Assembly (NCBI GenBank): GCA_029882515.1
Contig: JAOUKN010000010.1
Span: 1 to 37,919 of the forward strand
Reading direction: 5' to 3'
DNA: 37,919 nucleotides
DNA from: Candidatus Bathyarchaeota archaeon
GTDB taxonomy: Archaea; Thermoproteota; Bathyarchaeia; Bathyarchaeales; Bathyarchaeaceae
Of the stretch, positions 1 to 37,919 are shown in pieces (position 1 is the stretch's first letter; each line of letters begins with the position of its first letter). The position numbers and the translations under genes are program-made. The notes beneath the pieces are model-generated. The model made no database searches, had not been told where the DNA came from, and saw only the letters and a program-made list of their open reading frames with translations.

Positions 1-246
1 ACCCTTCGCCATTGGAAAGCCACTATGGAATATCACAAGACGAAAGATATCCTGCACGTCATGAAAATGCTGGGACACAGGAACATTCAGAACACACTCA
101 TCTATACACAGCTCATCAACTTTGAAAGCGATGAATACCATTCAGCTGTTGCAGTGGACATAAAAGAAGCAAGAGAGCTTGTTGAAGCTGGCTTTGAATT
201 CGTATGCGCTCATGAAACATCCATGTTGTTCAGGAAGCGAAAATGA
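1..246 (+). CDS. Tyrosine recombinase/integrase, C-terminal fragment (5' end outside window)
   Basis: The frame of the listed 73-residue ORF is open to base 1, adding TLRHWKAT in front of its ATG, so this is the tail of a longer gene cut by the window edge. The RHW segment fits the catalytic HxxR box. LGHRNIQNTLIYTQL matches the last catalytic region, with the GH motif and the nucleophilic tyrosine in IYTQL. Such enzymes carry out site-specific strand exchange, either integrating elements or resolving dimers. About 25 residues of ordinary extension follow the tyrosine, so the C-terminus looks intact. It is co-oriented with rpoB but separated from it by a promoter. I cannot tell whether it is a chromosomal XerA-like enzyme or the integrase of an element lying to the left. 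Confidence 0.8.
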   Translation, partial: TLRHWKATMEYHKTKDILHVMKMLGHRNIQNTLIYTQLINFESDEYHSAVAVDIKEARELVEAGFEFVCAHETSMLFRKRK

Positions 247-289
247 ACTTAAAAAAGTACAAGGTAATGGCGAATTTACCTAAGTAAAG

Positions 290-297
290 TTTATTAA
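290..297 (+). promoter_or_regulatory. TATA-box candidate for the rpoB operon
   Basis: TTTATTAA stands in the A/T-rich gap after the recombinase. A start site about 25 bases downstream, near 320, would give a roughly 155-base leader before rpoB that contains a 45-codon ORF. Assigned by pattern and spacing only. Confidence 0.4.
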
Positions 298-331
298 TGG
301 GCTAAATCGTTTACTGTTAGCACTTTAAGGC

Positions 332-469
332 ATGATGGGAAAATCCTTATGGAACCCAGACTTTTCGGGTCGGATAGATGCCGACTCATCGGAGGAATCT
401 CCTAGTTTGGAAGAAACCGTATATAAGATCGTGATCCAACATTCTCTGGAAAGGAACTTGGAGGCTTAA
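332..469 (+). CDS. 45-codon leader ORF upstream of rpoB, unknown function
   Basis: The ORF begins ATGATG after a weak AAGG and encodes MMGKSLWNPDFSGRIDADSSEESP... ending SLERNLEA, acidic in the middle. It is too short for the ORF track. Its final codons (TTG GAG GCT TAA) contain the GGAGG that serves as the ribosome binding site for rpoB, whose TTG start lies 6 bases past the stop. Translation of the two could therefore be coupled. In many archaea rpoH sits here; this peptide shows no RpoH features. It may be a real small protein, a leader peptide or chance. Confidence 0.35.
   Translation: MMGKSLWNPDFSGRIDADSSEESPSLEETVYKIVIQHSLERNLEA
460..464 (+). promoter_or_regulatory. Shine-Dalgarno GGAGG deciding the TTG start of rpoB
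   Basis: GGAGG lies 11 bases before TTG 476. No in-frame ATG or GTG exists near the conserved N-terminus, so TTG is the best start even though the spacing is slightly long. Confidence 0.55.
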
Positions 470-475
470 ATAAGT

Positions 476-3400
476 TTGGAATTTTCACATGATGATCTTT
501 TTCTCCTTGTGAAATCTTTTTTTAAGGAAAAGGGTTTAGTTAGACAACACCTTGATTCTTATGACGAATTTGTCGAACATGGTCTTCAAGAAGTTGTAGA
601 TGAAGTTGGGGAAATTGGAATAGAAGTCCCAGAAAATCCATATAAAATTAAGTTCGGTCGATTATGGGTTATTGATCCTGATCCCCAATCGAGAATTAGC
701 AGCCCCTACACTACAGAAGCTGACGGCACAAAGCATGAAATCTATCCTATGGAAGCTCGCTTCCGCGACCTAGCATACTCAGCTCCCCTCTCTCTTGAAA
801 TGACCCCAATAATCGACGGCAGAGAAATGGAGACAGAACTCGTCTTAGTCGGTGACTTTCCAGTGATGCTAAAATCAAAGCTCTGCGTTCTCTCTCAACT
901 TCTTCCAGAAGAGCTAGTCGTCCAAGGAGAAGATCCAAACGATCCGGGAGGATACTTTATAGTTAATGGTTCTGAAAGAGTAATTGTAGCTTTAGAAGAT
1001 TTAGCTCCCAACCGTATTCTCATAGACATCGATACTCGTGGTGCTAAACCCATTTATCAAGCCAAGATATTTTCCACGACAGTCGGTTTTAGAGCAAGAA
1101 TCGAATTGCGAATGAAATCAGATGGAGCCATCTATGTTTCAATGCCTGGTGTCCCTACCGAGATCCCCCTTGTAATTCTTATGCGAGCACTCGGACTGGA
1201 ATCTGACAAGGAAATTGCAGAAACAATTTCTCTTGAGAAAAGAATGCAAAATGAACTGGAACTCTCTTTCGAAAAGGCTATCGGTATTGATATGGTCAAA
1301 GATGCCATAATGTACATTGGAAATCGGGTGGCTCATGGACAAATTGAAGAATATCGTCAGCAGAAGGCAGAGAGTATTCTGGATCGAAACTTCCTGCCTC
1401 ATATTGGGCGCACAATCGAAACCCGTAAAGATAAAGCGTTCTTCTTGGGTGAACTGGCAAGCCGAGTTATTGAATTAAAACTTGGAAAACGAAACCCAGA
1501 CGATAAAGATCACTTTAAAAACAAGCGTTTGAAACTTGCAGGACCAATGCTTGCAGATCTTTTCAGAATTGCCTTCAGAAATCTATGTAGAGACATAAAA
1601 TATCAACTGGAACGCATGGGCTTTAAGCGACCACTGATAAATGTCTCTGCAGCTGTCCGTCCCGGAATCATAACCGAACGAATTCAACACGCCTTGGCAA
1701 CTGGCAAATGGGGACGAGGAAGAGTTGGAATCACTCAACTTCTTGATCGAACAAACCACATTTCTACATTGAGTCACTTACGAAGGTTGCAGTCACCCCT
1801 CAGTCGAAGTCAACCGAACTTTGAGGCACGGGACCTACACCCAACACATTGGGGAAGACTATGCCCAAACGAAACGCCGGAAGGGTCAAACTGTGGTCTA
1901 GTAAAAAATCTTGCCTTATCCGCCAGTACCTCTTTAAGTGCAAACCCAGAAAAAATGAAGCAAGTTATCTATCGAATGGGAGTAATTCCAATTCATGAGG
2001 CAAATGAGGAAGTTAAGTCTAGCGCCAAAGTCTTTGTGGATGGTTCTCTAATTGGTTTTCACTCATCACCGGAAGAGTTAGTCACTGAAATAAGAAAGAA
2101 ACGTAGGAAAGGAAATATATCTCCAGAGGTCAACGTTACTTGTTTCTCAAAGATCTTCGATTCAAAGGAAGAAGTTTATGTTAATTGTGATAAAGGCCGT
2201 GTGAGACGACCGCTTATAATCATAGAAAATGGTGAGCCAAAACTACAACTAGCGCATATCGAAAAAATTCGTTCCGGAGAATGGGGATGGGAAGATCTGA
2301 TAGCGGCTGGCATAATCGAATATATCGATGCTGAAGAAGAAGAGAATGTTCTTGCAACACTAAGCTTTGATGACGTCACCCCTGAACATACCCACATGGA
2401 GATCGCACCGTACACAATCCTTGGAATATGTGCCTCTCTTATACCATACCCGGAACATAATCAATCTCCACGTAACTCCTATGAGGCGGCTATGGCGAAA
2501 CAAGCTCTAGGTTTACATACTACCAACTTCTTTAACAGAGTTGATTCCCGCTCTCACATCCTCCACTATCCGCAGACACCTTTGGTAAATACAAAATCAT
2601 TGGATATCATAGAATATGATTTAAGGCCTTCTGGACAAAACGCTCTCATCGCTATTGTATCCTTTGAAGGATATAACATGGAGGACGCTCTTATTTTCAA
2701 TAAGGCATCTATTGAACGTGGTTTTGGGCGTTCTACATTCTATCGTATTTATGAGGCAGAATGTCGTCAGTATCTAGGTGGATTAAAGGACCGTTTCGTT
2801 ATACCGGAATCTGGCGTCCGTGGATACCGCGGAGAACAGTATTATCGTCTGCTTGAAATAGATGGCATCATAAGTCCTGAGTCTAGGGCTATAGGTGGTG
2901 ACGTACTTATTGGAAGAACGAGTCCTCCAAGATTTCTTGAAGAATATAAAGAGTTTGAGGTCAAAGGCCCCACTATAAGAGACACCTCAGTAGATGTTAG
3001 GTCTTCTGAATCTGGCATTGTCGATGATGTTTTCCTTACTGAAAGCGGTGAAGGAAGCAAACTTGTAAAGGTTAGACTTCGTGATCAACGTATCCCTGAG
3101 CTTGGTGATAAATTTGCTTCTCGACATGGACAAAAGGGCGTGATAGGTATGATTATACCTCAGGAAGATATGCCATTTACTGCCGATGGCATCGCCCCAG
3201 ATATCATTATCAATCCACATGCTATTCCTTCAAGGATGACTATTGGACAATTTCTAGAGTCCATGGCTGGAAAGGTTGCAGCAGCAAGGGGAAGACGCGT
3301 TGATGGAACGCCCTTCATAAACGAAGATCCAGAAGAACTTAAAAACGCATTAATTAGGCTTGGGTTCAGCAGTACAGGACGAGAAATCCTCTACAACGGA

Positions 3401-3841
3401 GTCACAGGCGAGAAATTCGCCGTGGACATTTTCATGGGAGTCGTCTATTATCAAAAGCTCCATCATATGGTTGCAGACAAAATCCATGCCCGAGCGCGAG
3501 GACAAGTTCAGATGCTGACGCGGCAACCCACTGAGGGAAGGGCAAGGGGTGGTGGGTTGCGTTTTGGTGAAATGGAGAGGGACTGCTTGGTTGGTCACGG
3601 TGCTGCGATGCTGTTGAGGGATAGATTGCTCGAAGAATCTGACAAATATCTTCTTTACATATGTGAGAACTGTGGGTACATTGCTTTTTATGATATTAGG
3701 CAACGTAGGTACATTTGTCGACTTTGTGAAGATAAAGCACGAATTTCTCCAGTATTTGTTTCCTATGCTTTCAAGCTTCTTTTGCAAGAATTAATGAGCC
3801 TTTGTATAGCGCCACGACTTAAATTAAAGGAGAAAGCGTAA
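476..3841 (+). CDS. rpoB: DNA-directed RNA polymerase subunit B (Rpo2), unsplit
   Basis: This is the second-largest RNA polymerase subunit, which forms the active-site cleft together with subunit A. At 1121 residues it matches the unsplit archaeal form; some euryarchaea have it divided into B' and B''. Landmarks are the GYNMEDALIFN region (about residue 730), DKFASRHGQKGV (about 880), and HARARGQVQMLTRQPTEGRARGGGLRFGEMERD (about 1000), which lines the active centre. Near the C-terminus CENCG and CRLC (about 1063-1085) form the zinc-binding clamp element. The start is TTG. Its TAA is followed immediately by the ATG of rpoA, so the two are cotranscribed and probably translationally coupled. Confidence 0.98.
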   Translation: MEFSHDDLFLLVKSFFKEKGLVRQHLDSYDEFVEHGLQEVVDEVGEIGIEVPENPYKIKFGRLWVIDPDPQSRISSPYTTEADGTKHEIYPMEARFRDLAYSAPLSLEMTPIIDGREMETELVLVGDFPVMLKSKLCVLSQLLPEELVVQGEDPNDPGGYFIVNGSERVIVALEDLAPNRILIDIDTRGAKPIYQAKIFSTTVGFRARIELRMKSDGAIYVSMPGVPTEIPLVILMRALGLESDKEIAETISLEKRMQNELELSFEKAIGIDMVKDAIMYIGNRVAHGQIEEYRQQKAESILDRNFLPHIGRTIETRKDKAFFLGELASRVIELKLGKRNPDDKDHFKNKRLKLAGPMLADLFRIAFRNLCRDIKYQLERMGFKRPLINVSAAVRPGIITERIQHALATGKWGRGRVGITQLLDRTNHISTLSHLRRLQSPLSRSQPNFEARDLHPTHWGRLCPNETPEGSNCGLVKNLALSASTSLSANPEKMKQVIYRMGVIPIHEANEEVKSSAKVFVDGSLIGFHSSPEELVTEIRKKRRKGNISPEVNVTCFSKIFDSKEEVYVNCDKGRVRRPLIIIENGEPKLQLAHIEKIRSGEWGWEDLIAAGIIEYIDAEEEENVLATLSFDDVTPEHTHMEIAPYTILGICASLIPYPEHNQSPRNSYEAAMAKQALGLHTTNFFNRVDSRSHILHYPQTPLVNTKSLDIIEYDLRPSGQNALIAIVSFEGYNMEDALIFNKASIERGFGRSTFYRIYEAECRQYLGGLKDRFVIPESGVRGYRGEQYYRLLEIDGIISPESRAIGGDVLIGRTSPPRFLEEYKEFEVKGPTIRDTSVDVRSSESGIVDDVFLTESGEGSKLVKVRLRDQRIPELGDKFASRHGQKGVIGMIIPQEDMPFTADGIAPDIIINPHAIPSRMTIGQFLESMAGKVAAARGRRVDGTPFINEDPEELKNALIRLGFSSTGREILYNGVTGEKFAVDIFMGVVYYQKLHHMVADKIHARARGQVQMLTRQPTEGRARGGGLRFGEMERDCLVGHGAAMLLRDRLLEESDKYLLYICENCGYIAFYDIRQRRYICRLCEDKARISPVFVSYAFKLLLQELMSLCIAPRLKLKEKA

Positions 3842-6800
3842 ATGTCTGTTGAGGAAACAGTTCATAAAGTCATAAATGAAGTTTTCTTCGGTGTTTTATC
3901 TCCTCAAGAGGTACGAAGGCTTTCTGTTTCCGAAATACGAACAGCTGACACTTATGACGAAGATGGAGCACCCATAATATCTGGACTTATGGACGGACGA
4001 CTAGGAACACTTGAGCCAAGACAACGATGTAAAACGTGTGGCAACACTGCAATTAGATGTCCCGGACACTTCGGTCACATCGAACTTGCTGTCCCTATTA
4101 TTCACATAATATTCAACAAGGTAATAAACGAACTTCTCGGAGCCACTTGCAGAAGTTGCGGACGTATCTTATTGCCGACGGATCGAATTGAAAACATCAA
4201 GTCGAGAATCAATCGGATTCAAACAATGTTGGGAGAGGTTCCTCGCAGTCTCCACAAGAAATTCTCGCGAGAGGCTAGAGGAAAAGAATGCCCTCATTGC
4301 GGGACACCCCAATATAAGGTAATATTCGAGAAACCAACAAAATTTAGTGAGGATGTTCCCGAGGGCGGTGCGCAAAGATTAACGCCAAGTATGCTCAGAG
4401 AACGACTCGAACGCATATCTGATGATGATCTTGTGTTGTTTGGTTTCAACCCAGAAAATGCCCGTCCAGAATGGATGGTTCTGCAAGTTCTCCCAGTTCC
4501 TCCGGTCTATGTAAGACCTTCAATAACTTTAGAATCTGGTATCCGCTCTGAAGATGATTTAACCCATAAACTTGTAGACATTATTCGTATTAATCAACGC
4601 TTAAAGGAAAACATGGAAGCTGGTGCTCCAACTCTTATTATCCAAGACCTATCTGAGCTGTTGCAGTATCACGTGACAACCTATTTTAACAACGAAGCTT
4701 CAGGAATCCCTCCTGCTAGACATCGGTCAGGTAGAGCACTTAAAACGTTGTCTCAGCGTCTTAAAGGAAAAGAAGGAAGATTTAGAAGTAATCTTTCTGG
4801 CAAGAGGGTGGACTTCTCGGCCCGCACTGTGATTTCCCCAGATCCGAATATTGATATCAGTGAAGTGGGAGTGCCATTGGATGTTGCCATAAGACTCTCC
4901 ATGCCTGAGAAAGTCACCCAATGGAACCTTGAGAAAATGCAAAAGTTGATTATCAATGGTCCAGAAAAATATCCTGGTGCGCTTTATATTGTGAGACCTG
5001 ATGGTAAACGAGTTAGACTAGAGTTTGTTGTTGACAGAGAAAAGGTTGCAGAGGTGTTAGAGCCAGGTTTTACTGTGGAACGCCATCTTAAAGATGATGA
5101 TATCGCCATCTTCAATAGGCAACCCTCCCTTCATCGTATGTCCATTATGGCACATTACGTTCGAGTGTTACCCCATAAAACTTTTCGGCTACACCTATGT
5201 GTCTGTCCTCCTTACAACGCTGACTTTGATGGAGACGAAATGAACCTCCATATACCTCAGAGTGAGGAAGCACAAACAGAATCGCGCCTTCTTATGCAAG
5301 TTCAAGACCAAATTCTTTCTCCACGATTTGGAGGCCCCATTATAGGGGCAATCCGAGACTTCATCACTGCCGCTTATCTTCTAACCCAAAAAGCAACTCG
5401 CCTTACCAAAGATGAAATTTGTAGACTACTAATAGCTGCAGAATATGACGGTCCATTACCTGGCCCAGACATAAAGAAACCTGAGCCCCTTTGGACTGGA
5501 AAACAAATATTCAGTCTCTTTATACCGAAAGATATGAATTATGTGTTGAAAGCCACAACTTGTCGTGGCTGCACTAATTGCCTTTGTGAAGACTGTCCAC
5601 ATGACGCTTATGTAGTCATAAAAGACGGTGTTCTAAAGTGTGGTGTGATTGATAGGCGTTCCATTGGTGCAGAGCAGTCCGAAAGTCTTCTTCACAGAAT
5701 AATAAAAGATTATGGAACGTACGTTGGAAGGCAATTTCTGAATCGTACCTGTCAATTGCTCAAAGTGTTCATAACACTGCGAGGATTCACCTACTCCTTT
5801 GACGAACTAGAGTTGTCTTCTGCTGCACAAGAAAAGATCAAGAAAACAATACAAAAATTCGAGAACAGGATACAGGAGTTGATAAAATCCTATCGAAGTC
5901 GTACATTGCAAAGGCTTCCAGGCCAAACTATGCAGGAATCCTTTGAAATTTATGTTATGAATGAATTGGCCAAGGCCAGAGATAAAGCTGGGAGAATTGC
6001 AGATGAAGATTTTGACATAGCAAATTCAGGCATAACGATGACAAGAACAGGAGCGAGAGGTTCTAACCTTAACATTGGTCAAATGACTGCTTGTGTAGGG
6101 CAGCAGTCTGTAAGAGGAAAACGGATTATGCGTGGATATCGTGAGCGTGCATTGCCTCACTTTAAAGTTGGTGATCCCGCACCCAAAGCCAGAGGTTTTG
6201 TTTACTCTTCCTACCGAGATGGGTTAGATCCAGTTGAATTCTTCTTCCATGCTATGGGTGGCCGGGAAGGATTGGTGGACACTGCTGTGCGAACCCAACA
6301 AAGTGGATACATGCAGAGAAGATTGATTAATGCTTTAGAGCATCTGCGCATAGAATATGACGGGACTGTTCGAAACTCAGTTGGCGACATCATTCAGTTC
6401 CGATATGGCGAGGACGGCGTCGATCCTGCCAAAAGCGATCATGGAAAAGCTGTGAATGTCAGTCGTCTTGTCGAACAAATTAAGATTATGATAAAAAAGG
6501 GCAAGCCAGCGTCTCCTAAATTTATTAAAGAGAGCCATAAGGAAGTCGAAAATCAACTAACTCCCCTTCTCAACAAGGAGTTAAAACACGAGTTATCAAA
6601 AGCTAGGTTAAGCAAAAAAGGTGTACAGCAGCTAATTGATTTAACTCTGGAAAATTACAGACGAGCTCTTGTTGAACCTGGTGAAGCCGTTGGAATCATT
6701 GCTGCCCAATCTATGGGAGAGCCAGGGACTCAAATGACCCTTCGCACATTTCACTATGCTGGAGTCAGGGAACAGAACGTGACTTTGGGCTTACCACGTC

Positions 6801-7666
6801 TCATCGAGATTGTGGATGCTCGGCGTATACCTTCAACTCCAATTATGACCGTTTACTTGGACAAGGAGCATGAAATCAGTAAAGAAAAAGCCACTCAGAT
6901 TGCTCGAAATATTATCTGTACAATCATCGAAGATATTGCCAAGGCCTTGTACGACGACGCTGAAAACGAGGAAGTTGTTATTAGACTCGACCCCACTATG
7001 ATGGAGGATCGTGACGTGACCATAGATGATTTACACAAGGCTCTCGGTCTACTTAACTGTAATTTAAGGATCAAGGAGAATCAAATAGCCCTTGAGCCTA
7101 AGAAGCCTGTAGATCGCAAGAAACTATTAGATAAAGTGTCTAATCACTTAGTCAAGGGCGTCCCTGATATTGGTCGTGTTCTCGTTACTGAGGAGGTGGG
7201 AAAATGGGTTATACGAACAGATGGCTCCAACTTGTCAAAGGTTCTCGAGGTGCATGGTATAAACCCTACTAGAACAATTACTAATCACATTCACGAAATT
7301 GCCAAAACTCTCGGAATTGAAGCTGCAAGAAATGCTATAATCAATGAGGCAATTGGAGTTCTTGAAGAGCAGGGTCTTGACGTAGATGTAAGACATGTGA
7401 TGTTAGTATCCGATATAATGACTGCTACTGGTGAAGTACGGCAGATAGGAAGACACGGAATTAGTGGAGAAAAGACAAGTGTGCTTGCACGAGCTGCATT
7501 TGAAATTACTGTTCCAAACATAGTTGAGGCTGCCATTAAAGGAGAAAGTGACCCACTTAGAGGGGTGACCGAAAACGTTATAGTAGGACAATCTATACCG
7601 ATTGGCACAGGCTTAGTGGATCTTTACATGTCAACGATTCGTACTGAGGACCAAAAGAATGATTGA
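3842..7666 (+). CDS. rpoA: DNA-directed RNA polymerase largest subunit, A' and A'' in one chain
   Basis: This 1274-residue protein contains both halves of the archaeal largest subunit. Residues 60-75 (CKTCG...CPGHFGH) and the later CRSCG and CPHC pairs bind zinc. The Mg-binding catalytic loop NADFDGDEMNLH lies near residue 457. A Cys-rich knuckle, CRGCTNCLCEDCPHDA, lies near residue 575. The A'' part begins with PGEAVGIIAAQSMGEPGTQMTLRTFHYAG around residue 945 and runs on with no stop or internal start. Most euryarchaea and crenarchaea split the gene just upstream of this motif. The unsplit form is known from Thaumarchaeota and some relatives and is the best lineage clue in the window. The last 8 bases overlap rpl30e. 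Confidence 0.98.
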   Translation: MSVEETVHKVINEVFFGVLSPQEVRRLSVSEIRTADTYDEDGAPIISGLMDGRLGTLEPRQRCKTCGNTAIRCPGHFGHIELAVPIIHIIFNKVINELLGATCRSCGRILLPTDRIENIKSRINRIQTMLGEVPRSLHKKFSREARGKECPHCGTPQYKVIFEKPTKFSEDVPEGGAQRLTPSMLRERLERISDDDLVLFGFNPENARPEWMVLQVLPVPPVYVRPSITLESGIRSEDDLTHKLVDIIRINQRLKENMEAGAPTLIIQDLSELLQYHVTTYFNNEASGIPPARHRSGRALKTLSQRLKGKEGRFRSNLSGKRVDFSARTVISPDPNIDISEVGVPLDVAIRLSMPEKVTQWNLEKMQKLIINGPEKYPGALYIVRPDGKRVRLEFVVDREKVAEVLEPGFTVERHLKDDDIAIFNRQPSLHRMSIMAHYVRVLPHKTFRLHLCVCPPYNADFDGDEMNLHIPQSEEAQTESRLLMQVQDQILSPRFGGPIIGAIRDFITAAYLLTQKATRLTKDEICRLLIAAEYDGPLPGPDIKKPEPLWTGKQIFSLFIPKDMNYVLKATTCRGCTNCLCEDCPHDAYVVIKDGVLKCGVIDRRSIGAEQSESLLHRIIKDYGTYVGRQFLNRTCQLLKVFITLRGFTYSFDELELSSAAQEKIKKTIQKFENRIQELIKSYRSRTLQRLPGQTMQESFEIYVMNELAKARDKAGRIADEDFDIANSGITMTRTGARGSNLNIGQMTACVGQQSVRGKRIMRGYRERALPHFKVGDPAPKARGFVYSSYRDGLDPVEFFFHAMGGREGLVDTAVRTQQSGYMQRRLINALEHLRIEYDGTVRNSVGDIIQFRYGEDGVDPAKSDHGKAVNVSRLVEQIKIMIKKGKPASPKFIKESHKEVENQLTPLLNKELKHELSKARLSKKGVQQLIDLTLENYRRALVEPGEAVGIIAAQSMGEPGTQMTLRTFHYAGVREQNVTLGLPRLIEIVDARRIPSTPIMTVYLDKEHEISKEKATQIARNIICTIIEDIAKALYDDAENEEVVIRLDPTMMEDRDVTIDDLHKALGLLNCNLRIKENQIALEPKKPVDRKKLLDKVSNHLVKGVPDIGRVLVTEEVGKWVIRTDGSNLSKVLEVHGINPTRTITNHIHEIAKTLGIEAARNAIINEAIGVLEEQGLDVDVRHVMLVSDIMTATGEVRQIGRHGISGEKTSVLARAAFEITVPNIVEAAIKGESDPLRGVTENVIVGQSIPIGTGLVDLYMSTIRTEDQKND

Positions 7667-7970
7667 CATTGGCAAAGCGATTACCAAAACAGTAAAAACT
7701 GGAAAGGTTTTGTTTGGAACCCAAAGCGCGATAAATAACGCTAGAATTGGAAAGGCTAAACTGGTTATAGTTGCAGCAAACTGTCCACAGAAAACTCGTG
7801 AAAACATCCATTATTATTGTAGACTTTCTAGCATTCCGATGATTATTTATAAAGGGCCTAGCATAGAATTGGGCGCGGTCTGTGGAAAACCATTCACGGT
7901 TTCAGCATTGACTATCAAAGAACAAGGAAACTCAGACATCCTTAAGCTCGCGGAGGCAACAAATGTCTAG
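7659..7970 (+). CDS. rpl30e: Ribosomal protein L30e (eL30)
   Basis: A 103-residue protein of the L7Ae/L30e RNA-binding family and a component of the large ribosomal subunit. Recognisable segments are IDIGKAITKTVKTGKVLFGTQS at the N-terminus, KAKLVIVAANCP in the middle, and IPMIIYKGPSIELGAVCGKPF toward the end. It starts inside the end of rpoA (8-base overlap) and its TAG stop lies inside the start of nusA (8-base overlap). This is the usual rpoA-L30e-nusA order of archaeal polymerase operons. The TAG stop shows that amber is used as a terminator in an essential gene here. Confidence 0.95.
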   Translation: MIDIGKAITKTVKTGKVLFGTQSAINNARIGKAKLVIVAANCPQKTRENIHYYCRLSSIPMIIYKGPSIELGAVCGKPFTVSALTIKEQGNSDILKLAEATNV

Positions 7971-8400
7971 CGGGGTACGCTTTACCAGTCGAGAAATGCG
8001 CTATATAGCTTTATTCGAAAGTATAACTGGAGCCACTGCAAAAGACTGTGTGGTTGACGAGGATCTTAACCGAATAATTTTCGTTGTGAAAGAAGGAGAT
8101 GTAGGGGCTGCTATAGGAAGAAAAGGCAAAAACATTCATCTTCTCGAAAGAATGACTGGAAAAAAGCATGAAATAATAGAGCATTCGGAAAATCCAGCTC
8201 AATTCATAAAAAATGCTTTGAGACCAGCTCACGTGAATGAAATAAGGATCACAGAGCGTCCAGATGGGAAGACCATTGCGGTTGTTTCTGTGAACCCTAG
8301 AGACAAAGGGGTTGCTATCGGTAAGAACGGAAGGAATGCTGAAAGAATTCGGTTCTTAGCTAAACGTTACTTTCGAATACAGAATGTGTCTATTACCTAA
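7963..8400 (+). CDS. nusA: Archaeal NusA, tandem KH-domain transcription factor
   Basis: This 145-residue protein has only the two KH domains of NusA and lacks the N-terminal and S1 domains of the bacterial factor, as is normal in archaea. The two GxxG loops are visible as AAIGRKGKNIHLLE (first KH) and VAIGKNGRNAERIR (second KH). It is predicted to bind RNA during elongation or termination. It is the last gene of the polymerase operon. In many archaea rps12 and rps7 come next, but here a stem-loop overlaps the stop codon and a sulfur-metabolism operon follows. Confidence 0.93.
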   Translation: MSSGVRFTSREMRYIALFESITGATAKDCVVDEDLNRIIFVVKEGDVGAAIGRKGKNIHLLERMTGKKHEIIEHSENPAQFIKNALRPAHVNEIRITERPDGKTIAVVSVNPRDKGVAIGKNGRNAERIRFLAKRYFRIQNVSIT

Positions 8401-8417
8401 AGTCTGTAATAGACTTT
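8399..8417 (+). terminator. Stem-loop at the 3' end of the rpoB-nusA transcript
   Basis: AAAGTCT GTAAT AGACTTT is a perfect 7-bp inverted repeat with a 5-base loop that includes the last two bases of the nusA stop codon. No long T-run follows, so it may protect the 3' end or attenuate transcription rather than act as a classical terminator. Confidence 0.45.
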
Positions 8418-8451
8418 GACAGCTAAAAGAAAACTAGTAACCATAGTATTG

Positions 8452-8458
8452 ATATATA
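8452..8458 (+). promoter_or_regulatory. TATA-box candidate for the tusA-iscS-iscU operon
   Basis: ATATATA lies 37 bases before the tusA ATG, predicting a start near 8480 and a short leader carrying the GGTGGGAGG ribosome binding site. It gives the sulfur operon its own promoter after the polymerase operon. Confidence 0.5.
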
Positions 8459-8494
8459 GAATGTTTTGAATGAGAATTGGTGGGAGGAATTTAA

Positions 8495-8737
8495 ATGCCT
8501 GAAAAAGCAAAAGTGGATCAAACCGTTGACTGTATAGGACTTTACTGTCCCGAACCAGTTTTCAGGACTCGGCAAGAAATAGATAAGATGGTTGTTGGAC
8601 AGGTTTTGGAAATTATTGCTGATGACCCAGCAGCAGAGCAGGATATTCAAAGTCTAATAAGAAGGACGGGGCAAAAACTTATTGAGATACGGAAAGAAGG
8701 AAGCCATATTCGTTTTTTGATTGAAAAAGTTAAATAG
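8495..8737 (+). CDS. tusA: TusA-family sulfurtransferase/sulfur carrier
   Basis: An 80-residue protein of the TusA/SirA family, which carries persulfide sulfur on a conserved cysteine and passes it between enzymes. The signature CPEP (residues 14-17, within DCIGLYCPEPVFRTRQEI) contains the sulfur-carrying cysteine, followed by the typical V..GQVLEIIADDPAAEQDI segment. A strong GGGAGG lies 7-8 bases before the ATG. It is first in a run with an IscS-type protein (13-base gap), an IscU scaffold and a Cys-rich small protein, so it probably feeds or receives sulfur in cluster assembly or tRNA thiolation. Which of these cannot be read from sequence. Confidence 0.88.
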   Translation: MPEKAKVDQTVDCIGLYCPEPVFRTRQEIDKMVVGQVLEIIADDPAAEQDIQSLIRRTGQKLIEIRKEGSHIRFLIEKVK

Positions 8738-8749
8738 AAGGTGATCTCG

Positions 8750-9931
8750 ATGACGGGGAAAAAAGTCTACATGGATTATGGAGCTGGAGCACCTGTGGAT
8801 CCCAGAATTCTTGAGACCATGAAGCCATACTTTACCAAAGCCTTTGGAAACCCTTCTTCGGTTCATTCTATGGGGCAAGAAGCAAAGAAGGCTGTAGAAA
8901 AGTCACGAAGAAGTATTGCAGATCTTGTTGGAGCTGAGATAAAAGAGGAAATTGTCTTCACTTCTGGGGGCACGGAAAGTAACAATTTAGCTATTAAAGG
9001 TGTTGCATATCGCAATAAGAAACGGGGGGATCATATGATTGCCACTACGCTCGAACATATGTCCGTAATTAACACTTTCAAGTATCTGCAGAAAGATGGT
9101 TTTAGGACTACTTGCGTGCCTGTAGATGAGTGTGGAATAGTTGATGTTGAAGCTTTGAAAAATGTAATCACAGACCAAACTATACTTATTTCAGTCATAT
9201 ATGCTAACGGCGAAATTGGAACAGTGGAGCCAATAAAAGAAATTGGAGAAGTAGCTCATGAGAGAAACATCTATTTTCATGTGGATGCGGTTGCTGCGGC
9301 AGGTCAAGTACCCATCAACGTGATAGATGAGCATATAGACTTGCTTTCTCTTTCGTCCAATGATCTCTATGGTCCAAAAGGAGTAGGGGCCTTATATATT
9401 AAAACTGGAACCAAAATCCAGCCGATTGTGCATGGTGGTGGTCAGGAAAAAGGAATGCGATCTGGAACAGAGAACGTGCCTGCTATCGTCGGTATGGGCG
9501 AGGCTGCAAGGATTGCAAAGAAAGAAATGAAATCTGAAAGTGGTAGGTTATCTGGGTTGCGGGATAGATTGATAGAAGGTGTTTTGGATAAGATACCGCG
9601 TTCTTTTTTGAATGGTCATCCCACCATGAGGCTTCCCAATAACGCCAATCTTAGGTTTAGTTATATTGAGGGTGAATCGTTGATACTGAGCCTTGATATG
9701 GAAGGAGTGGCTACTTCTTCTGGTTCAGCGTGTACTTCAAAGACCCTTGAGCCTTCTCACGTCTTGTTGGCTATAAATTTGGCTCATGAAGAGGCTCATG
9801 GATCATTAGTGTTCACGTTGGGGAGATGGACAACTAAGGAGGAAATTGATTACGTAATGAAAATATTGCCAGGTATCGTAAGACGTTTAAGGGCCATTTC
9901 CCCTTTAACTCCTAAAGAGTTGCTGAGGTGA
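8750..9931 (+). CDS. iscS: IscS-like cysteine desulfurase homologue lacking the PLP lysine
   Basis: A fold-type I aminotransferase-class protein of the NifS/IscS family; active members form persulfide from cysteine. I start it at ATG 8750 because GGTGAT sits just before it, giving 393 residues; the ORF track uses GTG 8741. Family motifs are present: GGTESNNLAIKG, HVDAVAAAGQ, GGGQEKGMRSGTENV, and the sulfur-accepting cysteine in SSGSACTSK (about C328). At the position where IscS has HK (SAHK.YGPKG), this protein reads SSNDLYGPKG, so the lysine that normally binds PLP is Asp (about residue 205). From memory, Archaeoglobus fulgidus IscS has the same replacement and forms a complex with IscU. It may act as a cluster-ligating partner rather than as a normal desulfurase. 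iscU starts 4 bases downstream. Confidence 0.93.
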   Translation: MTGKKVYMDYGAGAPVDPRILETMKPYFTKAFGNPSSVHSMGQEAKKAVEKSRRSIADLVGAEIKEEIVFTSGGTESNNLAIKGVAYRNKKRGDHMIATTLEHMSVINTFKYLQKDGFRTTCVPVDECGIVDVEALKNVITDQTILISVIYANGEIGTVEPIKEIGEVAHERNIYFHVDAVAAAGQVPINVIDEHIDLLSLSSNDLYGPKGVGALYIKTGTKIQPIVHGGGQEKGMRSGTENVPAIVGMGEAARIAKKEMKSESGRLSGLRDRLIEGVLDKIPRSFLNGHPTMRLPNNANLRFSYIEGESLILSLDMEGVATSSGSACTSKTLEPSHVLLAINLAHEEAHGSLVFTLGRWTTKEEIDYVMKILPGIVRRLRAISPLTPKELLR

Positions 9932-9935
9932 AAGC

Positions 9936-10310
9936 GTGTACTCTGAAAAGGTTATGGACCATTTCAGGAATCCGCGAAACATGGGAGAAATTCCAGATGC
10001 TGACGGCGTGGGTACTGTTGGTAATCCAGTTTGCGGTGACGTCATGACCGTCTACATAAAAATCAAAGACAACAAGATAGACGACATCAAGTTCAAAACG
10101 TTTGGTTGTGGCGCAGCAATAGCCACGAGCAGTATGATAACCGAATTGGCAAAGGGAAAAACCCTTGATGATGCTTTAAAAATTACACGGGCTAATGTCG
10201 CAGAGGGTCTTGGAGGGCTTCCTCCGATCAAAATGCACTGTTCAAACCTAGCTGCGGATGCTTTGCACGCTGCTATAAAAGACTATAAGGAGAAGAAAGA
10301 GGGGAATTGA
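9936..10310 (+). CDS. iscU: Fe-S cluster assembly scaffold IscU
   Basis: A 124-residue IscU/NifU-N scaffold on which Fe-S clusters are built before transfer to apoproteins. The three ligand cysteines are present: C33 in NPVCGD, C58 in FGCGAAIATSS and C102 in KMHCSNLA. The conserved Asp35, tied to cluster turnover in the family, is also present. The start is GTG, preceded by GAGGTGA at the end of iscS. The region around C102 reads LPPIKMHCSNLA, close to the LPPVK.HCS recognised by HscA chaperones in bacteria. The 4-base gap after the lysine-less IscS supports a dedicated IscS-IscU complex. Confidence 0.95.
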   Translation: MYSEKVMDHFRNPRNMGEIPDADGVGTVGNPVCGDVMTVYIKIKDNKIDDIKFKTFGCGAAIATSSMITELAKGKTLDDALKITRANVAEGLGGLPPIKMHCSNLAADALHAAIKDYKEKKEGN

Positions 10311-10313
10311 GCA

Positions 10314-10493
10314 ATGAAATTCATAAAGTGTAAAGTATGTGGTAAAGAGATAGCTGAGACTGACAGATGTGAACTAGCACGTTATCAAAAGACCATTGAT
10401 GGAGAACGATACACATTTTGTTGTGTCCATTGTGCCGATGAACTTGATGTAAAACAAAAGCAACATAAAAAAGGTTCAAGCATAGGTTGTTAA
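10314..10493 (+). CDS. Small Cys-rich (zinc-ribbon/TRASH-like) protein of the isc operon
   Basis: This 59-codon ORF is missing from the ORF track. It starts ATG 3 bases after the iscU stop, with AGAGGGGAATTGA as a plausible binding site. The protein begins MKFIKCKVCGKEIAET and contains FCCVHCADEL, giving CxxC, a middle Cys (RCEL) and CCxxC, and it ends in Cys (SIGC). The pattern suggests a metal- or cluster-binding knuckle like TRASH domains. Its place as fourth gene suggests iron or sulfur delivery, metal sensing, or a client protein. I do not recognise a named family. Confidence 0.65.
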   Translation: MKFIKCKVCGKEIAETDRCELARYQKTIDGERYTFCCVHCADELDVKQKQHKKGSSIGC

Positions 10494-10544
10494 AGGTTAA
10501 ACGATCACAGGTTGAACCCACGTCAATACTCAGAACGTGAATCA

Positions 10545-11402
10545 TTATTTTTCTACTAATGAAGTCAAGATTGCCAAAGATGCGTACAATGCCTCCTCAG
10601 TTCTCACAGTCGCAGTCCCCTGGTTTGGAATTGTATTAACTACAAGGTCGGCAACCTCGCCAAGTTTGAGTCCTTCCTGCGCTACTATCTCATGAAGTCC
10701 CCTAGTAGGAGCACCGAAGGCGACCAACACCTTTTGCGATTTCTTCCAACGTTTCACCAGCTTCTGAATAACTTGTTTGAAGGGTATTCCATACTTGGAT
10801 GTTGCCACTACTAGGTCAAATGATCGTTTTCTTATCAACCGCCCTAACGTGACGTTCGAGATAACCACTTGGTACCCCCAGTATTCTTCTATTTCATCAT
10901 GACTCACCACAACTCCCCTCGGAGTCTCTTCAAGCTCACCAATCTTTACTGTAGCTCTGGTGTCAATGGGGATTCTTTTTTTGGAGATGAGAATTGGTCG
11001 TTCTACTCCAATGTCTATAAGAGAACCATTCTTAACTGAAGCCACCACAACTCCTTCTCGATATTCTCCGACGGTTAAGTCTTTTAACTTGTTTATTAGA
11101 GGGTGATGAGGAGTACGCAAGGGTGGAAGAATCCCTACGTATCGCAATTCAGGTTTTATCTTAAACAATCGCTTTCGTAAGTATTGAGGGGTTTCCATGT
11201 AGGAGAGAATTGTGGCAATTAGACGTGCTTCCTTACTTTGGTCAGAACCCACAGCATCTGAAAACACTATAATTTCATGGACTCTAAAAATTGCAACGGC
11301 TCTTCCTACCAGTCCAATTCTCAAGGTTTTTTCTCTAAGATGGGGGACGTCTGAAATTATGGAAGCGGGAATTGCTATAGAAAGCTTCTGCCTATGGTTC
11401 AT
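10545..11402 (-). CDS. SPOUT-superfamily RNA methyltransferase (COG2106-like)
   Basis: This matches the archaeal/eukaryotic SPOUT methyltransferases related to human SPOUT1/C9orf114, with an OB-like insertion (GEYREGVVVASVKNGSLIDIGVERPILI, middle) and a C-terminal SAM-binding knot (KVLVAFGAPTRGLHEI...VVNTIPNQGTATVRTEEALYASLAIL). The NxxPNQGTxTVRTEEA ending is typical of the family. It probably methylates rRNA or tRNA; the target is unknown. The ORF track starts at GTG 11411. I prefer ATG 11402, which lies 6 bases after the AGGTG; ATG 11405 is also possible. It is divergent from the isomerase gene over a shared A/T-rich promoter. Confidence 0.85.
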   Translation of the reverse strand: MNHRQKLSIAIPASIISDVPHLREKTLRIGLVGRAVAIFRVHEIIVFSDAVGSDQSKEARLIATILSYMETPQYLRKRLFKIKPELRYVGILPPLRTPHHPLINKLKDLTVGEYREGVVVASVKNGSLIDIGVERPILISKKRIPIDTRATVKIGELEETPRGVVVSHDEIEEYWGYQVVISNVTLGRLIRKRSFDLVVATSKYGIPFKQVIQKLVKRWKKSQKVLVAFGAPTRGLHEIVAQEGLKLGEVADLVVNTIPNQGTATVRTEEALYASLAILTSLVEK

Positions 11403-11442
11403 CATATGCACCTTTCAACTAGGTAAACATGTGACCCTACTT

Positions 11443-11450
11443 CTTAAAAG
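11443..11450. promoter_or_regulatory. Shared TATA-like element between the divergent SPOUT and PGI/PMI genes
   Basis: CTTAAAAG reads as CTTTTAAG on the other strand. It lies 39 bases from the isomerase ATG and about 40 from the SPOUT start, so one element could serve both directions. Pattern-based only. Confidence 0.4.
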
Positions 11451-11488
11451 CTTCAACAGAAAATAATGGTTTAGTTGGCGATGAAAGA

Positions 11489-12637
11489 ATGCCTGACGTT
11501 TCTATACTAGATCGAATTGATGAGATTAAGAAAATCGATGAAGACGACATGTTAGGTCATTGCCTAAAAACTCCGCTGTACTCTCGAGACGTTGTAGAAC
11601 AGACTGAACAAATAGAACTGCCAGTCAAGGTGGACATTTCACGAAAGGTTTCGATTAGATACAGGAAACCGCGTCACATCGTTATCACCGGTATGGGAGG
11701 CTCTGCAATAGGAGGAGAAATTCTTAAAGACTGGCTACGAGACGAACTCCCAATCCCTGTAGACATCTCTAGTGACTACACTGTCCCTGCATACGCAAAC
11801 GAAGATACCCTCGTATTTGCGATCAGTCACTCAGGGGAAACTGAAGAAACACTCAGTTCCTTCTTAGACGCTCTCCGTAAAAAATGCATGATAGTGTCCA
11901 TAACTTCTGGAGGACACTTGCTTTCATTTTGTAAGAAGCTAAATCTGCCCTTTGTGCGAATATCCGGCGGGCTTCCTCCACGCGCCGCAATTCCTTTTCT
12001 CTTCTTTCCTCTCCCAATTCTGCTAGAGAAAATTGGTGTGCTTTCCAACGTGAAAGAGGAGATTGATGAAACGATACGGGTTATGAAAAGTCTAGGAGAA
12101 GCAAATTCGCCAATAATTCCAGTTAAAAATAACTCGACAAAGAACCTGGCACTTGAACTAATGAATACTGTGCCGGTGGTTTATGGATTCAAGCAATATA
12201 ACGCTATAGCACACCGATTGAAGACGCAATTCAATGAAAACAGCAAAGTGATCAGCAGGTATGATGTTTTTCCAGAACTCAACCACAATGAAGTTGTCGG
12301 GTGGGAAGCCCCTGAGGCGGTGACTAAACATTTTTCGGTTATAATCATTAGAGACCATAACGAACCCGCTGAGATGAGACGGAGAATTGAGGCAACGAAG
12401 TCGTTGGCTTTGAAGGGAGCTAAAAAGATTCTTGAAATCTATGCGAGTGGAAATCGAAGGCTGGCAAGAATGTTCTCAGTGTTGCATATGGGAGACTTTG
12501 TGAGCGTTTACTTGGCAATTCTACAGAACAAAGATCCTACGCCAGTGAAGACGATTAGTGCTATTAAAGAGGAGGTGAGGAGAGAGTTTAGTGTGGTTGA
12601 TGGGATGGAGGATGAGATCCGTAAGATTGTTACGTAA
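11489..12637 (+). CDS. Bifunctional phosphoglucose/phosphomannose isomerase
   Basis: A SIS-domain isomerase of the archaeal PGI/PMI family, interconverting glucose-6-P or mannose-6-P with fructose-6-P for gluconeogenesis and sugar-nucleotide supply. The first SIS motif is ITGMGGSAIGGEIL (about residues 67-80) and the phosphate-binding loop is ISHSGETEET (about 111-120). The C-terminal half carries FPELNHNEVVGWE (about 263-275), with the family's catalytic His/Glu region, and HMGDFVSVYLAI. Length, 382 residues, is slightly above the usual 300-330. The gene is preceded by a TATA-like CTTAAAAG and followed by a two-tier hairpin. Confidence 0.9.
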   Translation: MPDVSILDRIDEIKKIDEDDMLGHCLKTPLYSRDVVEQTEQIELPVKVDISRKVSIRYRKPRHIVITGMGGSAIGGEILKDWLRDELPIPVDISSDYTVPAYANEDTLVFAISHSGETEETLSSFLDALRKKCMIVSITSGGHLLSFCKKLNLPFVRISGGLPPRAAIPFLFFPLPILLEKIGVLSNVKEEIDETIRVMKSLGEANSPIIPVKNNSTKNLALELMNTVPVVYGFKQYNAIAHRLKTQFNENSKVISRYDVFPELNHNEVVGWEAPEAVTKHFSVIIIRDHNEPAEMRRRIEATKSLALKGAKKILEIYASGNRRLARMFSVLHMGDFVSVYLAILQNKDPTPVKTISAIKEEVRREFSVVDGMEDEIRKIVT

Positions 12638-12925
12638 GCTAGGGTGGTGGGTGTGTGTCTGTCTAGGCCTCGCTAGAGGGATATCAAAGAAGTGCTTCTG
12701 TTCCCTCTCAGTATGAAAAAACAGAACTTTTCATCAAGCAATATGCTGTCGGTGAGTGATAGAGAAGATAAAGAATACAGGAACCAGCAATTTCATTAAA
12801 AGAATTAACTTAGTTTATTCGACCCAAGTGCCGTAATAAACCCTTTAGTAAGTCCTATGTTTCCATAATGCGTTCAAGAAGGCCAAATTTCACCTAACAC
12901 CCCGCTTTTTTCGGCTTTTATAACC
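12638..12925. other. Intergenic gap between two convergent gene ends
   Basis: No convincing gene. It holds the hairpin at 12675-12708 and a 28-codon ATG ORF (MKKQNFSSSN...) from about 12714 with no binding site, which I do not call. The rest is A/T-rich. Confidence 0.5.
12675..12708 (+). terminator. Two-tier hairpin downstream of the PGI/PMI gene
   Basis: AGAGGGA pairs with TCCCTCT (outer 7 bp), and AGAAG pairs with CTTCT inside it across a 2-base loop, with an asymmetric 6/2 internal loop. It starts 38 bases after the stop codon. It may be a 3' end structure or a small RNA. No T-run follows. Confidence 0.4.
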
Positions 12926-13453
12926 TCACGCAACAGAATCCATAGCTTCTATAATTTTCATAACTTCATCTTTCTTCTCTTTTGTAGTTATAACCGCAAC
13001 AACCCCTTCTCGGGGTTGACCATACACCACCAAAGAATTTTCTGGTGCATGAACCACCGCCGCCAATGTTAAAAGATCCTCTTCGCCATCAACTATCACT
13101 CTTATACGATGTTCCCTTTTCTCCAATGCCTTTTGAATACCCTCTCTAGCTTCCACAGTCAGTGTTCCCGCAGGGTTTTTTACATGTATTGTTTCATTTG
13201 CTTTTACTTGAATTGGGGCAATAGGTTTTCTCATAGCCTGATTATCTACTATGAATACTTGGGGGCAAATCCCATATTTCATCATGTTACTCGAAACTAC
13301 ATCTCCAACAGCAATAATTTTCGAAGGCTTTTCTTTTCCAATTATTTTCTCCAGTTCTTTCATAGTTTCTTTGAAGGAGCCCTCGATCAGCAGCCCTAAT
13401 GGAGCCTTCAATTTTCTGCGTAAATGTGGTGTAAGTCGGAGAATTCTGATCAC
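12926..13453 (-). CDS. GTP-dependent dephospho-CoA kinase (DUF359 family)
   Basis: A 175-residue protein matching the archaeal DUF359 family, shown in Thermococcus to phosphorylate dephospho-CoA with GTP in the last step of CoA synthesis. Characteristic segments are KIIAVGDVVSSNMMKYGICPQVFIVDNQAMRK (about residues 44-75), VKNPAGTLTVEA, and IRVIVDGEEDLLTLAAVVHAPENSLVVYGQPREGVVAV. The GDVV and DGEEDL acidic motifs are those expected to bind metal and nucleotide. The start is GTG, sharing GTGA with the spt4 stop, so it is translationally coupled as last gene of the S6e-aIF2gamma cluster. In many archaea rps24e and rps27ae follow; they are absent here. Confidence 0.9.
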   Translation of the reverse strand: MIRILRLTPHLRRKLKAPLGLLIEGSFKETMKELEKIIGKEKPSKIIAVGDVVSSNMMKYGICPQVFIVDNQAMRKPIAPIQVKANETIHVKNPAGTLTVEAREGIQKALEKREHRIRVIVDGEEDLLTLAAVVHAPENSLVVYGQPREGVVAVITTKEKKDEVMKIIEAMDSVA

Positions 13454-13635
13454 CGGACACGAAGGGCATAGCGTCCTTTCTTCTTTATTTTCATGGCATG
13501 GGCTATAGCTGAGTCTTCTGGACTAAGAACGATAACTAAGCCTATGAAGTCATCACTTAGGATTGCAGCTTTACAGTTTGGGCAAACTGAGCCTACAAAT
13601 ATTAATTGGCATTCCGGACAAGCTTTTTCGCTCAT
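13450..13635 (-). CDS. spt4: Transcription elongation factor Spt4 (RpoE'')
   Basis: A 61-residue zinc-binding protein, partner of Spt5 in the processivity clamp of archaeal RNA polymerase. Both CxxC pairs are visible, CPEC and CPNC, in the N-terminal third. They are followed by SDDFIGLVIVLSPEDSAIAHAMKIKKKGRYALRVR, the standard Spt4 ending that contacts Spt5. It overlaps rpoE1 upstream through ATGA and the CoA kinase downstream through GTGA, so all three are translated from one message. Confidence 0.95.
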   Translation of the reverse strand: MSEKACPECQLIFVGSVCPNCKAAILSDDFIGLVIVLSPEDSAIAHAMKIKKKGRYALRVR

Positions 13636-14243
13636 GCCTTAGGGCTCCCAGCAGTGGTTTCAGGCTCTTTCGCTTTCTTAGATTCAGTGCTTTTCATTTT
13701 CTCCAAGTCTTTCTTAATCCATTCTATTTTTCCTAAAGAGGGTTGTCTCGCTGTTACTCCGATCTTTCCTGAACTCCCTCCTCTGTGCCCCAGAGAAACT
13801 GCGGTTATGCGAACTCGGACATGGTCTCCAGTTGCGAGTTTTCTTTTTGTTTCTTTGCCCATGAGTACTCCTTGTTTCTCGTCGTAGGAGATGAAATCAT
13901 CCATAAGTTGGGATACATGAAGCAAGGCGTCTATGGGTCCAACCCGTACGAAGGCTCCAAAATCAGCGATTTCAACAATCTCTCCTTCCACGATCTCTTG
14001 AACTTTTGGCAGAAATGTGAGAAGAGAGAATTCAACTTTGTGATAGGTGGCTCCATCTCCTGGAATAATTTTTCCGATAGAGTTGGCTTTGATGTCTATG
14101 ACTGCTATGACATAACCCAACTCTTCATCGATCATACCTTCATATTTTATTCCAAGTTGTTCGTGACCAACGATCTCAATGGATTCACCAAATTTCTCGG
14201 GGGGAATACGAATGGTATCTTCTAAGGTCACAAGTTTAAACAT
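13632..14243 (-). CDS. rpoE1: DNA-directed RNA polymerase subunit E' (Rpo7)
   Basis: A subunit of the stalk module that binds exiting RNA. The N-terminal Rpo7 domain (MFKLVTLEDTIRIPPEKFG) is followed by an S1 domain (VEGEIVEIADFGAFVRVGPIDALLHVSQLMDDFI), then a charged low-complexity tail of about 40 residues (KKDLEKMKSTESKKAKEPETT...), longer than in most homologues. I start at ATG 14243 rather than the track's TTG, since GGTGAT lies just before it and the conserved sequence begins there (203 residues). A TATA-like TATTAATAAG on this strand near 14291-14300 could give an internal promoter. Confidence 0.95.
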   Translation of the reverse strand: MFKLVTLEDTIRIPPEKFGESIEIVGHEQLGIKYEGMIDEELGYVIAVIDIKANSIGKIIPGDGATYHKVEFSLLTFLPKVQEIVEGEIVEIADFGAFVRVGPIDALLHVSQLMDDFISYDEKQGVLMGKETKRKLATGDHVRVRITAVSLGHRGGSSGKIGVTARQPSLGKIEWIKKDLEKMKSTESKKAKEPETTAGSPKA

Positions 14244-14290
14244 GATAATCACCTGCAACAACTGATCCTTGTGCGAATACTGCGTGAATG

Positions 14291-14300
14291 CTTATTAATA
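14291..14300 (-). promoter_or_regulatory. TATA-box candidate for rpoE1-spt4-DPCK
   Basis: On the reverse strand TATTAATAAG lies about 48 bases upstream of the rpoE1 ATG, at the 3' end of the PIN gene. It suggests an extra start site inside the larger cluster. Confidence 0.35.
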
Positions 14301-14690
14301 TTCTTCACCCTCCATTTCCAAATGAGACTTTTGTCTCAAATAGATAACTGGCAAATTTATATTCCTTAATCTTCTTCTAAGTATCCTGTCGTTAGTAGCA
14401 ACTGGGCATTTCCATTCTGCGGCCACTCGAACAATCACGTCATCCGGAGTCTCCCCAAAACTTTGTTCCACACCAACTAGATGACATTTTTCGACAAGCT
14501 CAAGTGCCAAAGAAGCCTTTTTGCGCATCTTAGGAGATCCCCTCTTTGCCTTCTTTATAAGTTCTGTATTGGTCGTGGAAAGAATTATGGGGTCGAATCT
14601 TTGCTCAAGAAGCTTCGCTAACTCATCGAAAATATCAACTGGAAATTGAGATGGAATAAAGAGGAAATTAGAATCTAAAATCACTTTCAT
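14295..14690 (-). CDS. PIN-domain ribonuclease (FCF1/UTP24-like)
   Basis: A 131-residue PIN-domain protein of the type found between aIF2gamma and rpoE1 in archaea, related to Fcf1/Utp24, the rRNA-processing endonucleases. The four metal-binding acidic positions are visible: D in VILDSNFLF (near the N-terminus), E in TTNTELIKK, D in TPDDVIVRVA and D in VATNDRILRRRL. A role in rRNA maturation is inferred from family and ribosomal neighbours. ATG 14690 has AAGG 6 bases upstream and fits the conserved start MKVILDSNF; the track adds a TTG codon. Confidence 0.85.
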   Translation of the reverse strand: MKVILDSNFLFIPSQFPVDIFDELAKLLEQRFDPIILSTTNTELIKKAKRGSPKMRKKASLALELVEKCHLVGVEQSFGETPDDVIVRVAAEWKCPVATNDRILRRRLRNINLPVIYLRQKSHLEMEGEEY

Positions 14691-14727
14691 ATCCAACCTT
14701 TCCAGAATGAATCGTGAATCAATACCT

Positions 14728-15981
14728 TCATCCTTTTACGGTTCCATAACCAATGAGACGCCATCTTCCCGCAATTTTTCTGCTTATGGCTGCCCTGAAG
14801 TTCTCTTCTGTACATACTGGACGTCCTAGTTGAAGAGTGATCGTGCCTTTTCCTACGGAAGCAACGTTTCCCGTAGTTATAGTAGTTCCGACATCGAGAA
14901 GGAGAACTTCACCTTTTGTCGTTTTATTAACTTCTATCAATTCTTTGGTTCCTATTACACGTTCGAAAAAATGGGGTTCTAGGGTTAATTCCGATCGAGT
15001 TTCGGGAAGCATATTTGGCTTGCCCACTAAATTTCCGATAAGTCCATCTGCTTTTGTCAATGAGGGATCAAGAAATGTTCCAACACCAATTAGTCCTCCG
15101 CTACTAGCTTCTTGGATCTTTTTCCCACCGGTGTGAAGACTGGCAATTTCAGTGAAAAGTGGATTATGAAGAGATTTCCCATTTTTTTCAACACGAATTC
15201 CTGGTCGGATTTCGATTTCATCTCGCGAGCTGAATTTTCCTTGGAAGATGGTTCCACCTATTACTCCCCCAACCAGTTCTTGTGCTGGTGTTCCAGGTTT
15301 GTTAACATCAAAAGAACGGACAACATACATTCTTGGGGGTTTTTGTGGATCTCGCGGAGGAGTGGGAATATGTTTCTCTACTACCTGGAGTAGAACATCA
15401 ATGTTTATGGAGTGTTGAGCAGAAACTGGGACGATAGGCGCTTTTTCAGCTATGGTTCCTTCAACAAACTCTTCGATTTCTCTGTAACTGTCCAAAGCAC
15501 GTTTTTCGTCAACTATATCCACTTTGTTCTGAGCGATTATGAGGTTTTTTATTCCTACTATTTCAATGGCAGCCAGATGTTCTCGTGTCTGTGGCTGGGG
15601 ACATGGTTCATCAGCTGCTATAACAAGTATAGCTCCATCCATAACGGCTGCGCCGGAAAGCATGGTTGCCATGAGTGCCTCGTGACCTGGTGCATCAACA
15701 AAGCTTACTGCTCTAACGAAATCACATGAAGAGCCACACTGGGGGCAGGTGGGTTCTGTCGAGTAGCATTGAGGAGAATCGCATTTAGCACATTTGTAGA
15801 TGGGTGCGTCGGCGTAACCAAGTTTGATAGTTATGCCTCGTCTCAGTTCTTCACTATGTTTCGCTGCCCAAACACCCGTTATAGCTTCCACGAGTGTGGT
15901 TTTTCCATGGTCAACATGACCTATTGTTCCTATATTGACCTCAGGTTGTCTGGGCAGTTTCTTCAGTAATTTCGCCTCCAC
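14728..15981 (-). CDS. eif2g: Translation initiation factor aIF2 subunit gamma
   Basis: The GTPase subunit of heterotrimeric aIF2, which brings initiator Met-tRNA to the small subunit. G1 is GHVDHGKT (residues 21-28), followed by a zinc ribbon CAKC...CPQC (about 64-82), G3 DAPGHE (about 97-101) and G4 NKVD (about 155). Domains II and III follow, with the expected VGGVIGGTIFQGKF and PHFFERVIG segments. Length, 417, is normal. The GTG start overlaps rps6e by 41 bases; no later start precedes the G1 motif, so the overlap is real. The cluster S6e-aIF2gamma-PIN-rpoE1-spt4 is a classic archaeal arrangement. Confidence 0.98.
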   Translation of the reverse strand: MEAKLLKKLPRQPEVNIGTIGHVDHGKTTLVEAITGVWAAKHSEELRRGITIKLGYADAPIYKCAKCDSPQCYSTEPTCPQCGSSCDFVRAVSFVDAPGHEALMATMLSGAAVMDGAILVIAADEPCPQPQTREHLAAIEIVGIKNLIIAQNKVDIVDEKRALDSYREIEEFVEGTIAEKAPIVPVSAQHSINIDVLLQVVEKHIPTPPRDPQKPPRMYVVRSFDVNKPGTPAQELVGGVIGGTIFQGKFSSRDEIEIRPGIRVEKNGKSLHNPLFTEIASLHTGGKKIQEASSGGLIGVGTFLDPSLTKADGLIGNLVGKPNMLPETRSELTLEPHFFERVIGTKELIEVNKTTKGEVLLLDVGTTITTGNVASVGKGTITLQLGRPVCTEENFRAAISRKIAGRWRLIGYGTVKG

Positions 15982-16390
15982 TTTCTTCTGAAGTTCTTTT
16001 CGGTTTCTTCTTCACCTTTCCTTTGGGTTTCTTTACTTTCTTTGGTTCCTCAACAATTTTCATGTTTATTTGGACAATTTCCTCAGTGATGATGTTCCCT
16101 CTAAGGGTTTTTCTCCTTCTTTCTCCCTTTCGAGAAGGATGGAAACCCACTCCTCCACTTAATAAAACACCTGTTCTGACTCCTCCATGAACATTAGGTC
16201 TCATGGGAAAGCCATCTTTGTCGGATCCGCCAGTGATTTGAAGTCTGTGGCCTCCCATTCCTACCACTGAACCGTCAACCACTTCCCCCAGTCTTTTTCC
16301 AATCAGTGGAACAGCACGAGCATCTTCTATTTCCAGAGATTGGGATTTGCCTGTTTTGGGATCTCCAACGATTATTTTGAACTTGGCCAT
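15941..16390 (-). CDS. rps6e: Ribosomal protein S6e (eS6)
   Basis: A 149-residue small-subunit ribosomal protein. Core motifs are KFKIIVGDPKTGKSQSLEIE, VDGSVVGMGGHRLQITGGSDKDGFPMRPNVHGGVRTGVLLSGGVGFHPSRKGERRRKTLRGNIITEEIVQINMKI. A charged extension of about 40 residues, rich in Lys and then Glu/Thr, follows the core. That tail is the part overlapping aIF2gamma. It begins the reverse-strand translation/transcription cluster; the A/T-rich gap upstream should hold its promoter. Confidence 0.97.
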   Translation of the reverse strand: MAKFKIIVGDPKTGKSQSLEIEDARAVPLIGKRLGEVVDGSVVGMGGHRLQITGGSDKDGFPMRPNVHGGVRTGVLLSGGVGFHPSRKGERRRKTLRGNIITEEIVQINMKIVEEPKKVKKPKGKVKKKPKRTSEESGGEITEETAQTT

Positions 16391-16641
16391 GTTTGGATTT
16401 TTTCTCCCTTTGATGTTTTCTAACGTTAACTGAAAGTAGGTATCATCACGTCATTTAAAGGCTTCTCGTGAAATTATGTATCTAGACATTTTAAGATTTC
16501 TATTTGCATATTTTAAGGACTTTCACATAACACATGAAAGTTACTAATGGCAAGTTTTTCAGTCATGGTTCAGAAAAAGCACACTCAACATCCATTAGCC
16601 TTAGCTTTATGACTTTAGCGTGTGCTATATGGAGAGGTTGA

Positions 16642-16740
16642 TCATCTTTTTCCTTTAATCCAACCTTTTATTCCAAGTTCTCTTACACCATCTACCCAAC
16701 GCGGAAAAAACTCTGGACTGGCACAGCCATAACCTTTCTG
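16642..16740 (-). pseudogene. Possible remnant of a protein-coding gene
   Basis: On the reverse strand an open stretch of about 32 codons reads GYGCASPEFFPRWVDGVRELGIKGWIKGKR before a TGA, a composition that looks like a real C-terminus. Directly upstream the same frame has TAG twice, while another frame reads ELNKIGLAERLW. A decayed or frameshifted gene is possible. No family recognised. Confidence 0.25.
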
Positions 16741-16867
16741 CTAGGCCTATTTTGTTTAACTCTATCCGTGTTCTTGTTGCTCGTCACCTGAGGATAAAGA
16801 AGCTTTGGTTAAGGCAGTCTACAGAATACAACTGTACTAGTCAACGAAGACACGCACCATAGTAAAC

Positions 16868-16878
16868 TTTATATTTAT
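16868..16878 (+). promoter_or_regulatory. TATA-box candidate for the wHTH operon
   Basis: TTTATATTTAT fits an archaeal TATA box. A second A/T run, ATATTTAT at 16892-16899, is about 27 bases before GTG 16919 and would give a leaderless message. Either places the palindrome at 16897-16915 at or next to the transcription start. Confidence 0.45.
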
Positions 16879-16896
16879 CGGTCTGAATTTGATATT

Positions 16897-16915
16897 TATC
16901 TAATTAGAATAGATA
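16897..16915. promoter_or_regulatory. Palindromic operator candidate before the wHTH regulator
   Basis: TATCTA-N7-TAGATA is a perfect 6-bp inverted repeat ending 3 bases before the start codon, between TATA and gene. That is the place for a repressor site, and the adjacent gene encodes an ArsR-like winged helix protein, so autoregulation is likely. Confidence 0.5.
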
Positions 16916-16918
16916 AAA

Positions 16919-17515
16919 GTGAAATTAAGGATGCTGAAAAGCAAGTTGTCTGAAGATCTAAAAGACGAAATGAAAAAACTCAAAGAAGAAATGCAAAACC
17001 TAAAAGAACAACTTCGAGATGCAACTGAAAGAAAAATAAAAAGAGGCCGTGGCATATACATCGACGTTGGTAACCGCGTACACGACTACGTCGAAGATGT
17101 CATGGAAGGTGTCGCTGAAGGCATACACGGTGAACTTGAAAAATCCATATTCATCGGCCCAAGAGGTGTCAGAATTCGCGCGGGGCGCGCAAGAGAAAAA
17201 CCACACGAAGAAGAGGATGAAGCAAGTGTCAGCTTTCCCAAAGTCGCTGAAGTCATGAGCGCCCTAGGTCAAGAACACAGGTTGGGAATACTAAGCGAAC
17301 TTATGAGCGGGGGAAAATACATCAACGAACTGCAAGAGAAACTTTCAGAGATCACGACAAGCACACTCTCAAGTCACCTCAAAGTGCTTGAAGAAGCAGG
17401 ACTGGTAGTTCAAGAAAAAGTCAGAGGTCGTTACCTTATCACTATGCCTGGTAGAACTGCCTACAAAATGGCAAGGCGAGTCACTAGATTCCTTGAAAGA
17501 AGGAAACAAGAATGA
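16919..17515 (+). CDS. Coiled-coil ArsR-like winged-helix transcriptional regulator
   Basis: A 198-residue predicted DNA-binding protein. Residues 1-40 form a highly charged coiled coil (KSKLSEDLKDEMKKLKEEMQNLKEQLRD). A middle segment (about 45-90, GRGIYIDVGNRVHDYVEDVMEGVAEGI) is unassigned. Residues about 108-195 are a winged helix: FPKVAEVMSALGQEHRLGILSELMSGGKYINELQEKL, recognition helix TSTLSSHLKVLEEAGLV, wing VQEKVRGRYLITMPG. No metal-binding cysteine pair typical of ArsR sensors is seen, so the signal may come through the partner protein. GTG 16919 is used; ATG 16931 is the alternative. The stop overlaps the next gene by ATGA. Confidence 0.8.
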   Translation: MKLRMLKSKLSEDLKDEMKKLKEEMQNLKEQLRDATERKIKRGRGIYIDVGNRVHDYVEDVMEGVAEGIHGELEKSIFIGPRGVRIRAGRAREKPHEEEDEASVSFPKVAEVMSALGQEHRLGILSELMSGGKYINELQEKLSEITTSTLSSHLKVLEEAGLVVQEKVRGRYLITMPGRTAYKMARRVTRFLERRKQE

Positions 17516-18138
17516 TGTGGCAAAACTATCAACTAGGCAACACTATTTCGAAAGCAACTGAAGCTATAACGTTATGGCAAACAGAAAAAGGTGCCATGGA
17601 AATCAGCAGAAACACCTTGGCCATTCCAATAAACCTAGGCGACCAACGAAAAGGCTACATATTCCATGGAGACGGCAAACTACTTCTCGATACCATAGTT
17701 GAAACTGAAGAAGGTGCTATCGGTAAACCTGTTGAGAAAAAAATTGACGAACCGTTTTTAATGTTGGGAGGTACAGAAGAAACACAGCCGCATCTCAGCA
17801 CAGCGAATAGAGAAGACTTCACAAAAATGGGATATGAAAATCCACAAGAATTTGTAGCTAAAGCAGAAGATTTGTGTAACCGGTTTTTCAGAGGAAGAGT
17901 GCATAGCCGTCAAGGTTTCGACGAAGACCATGGCTTAATCTTTTCGTTCCCAAATGAAACTGGCAAATTAGACATGCTTGTCACTAAGGGTTCCAAGATG
18001 GTTTACAAGGCGATGAACATAGTCTTTGTGTCCAATGAAAATAAAGTAGTTCTAAAAAGCCCAGATGAAGTGGTTTGTGCGAAGAATGGAAAATCGGTAA
18101 TTATCAAGAAGAGGAAATCGGTCGTCGTCAATAAATAG
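17512..18138 (+). CDS. Conserved partner of the wHTH regulator, unknown function
   Basis: A 208-residue protein with no recognised catalytic motif, signal peptide or membrane segment. The central part, RKGYIFHGDGKLLLDTIVETEEGAIGKPVEKKIDEPFLMLG (about residues 47-88), is the most structured-looking. It is followed by an acidic helical stretch and a C-terminal lysine-rich beta stretch (KSVIIKKRKSVVVNK). The start codon shares ATGA with the wHTH stop, so the two are produced together and probably interact. A ligand-sensing or antagonist role is plausible but inferred only from coupling. Confidence 0.7.
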   Translation: MMWQNYQLGNTISKATEAITLWQTEKGAMEISRNTLAIPINLGDQRKGYIFHGDGKLLLDTIVETEEGAIGKPVEKKIDEPFLMLGGTEETQPHLSTANREDFTKMGYENPQEFVAKAEDLCNRFFRGRVHSRQGFDEDHGLIFSFPNETGKLDMLVTKGSKMVYKAMNIVFVSNENKVVLKSPDEVVCAKNGKSVIIKKRKSVVVNK

Positions 18139-18199
18139 TGCCTTTCTACGGCAGTACTACTAAATCCTCCGTTTTCCCCTCCGTCGGCGCTGACCAGTT

Positions 18200-19609
18200 T
18201 TATTTTGATACTAAACGTTTCATAATCTCCTGTGTTTTCTCTTTTACGATTTCCACTAGTTTCTTTGTGACCAGCCCTTCCTCTAATGCTTCGTCAAGTT
18301 TTTCCTCATCCAACGTCTCAGCTTTGCCACTCGGCCAGACACAAACATCCACTTCCAAATCAACATAACGAATTGCATAAGGATACAACTCTATCGGCGT
18401 GTTCAAGTTGATATACGTACCTTTCAATTTTCCATGTTTAGAAAAATACTGAGTTTTCAGGTACCATTCGCCTACTTTTGCGTCTGTTATGGCGGTGTCT
18501 CCTGGTTCTTTACGTGTTTTGAGACCATCATAGACTCCTTCTTTCTCAAAAACTCGACTCAAACACAGTGTGTAGTCATCATGGTTGCAGGCTTCAACCA
18601 AAGCTTTGCCGAGGTGGAAAACTTTTCCATCCAGCTTTACATGTTCTATTCCTATCACAGAACCTACATGAGATTGTTCTGCTTCATTTGTTCGCCCAAA
18701 AAGACCTTCAACTTCCTCTCTAGGAACCCCTTGCTTGAGAAGGCGTTCAGCCATGTCCAAGGCTGATGAAATTCTTCCCACACAAGCCTTGTAATAATGG
18801 TGCCCCTTAATTGTTGACGCAACAAATCTTCGGATTTCATCTAGCTTTCTTTTTGACAGAGCTGGGAATTCTATGTCCGCGAAATGTCTACCTTCCCATA
18901 ATGTCACGGGAGCCTCTACCTCCTCAGCTTTCTTCATTAGAAGTTCTCGTTCTTTCAAAAGAGTAGTTATCTCATTTTTTAAGATGACAGAGGGTTGGTT
19001 TGCGGCTGCTGTTCGCCATATAATGCCCCAGTTGAGAGGAGCCCACTGCTTTCCAAGTCGAAAGAGGCGAGAACGCTTTTGCCCATCAAGAATTTTCCTA
19101 CTAACTTTAACTTCGTGTCCAAGAATGAGAACCGCATATCTACCTGGAATCTTAATTGTAGTTGTCAAAGTAGGTTCTTTGGCTCCCATTCTTCCTTTCT
19201 CAACTTGGGCGACTATCTGCTGTGCGTTGGGGTCGGAGATTTCTTCTTCATGTATTCTGCCCGTTGCTGATCCAATGTCGACTAAGATTGAATGAGTGGC
19301 AGAGTCTGAACTCTTTACTAGTCCTTTATAGATTCCTTCGGTAGTTGTCTTCCATCTTCTGACGATAACGTCTTCAAGGGTAGATTGTAAGATTTCCTTG
19401 AAGGCATCGACAGCCTCTGCCTTCCCCAAGGCTCGAACCCCTTGGCGGTCATATCGATCGTAAATGTCGACATCGGGCGTTTCATTGCTTTCTTTTAACT
19501 TGAATCTCTCTTTTACTGTTGTTGATGCTTGTACTATGTCGAAATCGTTGTCTAGCAAAAGTTTGGTTAAAGCTGTAGAATAGATACCTCGGACTCTAGC
19601 TGAAGACAC
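18200..19609 (-). CDS. FAU-1-type AU-rich RNA-binding ribonuclease
   Basis: A 469-residue protein that matches archaeal FAU-1 in length and ends, beginning VRGIYSTALTKLLLDNDFDIVQASTTVKERF. An RNase E/G-like S1 region lies near residues 90-125 (GIYKGLVKSSDSATHSILVDIGSATGRI). The C-terminal third is the DUF402 domain (GTYINLNTPIELYPYAIRYVDLEVDVCVWPSGKAETLDEEKLDEAL), a nucleotide-hydrolase fold found in S-adenosylmethionine- and NDP-acting proteins. FAU-1 binds AU-rich RNA and has been linked to 5S rRNA maturation. The start is GTG, 14 bases after the rtcA stop, consistent with an rtcA-fau1 RNA-metabolism operon. Confidence 0.88.
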   Translation of the reverse strand: MSSARVRGIYSTALTKLLLDNDFDIVQASTTVKERFKLKESNETPDVDIYDRYDRQGVRALGKAEAVDAFKEILQSTLEDVIVRRWKTTTEGIYKGLVKSSDSATHSILVDIGSATGRIHEEEISDPNAQQIVAQVEKGRMGAKEPTLTTTIKIPGRYAVLILGHEVKVSRKILDGQKRSRLFRLGKQWAPLNWGIIWRTAAANQPSVILKNEITTLLKERELLMKKAEEVEAPVTLWEGRHFADIEFPALSKRKLDEIRRFVASTIKGHHYYKACVGRISSALDMAERLLKQGVPREEVEGLFGRTNEAEQSHVGSVIGIEHVKLDGKVFHLGKALVEACNHDDYTLCLSRVFEKEGVYDGLKTRKEPGDTAITDAKVGEWYLKTQYFSKHGKLKGTYINLNTPIELYPYAIRYVDLEVDVCVWPSGKAETLDEEKLDEALEEGLVTKKLVEIVKEKTQEIMKRLVSK

Positions 19610-19623
19610 TCAGAGACCCTTCT

Positions 19624-20664
19624 CTACAACCCTTTCTTCTTGATTTGATAGAGTTCTTTTATCCTTCTGACTTCAAACCGTACACCTAATATTTTTTCAG
19701 TCAACCATAGGTTGGTTTCTAGATGTTCTGTGATGTTGCGCGTGAGGTAGGTTGAGTAATCGTCAGCTAATGCAACATAGGGCACCAACATGTCAGCAAG
19801 ATGCACATCCACAGTGGCTCCAGTCTCAATTTCCTTGAAAAGGTTTTCAGCGGCTTCTCGTCCTACAGCCTCGCTTGGCTTCCGAAGCTCACCGATCGCG
19901 TCTCCTCCAAGGAGTGCACCAGTGTCAGTTTTTCCCCATAACACAAGGGAACTACCTTTCTGGAGAGGGTTAGATTTGTCGTTGACTACTCTGATTTCGG
20001 CTTCCAACCCATAGTCTTCAAGATATCTGTTTGCTGCTCTAGCTTGTCGTTCCGCGACTTTACGTTCTTCTAGGAAGGTGCAAACTGAGACGCCTTCTAG
20101 GTTTTCTAATTCCCCAGACTTTTCAAGAGCTAGCGGTTTGAGTTTTTGACATGGCTGAACTTTCATGAAGACTTCACCCATACCCTTTGGATAATAACCA
20201 TACTTGTGGATGTTTAAGGAAGTTTTCAAACCTATCTGATCTAATACTTCGAGAAGCACATGTTTTAGATAGTTGATGGTAGGTGAGTGGCGAACATCTG
20301 TTCCTCCCTTAACTATCCGGATGCGTACAGTGTTTCTGGCGTAGGCGCAGATAGGCAAGATGGTAAGCAATAGCATGGGGATGCTTCCAGCCGTGCCAAT
20401 TTCGGCATGTATTTCACCACCGTTTATCTGTTGAGGGTGGAACCAGAGTTCTTTGGAGTTCAATTTTGCCCCTTCCGTCTCAGCGTTACAAAGTTTTGCA
20501 GCAGTAAGTACGGCTTCCAGGTGTTGAGGACGTAAGCCGGGTTTAGTTCGTTTCTGTCTAATGTTGTAGAGGTGTAAGGGTTCTTGAAGAATTCCAGCTA
20601 AAGCAATTGATAGACGTAAAATGGTTCCGCTTCCGCTTTTTTGGCTACCGTCAATGTTAAGCAC
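19624..20664 (-). CDS. rtcA: RNA 3'-terminal phosphate cyclase
   Basis: An RtcA-family enzyme that converts RNA 3'-phosphate to 2',3'-cyclic phosphate via a histidine-AMP intermediate. The catalytic His is present in VDVHLADMLVPYVAL near the C-terminus, and NIRQKRTKPGLRPQHLEAV, GTAGSIPMLLLTILP and GYYPKGMGEV are typical. The N-terminal loop reads IDGSQKSGSGTILR instead of the usual GEGGGQILR, a deviation worth noting. The track starts at TTG 20706, but that codon lies inside the divergent TATA. GTG 20664 has GAGG 8 bases upstream and begins just before the conserved NIDGS (346 residues). It is followed by fau-1. Confidence 0.9.
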   Translation of the reverse strand: MLNIDGSQKSGSGTILRLSIALAGILQEPLHLYNIRQKRTKPGLRPQHLEAVLTAAKLCNAETEGAKLNSKELWFHPQQINGGEIHAEIGTAGSIPMLLLTILPICAYARNTVRIRIVKGGTDVRHSPTINYLKHVLLEVLDQIGLKTSLNIHKYGYYPKGMGEVFMKVQPCQKLKPLALEKSGELENLEGVSVCTFLEERKVAERQARAANRYLEDYGLEAEIRVVNDKSNPLQKGSSLVLWGKTDTGALLGGDAIGELRKPSEAVGREAAENLFKEIETGATVDVHLADMLVPYVALADDYSTYLTRNITEHLETNLWLTEKILGVRFEVRRIKELYQIKKKGL

Positions 20665-20706
20665 GTTGGAATCCTCAATTCTAAGGGTAAAACAAATGAG
20701 GAACAA

Positions 20707-20714
20707 TATTAAAT
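20707..20714. promoter_or_regulatory. Shared divergent TATA element, rtcA and the small conserved gene
   Basis: TATTAAAT sits 33 bases before ATG 20740 on the plus strand and 43 bases from the rtcA GTG on the minus strand, suitable for start sites in both directions. Confidence 0.4.
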
Positions 20715-20739
20715 AGTATTGCGAGGAGGCACGATCTTT

Positions 20740-21099
20740 ATGAGTGCGGAGAAGTTAAAAACAGAACAATTGTTACAGCGGATTGATGAACTTCTTACAG
20801 TTTTAAGCGTGATTTCCAGAGATCTTACAGAAACCTCAAAAGCATTAAAGGCATCGGTTGGGACCCCAGCGGTCGCACTCAAGAAAGAAAAAATGAGGAC
20901 AATTGATGATATCAAAACCTTGTTCCCAAAAGATTTAGAGGAGATGCTGATGTTTGAAGAAGCGGAAGAAGACATAGTAGTGAAGCCACGTCAATTCTTA
21001 GGGTCTGAAAACTTTGCGAAAATTGCGTCTATTGTCCGTGACGCTGGCGGAGAATATATCAGTGCTGGAAGGGAATCACATTTCCGAATTCCCAGATAA
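20740..21099 (+). CDS. Conserved small archaeal protein, unknown function
   Basis: 119 residues from ATG 20740, preceded by GAGGAGG at 10 bases; the track's earlier start overlaps that site. Residues 1-45 are helical and likely coiled coil (EKLKTEQLLQRIDELLTVLSVISRDLTETSKALKAS). The C-terminal 45 residues, VVKPRQFLGSENFAKIASIVRDAGGEYISAGRESHFRIPR, form a compact domain that I believe recurs in TACK archaea. Its basic, aromatic, SHFRIP-ending look suggests nucleic-acid contact, which is a guess. It is divergent from rtcA and convergent with surE. Confidence 0.7.
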   Translation: MSAEKLKTEQLLQRIDELLTVLSVISRDLTETSKALKASVGTPAVALKKEKMRTIDDIKTLFPKDLEEMLMFEEAEEDIVVKPRQFLGSENFAKIASIVRDAGGEYISAGRESHFRIPR

Positions 21100-21120
21100 A
21101 GTCATGTCAGTATCTAGCAG

Positions 21121-21915
21121 TTATCTTGGAGTTGCTAGGGTCTTCAAGAGATCTTCTAAACTCTTTCTGTTATGGGGCAGTCTAATTTTGATAGGTGTGA
21201 TCGAGATGCTCTTCTCTTTTTTAACAGCATATAGATCAGTTCCCATCTCATCATCAGGATAATTAGCCAGCATCCACTTCTTAATCATGAAGCCATTTCC
21301 AAGTTTCGAGTGGATGTCGCCATATCCCTCATACGAAAGACTAGTAATCTTTACTGCATTAAAATCGGTATCTTTTGGTACGTTTATGGAGATTATATCA
21401 ACTTCTAGTGGCATCCCCTTATTCAACACGTACTGAGCAGTTTTCTCTGCGATGGTAACAGTTAATTCCAATTCTTTTTCAGTGACAGCCATCTTTTCTG
21501 GTTGATTTTCGGTAATCTCTGGTATACAGTAAGAGACTGCTATGGCAGGCACATGATGAATAGCGGCTTCTAAGGCAGCACCCAATGTACCTGAGTTAAG
21601 CAGATCGTCGATTCCAAGGTTTGGACCCATATTTATTCCAGCAACCAAAAGGTCTGGTGAGCGTTTCATGATCTTGTTGAAGGCAAGGAGGAAGGCATCA
21701 GCAGGAGTCCCTGTTATTGCATAGGCTTTACTCCCATCCTCTAACCCTGTTTCAGTGATGTTTATCTGTCTCGTCGTCAGAGCTTTTCCCACCCCACTTG
21801 TCTCTTCCTTTGGTGCCACAACCAGAATTCTCCCCAGTTTTGTTAGTCGTTTCTTTAAAGCAAGTAGACCAACAGAATGAATCCCATCGTCGTTGATCAA
21901 TAGTATCGTAGGCAT
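21121..21915 (-). CDS. surE: 5'/3'-nucleotidase SurE
   Basis: A 264-residue survival-protein phosphatase that dephosphorylates nucleoside monophosphates. The N-terminal metal site NDDG (in ILLINDDGIHSVGLLALK), the SGVGKALT loop, GINMGPNLG (metal-binding Asn) and SGTLGAALEA are all present and in order. The track ORF runs 45 codons further upstream into the fmdA-type gene's end. I start at ATG 21915 (MPTILLINDDG), where the fold must begin and where a GTGAT precedes the ATG. Same strand as the amidase gene, 88 bases apart, so possibly cotranscribed. Confidence 0.93.
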   Translation of the reverse strand: MPTILLINDDGIHSVGLLALKKRLTKLGRILVVAPKEETSGVGKALTTRQINITETGLEDGSKAYAITGTPADAFLLAFNKIMKRSPDLLVAGINMGPNLGIDDLLNSGTLGAALEAAIHHVPAIAVSYCIPEITENQPEKMAVTEKELELTVTIAEKTAQYVLNKGMPLEVDIISINVPKDTDFNAVKITSLSYEGYGDIHSKLGNGFMIKKWMLANYPDDEMGTDLYAVKKEKSISITPIKIRLPHNRKSLEDLLKTLATPR

Positions 21916-22003
21916 AACATCATCACGGATTTTTGTTGATCTGTTGTAAGATACCTTTGACTCTCGGCTAATATCTATAACGCTTGACCTAGATATCATC
22001 TCT

Positions 22004-22918
22004 TTAGAAGTATCTCCTAGGAAATTTTGCTGCCACTGTATACCTTTCATTGACGATTTGACAGATTCTCGCTTTTGCTACTTGGCTGCAAAGGAGATAA
22101 GCGTCCATACGATCAAACCCATAGTCTTCAGTTAGCCAAACGACTAGTTCAGTGAAGGCTAACTTTGTTGCATGTTCTAGAGACGCGCTGCTACAAACGG
22201 TCAGAATTTCGCTTGGTGTTGCAATTCTTGGCCAATTAATGCTTCTACCATGAATTACGTCAACTTTTACTATGGTTTCTGATGGTGTTTCAACAGCTAC
22301 GCCACAGATTTCACAGTCTCCTTGAACAGCATGGACATCGCCCAGATATAGTAATGCTCCATCAACAAAAACTGGAAGAGACAGTTTACTTCCTTTTGTA
22401 ACGTCGGAACAGTCCATATTTCCTCCGTGTTTGTCTGGCTTGGTGCTTAATTGGGCTTCTATGGGTGGTGCTGTTCCAATGGTTCCTACTAATGGGTCAA
22501 CAGGAATTTCGATTTTTTTCCTTCCGTTCTCCATCGGAAAGTGGATGATGCCGTTTTCTATGTGAGATATTTTGGTTCTTGGTGACAAGTTTTCCTGCAG
22601 ATACGATGCTGTTAGACCGCCGATCCCTGGGAAATTCACGGTTACTCCTTTAACGCCGACTTTTATGTCAGTAATCTCAACTACGAGAGTGTCGCCTGGT
22701 CTTGCTGTTTTGACGTATATTGGGCCTGAAACCGGGTTGAAATAGTCTGGAACCCTTCCTTCTGTAAGAAGTTTTTCTAGCGGCGAGTCTTCAGTCACGG
22801 CTCCACAGAGAGCATCTATAGTTTCGACCACAACAGATTCTCCGGGTTTGACCTTCACAACAGGTTTGTGAAGGGGGCTCAAAGTGTACTGGACAATATC
22901 GCTTGTTACGCGTTTCAA
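22004..22918 (-). CDS. Acetamidase/formamidase family protein (FmdA-like)
   Basis: A 304-residue member of the FmdA/AmdA family, zinc-dependent enzymes that hydrolyse short amides to ammonia and carboxylate. Visible motifs are KPGESVVVETIDALCG near the N-terminus, NPVSGPIYVKTARPGDTLVVEI, GTIGTAPP, HGGNMDCSDVTKGSKLSLPVFVDGALLYLGDVHAVQGDCEICGVAVE (the metal-binding core), and a DRMDAYLLCSQVAKARICQIVN ending. The substrate cannot be read from sequence. The start is TTG with GAGG 8 bases upstream. The family is often called promiscuously, so formamide or acetamide use is uncertain. Confidence 0.88.
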   Translation of the reverse strand: MKRVTSDIVQYTLSPLHKPVVKVKPGESVVVETIDALCGAVTEDSPLEKLLTEGRVPDYFNPVSGPIYVKTARPGDTLVVEITDIKVGVKGVTVNFPGIGGLTASYLQENLSPRTKISHIENGIIHFPMENGRKKIEIPVDPLVGTIGTAPPIEAQLSTKPDKHGGNMDCSDVTKGSKLSLPVFVDGALLYLGDVHAVQGDCEICGVAVETPSETIVKVDVIHGRSINWPRIATPSEILTVCSSASLEHATKLAFTELVVWLTEDYGFDRMDAYLLCSQVAKARICQIVNERYTVAAKFPRRYF

Positions 22919-22966
22919 TGCGTGGTCCTCATCTTTAGTTTTAGAATAAGTAGTTGATAGAAAGTG

Positions 22967-22975
22967 TTTAATATT
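22967..22975. promoter_or_regulatory. TATA-like element upstream of the amidase gene, possibly bidirectional
   Basis: TTTAATATT (AATATTAAA on the reverse strand) lies 49 bases from the amidase TTG and 51 bases before the ATG of the amber-interrupted small ORF on the plus strand. Confidence 0.35.
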
Positions 22976-23025
22976 TGCGGGTGAAGGCGAAACTCGCTGG
23001 AGCTTGTGTTTAGAGCGAAGGAAGT

Positions 23026-23202
23026 ATGTCGCTAGAGGAACTTGCGTCTAGATATGAGAAGCTAAAGGTTCAGCTTTCTGAGTAGTATCATAACCTGGAA
23101 GCCGGTTTGCCCCACGACCGAGAACTTAGAAAAGGCGTGCTAAACTGGTGTATAACAAGAAATGCGGTTGAAATGGTGATAGATGTACGAATAGCAGATT
23201 AA
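23026..23202 (+). pseudogene. 58-codon ORF interrupted by an in-frame TAG
   Basis: After GAAGGAAGT an ATG opens MSLEELASRYEKLKVQLSE, then TAG (23083-23085), and the same frame continues YHNLEAGLPHDRELRKGVLNWCITRNAVEMVIDVRIAD to a TAA. Both halves look coding and have matching composition. The simplest view is a recently inactivated small gene or a sequencing error. Amber decoding as pyrrolysine is possible in some archaea, but TAG terminates rpl30e and tusA here, which argues against it. Its end overlaps the oxidoreductase stop by 4 bases, convergently. Confidence 0.4.
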
Positions 23203-24194
23203 TTGCTGCTTCTTAAGCCTTCCATTGCCTTGAGGGCCCACTTCGGGTCTGCTAGCATTGCTCTTCCAACCGCAACTAGATCGGCACGATTCTTTCCTAT
23301 GACTTCATCAGCGAATTCTGGAGTTTTTATTCCTCCAACTCCAATCACTGGCACATTTACAACGCTTTTTATTGCTTCTGCGAGGGGAACGTAGTAGCCA
23401 GGGCCTGTTAGGTGTGCTGGTCTGGAGCCCATTATTCCACCTGACACATCAATTGCATGAACACCCCACTTTTCCAAGTTTTGAGCGAAGACTTTACTTT
23501 CCTGCAACGTGAGACCCTCAGGGTGCATATCGTCTGCGCCTAGTCTATAGAGCAGTGGAAAGGATTTCCCTATGTTTTCTTTGATTCTTGCTATGATTTG
23601 GGAGTGGAAGCGCATCCTGTTTTCTAAGGAGCCTCCGTACTCGTCCTTTCTTTTGTTACTTAACGGTGACAGAAACTGGTTGAGGAGAAATCCATGGGCT
23701 CCGTGAACCTCTACGGCGTCGAATCCAGCTTCCACTGCACGTCTAGCCGCTGAACTAAAGGCCTCAATCATTTCTTCAATTTCATTTCTACTTATTTCTC
23801 GTGGAACTTCATGTTTGCTTGAATGCGGGATGGGTGAGGGACCAACTGGTTGTTGACCGCAGACGTCAGAGGCTGTTACTCTTCCAGCATGATTTATTTG
23901 GATAGTAATTGGGGTGCCAAGAGAATGGATTCTTTCTGCCAGCTTGGCTAGGCCAGCAGCAAGCTTGTCCTCATGAATTCCGAGCTGGTGCGGTGATAGC
24001 TTTCCGCCCTTCAAGACATAGGAGTGTTCAACTATCTGCAGTCCTAGTCCCCTAGCACGTTTTTCATAATGTTTAATCAGGTCTTCGGTTACCTCTCCTC
24101 GCGTTGTTGCGAGACCAGTTGCCATGGGTGGCATAACTATACGATTCTTCAACTGAAGCGAACCAATTTTAATAAGGTCAAATAGTCTAGGCAT
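23199..24194 (-). CDS. Old yellow enzyme family NADH:flavin oxidoreductase
   Basis: A TIM-barrel FMN flavoprotein of the YqjM/OYE family that reduces activated C=C bonds with NAD(P)H. It opens with the standard MPRLFDLIKIGSLQLKNRIVMPPMATG. It has QINHAGR (substrate region), the HGAHGFLLNQFLSPLSNKRKDEYGGSLENRMRF signature, and the FMN-phosphate site VIGVGGIKTPEFADEVI...RADLVAVGRAMLADP. At 331 residues it is the single-domain form without the C-terminal Fe-S/FAD domains of dienoyl-CoA reductases. I prefer ATG 24194, the usual family start; the track adds eight residues. Physiological substrate unknown. Confidence 0.92.
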   Translation of the reverse strand: MPRLFDLIKIGSLQLKNRIVMPPMATGLATTRGEVTEDLIKHYEKRARGLGLQIVEHSYVLKGGKLSPHQLGIHEDKLAAGLAKLAERIHSLGTPITIQINHAGRVTASDVCGQQPVGPSPIPHSSKHEVPREISRNEIEEMIEAFSSAARRAVEAGFDAVEVHGAHGFLLNQFLSPLSNKRKDEYGGSLENRMRFHSQIIARIKENIGKSFPLLYRLGADDMHPEGLTLQESKVFAQNLEKWGVHAIDVSGGIMGSRPAHLTGPGYYVPLAEAIKSVVNVPVIGVGGIKTPEFADEVIGKNRADLVAVGRAMLADPKWALKAMEGLRSSN

Positions 24195-24261
24195 ACTTCT
24201 CAGTGATACAGTCACCATTTGAGATATAAGATTAAGGGGAGCGATTTGGGCTCAGTCACTA

Positions 24262-24543
24262 CTAATATCCATACCTAATCCTAAAAGACTTAAACTCACC
24301 TGTATACTCTTCCCAATGAATTTCAACTTCAGATACTCTAGCCCCACGAGGCCCCCGTCTACAAAACTCCACTAATTCCTCCAAAACCGCTCGTTCACCC
24401 TCGAAAACAACCTCAACTCTCCCGCTGGGTAAATTTCTCACCCATCCACATACGTTCCGTTTAACCGCCTCATACTCAGTCTCAGATCTAAAGAAGACAC
24501 CTTGCACTCTACCGCTCACATAAACGTGAGCCCTAATCTTCAA
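24262..24543 (-). CDS. acyP: Acylphosphatase
   Basis: A small enzyme hydrolysing acyl phosphates such as carbamoyl or 1,3-bisphosphoglyceryl phosphate. The catalytic Arg lies in VSGRVQGVFFRSETEYEA and the catalytic Asn in CGWVRNLPSGRVEVVFEG; the ending FKSFRIRYGY is canonical. The track starts at TTG 24558, but GGAAGGA lies 6 bases before TTG 24543. Starting there gives MKIRAHVYVSGRVQG and 93 residues, the usual size. No operon partner is evident. Confidence 0.93.
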   Translation of the reverse strand: MKIRAHVYVSGRVQGVFFRSETEYEAVKRNVCGWVRNLPSGRVEVVFEGERAVLEELVEFCRRGPRGARVSEVEIHWEEYTGEFKSFRIRYGY

Positions 24544-24686
24544 AGATAGTCCTTCCAACTTCTCTAATCTTATAGGAAATCTGAAATAAAGATCAAAAAA
24601 GTCCTATGAAATAACTATGGTTGGTCTCGAACGCTCAAGGAGCATCTGAGCATGATGTTTTCTAGCCAGCCCATTCTCCAAGGTAT

Positions 24687-26045
24687 TTACGTCATGAATT
24701 CTTCTACGATTCGATATAGCACGCTAACACCAAAGACTAGATTCTTAATAGATATACGCTCATCAATTCCATGAACCAGTTTCCAAAACTCATCCAAGGG
24801 CATGTCAGTTTTCAATGGGTGGAAACCATAACAAACTGAGCCCACGTTTCGTAGAAATCTGGAATCAGTTCCACCAGTCACCATGTAAGGCACCACTGAA
24901 CAGTTTGGCTCAAACTCTTTCAAGGTCTTCTCAATTGTTTTGTATAAGGGTGTGTCCGAACGAGACTCTGACGGTGCGTCTGACTGAATGAATTCAAAAC
25001 TTAACTTGTTGAAATCAACATCCGCTAATACAGTTTTTATTTCATCAAGTAAATCATCTTTCGTTTGACCAGGCAAGATACGGCAGTCAAAGACTCCTTC
25101 GCTTTCCGAAGGTATGACGTTCTCTTTTATGCCTCCTTTGATCATGGTGGGTGCGATCGTCATTCTCAGCATTGCTCTAAGTAGCTCAGCAATAGTTTTT
25201 TCTTTCTTTGCCATTTCGTCCAAGATGTTATCGGCAATTGCTGGATTGTCTAATATAGTATTCAAAAGATTCCCCAGTGTAGTCGTTTCTTCTGCAACTC
25301 CTTTAAGGAACTGTCTTACGCTGTTCACAAGCATAATTTCCGACCTATAACTTCCTAACTTTCTTGCAACCTCTGCCATTCTCAAGACGGCATTATCTGC
25401 TATTCCAGGAATAGAACCGTGTCCAGGTGAGCCTTTCGCTTTTATTCTTAACCAATTGACTCCCTTCTCAGCTGTCTGAACCGTAAAGATATGTTTTCCG
25501 TCAATTGGAAAGGATTCTCCGCCGCCCTCGTTTATGACATAGTCCGCCCTAATTTTTTCGGGGTGATTTTTGATGAGCCATCCTACTCCAGCGTTTCCGC
25601 CCCTTTCCTCGTCAGCTGTAGCTGCAAAAATTATGTCGCCTTTTGGTTTCACTCCGTTTCTAACAAGAAGTTTCATGACAAGTGCTTCGATGGCGACGAA
25701 GGATTTCATATCAAGAGCTCCACGACCCCAAACAAATCCATCTTTTGTTGTTCCCGAAAACGGGTTGACACTCCATTCTTTTTCAACAGCGGGCACCACA
25801 TCAAGATGGGATAACAACGTTAAGTTCGGTTTTTCAATAGTTCCTTTTATGCGGGTAATTACGTTGCCTCTTGCTGAACTGGACTCTATAACTTCACATT
25901 TTAAGCCGTCCTTCGCTAAAGTCTCAGCCAAGAACTGTGCTGCAACTGTTTCATTTCCAGGCGGATTAGTCGTATTGATGCGGATCAGGTCACTGAGTAA
26001 ACTAGTGACTTCTTTTTCTACTTCATGAAGTAACTGCGCACACAT
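24687..26045 (-). CDS. M20-family metallopeptidase/deacylase (ArgE/DapE-like)
   Basis: A 452-residue di-zinc amidohydrolase of the ArgE/DapE/ACY1/CPG2 group. Motifs are LLSHLDVVPA (first zinc His), WGRGALDMKS (bridging Asp), ATADEERGGNAG (catalytic and zinc Glu pair), and TGGTDSRFLRNVGSVCYGFHP near the end (second-zinc His). A dimerisation domain lies between. It could act in arginine or lysine synthesis or as a peptidase; neighbours give no clue. The track ORF begins 103 codons upstream in non-family sequence overlapping a divergent gene. ATG 26045 (MCAQLLHEVEKEVTSLLSDLIRI) has GAGGT 7 bases before it. Confidence 0.9.
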   Translation of the reverse strand: MCAQLLHEVEKEVTSLLSDLIRINTTNPPGNETVAAQFLAETLAKDGLKCEVIESSSARGNVITRIKGTIEKPNLTLLSHLDVVPAVEKEWSVNPFSGTTKDGFVWGRGALDMKSFVAIEALVMKLLVRNGVKPKGDIIFAATADEERGGNAGVGWLIKNHPEKIRADYVINEGGGESFPIDGKHIFTVQTAEKGVNWLRIKAKGSPGHGSIPGIADNAVLRMAEVARKLGSYRSEIMLVNSVRQFLKGVAEETTTLGNLLNTILDNPAIADNILDEMAKKEKTIAELLRAMLRMTIAPTMIKGGIKENVIPSESEGVFDCRILPGQTKDDLLDEIKTVLADVDFNKLSFEFIQSDAPSESRSDTPLYKTIEKTLKEFEPNCSVVPYMVTGGTDSRFLRNVGSVCYGFHPLKTDMPLDEFWKLVHGIDERISIKNLVFGVSVLYRIVEEFMT

Positions 26046-26260
26046 ATTGTTAACCTCAGCTTCTGCATGAATTCCTATGACGACGCCTTTAAATCTTGAG
26101 TTCCGTATGCTATTCACTAACGTTTTTCGGGGTCCGCGCGCGCAATATGGCTCTCTCTTTGATCCTCCTAAAGGCTTTGGCTTTGAACGTTGAGAGCGAG
26201 GGTAAGGACTCGATCGATGAAGTAGAATAGGAATATGAGGTTGATTGTGAGGATGAAGAG

Positions 26261-26527
26261 TTGAGCGCTGATGAACGAATACTCGTGAACATACTGCGAG
26301 AACAAAAGAGTCTGGCAAGCAATGCGCTCGATGGCTTCTATTCTCAAAGAGCATGGCATCCTAAGAGCAGAAGGTCGTTCAGGAACTACATGCAAAATTT
26401 GTGCACTATGGGTTTGGTGAGAAATCTTGGGGAGAAAAGAGGACGGGTCTATGAAATAGTCAATGAAATCCTTAACCACAAGCACACTGGAAAGGCGAGG
26501 GTATCTGGAACTATGAAGGTTGTATAA
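26261..26527 (+). CDS. Small winged-helix DNA-binding protein
   Basis: An 88-residue protein starting at TTG with GAGG 7 bases upstream; an in-frame TAG further up rules out a longer form. ADERILVNILREQKSLASNALDGFYSQRAWHPKSRRSFRNYMQNLCTMGLVRNLGEKRGRVYEIVNEIL reads as a winged helix: three helices, then a GEKRGRVYEI wing. Similar modules end archaeal Orc/AAA ATPases, so it may be a stand-alone regulator or the detached C-terminal domain of such a protein. It overlaps only the spurious upstream part of the M20 ORF. Confidence 0.6.
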   Translation: MSADERILVNILREQKSLASNALDGFYSQRAWHPKSRRSFRNYMQNLCTMGLVRNLGEKRGRVYEIVNEILNHKHTGKARVSGTMKVV

Positions 26528-26573
26528 AACTAATGACGCAAGGCGCGTGCACGTGGTAAATTCCGACAGAAGT

Positions 26574-26861
26574 CTATGTCCTTTTTAAGGCGATTATCGC
26601 ACCTATTGTGAAGCATGCGAAGAGAGCTAGACCGCCTAGTTCAAGCAGCCTTGATACTGTTACGTGTAAGTAGATTCCTAGATGAATCAGCGTTGAACTA
26701 AGCATTTGGAAGGTAGCCGACAACGCTAGAAATGTCAAACTTAGGGTGAAGTAAAGTAGATGTCTGTTTCGTTTTCTGAAATAGTGCCACGCACTATAAA
26801 TCACGAGAATAAGACTGAAAAAGACGTAATTTAACTCAATCAACATTTTATTTATTAACAT
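26574..26861 (-). CDS. Small three-helix membrane protein, unknown function
   Basis: About 95 residues with three hydrophobic spans: NYVFFSLILVIYSAW, LLYFTLSLTFLALSATFQML and LLELGGLALFACFTIGAIIAL, joined by a basic loop (HYFRKRNRHL). No family recognised. Three in-frame ATGs exist (26876, 26861, 26846). The TATA-like run at 26890-26900 is too close to the first for transcription to include it, so 26861 or 26846 is likelier. It is divergent from an exported small protein over a shared promoter. Confidence 0.6.
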   Translation of the reverse strand: MLINKMLIELNYVFFSLILVIYSAWHYFRKRNRHLLYFTLSLTFLALSATFQMLSSTLIHLGIYLHVTVSRLLELGGLALFACFTIGAIIALKRT

Positions 26862-26889
26862 TTTGATTATTAACATTGTTCCATCAGGC

Positions 26890-26900
26890 TTTTATATTTT
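26890..26900. promoter_or_regulatory. Shared TATA element of two divergent small membrane/exported genes
   Basis: TTTTATATTTT reads as AAAATATAAAA on the other strand, with gene starts about 30-40 bases away on each side. Confidence 0.4.
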
Positions 26901-26930
26901 TATTTGCATATTCATACTTCAGGTCAAACC

Positions 26931-27278
26931 TTGGTTGTGAATATAGAAAGAGTAATAGTGACGCTTGTAATAGCCTCTTTTGCTTTTACTTCAATAAACA
27001 TACTTTTTGTGCATGGGGGTTCATTGACCATGGAGGAAGCTATTGAAATTAGCAGAAATTCAAGGTTTGTACAAAGTCTATTGGAGGACTCTGACAGGTA
27101 CACATTAGAAGTGCATTACCTGAATCAAACCCAGGTTAATGGAGACCACGGCGTGTGGGATATAGTGGGGTACATCCATCCCAAAGGTGCCTCAAGCTCT
27201 GCTGCAGATGTTATAAGCCACCGAGTTGATGAAGAAACAGGTGAGATTTTGCGCGAAGGATACCTAGTCGCCAGGTGA
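26931..27278 (+). CDS. Small membrane-anchored extracellular protein, PepSY-like
   Basis: About 115 residues: an N-terminal hydrophobic anchor (ERVIVTLVIASFAFTSINILFVHGG), then an outside domain beginning MEEAIEISRNSRFVQSLLEDSDRYTLEVHYL and ending DEETGEILREGYLVAR. The EAIEI...FV...V-E-TGEILR pattern resembles PepSY domains, but the match is by eye only. TTG 26931 has AGGT 6 bases upstream; GTG 26937 and the track's TTG 26904 are alternatives. A second tiny secreted ORF follows with its binding site on this gene's stop codon. Confidence 0.55.
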   Translation: MVVNIERVIVTLVIASFAFTSINILFVHGGSLTMEEAIEISRNSRFVQSLLEDSDRYTLEVHYLNQTQVNGDHGVWDIVGYIHPKGASSSAADVISHRVDEETGEILREGYLVAR

Positions 27279-27284
27279 TCTAGA

Positions 27285-27434
27285 ATGAAAATTCGGTTAG
27301 CCTTATTGTTGTGCTTTGTATCCCTACTGTTTGTAAACGCGTCAGTGTACAGTGCTTCAAGTGAAGAAATACCAAAGGCGCGCGCGCGAAACTACTCTAA
27401 GCTTGCGCATTCTGCGACATACATTCTATACTAA
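27285..27434 (+). CDS. 49-residue secreted peptide or truncated exported protein
   Basis: Not in the ORF track. AGGTGAT, overlapping the previous gene's stop, precedes ATG 27285. MKIRLALLLCFVSLLFVNASVYSASS is a good signal peptide with likely cleavage after SVYSA. Only about 25 residues follow (EEIPKARARNYSKLAHSATYILY). A GCGCGCGCGCG run falls in the short mature part, in strong contrast with the A/T-rich surroundings. It may be a true small secreted peptide or the head of a broken gene. Confidence 0.45.
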   Translation: MKIRLALLLCFVSLLFVNASVYSASSEEIPKARARNYSKLAHSATYILY

Positions 27435-27547
27435 AACTCTCACTTGTGAATAACAGTTTCACCTAACTCTCCCTCCACTCTATCAAATGTCGTTGCTCCA
27501 AGACTTTTAAAAACACATCAAACGCCAATTTTAAATGGGAAATCGTC

Positions 27548-28068
27548 ATGCTTTCCACCAACGGAAAATTCCTCATCTACACCCCCAATCTCAGTAACAG
27601 AAAGAGACTACAAGTAATAGGCTCAGCTGTATCTAAAATCGCTGAAACTCTGAGACTAGAAATTGAAATTGCAAAAAAGAACAAACTCCTCTCTACGTAT
27701 GTGTATTACCGGGGCTACCATGACGAAGAAGAAATTCCTATATACTGTGACTGGGGCAAAAACTGGAACGAAAAAGAAATCTATGATACCATCAAAAGTA
27801 TTATGTTTGCTCTCTCCTTCCACCCGAAGCATACGACCCTACTGACAATAAGAAAGCAAATCGCTTAACGAAAAAGCCTAAAGTTGAAGACAGTCTTGAA
27901 AAATGGGTTTTCAATTGTTATCAATTCGAAGTGACCAAAGAGAACCTTAAGTGGTGTATATTCATGAATCAGGCAGCTAAAACTAAAGATCCTAGATGTG
28001 TAGTTGATGAAAAAACCAAAAAGATCCGTTATCACCAAGACAGAAGAACTACTAAGGTGCCTTCTTAA
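27548..28068 (+). pseudogene. Hypothetical gene with a probable frameshift near 27790-27830
   Basis: The first frame gives 106 residues (MLSTNGKFLIYTPNLSNRKRLQ...) to TAA 27866. A second frame is open from about 27788 to TAA 28066-28068 without any early start codon, yet reads like protein: EAYDPTDNKKANRLTKKPKVEDSLEKWVFN...KIRYHQDRRTTKVPS. Joining the frames after SFHP at about 27825 (one base missing) restores a protein of about 173 residues. No family recognised. The cause may be an assembly error, decay or programmed shifting. Its last 17 bases overlap the convergent arcadin-like gene. A TATA-like CTTTTAAAAA lies at 27504-27513. Confidence 0.55.
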
Positions 28069-28378
28069 ACGTTATAGCGTTCCCAGATAGCTCCAACTCG
28101 TAGGTTTGATTAACATCAAAATCAATCCCAAGACTTTCATATTCCCCCTCAGTCAGGAACAAAACCATTTTAGGAAAAGACAATTGACCTCGTTTAGGCA
28201 TCATAGGCAACTGTTGCTGCAAGACCTGAACCATGTCCTGAACCATCTTAGCCTCCTCCGAGGAAGGTTGAATCACGAACTTTGGCACAATACGTTCTTC
28301 AACTAACTCAATCCGCTTCCCCAAATTCCCATCAGGATCACGTATAGACTCAATTCTTTGAACCCTAACCCGTACCAT
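28052..28378 (-). CDS. Small conserved protein, arcadin-1-like (tentative)
   Basis: A 108-residue soluble protein beginning MVRVRVQRIESIRDPDGNLGKRIELVEERIVPKF, with a helical EEAKMVQDMVQVLQQQLP middle and PKMVLFLTEGEYESLGIDFDVNQTYELELSGNAITFKKA at the end. By memory this pattern resembles arcadin-1, a small protein encoded with crenactin in some TACK archaea; I cannot verify it, and no crenactin gene is in the window. It lies 60 bases downstream of the guaA-type gene on the same strand. Confidence 0.5.
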   Translation of the reverse strand: MVRVRVQRIESIRDPDGNLGKRIELVEERIVPKFVIQPSSEEAKMVQDMVQVLQQQLPMMPKRGQLSFPKMVLFLTEGEYESLGIDFDVNQTYELELSGNAITFKKAP

Positions 28379-28438
28379 TATCTTGTCACCATGACAAAAT
28401 ATACTACAAATACATCGGTTTATACATTTCCTAAATTA

Positions 28439-29638
28439 TCATTCAAATTCAATGGTGGCCGGAGGTTTAGGGGTAACATCATAATAAACACTAGAAACCG
28501 TCGGACATGAATCAAAAATTCTGTCTGCAATTTTTTCTAAACTTGTCCACGAAACTTCAGCGACGGAGGCGGTCAAGAAGTCAACTGTTTCAACTGCCCT
28601 GACTACAATACTGTAGGTTTGTCGCTTCCCAGTCTCATTAATCGCATACAAGACTCGAGCAAACGAAGGATTTTCCTCAACAATCTTATCTTGAAGACGG
28701 ACAAGATTTTCAATAGGAGTTTTCAGGATGTGCCCATTTTCGTCTTCAGCTTTTATTGCAAGAACATCTCCATAAAGTCGCTGGCCCTTCTTTACTCCAG
28801 TTGCTTTATCTTGAAAAACCTTAACGAAAACGTAATCCGACAAAACATTAAAGATGTCACCAATCGTTTTTGAAAGACTCTCAAGTTTAGAATATCGAGG
28901 TCTTTCTGCGTTTTCAATGATTACAGCAAAGAATTGACTCGGTGGATTTTTGGCCAATTCCTCTTCTGCTATGGCTGTAGCTTTTTTCAACATCTCTAAC
29001 TTGTCAGCCTTAATTTCTCCAACAGTCCGTACTGAAAGTCCAGGTCCTGGAAAGGGCTGGCGTTCAGATATTTCTGAAGGAACACCTAAGTATCTAGCTA
29101 CCTTTCTAACCTGCCCCTTATAAATAGACGCTAGGGGTTCAATGACTTGAAACCCAAAACGTTCAATTGGATTAATCCCCATCTGCGCCAAAACATTATG
29201 TTGAGTCTTTACGCCCCTTGTGGTTTCAACGATATCTGCGGCTATGGTTCCTTGCACCAAAAATTGGCAACCTTCTTCTTCTGCGGTCTCTCTCAAGGTG
29301 TTGTAGAAGGTTTCGCGGAACGCCTTCCTTTTCGCCTCTGCATCCTTATGCCCTTCTAAGGCTTCCAGGAATCGTTCTTGAACGTTCAGTGTCTTTATTG
29401 GTAACTGTAATGGCGGCCGAGAAATCAGCCTAGCAATTCTTTCAGGTTCCCCTTCTCTCATAAAAGCGTCATCCAACATTACACATAGAAGATTTTCTCC
29501 AATAGCACGGTGAGTCAATGCCGCACATGTAACACTATCAACCCCTCCTGAAACTGCCACAAGGGCACGATGATCACCAAGCATTTTTCCAATTTCTTTA
29601 GTTTGTTTCTCCACAAATTTTTGTGGAACAAATTTCAT
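28439..29638 (-). CDS. guaAB: GMP synthase subunit B (ATP pyrophosphatase and dimerisation domains)
   Basis: A 399-residue synthetase half of GMP synthase, converting XMP to GMP with ATP and ammonia from a separate glutaminase subunit not present here. The PP-loop SGGVDS (about residues 30-35) adenylates XMP. GFQVIEPLASIYKGQVRKVARYLGVP and ERQPFPGPGLSVRTVGEI are family signatures, and it ends with KPPATIEFE. It is about 90 residues longer than euryarchaeal B subunits because of added sequence between RTVGE and VVRAVETVDFLTA (about residues 210-335); longer forms are known in Crenarchaeota. It overlaps the EVE-domain gene upstream by ATGA. Confidence 0.93.
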   Translation of the reverse strand: MKFVPQKFVEKQTKEIGKMLGDHRALVAVSGGVDSVTCAALTHRAIGENLLCVMLDDAFMREGEPERIARLISRPPLQLPIKTLNVQERFLEALEGHKDAEAKRKAFRETFYNTLRETAEEEGCQFLVQGTIAADIVETTRGVKTQHNVLAQMGINPIERFGFQVIEPLASIYKGQVRKVARYLGVPSEISERQPFPGPGLSVRTVGEIKADKLEMLKKATAIAEEELAKNPPSQFFAVIIENAERPRYSKLESLSKTIGDIFNVLSDYVFVKVFQDKATGVKKGQRLYGDVLAIKAEDENGHILKTPIENLVRLQDKIVEENPSFARVLYAINETGKRQTYSIVVRAVETVDFLTASVAEVSWTSLEKIADRIFDSCPTVSSVYYDVTPKPPATIEFE

Positions 29639-30087
29639 GCAAAAAACACCTTCAGCAACTTTTGGGTCGTTTCTTTGTTAATATACCTGCCACTTCTGGG
29701 CATTCTATTGATCCCTGTAACTCGAGAAATGTCATTCATTGAAATAGAGGTGTCTGATACATGAAGATTTTTGAACCTAATGAATGTTATGCTTGTTCGT
29801 CCCTGCAAAAAAGCCAGGTATTCTTTAAAAGACTTTATGCAAGTTTCTTGGCCGTAATCCTTCCAAAGGTTTCCAGCACTTCCAACAACGCGTTCCACAA
29901 ACTCGCCGGAGCCTCTAATCTCCTTAAACGGGTACGTTACGTAAAAAAGAATTAACTCCGTTTTTTTGGGGCCCACAGTTCCTTTACGAACAAACGCATG
30001 GGATGCTTTTCTACTTCTTTTTTGATTGCATAGCCGATTCCACCATTTTTCATTAGATAACAAAATGTACGCATAACGTTCCGACAT
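29635..30087 (-). CDS. EVE/PUA-like domain protein
   Basis: A 150-residue protein with the layout of EVE domains, which bind modified bases in RNA or DNA: YAYILLSNEKWWNRLCNQK at the start, a KKTELILFYVTYPFKEIRGSGEFVE core, and an aromatic-rich remainder. Its stop overlaps the guaA-type start (ATGA), so the pair is co-translated. The link may be guanine-nucleotide related or just shared expression. A TATA-like TTTTTATAAGG on this strand lies near 30133-30145. Catalytic residues are not expected. Confidence 0.65.
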   Translation of the reverse strand: MSERYAYILLSNEKWWNRLCNQKRSRKASHAFVRKGTVGPKKTELILFYVTYPFKEIRGSGEFVERVVGSAGNLWKDYGQETCIKSFKEYLAFLQGRTSITFIRFKNLHVSDTSISMNDISRVTGINRMPRSGRYINKETTQKLLKVFFA

Positions 30088-30443
30088 CCTAACACCAAAT
30101 CGCTAATCAATAATTTCACATACTGCTGTTATCCTTATAAAAACCACCCTTCAAGAACTAATTAATTGGAATGGGCGCCGCTTTTGATTCCTCTTCACTT
30201 TTGAAATTTTAGTCTGCTCAACCGCGACGTGTAGATACACATAGTGTGTTCTGTGAGCGCAAATTTAACATGGATATGTTAGTCGTGTTTGACTGAAGAA
30301 TGTGGGGAGAACTGAGAAAAAGTGAAAAACGTAGAAAATTGTTTCTTCAACAAAACACTGAGGTGTTAGAATTCCTCAAATTTATTAAGGATCTAACTAG
30401 AATATTAGCCATTTAACATGCTGAATATTGAGGTGAAAAGCTG
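30088..30443. other. 356-base gap between divergent EVE and CopG-type genes
   Basis: It contains promoters for both sides, including AAATTTATTAA at 30378-30388 about 60 bases before the CopG start. A 38-codon basic ORF (MWGELRKSEKRRKLFLQQ..., 30300-30416) has no binding site; its ATG is about 35 bases after AAATTTA, which could allow leaderless expression. I do not call it a gene. Confidence 0.4.
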
Positions 30444-30593
30444 ATGAAACTTGTAACAGTTCTCCTTCCCGAAGCATATTTAGAAGGGCTTGACGAACTT
30501 GTACGAGCAGGAATGTACCCAAGCCGAAGCGCTGCAATTCGAGCATCAGTTAGAGATCTACTAAAAAGAGAACTATGGATTAGACGAGAATAG
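30444..30593 (+). CDS. CopG-type ribbon-helix-helix protein
   Basis: A 49-residue ORF missed by the track, preceded by AGGTGA 7 bases before ATG. MKLVTVLLPEAYLEGLDELVRAGMYPSRSAAIRASVRDLLKREL is a full ribbon-helix-helix unit: a beta strand (KLVTVLLP), helix 1 (EAYLEGLDELVRAG), the turn YPSRS, then helix 2. Such dimers bind DNA through the paired strands. Similar short proteins are common near cell-division or metabolic genes in archaea. The neighbour pyrF is convergent, so the target is unknown. No toxin gene is adjacent. Confidence 0.8.
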   Translation: MKLVTVLLPEAYLEGLDELVRAGMYPSRSAAIRASVRDLLKRELWIRRE

Positions 30594-30613
30594 AGAACTC
30601 CAATTCTGAGAAA

Positions 30614-31381
30614 CTATTTGTCAGCACATCGTTGAATAATATCTCTAAGCAATTTCGCAGTACGTGCAGGTTCTTCAGCAAGTGTTATTGCCCTTCCCAC
30701 GATTAGATAACGCGTTCCAGCCATTATAGCAGCCTCAATATTTCCTCCTTGCGCCCCAACACCAGGCGAATAAATAGGAACGTGCTCTTTTAGAACAGCG
30801 TAAACTTCCTCAATTTTCCCAGGGAAAGTAGCCCCCACCACTGCACCATCAGCATTCCAAGATAGGGCTTTTTCGGCGAAGACAAGGTATTGAGAAGTTA
30901 ACTCTCCAGTTTTTGGATTCATGATTTCTTGTCCGTATCCTTCCAAAGCACCTTTATGACTCATGTAGACTAGTAGAATGACCCCTCTGCGCTTTCTCTT
31001 AGCAAGTTCAAAAACAGGTTGAAGCCCTTCATTCCAACCTACAAAAGGATTGGCAATCACACTATCGAATCCAACATTGTAATAGAATTCGGCGATCACA
31101 CGATTGGTGTTTCCTATGTCATTGATTTTGCAATCCATAATTGTGGGCAATCCTAAATCGTGAGCGAGATTCACTATTCTTTTGATTCCAGTAGACAATC
31201 CAAGAGGTAAAACCAAATGACGATTTATCTTTACAGCACAAATGTAAGGATGAACTTCTTCCAATAAGTTGATGCTTCTAGATAAAAGTTGATGAGGTTC
31301 AGATGGTGGGAGGTCCAAAGCCAAAATTAGGTTGGAGAATTTTTCCTTCGCAGCGTGATCTATTTTAGCTCGAAACGACAA
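30614..31381 (-). CDS. pyrF: Orotidine 5'-phosphate decarboxylase
   Basis: A 255-residue TIM barrel catalysing the last step of UMP synthesis. The catalytic charged network is visible in IMDCKINDIGNTNR (D-x-K-x-x-D). LALDLPP at the N-terminus, the phosphate-binding YSPGVGAQGG loop and TRYLIVGRAITLAEEPARTA at the C-terminus complete the active site. The start is TTG with no other plausible codon before LILALDLP. Length and loops fit the larger archaeal/bacterial group rather than the 220-residue methanogen type. It stands alone between CopG and the surface protein gene. Confidence 0.93.
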   Translation of the reverse strand: MSFRAKIDHAAKEKFSNLILALDLPPSEPHQLLSRSINLLEEVHPYICAVKINRHLVLPLGLSTGIKRIVNLAHDLGLPTIMDCKINDIGNTNRVIAEFYYNVGFDSVIANPFVGWNEGLQPVFELAKRKRRGVILLVYMSHKGALEGYGQEIMNPKTGELTSQYLVFAEKALSWNADGAVVGATFPGKIEEVYAVLKEHVPIYSPGVGAQGGNIEAAIMAGTRYLIVGRAITLAEEPARTAKLLRDIIQRCADK

Positions 31382-31462
31382 ATTAACACCGTTCCGAACT
31401 AATAAAGAATAAGAGTAATATTCCTTTTCCTAAATTTTCAGACTTTCTTTCATTTTAGTGTT

Positions 31463-32755
31463 CTATGATAGAACATCCATATGTAATAGAACAGAAGAAT
31501 TTTCGGAAGAGGTATTCTTTCTTCTGGATAAAAGAAGCGCAATAAGAGCCATTGCGATAGCTACCGCAGCTACTAAAGCCATAATAATGAGCCCTCTTGG
31601 AGCCGCATAAACTGGCCTTGCCCCAATGACAACTGAGCCATCGATGTAAGTGTTGTCATCAATGTCGATCTCTCCAGGCAAAACATTCGTAGAAGCTTTC
31701 ATTGTATAAGTGCCGTCAGGAAGGCCAAATGTGTTCCAAGTAAAAACCAAGTTTCTTTGAGTATTTGGGGATAGAGACACAACGGATGATGTTCCAATTA
31801 GAATTGAGTCGTAGTAAGCACTGACTTCGAAGGTTTCTGTGGCGCTTCCTTCATTTTTGACAACAACTGATACATTGACTATTTCACCAGCAACAATGCT
31901 TGTGGCCGAAGGAAAAACGCTAACTATAGCCACATCACGCGCTGTTATCGAAAAGATTGTTGAGACTTCAGGGCAATACGGTACGCCTCCGATATCTAAA
32001 GGAGCAGTATATGCGGAAGCGTTTACCATAGCATCGCCAACGGTTATCCAGCCAGGAATCTTCAATTTACAGAAAATGTAGACGTAGACCTCACCAGGTT
32101 TTATTTCAAAACTGTCTATCTTAATGTTGCCAAACGGTACGTTTATTTTATCGTACGCTGCAATTGCCAGCGTTGCCATTTTAGAGAGCATGGCGATATT
32201 CCTTAAAACAAGTTCTACTCCGACACAATTTCCTTTTCCAAATACAGTTTGAGGTTGAAAATCTTCGTCTATTGTAGCTATCGAAAGAATTTCAACAATC
32301 CAACCTACTCTGAACGCCAACGTGTCCTCAACTTGCACCTCAGCGATATCTGCACGTGCATAGGCTTTCCAGGTTCCGAAGATGATGGTTTCCGGGTTTT
32401 CTATTAGCCAGGGTATCCGGAAGTCAAGTGTTGCGATACCACTTGAATTTGTTATGGCAGTCCTACTGAACGTAATGTTACTTAAGGGATTCATAGGTCC
32501 CAAGATTTCGAAGGCAACAAGGTTATTTGCAACCGGAGCATCGCGATAAGTCACGTAAGCATAAAGGACAACTTCTTCATGGGGAGCAAAGGCGTCACTG
32601 GATTGGTTCAGTCCTTTTCCATTATAGGGTGCTTTCTGAGTAAAAAGGTCAATTATCCTATATTCAAAAGCATATGTGACTCGCAGCTGAGAAACTAAGA
32701 TAAATGAGCATATCGAAGATAGTAACAAGAGGGCTAGAACATTTTTTCTATTCAA
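31463..32755 (-). CDS. Secreted cell-surface protein with CARDB domain and C-terminal anchor
   Basis: A 430-residue protein with an N-terminal signal peptide (VLALLLLSSICSFILVSQLRVTYA), beta-rich domains outside the cell and a C-terminal membrane helix (GLIIMALVAAVAIAMALIALLLSRRK). Residues about 45-150 form an Ig-like domain (VVLYAYVTYRDAPVANNLVAFEILGP). Residues about 285-375 are a CARDB repeat (VAIVSVFPSATSIVAGEIVNVSVVVKNEGSATETFEVSAYYD...FTWNTFGLPDGTYTMKA). It is probably S-layer-associated. TTG 32755 is used, with AGGT about 9 bases upstream. Confidence 0.8.
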   Translation of the reverse strand: MNRKNVLALLLLSSICSFILVSQLRVTYAFEYRIIDLFTQKAPYNGKGLNQSSDAFAPHEEVVLYAYVTYRDAPVANNLVAFEILGPMNPLSNITFSRTAITNSSGIATLDFRIPWLIENPETIIFGTWKAYARADIAEVQVEDTLAFRVGWIVEILSIATIDEDFQPQTVFGKGNCVGVELVLRNIAMLSKMATLAIAAYDKINVPFGNIKIDSFEIKPGEVYVYIFCKLKIPGWITVGDAMVNASAYTAPLDIGGVPYCPEVSTIFSITARDVAIVSVFPSATSIVAGEIVNVSVVVKNEGSATETFEVSAYYDSILIGTSSVVSLSPNTQRNLVFTWNTFGLPDGTYTMKASTNVLPGEIDIDDNTYIDGSVVIGARPVYAAPRGLIIMALVAAVAIAMALIALLLSRRKNTSSENSSVLLHMDVLS

Positions 32756-33052
32756 TCTTCTTCAACCTGCATATCAAAACTTACAAACGTACCTCCTCTA
32801 TTCGCTCATGTCATTACTACCGCCATTCTCACGAGTCATCTTAAACGTTCTGTAATTATTTTCTATACTTTTCTTCTAAAAAACAAATTTAAAACGCATA
32901 TTCCCACATAAGAAATATACCGTAGATGAATGGTAAAAAAACGTTTTCTGATGGTTAAAAATGTGCTTTTGAAACGATTTAATTTGAGAATTTATTGAAA
33001 ATTATCCTCCAAAAATTTATACAATGTTAAAGAGCTTCTACACGAAATAAAG
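32756..33052. other. 297-base A/T-rich intergenic region
   Basis: It lies between the surface protein's 5' end and the end of the glycosylase gene. A TTTAAATTT run near 32885-32893 could be the surface gene's TATA box. I see no ORF with a binding site and no RNA gene. Confidence 0.4.
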
Positions 33053-33712
33053 TTATGACTCATGTTTGTGCAATGTGTGAGGTTTTCCCCTATTTTCTAA
33101 TTCACTTTTCAGTAGTTGAGAATCTATTTCGAGTTTGTCCTTATATCCTACATCGTAGAGGGCAGCTGCCGGATGATACGTAGGAATCAAAGAGATCTGA
33201 AAACCAGAAAGCCCGATTTCGTAAACGTTCCCGCGAAATCTTGTAGTATTCCCAGTTTCTAAACCTGCTTTGGAAAAAACATATGAGGTCGAATGTCTGC
33301 CAAGGGTGACAATAATCTTGGGTTTGATGATCTTCATTTGTCGGTCGAGATAAGGTGTGCAAATTTTAACCTCATCAGCTAGAGGGTCACGGTTTTTTGG
33401 AGGTCTACATTTCAAGACGCTTGTAATGAAAACTTCTTGTCGAGTGAGATTAATATCAGATAATAACTTATCAAGAAGTTTGCCGGCGGCGCCCACAAAG
33501 GGTCGGCCTTTGATATCTTCATGATAACCTGGAGCTTCACCGATAAACATCACCAAGGCATTGAGACTACCTTCTCCGGGAACAGTGTTCCGCCTCTGCT
33601 TCCATAAATCGCATTTATGGCAGGCTTTGGCTTCAGTCGCAATGTCTTCCATAAGAGGTTCTTTCAACAGGGTATTTTCACGTTCTCTCGTCAAGTTTAT
33701 CTTCATATTCAT
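33053..33712 (-). CDS. udg: Family 4 uracil-DNA glycosylase (Fe-S)
   Basis: A 219-residue base-excision repair enzyme that removes uracil from DNA. Motif 1 GEAPGYHED contains the water-activating region and motif 2 is TYHPAAALY. FVGAAGKLLDKLL and the Fe-S ligands (CHKC near residue 32, VLKCRPPKNRDP, and the C of KICTPYL) mark family 4. It follows sufS by 9 bases on the same strand, so the Fe-S enzyme and a sulfur donor are probably cotranscribed. Confidence 0.93.
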   Translation of the reverse strand: MNMKINLTRERENTLLKEPLMEDIATEAKACHKCDLWKQRRNTVPGEGSLNALVMFIGEAPGYHEDIKGRPFVGAAGKLLDKLLSDINLTRQEVFITSVLKCRPPKNRDPLADEVKICTPYLDRQMKIIKPKIIVTLGRHSTSYVFSKAGLETGNTTRFRGNVYEIGLSGFQISLIPTYHPAAALYDVGYKDKLEIDSQLLKSELENRGKPHTLHKHES

Positions 33713-33721
33713 GACTTCTGT

Positions 33722-34936
33722 TCATTCAACTAGAGAGTTAATTATCTCTTTCAATGCAGATACAAATTTGTCAATTTCCTCTTCCGTGTTGTAAAAGTAG
33801 GTGGATGCTCTAATGGTTCCTGACTTGTGAAGGAGACCCCTTATGAAGGGAAGCGCACAGTGATGCCCAGAGCGGACCATAATGTTGGCGGAAACGTCTA
33901 ATGCCAAGGCTACATCATGTGGATTTAAGTCCTTTATATTGAAGGCCATAATTCCAATCTTTTGTTCAGGGTCAGGACTATAAACCTCAACATTAGGAAG
34001 GGCCGTCATTTCCTCATACATCAGCGTTGTGAGTTTCCTTTCGTAGCGTTCAATGTTCTTCATTCCAATTTTCTGCAAGTAGTCAATTGCAGCCCCTAGT
34101 CCAATCACGTCTGCTATGGCAGGGGTTCCAGCTTCAAATCTTCTCGGGCTTTTGTCCAGTGTGTAAGAGTCATGCTCTACGTCTGCTATGGCTCCGCCCC
34201 CAATGCACAGCGGTTCAACTTCTTCGCTTAATTCTTTTCGAATGTAAAGGACTCCAGAACCAGTTGGGGCGCACATTTTATGCCCACTGAAGGCAAGGAA
34301 GTCACATCCAATTTTTTGAACATCTACTTTCATGTGTGGAACTGACTGCGCACCGTCAACCAAGACATATGCACCATGTTCATGGGCAATCTTTGTGATC
34401 TCCTCAATAGGTGTAATCACTCCTAAAACATTTGAAACATGTGTCAGAGCCACCAGCTTCGTCTTGTCATCAATAATTTTCTCAAAATCGGTGACATCTA
34501 GAAGTCCTTCTTCAACTGATCCCTTGGGCCTAACAGTCTTCAATTCTATGTCATAATTATTCTTTACACGAAGCCAAACAATGAAATCTGAGTGGTGTTC
34601 AATCAGGGATGTAACGATCTTTTCTCCTTTTTTCCATTTCAAGCCGCTTGCAATGAGATTTATTCCTTCTGTGGTATTTTTGGTCATGATAACTTCGTTT
34701 TCAGATTTTGCATTAATGAAATCTGCGACTTTTGTTCGAGCTCGTTCGTATTCTTCGCTTGCCTTTTGGGAGAGGTGGTGGATGCCTCGCCCTACATTTG
34801 CTCGATAGTGGCAATAAAACTCCAACATTTTCTGAAGAACTGGCTCTGGAGTGAGACTACTTGCGGCGTTGTCTAAGTAAATTATGCCTGTTTTCAAAAT
34901 CGGGAAATCCTTTCTCACTTTTCTTACGTTTAGCAT
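33722..34936 (-). CDS. sufS: SufS-type cysteine desulfurase
   Basis: A 404-residue group II cysteine desulfurase that supplies persulfide sulfur for Fe-S assembly. Unlike the IscS-type gene in this window it keeps the PLP lysine (FLAFSGHKMCAPTGSG) and the catalytic cysteine region MVRSGHHCALPFI. NNTTEGINLIASG-like KNTTEGINLIA and VDGAQSVPHMKVDV are also present. The ATG has GGAG 6 bases upstream. No SufE/SufU is adjacent; a family 4 uracil glycosylase follows by 9 bases. A perfect palindrome in the upstream region is a candidate operator. Confidence 0.96.
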   Translation of the reverse strand: MLNVRKVRKDFPILKTGIIYLDNAASSLTPEPVLQKMLEFYCHYRANVGRGIHHLSQKASEEYERARTKVADFINAKSENEVIMTKNTTEGINLIASGLKWKKGEKIVTSLIEHHSDFIVWLRVKNNYDIELKTVRPKGSVEEGLLDVTDFEKIIDDKTKLVALTHVSNVLGVITPIEEITKIAHEHGAYVLVDGAQSVPHMKVDVQKIGCDFLAFSGHKMCAPTGSGVLYIRKELSEEVEPLCIGGGAIADVEHDSYTLDKSPRRFEAGTPAIADVIGLGAAIDYLQKIGMKNIERYERKLTTLMYEEMTALPNVEVYSPDPEQKIGIMAFNIKDLNPHDVALALDVSANIMVRSGHHCALPFIRGLLHKSGTIRASTYFYNTEEEIDKFVSALKEIINSLVE

Positions 34937-35008
34937 TGGATACTCCTTCCGACTATTCTGAATCGTTGTACTTTGTTAAATTTTGATCTGTTATGTTCTG
35001 TTGTAAGT

Positions 35009-35025
35009 CTATAACAATGTTATAG
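35009..35025. promoter_or_regulatory. Perfect palindrome upstream of sufS
   Basis: CTATAAC AAT GTTATAG is a perfect 7-bp inverted repeat 73 bases before the sufS ATG, just downstream of a reverse-strand TATA candidate. It thus falls near the predicted start site, as expected for a repressor such as an iron or Fe-S regulator. The regulator is unknown. Confidence 0.45.
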
Positions 35026-35031
35026 TTTCCA

Positions 35032-35040
35032 CAATTATAA
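35032..35040 (-). promoter_or_regulatory. TATA-box candidate for sufS-udg
   Basis: TTATAATT on the reverse strand predicts a start near 35008, overlapping the palindrome and giving a leader of about 70 bases. Confidence 0.4.
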
Positions 35041-35273
35041 GTTTCTATATCACAATGAAATATTCTTTTCCAACAACTCACATATCTGTTTCTTTTAGAT
35101 ACAAGACAAACTTCTGCTACGTGTCGAACCCAGAAACCGTCGAAATTGTCGTCTACCATCGTAGGTCACGTATCTTCTCCAGAATAGAATGTCGTTATAT
35201 AGGTTAGAAATGAGTAGTGTTCCGACACATTTTAATACTACATCCACACACCTTACTTCTTGAGCGTGGTAGA

Positions 35274-36725
35274 ATGTCGGATTTTGATGGGAAGAAACCG
35301 CGAAGTAGCAAGGAATTCGCTAGGTTGCTTGCGCTTGCAAAGCGTAGAGAAGTTGAGGTGAAAAAAGCGAGGGGAAGTAGATCGACAAAACCGACAGTTT
35401 CAGGTACAGCAAGAATAATGAACGTGCACCGTGATACGCTTTATAAGTGGATGGCTGAGTTTGGCGTTAATTTTGAAGGTGTGGGTGAAAGGGAGGTGCC
35501 TTCGCCATTGGTGAGAAAGGAGGTTGCTCCTTATACCTACCTTATTGGCGAGGCTTTTATTGGGGAAGGAACTGAGGTGGCTCATGTTGATTTGATAATT
35601 GGTGACAAAGCAGGTCCTGTAGGAGAAGCTTTCGCTAATGGTTTGTCTAATTTGTCTGCGGGACATACTCCACTTCTGGCTGTTATTAGACCCAATCTTC
35701 CTCCTAAACCGCACACCCTTCTAGTTCCAAAGGTCACTGTAAAAAATCTTGAAGATACGGGCAAAATTTTTGGTCCTGCTCAGGCTGCGGTGGCTAAAGC
35801 TGTTGCTGATTCAGTAGAAGAAGGGGTTATCCCTGAAGATAAACTTGAAGAATGGGTGATAATATGTAGTGTCTTTGTTCATCCGGATGCAAAAGATTAT
35901 CGTCGAATATACTCCTACAATTATGGAGCTACAAAACTCGCGCTAACAAGGGCTATGACCAGCTATCCGCCACTGAAGAAGATAATGTTTGACAAGGATC
36001 GTGCGAAGCATCCGATTATGGGGTTCAAGGTGCCTCGGCTGTGGAGACCGCCTTACCTACAAATTGCCTTTGATATTCCAAGCCTAGAGAGAACAAAGAA
36101 GATTATAAGTGGGACACCAAAAAGCGACAGAATCATTTTTGAAGTTGGCACTCCTCTGCTGAAGAAGTATGGAACGAGAGTAATTAGCGAACTTAGAGAA
36201 TTAGCCAAAGATACATTCATAGTGGCTGATCTAAAAACGCTTGACGTAGGAAAAGTAGAAGTTGACTTAGCTTTTGATGAAACTGCGGATGCTGTCGTGG
36301 CCTCCGGATTAGCCGTCAAAGAAACTATTGACAGGTTCATTTATGAAGCACATAGATTTGGAATCTATGCATACGTAGATATGATGAATGTTGCCACTCC
36401 AGTTCAAAAACTTAAAGCACTCGAACGTTTTCCAGATGTCATAATTCTACATCGTGGCATCGACGAGGAACTAACTGGAAAACCCCATTGGGAACTAATT
36501 CGAGAAATGCGACAAGCTTTCATTGACAAAAAATTCTTGGTGGCTGTTGCCGGTGGAATAACTCCAGAAACTGCACCAGATGCCCTCACAAGAGGGGCAG
36601 ATATTATTATCGTTGGAAGGTACATAACACAATCAAGAGACGTCGAACGTTCAGTTAGAGAATTCATAGAGATCACCAGAGGAATGAGAAGAGACATAGA
36701 CTTACTCAGAGAACACATAGAATAA
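35274..36725 (+). CDS. fae-hps: Formaldehyde-activating enzyme/hexulose-6-phosphate synthase with N-terminal HTH
   Basis: A 483-residue three-part protein from ATG 35274 (the track adds 19 residues). Residues 1-85 are an unusual basic extension with a helix-turn-helix (TVSGTARIMNVHRDTLYKWMAEFGVNF, about 41-67). Residues about 86-250 are Fae, which condenses formaldehyde with tetrahydromethanopterin; His104 in VAHVDLIIGDKAGPVGEAF is the catalytic His and LSAGHTPLLAVIRPNLPPKPHTLLVPKVT is the signature. The rest is Hps, an OMPDC-fold barrel (FIVADLKTLD, VAVAGGITPETAPDALTRGADIIIVGRYIT). In archaea Fae-Hps links ribulose-5-phosphate supply with formaldehyde capture. The HTH suggests DNA binding and perhaps self-regulation, which is inference. 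Confidence 0.93.
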   Translation: MSDFDGKKPRSSKEFARLLALAKRREVEVKKARGSRSTKPTVSGTARIMNVHRDTLYKWMAEFGVNFEGVGEREVPSPLVRKEVAPYTYLIGEAFIGEGTEVAHVDLIIGDKAGPVGEAFANGLSNLSAGHTPLLAVIRPNLPPKPHTLLVPKVTVKNLEDTGKIFGPAQAAVAKAVADSVEEGVIPEDKLEEWVIICSVFVHPDAKDYRRIYSYNYGATKLALTRAMTSYPPLKKIMFDKDRAKHPIMGFKVPRLWRPPYLQIAFDIPSLERTKKIISGTPKSDRIIFEVGTPLLKKYGTRVISELRELAKDTFIVADLKTLDVGKVEVDLAFDETADAVVASGLAVKETIDRFIYEAHRFGIYAYVDMMNVATPVQKLKALERFPDVIILHRGIDEELTGKPHWELIREMRQAFIDKKFLVAVAGGITPETAPDALTRGADIIIVGRYITQSRDVERSVREFIEITRGMRRDIDLLREHIE

Positions 36726-36904
36726 CATCCTTCTCTTACATTGTTTGAGGCAACAAGTCGAATAAAGAGTTATGAGACCTGCTGTAAAACTTCGTCTGCA
36801 AGATTCAAAAGGCTCAGAAGCAGAAATTCAAACTAGGGTAAGCTATATTGGAAGCTGATGTGTAAAAAATCCTTCTAGATTTCCCTTGAGCAAGTGATAA
36901 AAAC

Positions 36905-37919
36905 TTGAAAAGACTGAAAATCGCCTTGGTTCTTGTCCTACTGCTTGTAACAATAGAATTCCAGAGTTTTTGCCAAGTGAAAGGCGAGATAGGGGATGTA
37001 AACTTCACTGTTCGGATGACTGTTACTTACTCCAACAAAGGAACACAAACTTGGAACTTCACCGAAGCTGAACAATCGGTTAGTTTGTTTATGAACAATA
37101 CATGGCAGAATGTCCAGTTGTTAAATCATTCGTACTCACCTAAATCTATAAAGAATGATACTGATGGGAATCCGACTGCGGTTTTGCAATTTAAGTCACA
37201 ACTCACTTCAGGAGAGAACTTGAGCTATACTGTAACTTACGATGTTCTCTCTAGACCCCGACTCCTTCCCAGCATATCTGAAGAAGAATCTCAAACTCTC
37301 AACGAGATCCCCAACGAACTAAAAGAAAAATATACCAAAGCAGAAGGACCCTGGCTGACTAATGAAACGGAGCTTCAAGATTTAGCTTATGGCATAGCAG
37401 GAAATGAGACTAACGTTCTTACAATTGTAAAGAACCTTGCTGCTTGGATTGCTAACCAGAGTAACATCCGATATGAGACGCATGAAGTTCCTCTTTATCC
37501 CAATGAAACCTTAAAACGCAAAGAAGGTGATTGTGATGACAAGGCGATTCTACTTGTTACGTTATGTCGTATTTACGGGATTCCATCTTATCTTCAAGTA
37601 GGCTGCATATATAATCCCACATCTCCTCCTCTAAACGACACATATTGGCAAGGTCACGTAACAGTTATCTCAGAACGAATTTCGTGGCACGGATGGGCAA
37701 TTATATACATTCCTCCGTGGGAATGGCTGCCAGTCGACCTTACTTACGTGTTAGGAGGCACATCAGATCCACTTAGTAGAATAAGACAAGCAGCTGTAAC
37801 TTCGCAATGGGTAATTCAATACATGAACTTCACCAAGAGCGATTACGTGGCTTCATCTCGAAGCACAAGGGATTTCCTTCAACAAAATGACTTCTATATT
37901 TATGAAGAAGATGAGATGA
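36905..37919 (+). CDS. Exported transglutaminase-like protein, 3' end outside window
   Basis: An open frame of 338 codons running off the window, absent from the ORF track. TTG 36905 is the only start after an in-frame TGA. The N-terminus is a signal peptide or anchor (LKIALVLVLLLVTIEFQSFCQVKG). A beta-rich domain with many N-glycosylation-like NxT/S sites follows. Residues about 205-280 form a transglutaminase-like fold: catalytic Cys in RKEGDCDDKAILLVTLCR, His in SWHGWAIIYIPP and Asp in WLPVDLTYV. In archaea such proteins are thought to be cell-surface peptidases or cross-linkers. Function unknown. Confidence 0.8.
   Translation, partial: MKRLKIALVLVLLLVTIEFQSFCQVKGEIGDVNFTVRMTVTYSNKGTQTWNFTEAEQSVSLFMNNTWQNVQLLNHSYSPKSIKNDTDGNPTAVLQFKSQLTSGENLSYTVTYDVLSRPRLLPSISEEESQTLNEIPNELKEKYTKAEGPWLTNETELQDLAYGIAGNETNVLTIVKNLAAWIANQSNIRYETHEVPLYPNETLKRKEGDCDDKAILLVTLCRIYGIPSYLQVGCIYNPTSPPLNDTYWQGHVTVISERISWHGWAIIYIPPWEWLPVDLTYVLGGTSDPLSRIRQAAVTSQWVIQYMNFTKSDYVASSRSTRDFLQQNDFYIYEEDEM

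Follow-up and report, generated by a model that had tools for sequence, protein, structure and literature searches.

The defining activity of IscS is normally the production of sulfur from cysteine. At its PLP site the canonical protein carries the motif S-[GA]-H-K-x-Y-G-P-K-G. Archaea hold an exception, and the primary papers cited for IscS of the Archaeoglobus fulgidus type are said to be Marinoni 2012, Yamanaka 2013 and Pagnier 2014/2015. According to passages of one paper (PMC7585200), the replacement of Lys by Asp leaves A. fulgidus IscS without desulfurase activity, and the [2Fe-2S] cluster on IscU has as one of its ligands a cysteine that this IscS donates. Passages of another name Cys321 as the cluster ligand (PMC9769115), and the IscS-IscU complex is also described in part of a third (PMC5176006). 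In the passages of PMC7585200, M. acetivorans IscS1 is likewise reported to be without the catalytic lysine and is proposed to act like A. fulgidus IscS.

Such proteins raise a question. If IscS no longer makes sulfur from cysteine, what feeds the cluster? In E. coli the traffic runs outward from IscS: Cys19 of the small protein TusA lies about 4 Å from Cys328 of IscS, from which it receives sulfur (PMC2854127).

Here we analyse a lysine-less iscS gene in a 37.9 kb contig of a Bathyarchaeia genome (the whole stretch of 37,919 nucleotides is called the window below) together with its relatives across the archaea. What appears to be new is that TusA is confined to lysine-less loci, that the lysine-less forms have a single origin, and that in some genomes they partner the sole recognisable scaffold. 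A literature search that covered few subscription papers found no prior report of the TusA link to lysine-less IscS, and likewise none of the single origin or of the genomes with a sole scaffold partner. We conclude that the window gene probably encodes a catalytically dead IscS, a dedicated partner of the adjoining IscU, which would receive its sulfur from elsewhere with TusA as the likeliest carrier.

Materials and methods

Sequences came from whole-genome protein searches, region fetches and a single scan of named genomes. That scan used two seed patterns, and because one of them contained SSND it is biased towards ND-type sequences; the whole-genome searches are free of this bias. The census holds 250 sequences after removal of near-duplicates, counting the reference proteins of E. 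coli and A. fulgidus. Neighbours were counted only at loci with enough flanking sequence.

The near-complete Bathyarchaeia set comprises 14 genomes with completeness of 90% or more and contamination of 5% or less (G050, G051, G052, G053, G182, G183, G184, G185, G188, G189, G229, G237, G238 and G247). The nine Halobacteriota genomes discussed below are G619, G784, G645, G755, G765, G794, G638, G809 and G697, the first of which is a single 2.2 Mb contig.

Results

The window belongs to Bathyarchaeia MAG G000 (2.23 Mb, 230 contigs, 88% complete). On its + strand the gene order is rpoB, rpoA, rpl30e and a nusA-like gene, then a gap of about 95 bases, then tusA, iscS, iscU and a 59-aa Cys-rich ORF. 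The features referred to below are these:

8495-8737, + strand: TusA with a CPEP motif (Pfam TusA, E 3e-23)
8741, + strand: alternative GTG start of the lysine-less IscS, lengthening the ORF to 396 aa
8750-9931, + strand: lysine-less IscS, intact ORF of 393 aa (Pfam Aminotran_5; best PDB match 4eb5/4hvk, E 7e-138)
9362-9364, + strand: GAT codon of Asp205, at the PLP-lysine position (E. coli K206, A. fulgidus D199)
9731-9733, + strand: codon of Cys328 within SGSACTSK, the sulfur-carrying or cluster-ligand cysteine (E. coli C328, A. fulgidus C321)
9936-10310, + strand: IscU scaffold (TIGR03419, 214 bits, over the cut-off)
10314-10493, + strand: small Cys-rich ORF of 59 aa, with weak Pfam YHS/TRASH matches below the cut-off
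33722-34936, - strand: canonical SufS, in trans (TIGR01979, 486 bits, over the cut-off), with SGHK (Lys) and RSGHHC (Cys) motifs

The iscS ORF contains no internal stops and encodes 393-396 aa depending on the start. Its Aminotran_5 and IscS/NifS family matches place the product in the IscS/NifS fold family, and its score exceeds the NCBIfam NifS cut-off (TIGR03402, 535.1 against 530.75 bits). That model is blind to the absent lysine, so automatic annotation would name the protein a desulfurase. Residues 202-211 read SSNDLYGPKG, with Asp in the column of the Schiff-base lysine (E. coli K206, hereafter the K site). Three more canonical active-site residues are absent: H205 has become Asn, Q183 Ala and R354 Val. 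Cys328, the catalytic cysteine of canonical IscS/NifS, is present. The first-pass annotation of this DNA had described the SSNDLYGPKG motif with Asp near residue 205, a retained sulfur-accepting Cys near 328, tusA and iscU in the same gene set and a canonical SufS also encoded in the genome; all of these are borne out.

The closest solved relative of the window IscS is A. fulgidus IscS, with 55.7% identity. In PDB chain 4eb5 the motif is SSNDIYGPKG, with D199 and C321, which bears out at sequence level what the first-pass annotation had said of this protein; entry 4r5f holds A. fulgidus IscS with Lys restored at D199. Like A. fulgidus IscS (4eb5, 4eb7, 4hvk), the window protein has Lys replaced by Asp and the His just before it by Asn, has Ala for Gln183, has lost Arg354, retains the loop Cys and falls in the same clade. 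The two differ at residue 155, which is Gly in the window IscS and Asn in A. fulgidus. Judged by its sequence, the window protein is a further example of the already known A. fulgidus type.

With M. acetivorans IscS1 the window IscS shares the reported absence of the catalytic lysine. Three lysine-less genes from the M. acetivorans phylum (L296, L299 and L324) read LSGNQ or LSGND and have TusA and IscU adjoining; the K site is Gln in two of these loci and Asp in the window. With E. coli IscS (50.4% identity) the window protein shares its fold, the Cys328 loop and the partners IscU and TusA (PMC2854127). E. coli IscS, however, is a PLP desulfurase that passes sulfur to TusA, whereas K206, H205, Q183, N155 and R354 are all replaced in the window IscS. 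With these residues replaced, the usual path from cysteine to sulfur is closed to the protein.

The window IscU has all three cluster cysteines (GNPVCGD, GCGAAIA, HCSNL), and the window TusA scores under the NCBIfam TusA equivalog cut-off (64.6 against 78 bits). Homologues of the 59-aa Cys-rich ORF lie 3' of iscU in 53 of 145 lysine-less loci and in 0 of 93 lysine-type loci; its product is possibly a metal-handling partner. Two further features of the window are recorded here. A 9-bp perfect stem (AAAGTCTGT..., 8398-8418) lies upstream of tusA, where nusA has its stop codon, in a 103-nt stretch whose stability is not above that of shuffled sequence (z 0.38). Near the SufS gene, at 35217-36725, Fae (formaldehyde-activating enzyme) is fused to an OMPdecase/HUMPS-family domain.

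Elsewhere in G000, 88% complete, a search found no match to SufB or SufD. A class-V homologue, 34% identical, lacks the usual cysteine motifs. There are two further NifU_N proteins, L390 (C121) and L391 (C191). Each has as neighbours small NifX-like proteins and an Mrp/MinD-like ATPase that carries two ferredoxin-type Cys clusters. Given these two proteins and the incomplete genome, we withhold the claim that the window IscU is the last scaffold of G000.

How widespread is the lysine-less form? Across the 250 sequences the K site is Asp in 147, Glu in 3, Gln in 2, Asn in 1, Gly in 1 and Lys in 96. Hosts of the lysine-less proteins include Bathyarchaeia, other Thermoproteota, Hadarchaea, Asgard lineages, Archaeoglobi, Methanoperedens/ANME-2, Methanosarcina-like genomes and one Thermoplasmata MAG. 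One genome, G712, has two IscS genes, both ND-type. In a 107-row tree the lysine-less sequences lie on one side of a single branch (99 SH-aLRT). The clade, which includes the window and A. fulgidus IscS, persisted with 100/98 support in a more careful 80-row tree from which 24 PLP-site columns had been removed, and this rules out an artefact of shared active-site residues. The lysine-less IscS clade is, in these trees, a single old archaeal branch, and the distinct subfamily proposed in the first pass is thereby upheld.

No reversion to Lys was found inside the clade in the trees of sampled sequences; L052/L195 and L174, considered as revertants, were placed outside it by the 80-row tree. Within the clade the K site is Asn, Gly, Glu or Gln in L119, L122, L042/L144, L049, L327, L296 and L299. 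A separate group of lysine-type relatives, L080-L088, reads SSYKILGPRG or SSHK, has Asp183 and Leu354 and has an IscU-like gene adjoining; by its residues it is another unusual active-site variant.

The loss of the lysine does not come alone. Among the 154 distinct lysine-less sequences, the H205 position is Asn in 147 and the Q183 position Ala in 143. R354, which we take to align with the SufS arginine that binds the substrate carboxylate, is retained in 2, both from Methanoperedens nitroreducens (L168, L173). Q183, H205 and R354 are all lost in 152 of the 154, and all three are kept in 83 of the 96 lysine types. In the alignment, then, PLP and substrate residues are lost as a block along with the Lys. 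Cys328 is retained in all 154. Also retained are T76, H104, D180 and S203 of the cofactor pocket, and likewise T/S243.

The gene neighbourhood separates the two types. TusA, called at a bit score of at least 35, lies directly upstream in 111 of 146 lysine-less loci and in 0 of 91 lysine-type loci; weak TusA-like matches of 27-34 bits, below this threshold, lie downstream in the lysine-type loci L075, L076, L082 and L086. IscU lies downstream in 132/145 lysine-less loci against 47/93 lysine-type loci. The expectation that all ND-type genes sit beside iscU and tusA thus holds for most of them, with exceptions in both cases. TusA is not adjacent at 35 of the 146 lysine-less loci (Methanoperedens, several f27 Bathyarchaeia and other members), and is therefore not indispensable. 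Fisher tests on these counts are extreme, yet the lysine-less clade has a single origin, so that its loci are non-independent and the p-values are not to be read literally; a single historical event may lie behind the TusA link.

The linked TusAs retain the equivalents of E. coli C19 (111/112), D45 (110/112) and D51 (112/112). The E. coli IscS-TusA contact residues are partly matched in them, R31 being Asp or Glu in 102/112. Co-variation between IscS helix alpha2 and TusA was also counted, and the charge patterns gave no clear test.

What other Fe-S machinery accompanies the lysine-less IscS? In all 14 near-complete Bathyarchaeia genomes the sole IscU-family match adjoins a lysine-less IscS, and no SufB or SufD was found in these 14. 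Lysine-less IscS is the only recognisable IscS/SufS homologue in the nine Halobacteriota genomes and in the Bathyarchaeia genome G048; three of the nine have a further weak match, SepCysS-like by its SGHKSWAATA motif. Most near-complete lysine-less Bathyarchaeia additionally encode either SufS or a lysine-type IscS that stands alone, away from iscU and tusA. SufS is present in 169 of 257 Bathyarchaeia.

Discussion

A lysine-PLP aldimine is impossible in the window IscS. Lacking both the Schiff-base lysine and R354, the protein should not be a PLP cysteine desulfurase, and if it is catalytically dead, sulfur must arrive from another source. What would such a protein do? By analogy, we infer for it the same cluster-ligand role as in A. 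fulgidus IscS; the cluster-holding function suggested in the first pass gains support in this way from published work on that protein, as given in passages of PMC7585200 and PMC9769115. The window IscS dimer would dock two IscU molecules, and its mobile Cys328 loop would ligate the nascent [2Fe-2S] cluster until IscU departs. TusA would be the likeliest immediate carrier of sulfur, passing it to Cys328 or to IscU, a flow that would reverse the E. coli direction from IscS to TusA. Gene neighbourhood and the conserved residues of TusA suggest, in line with the first pass, that it may carry sulfur toward the IscS-IscU complex. TusA itself may be loaded by SufS in the window organism, with sulfide as the main alternative source. 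In a further form of the proposal, the lysine-less proteins would mark an ancient archaeal branch of Fe-S assembly that draws no cysteine sulfur through its own IscS: TusA would feed a permanently non-catalytic IscS, which would hand the sulfur to IscU and clamp the cluster, and some archaea would depend on this scaffold system alone and encode no canonical desulfurase. We advance this tentatively and hold it at less than even confidence.

Does TusA have to take part? The window IscS could be a dock for IscU and a cluster ligand supplied by free sulfide, leaving TusA to another route such as tRNA thiolation. In M. maripaludis, Fe-S clusters take their sulfur from sulfide, and Na2S supports the SMS system (PMC10500019, PMC12192291). 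A supply of this kind would suit the nine Halobacteriota genomes and G048, which have no other recognisable IscS/SufS homologue, and the Methanoperedens members without an adjoining TusA. It does not sit well with the restriction of TusA adjacency to lysine-less loci, nor with the near invariance of the sulfur-transfer cysteine and aspartates in the linked TusAs, and we regard it as somewhat unlikely.

If TusA does carry sulfur, a desulfurase acting in trans could load it: SufS or a solitary lysine-type IscS would pass a persulfide to TusA, from where it would reach IscU by way of the lysine-less IscS. SufS is encoded in the window's genome, and most near-complete lysine-less Bathyarchaeia have one or other of these enzymes. 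But with SufS present in most Bathyarchaeia in any case, co-occurrence is weak evidence, and the lysine-less IscS has been kept in the nine Halobacteriota genomes and G048, where no such desulfurase is recognisable. SufS feeding, which the first pass had raised, therefore cannot be general, and genomes without SufS weaken its candidacy as a common donor. We think a relay of this kind improbable.

Our preferred reading, a non-catalytic partner of IscU, also has to be weighed against the chance that the protein is still an enzyme, either through lysine-free chemistry with PLP bound non-covalently or in another reaction altogether. Retention of T76, H104, D180 and S203 makes non-covalent PLP binding possible; T/S243, also kept, belongs to the same phosphate and ring contacts, and Fig. 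1 of PMC9769115, by its legend, shows PLP in the structure of the A. fulgidus IscS-IscU complex. Yet R354 is almost universally gone, and the K site drifts to Glu, Asn, Gly and Gln within the clade, which argues that Asp is not an indispensable catalytic group. A. fulgidus IscS is, moreover, reported to be without desulfurase activity (cited in passages of PMC7585200). Continued catalysis is in our judgement very unlikely.

A decaying pseudogene or a sequencing error has next to no chance of being correct: nothing favours it except the loss of a catalytic residue, turning GAT into a codon for Lys takes two base changes or more, and Asp stands in 147 of 154 lysine-less relatives, with intact ORFs, an invariant Cys328 and neighbouring genes conserved across phyla, so that clade-wide conservation rules it out.

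A whole archaeal clade thus appears to have abandoned desulfurase chemistry while keeping IscS, the mobile cysteine and the IscU partner, and in several Bathyarchaeia the lysine-less protein apparently partners the only recognisable scaffold. The docking and cluster-ligand role of IscS would thereby be separated from its catalytic role. Since database models label lysine-less IscS proteins as cysteine desulfurases, many archaeal MAGs have probably been assigned a sulfur metabolism that is wrong on this point. How sulfur is fed into the Fe-S clusters of anaerobic archaea becomes a directly testable question.
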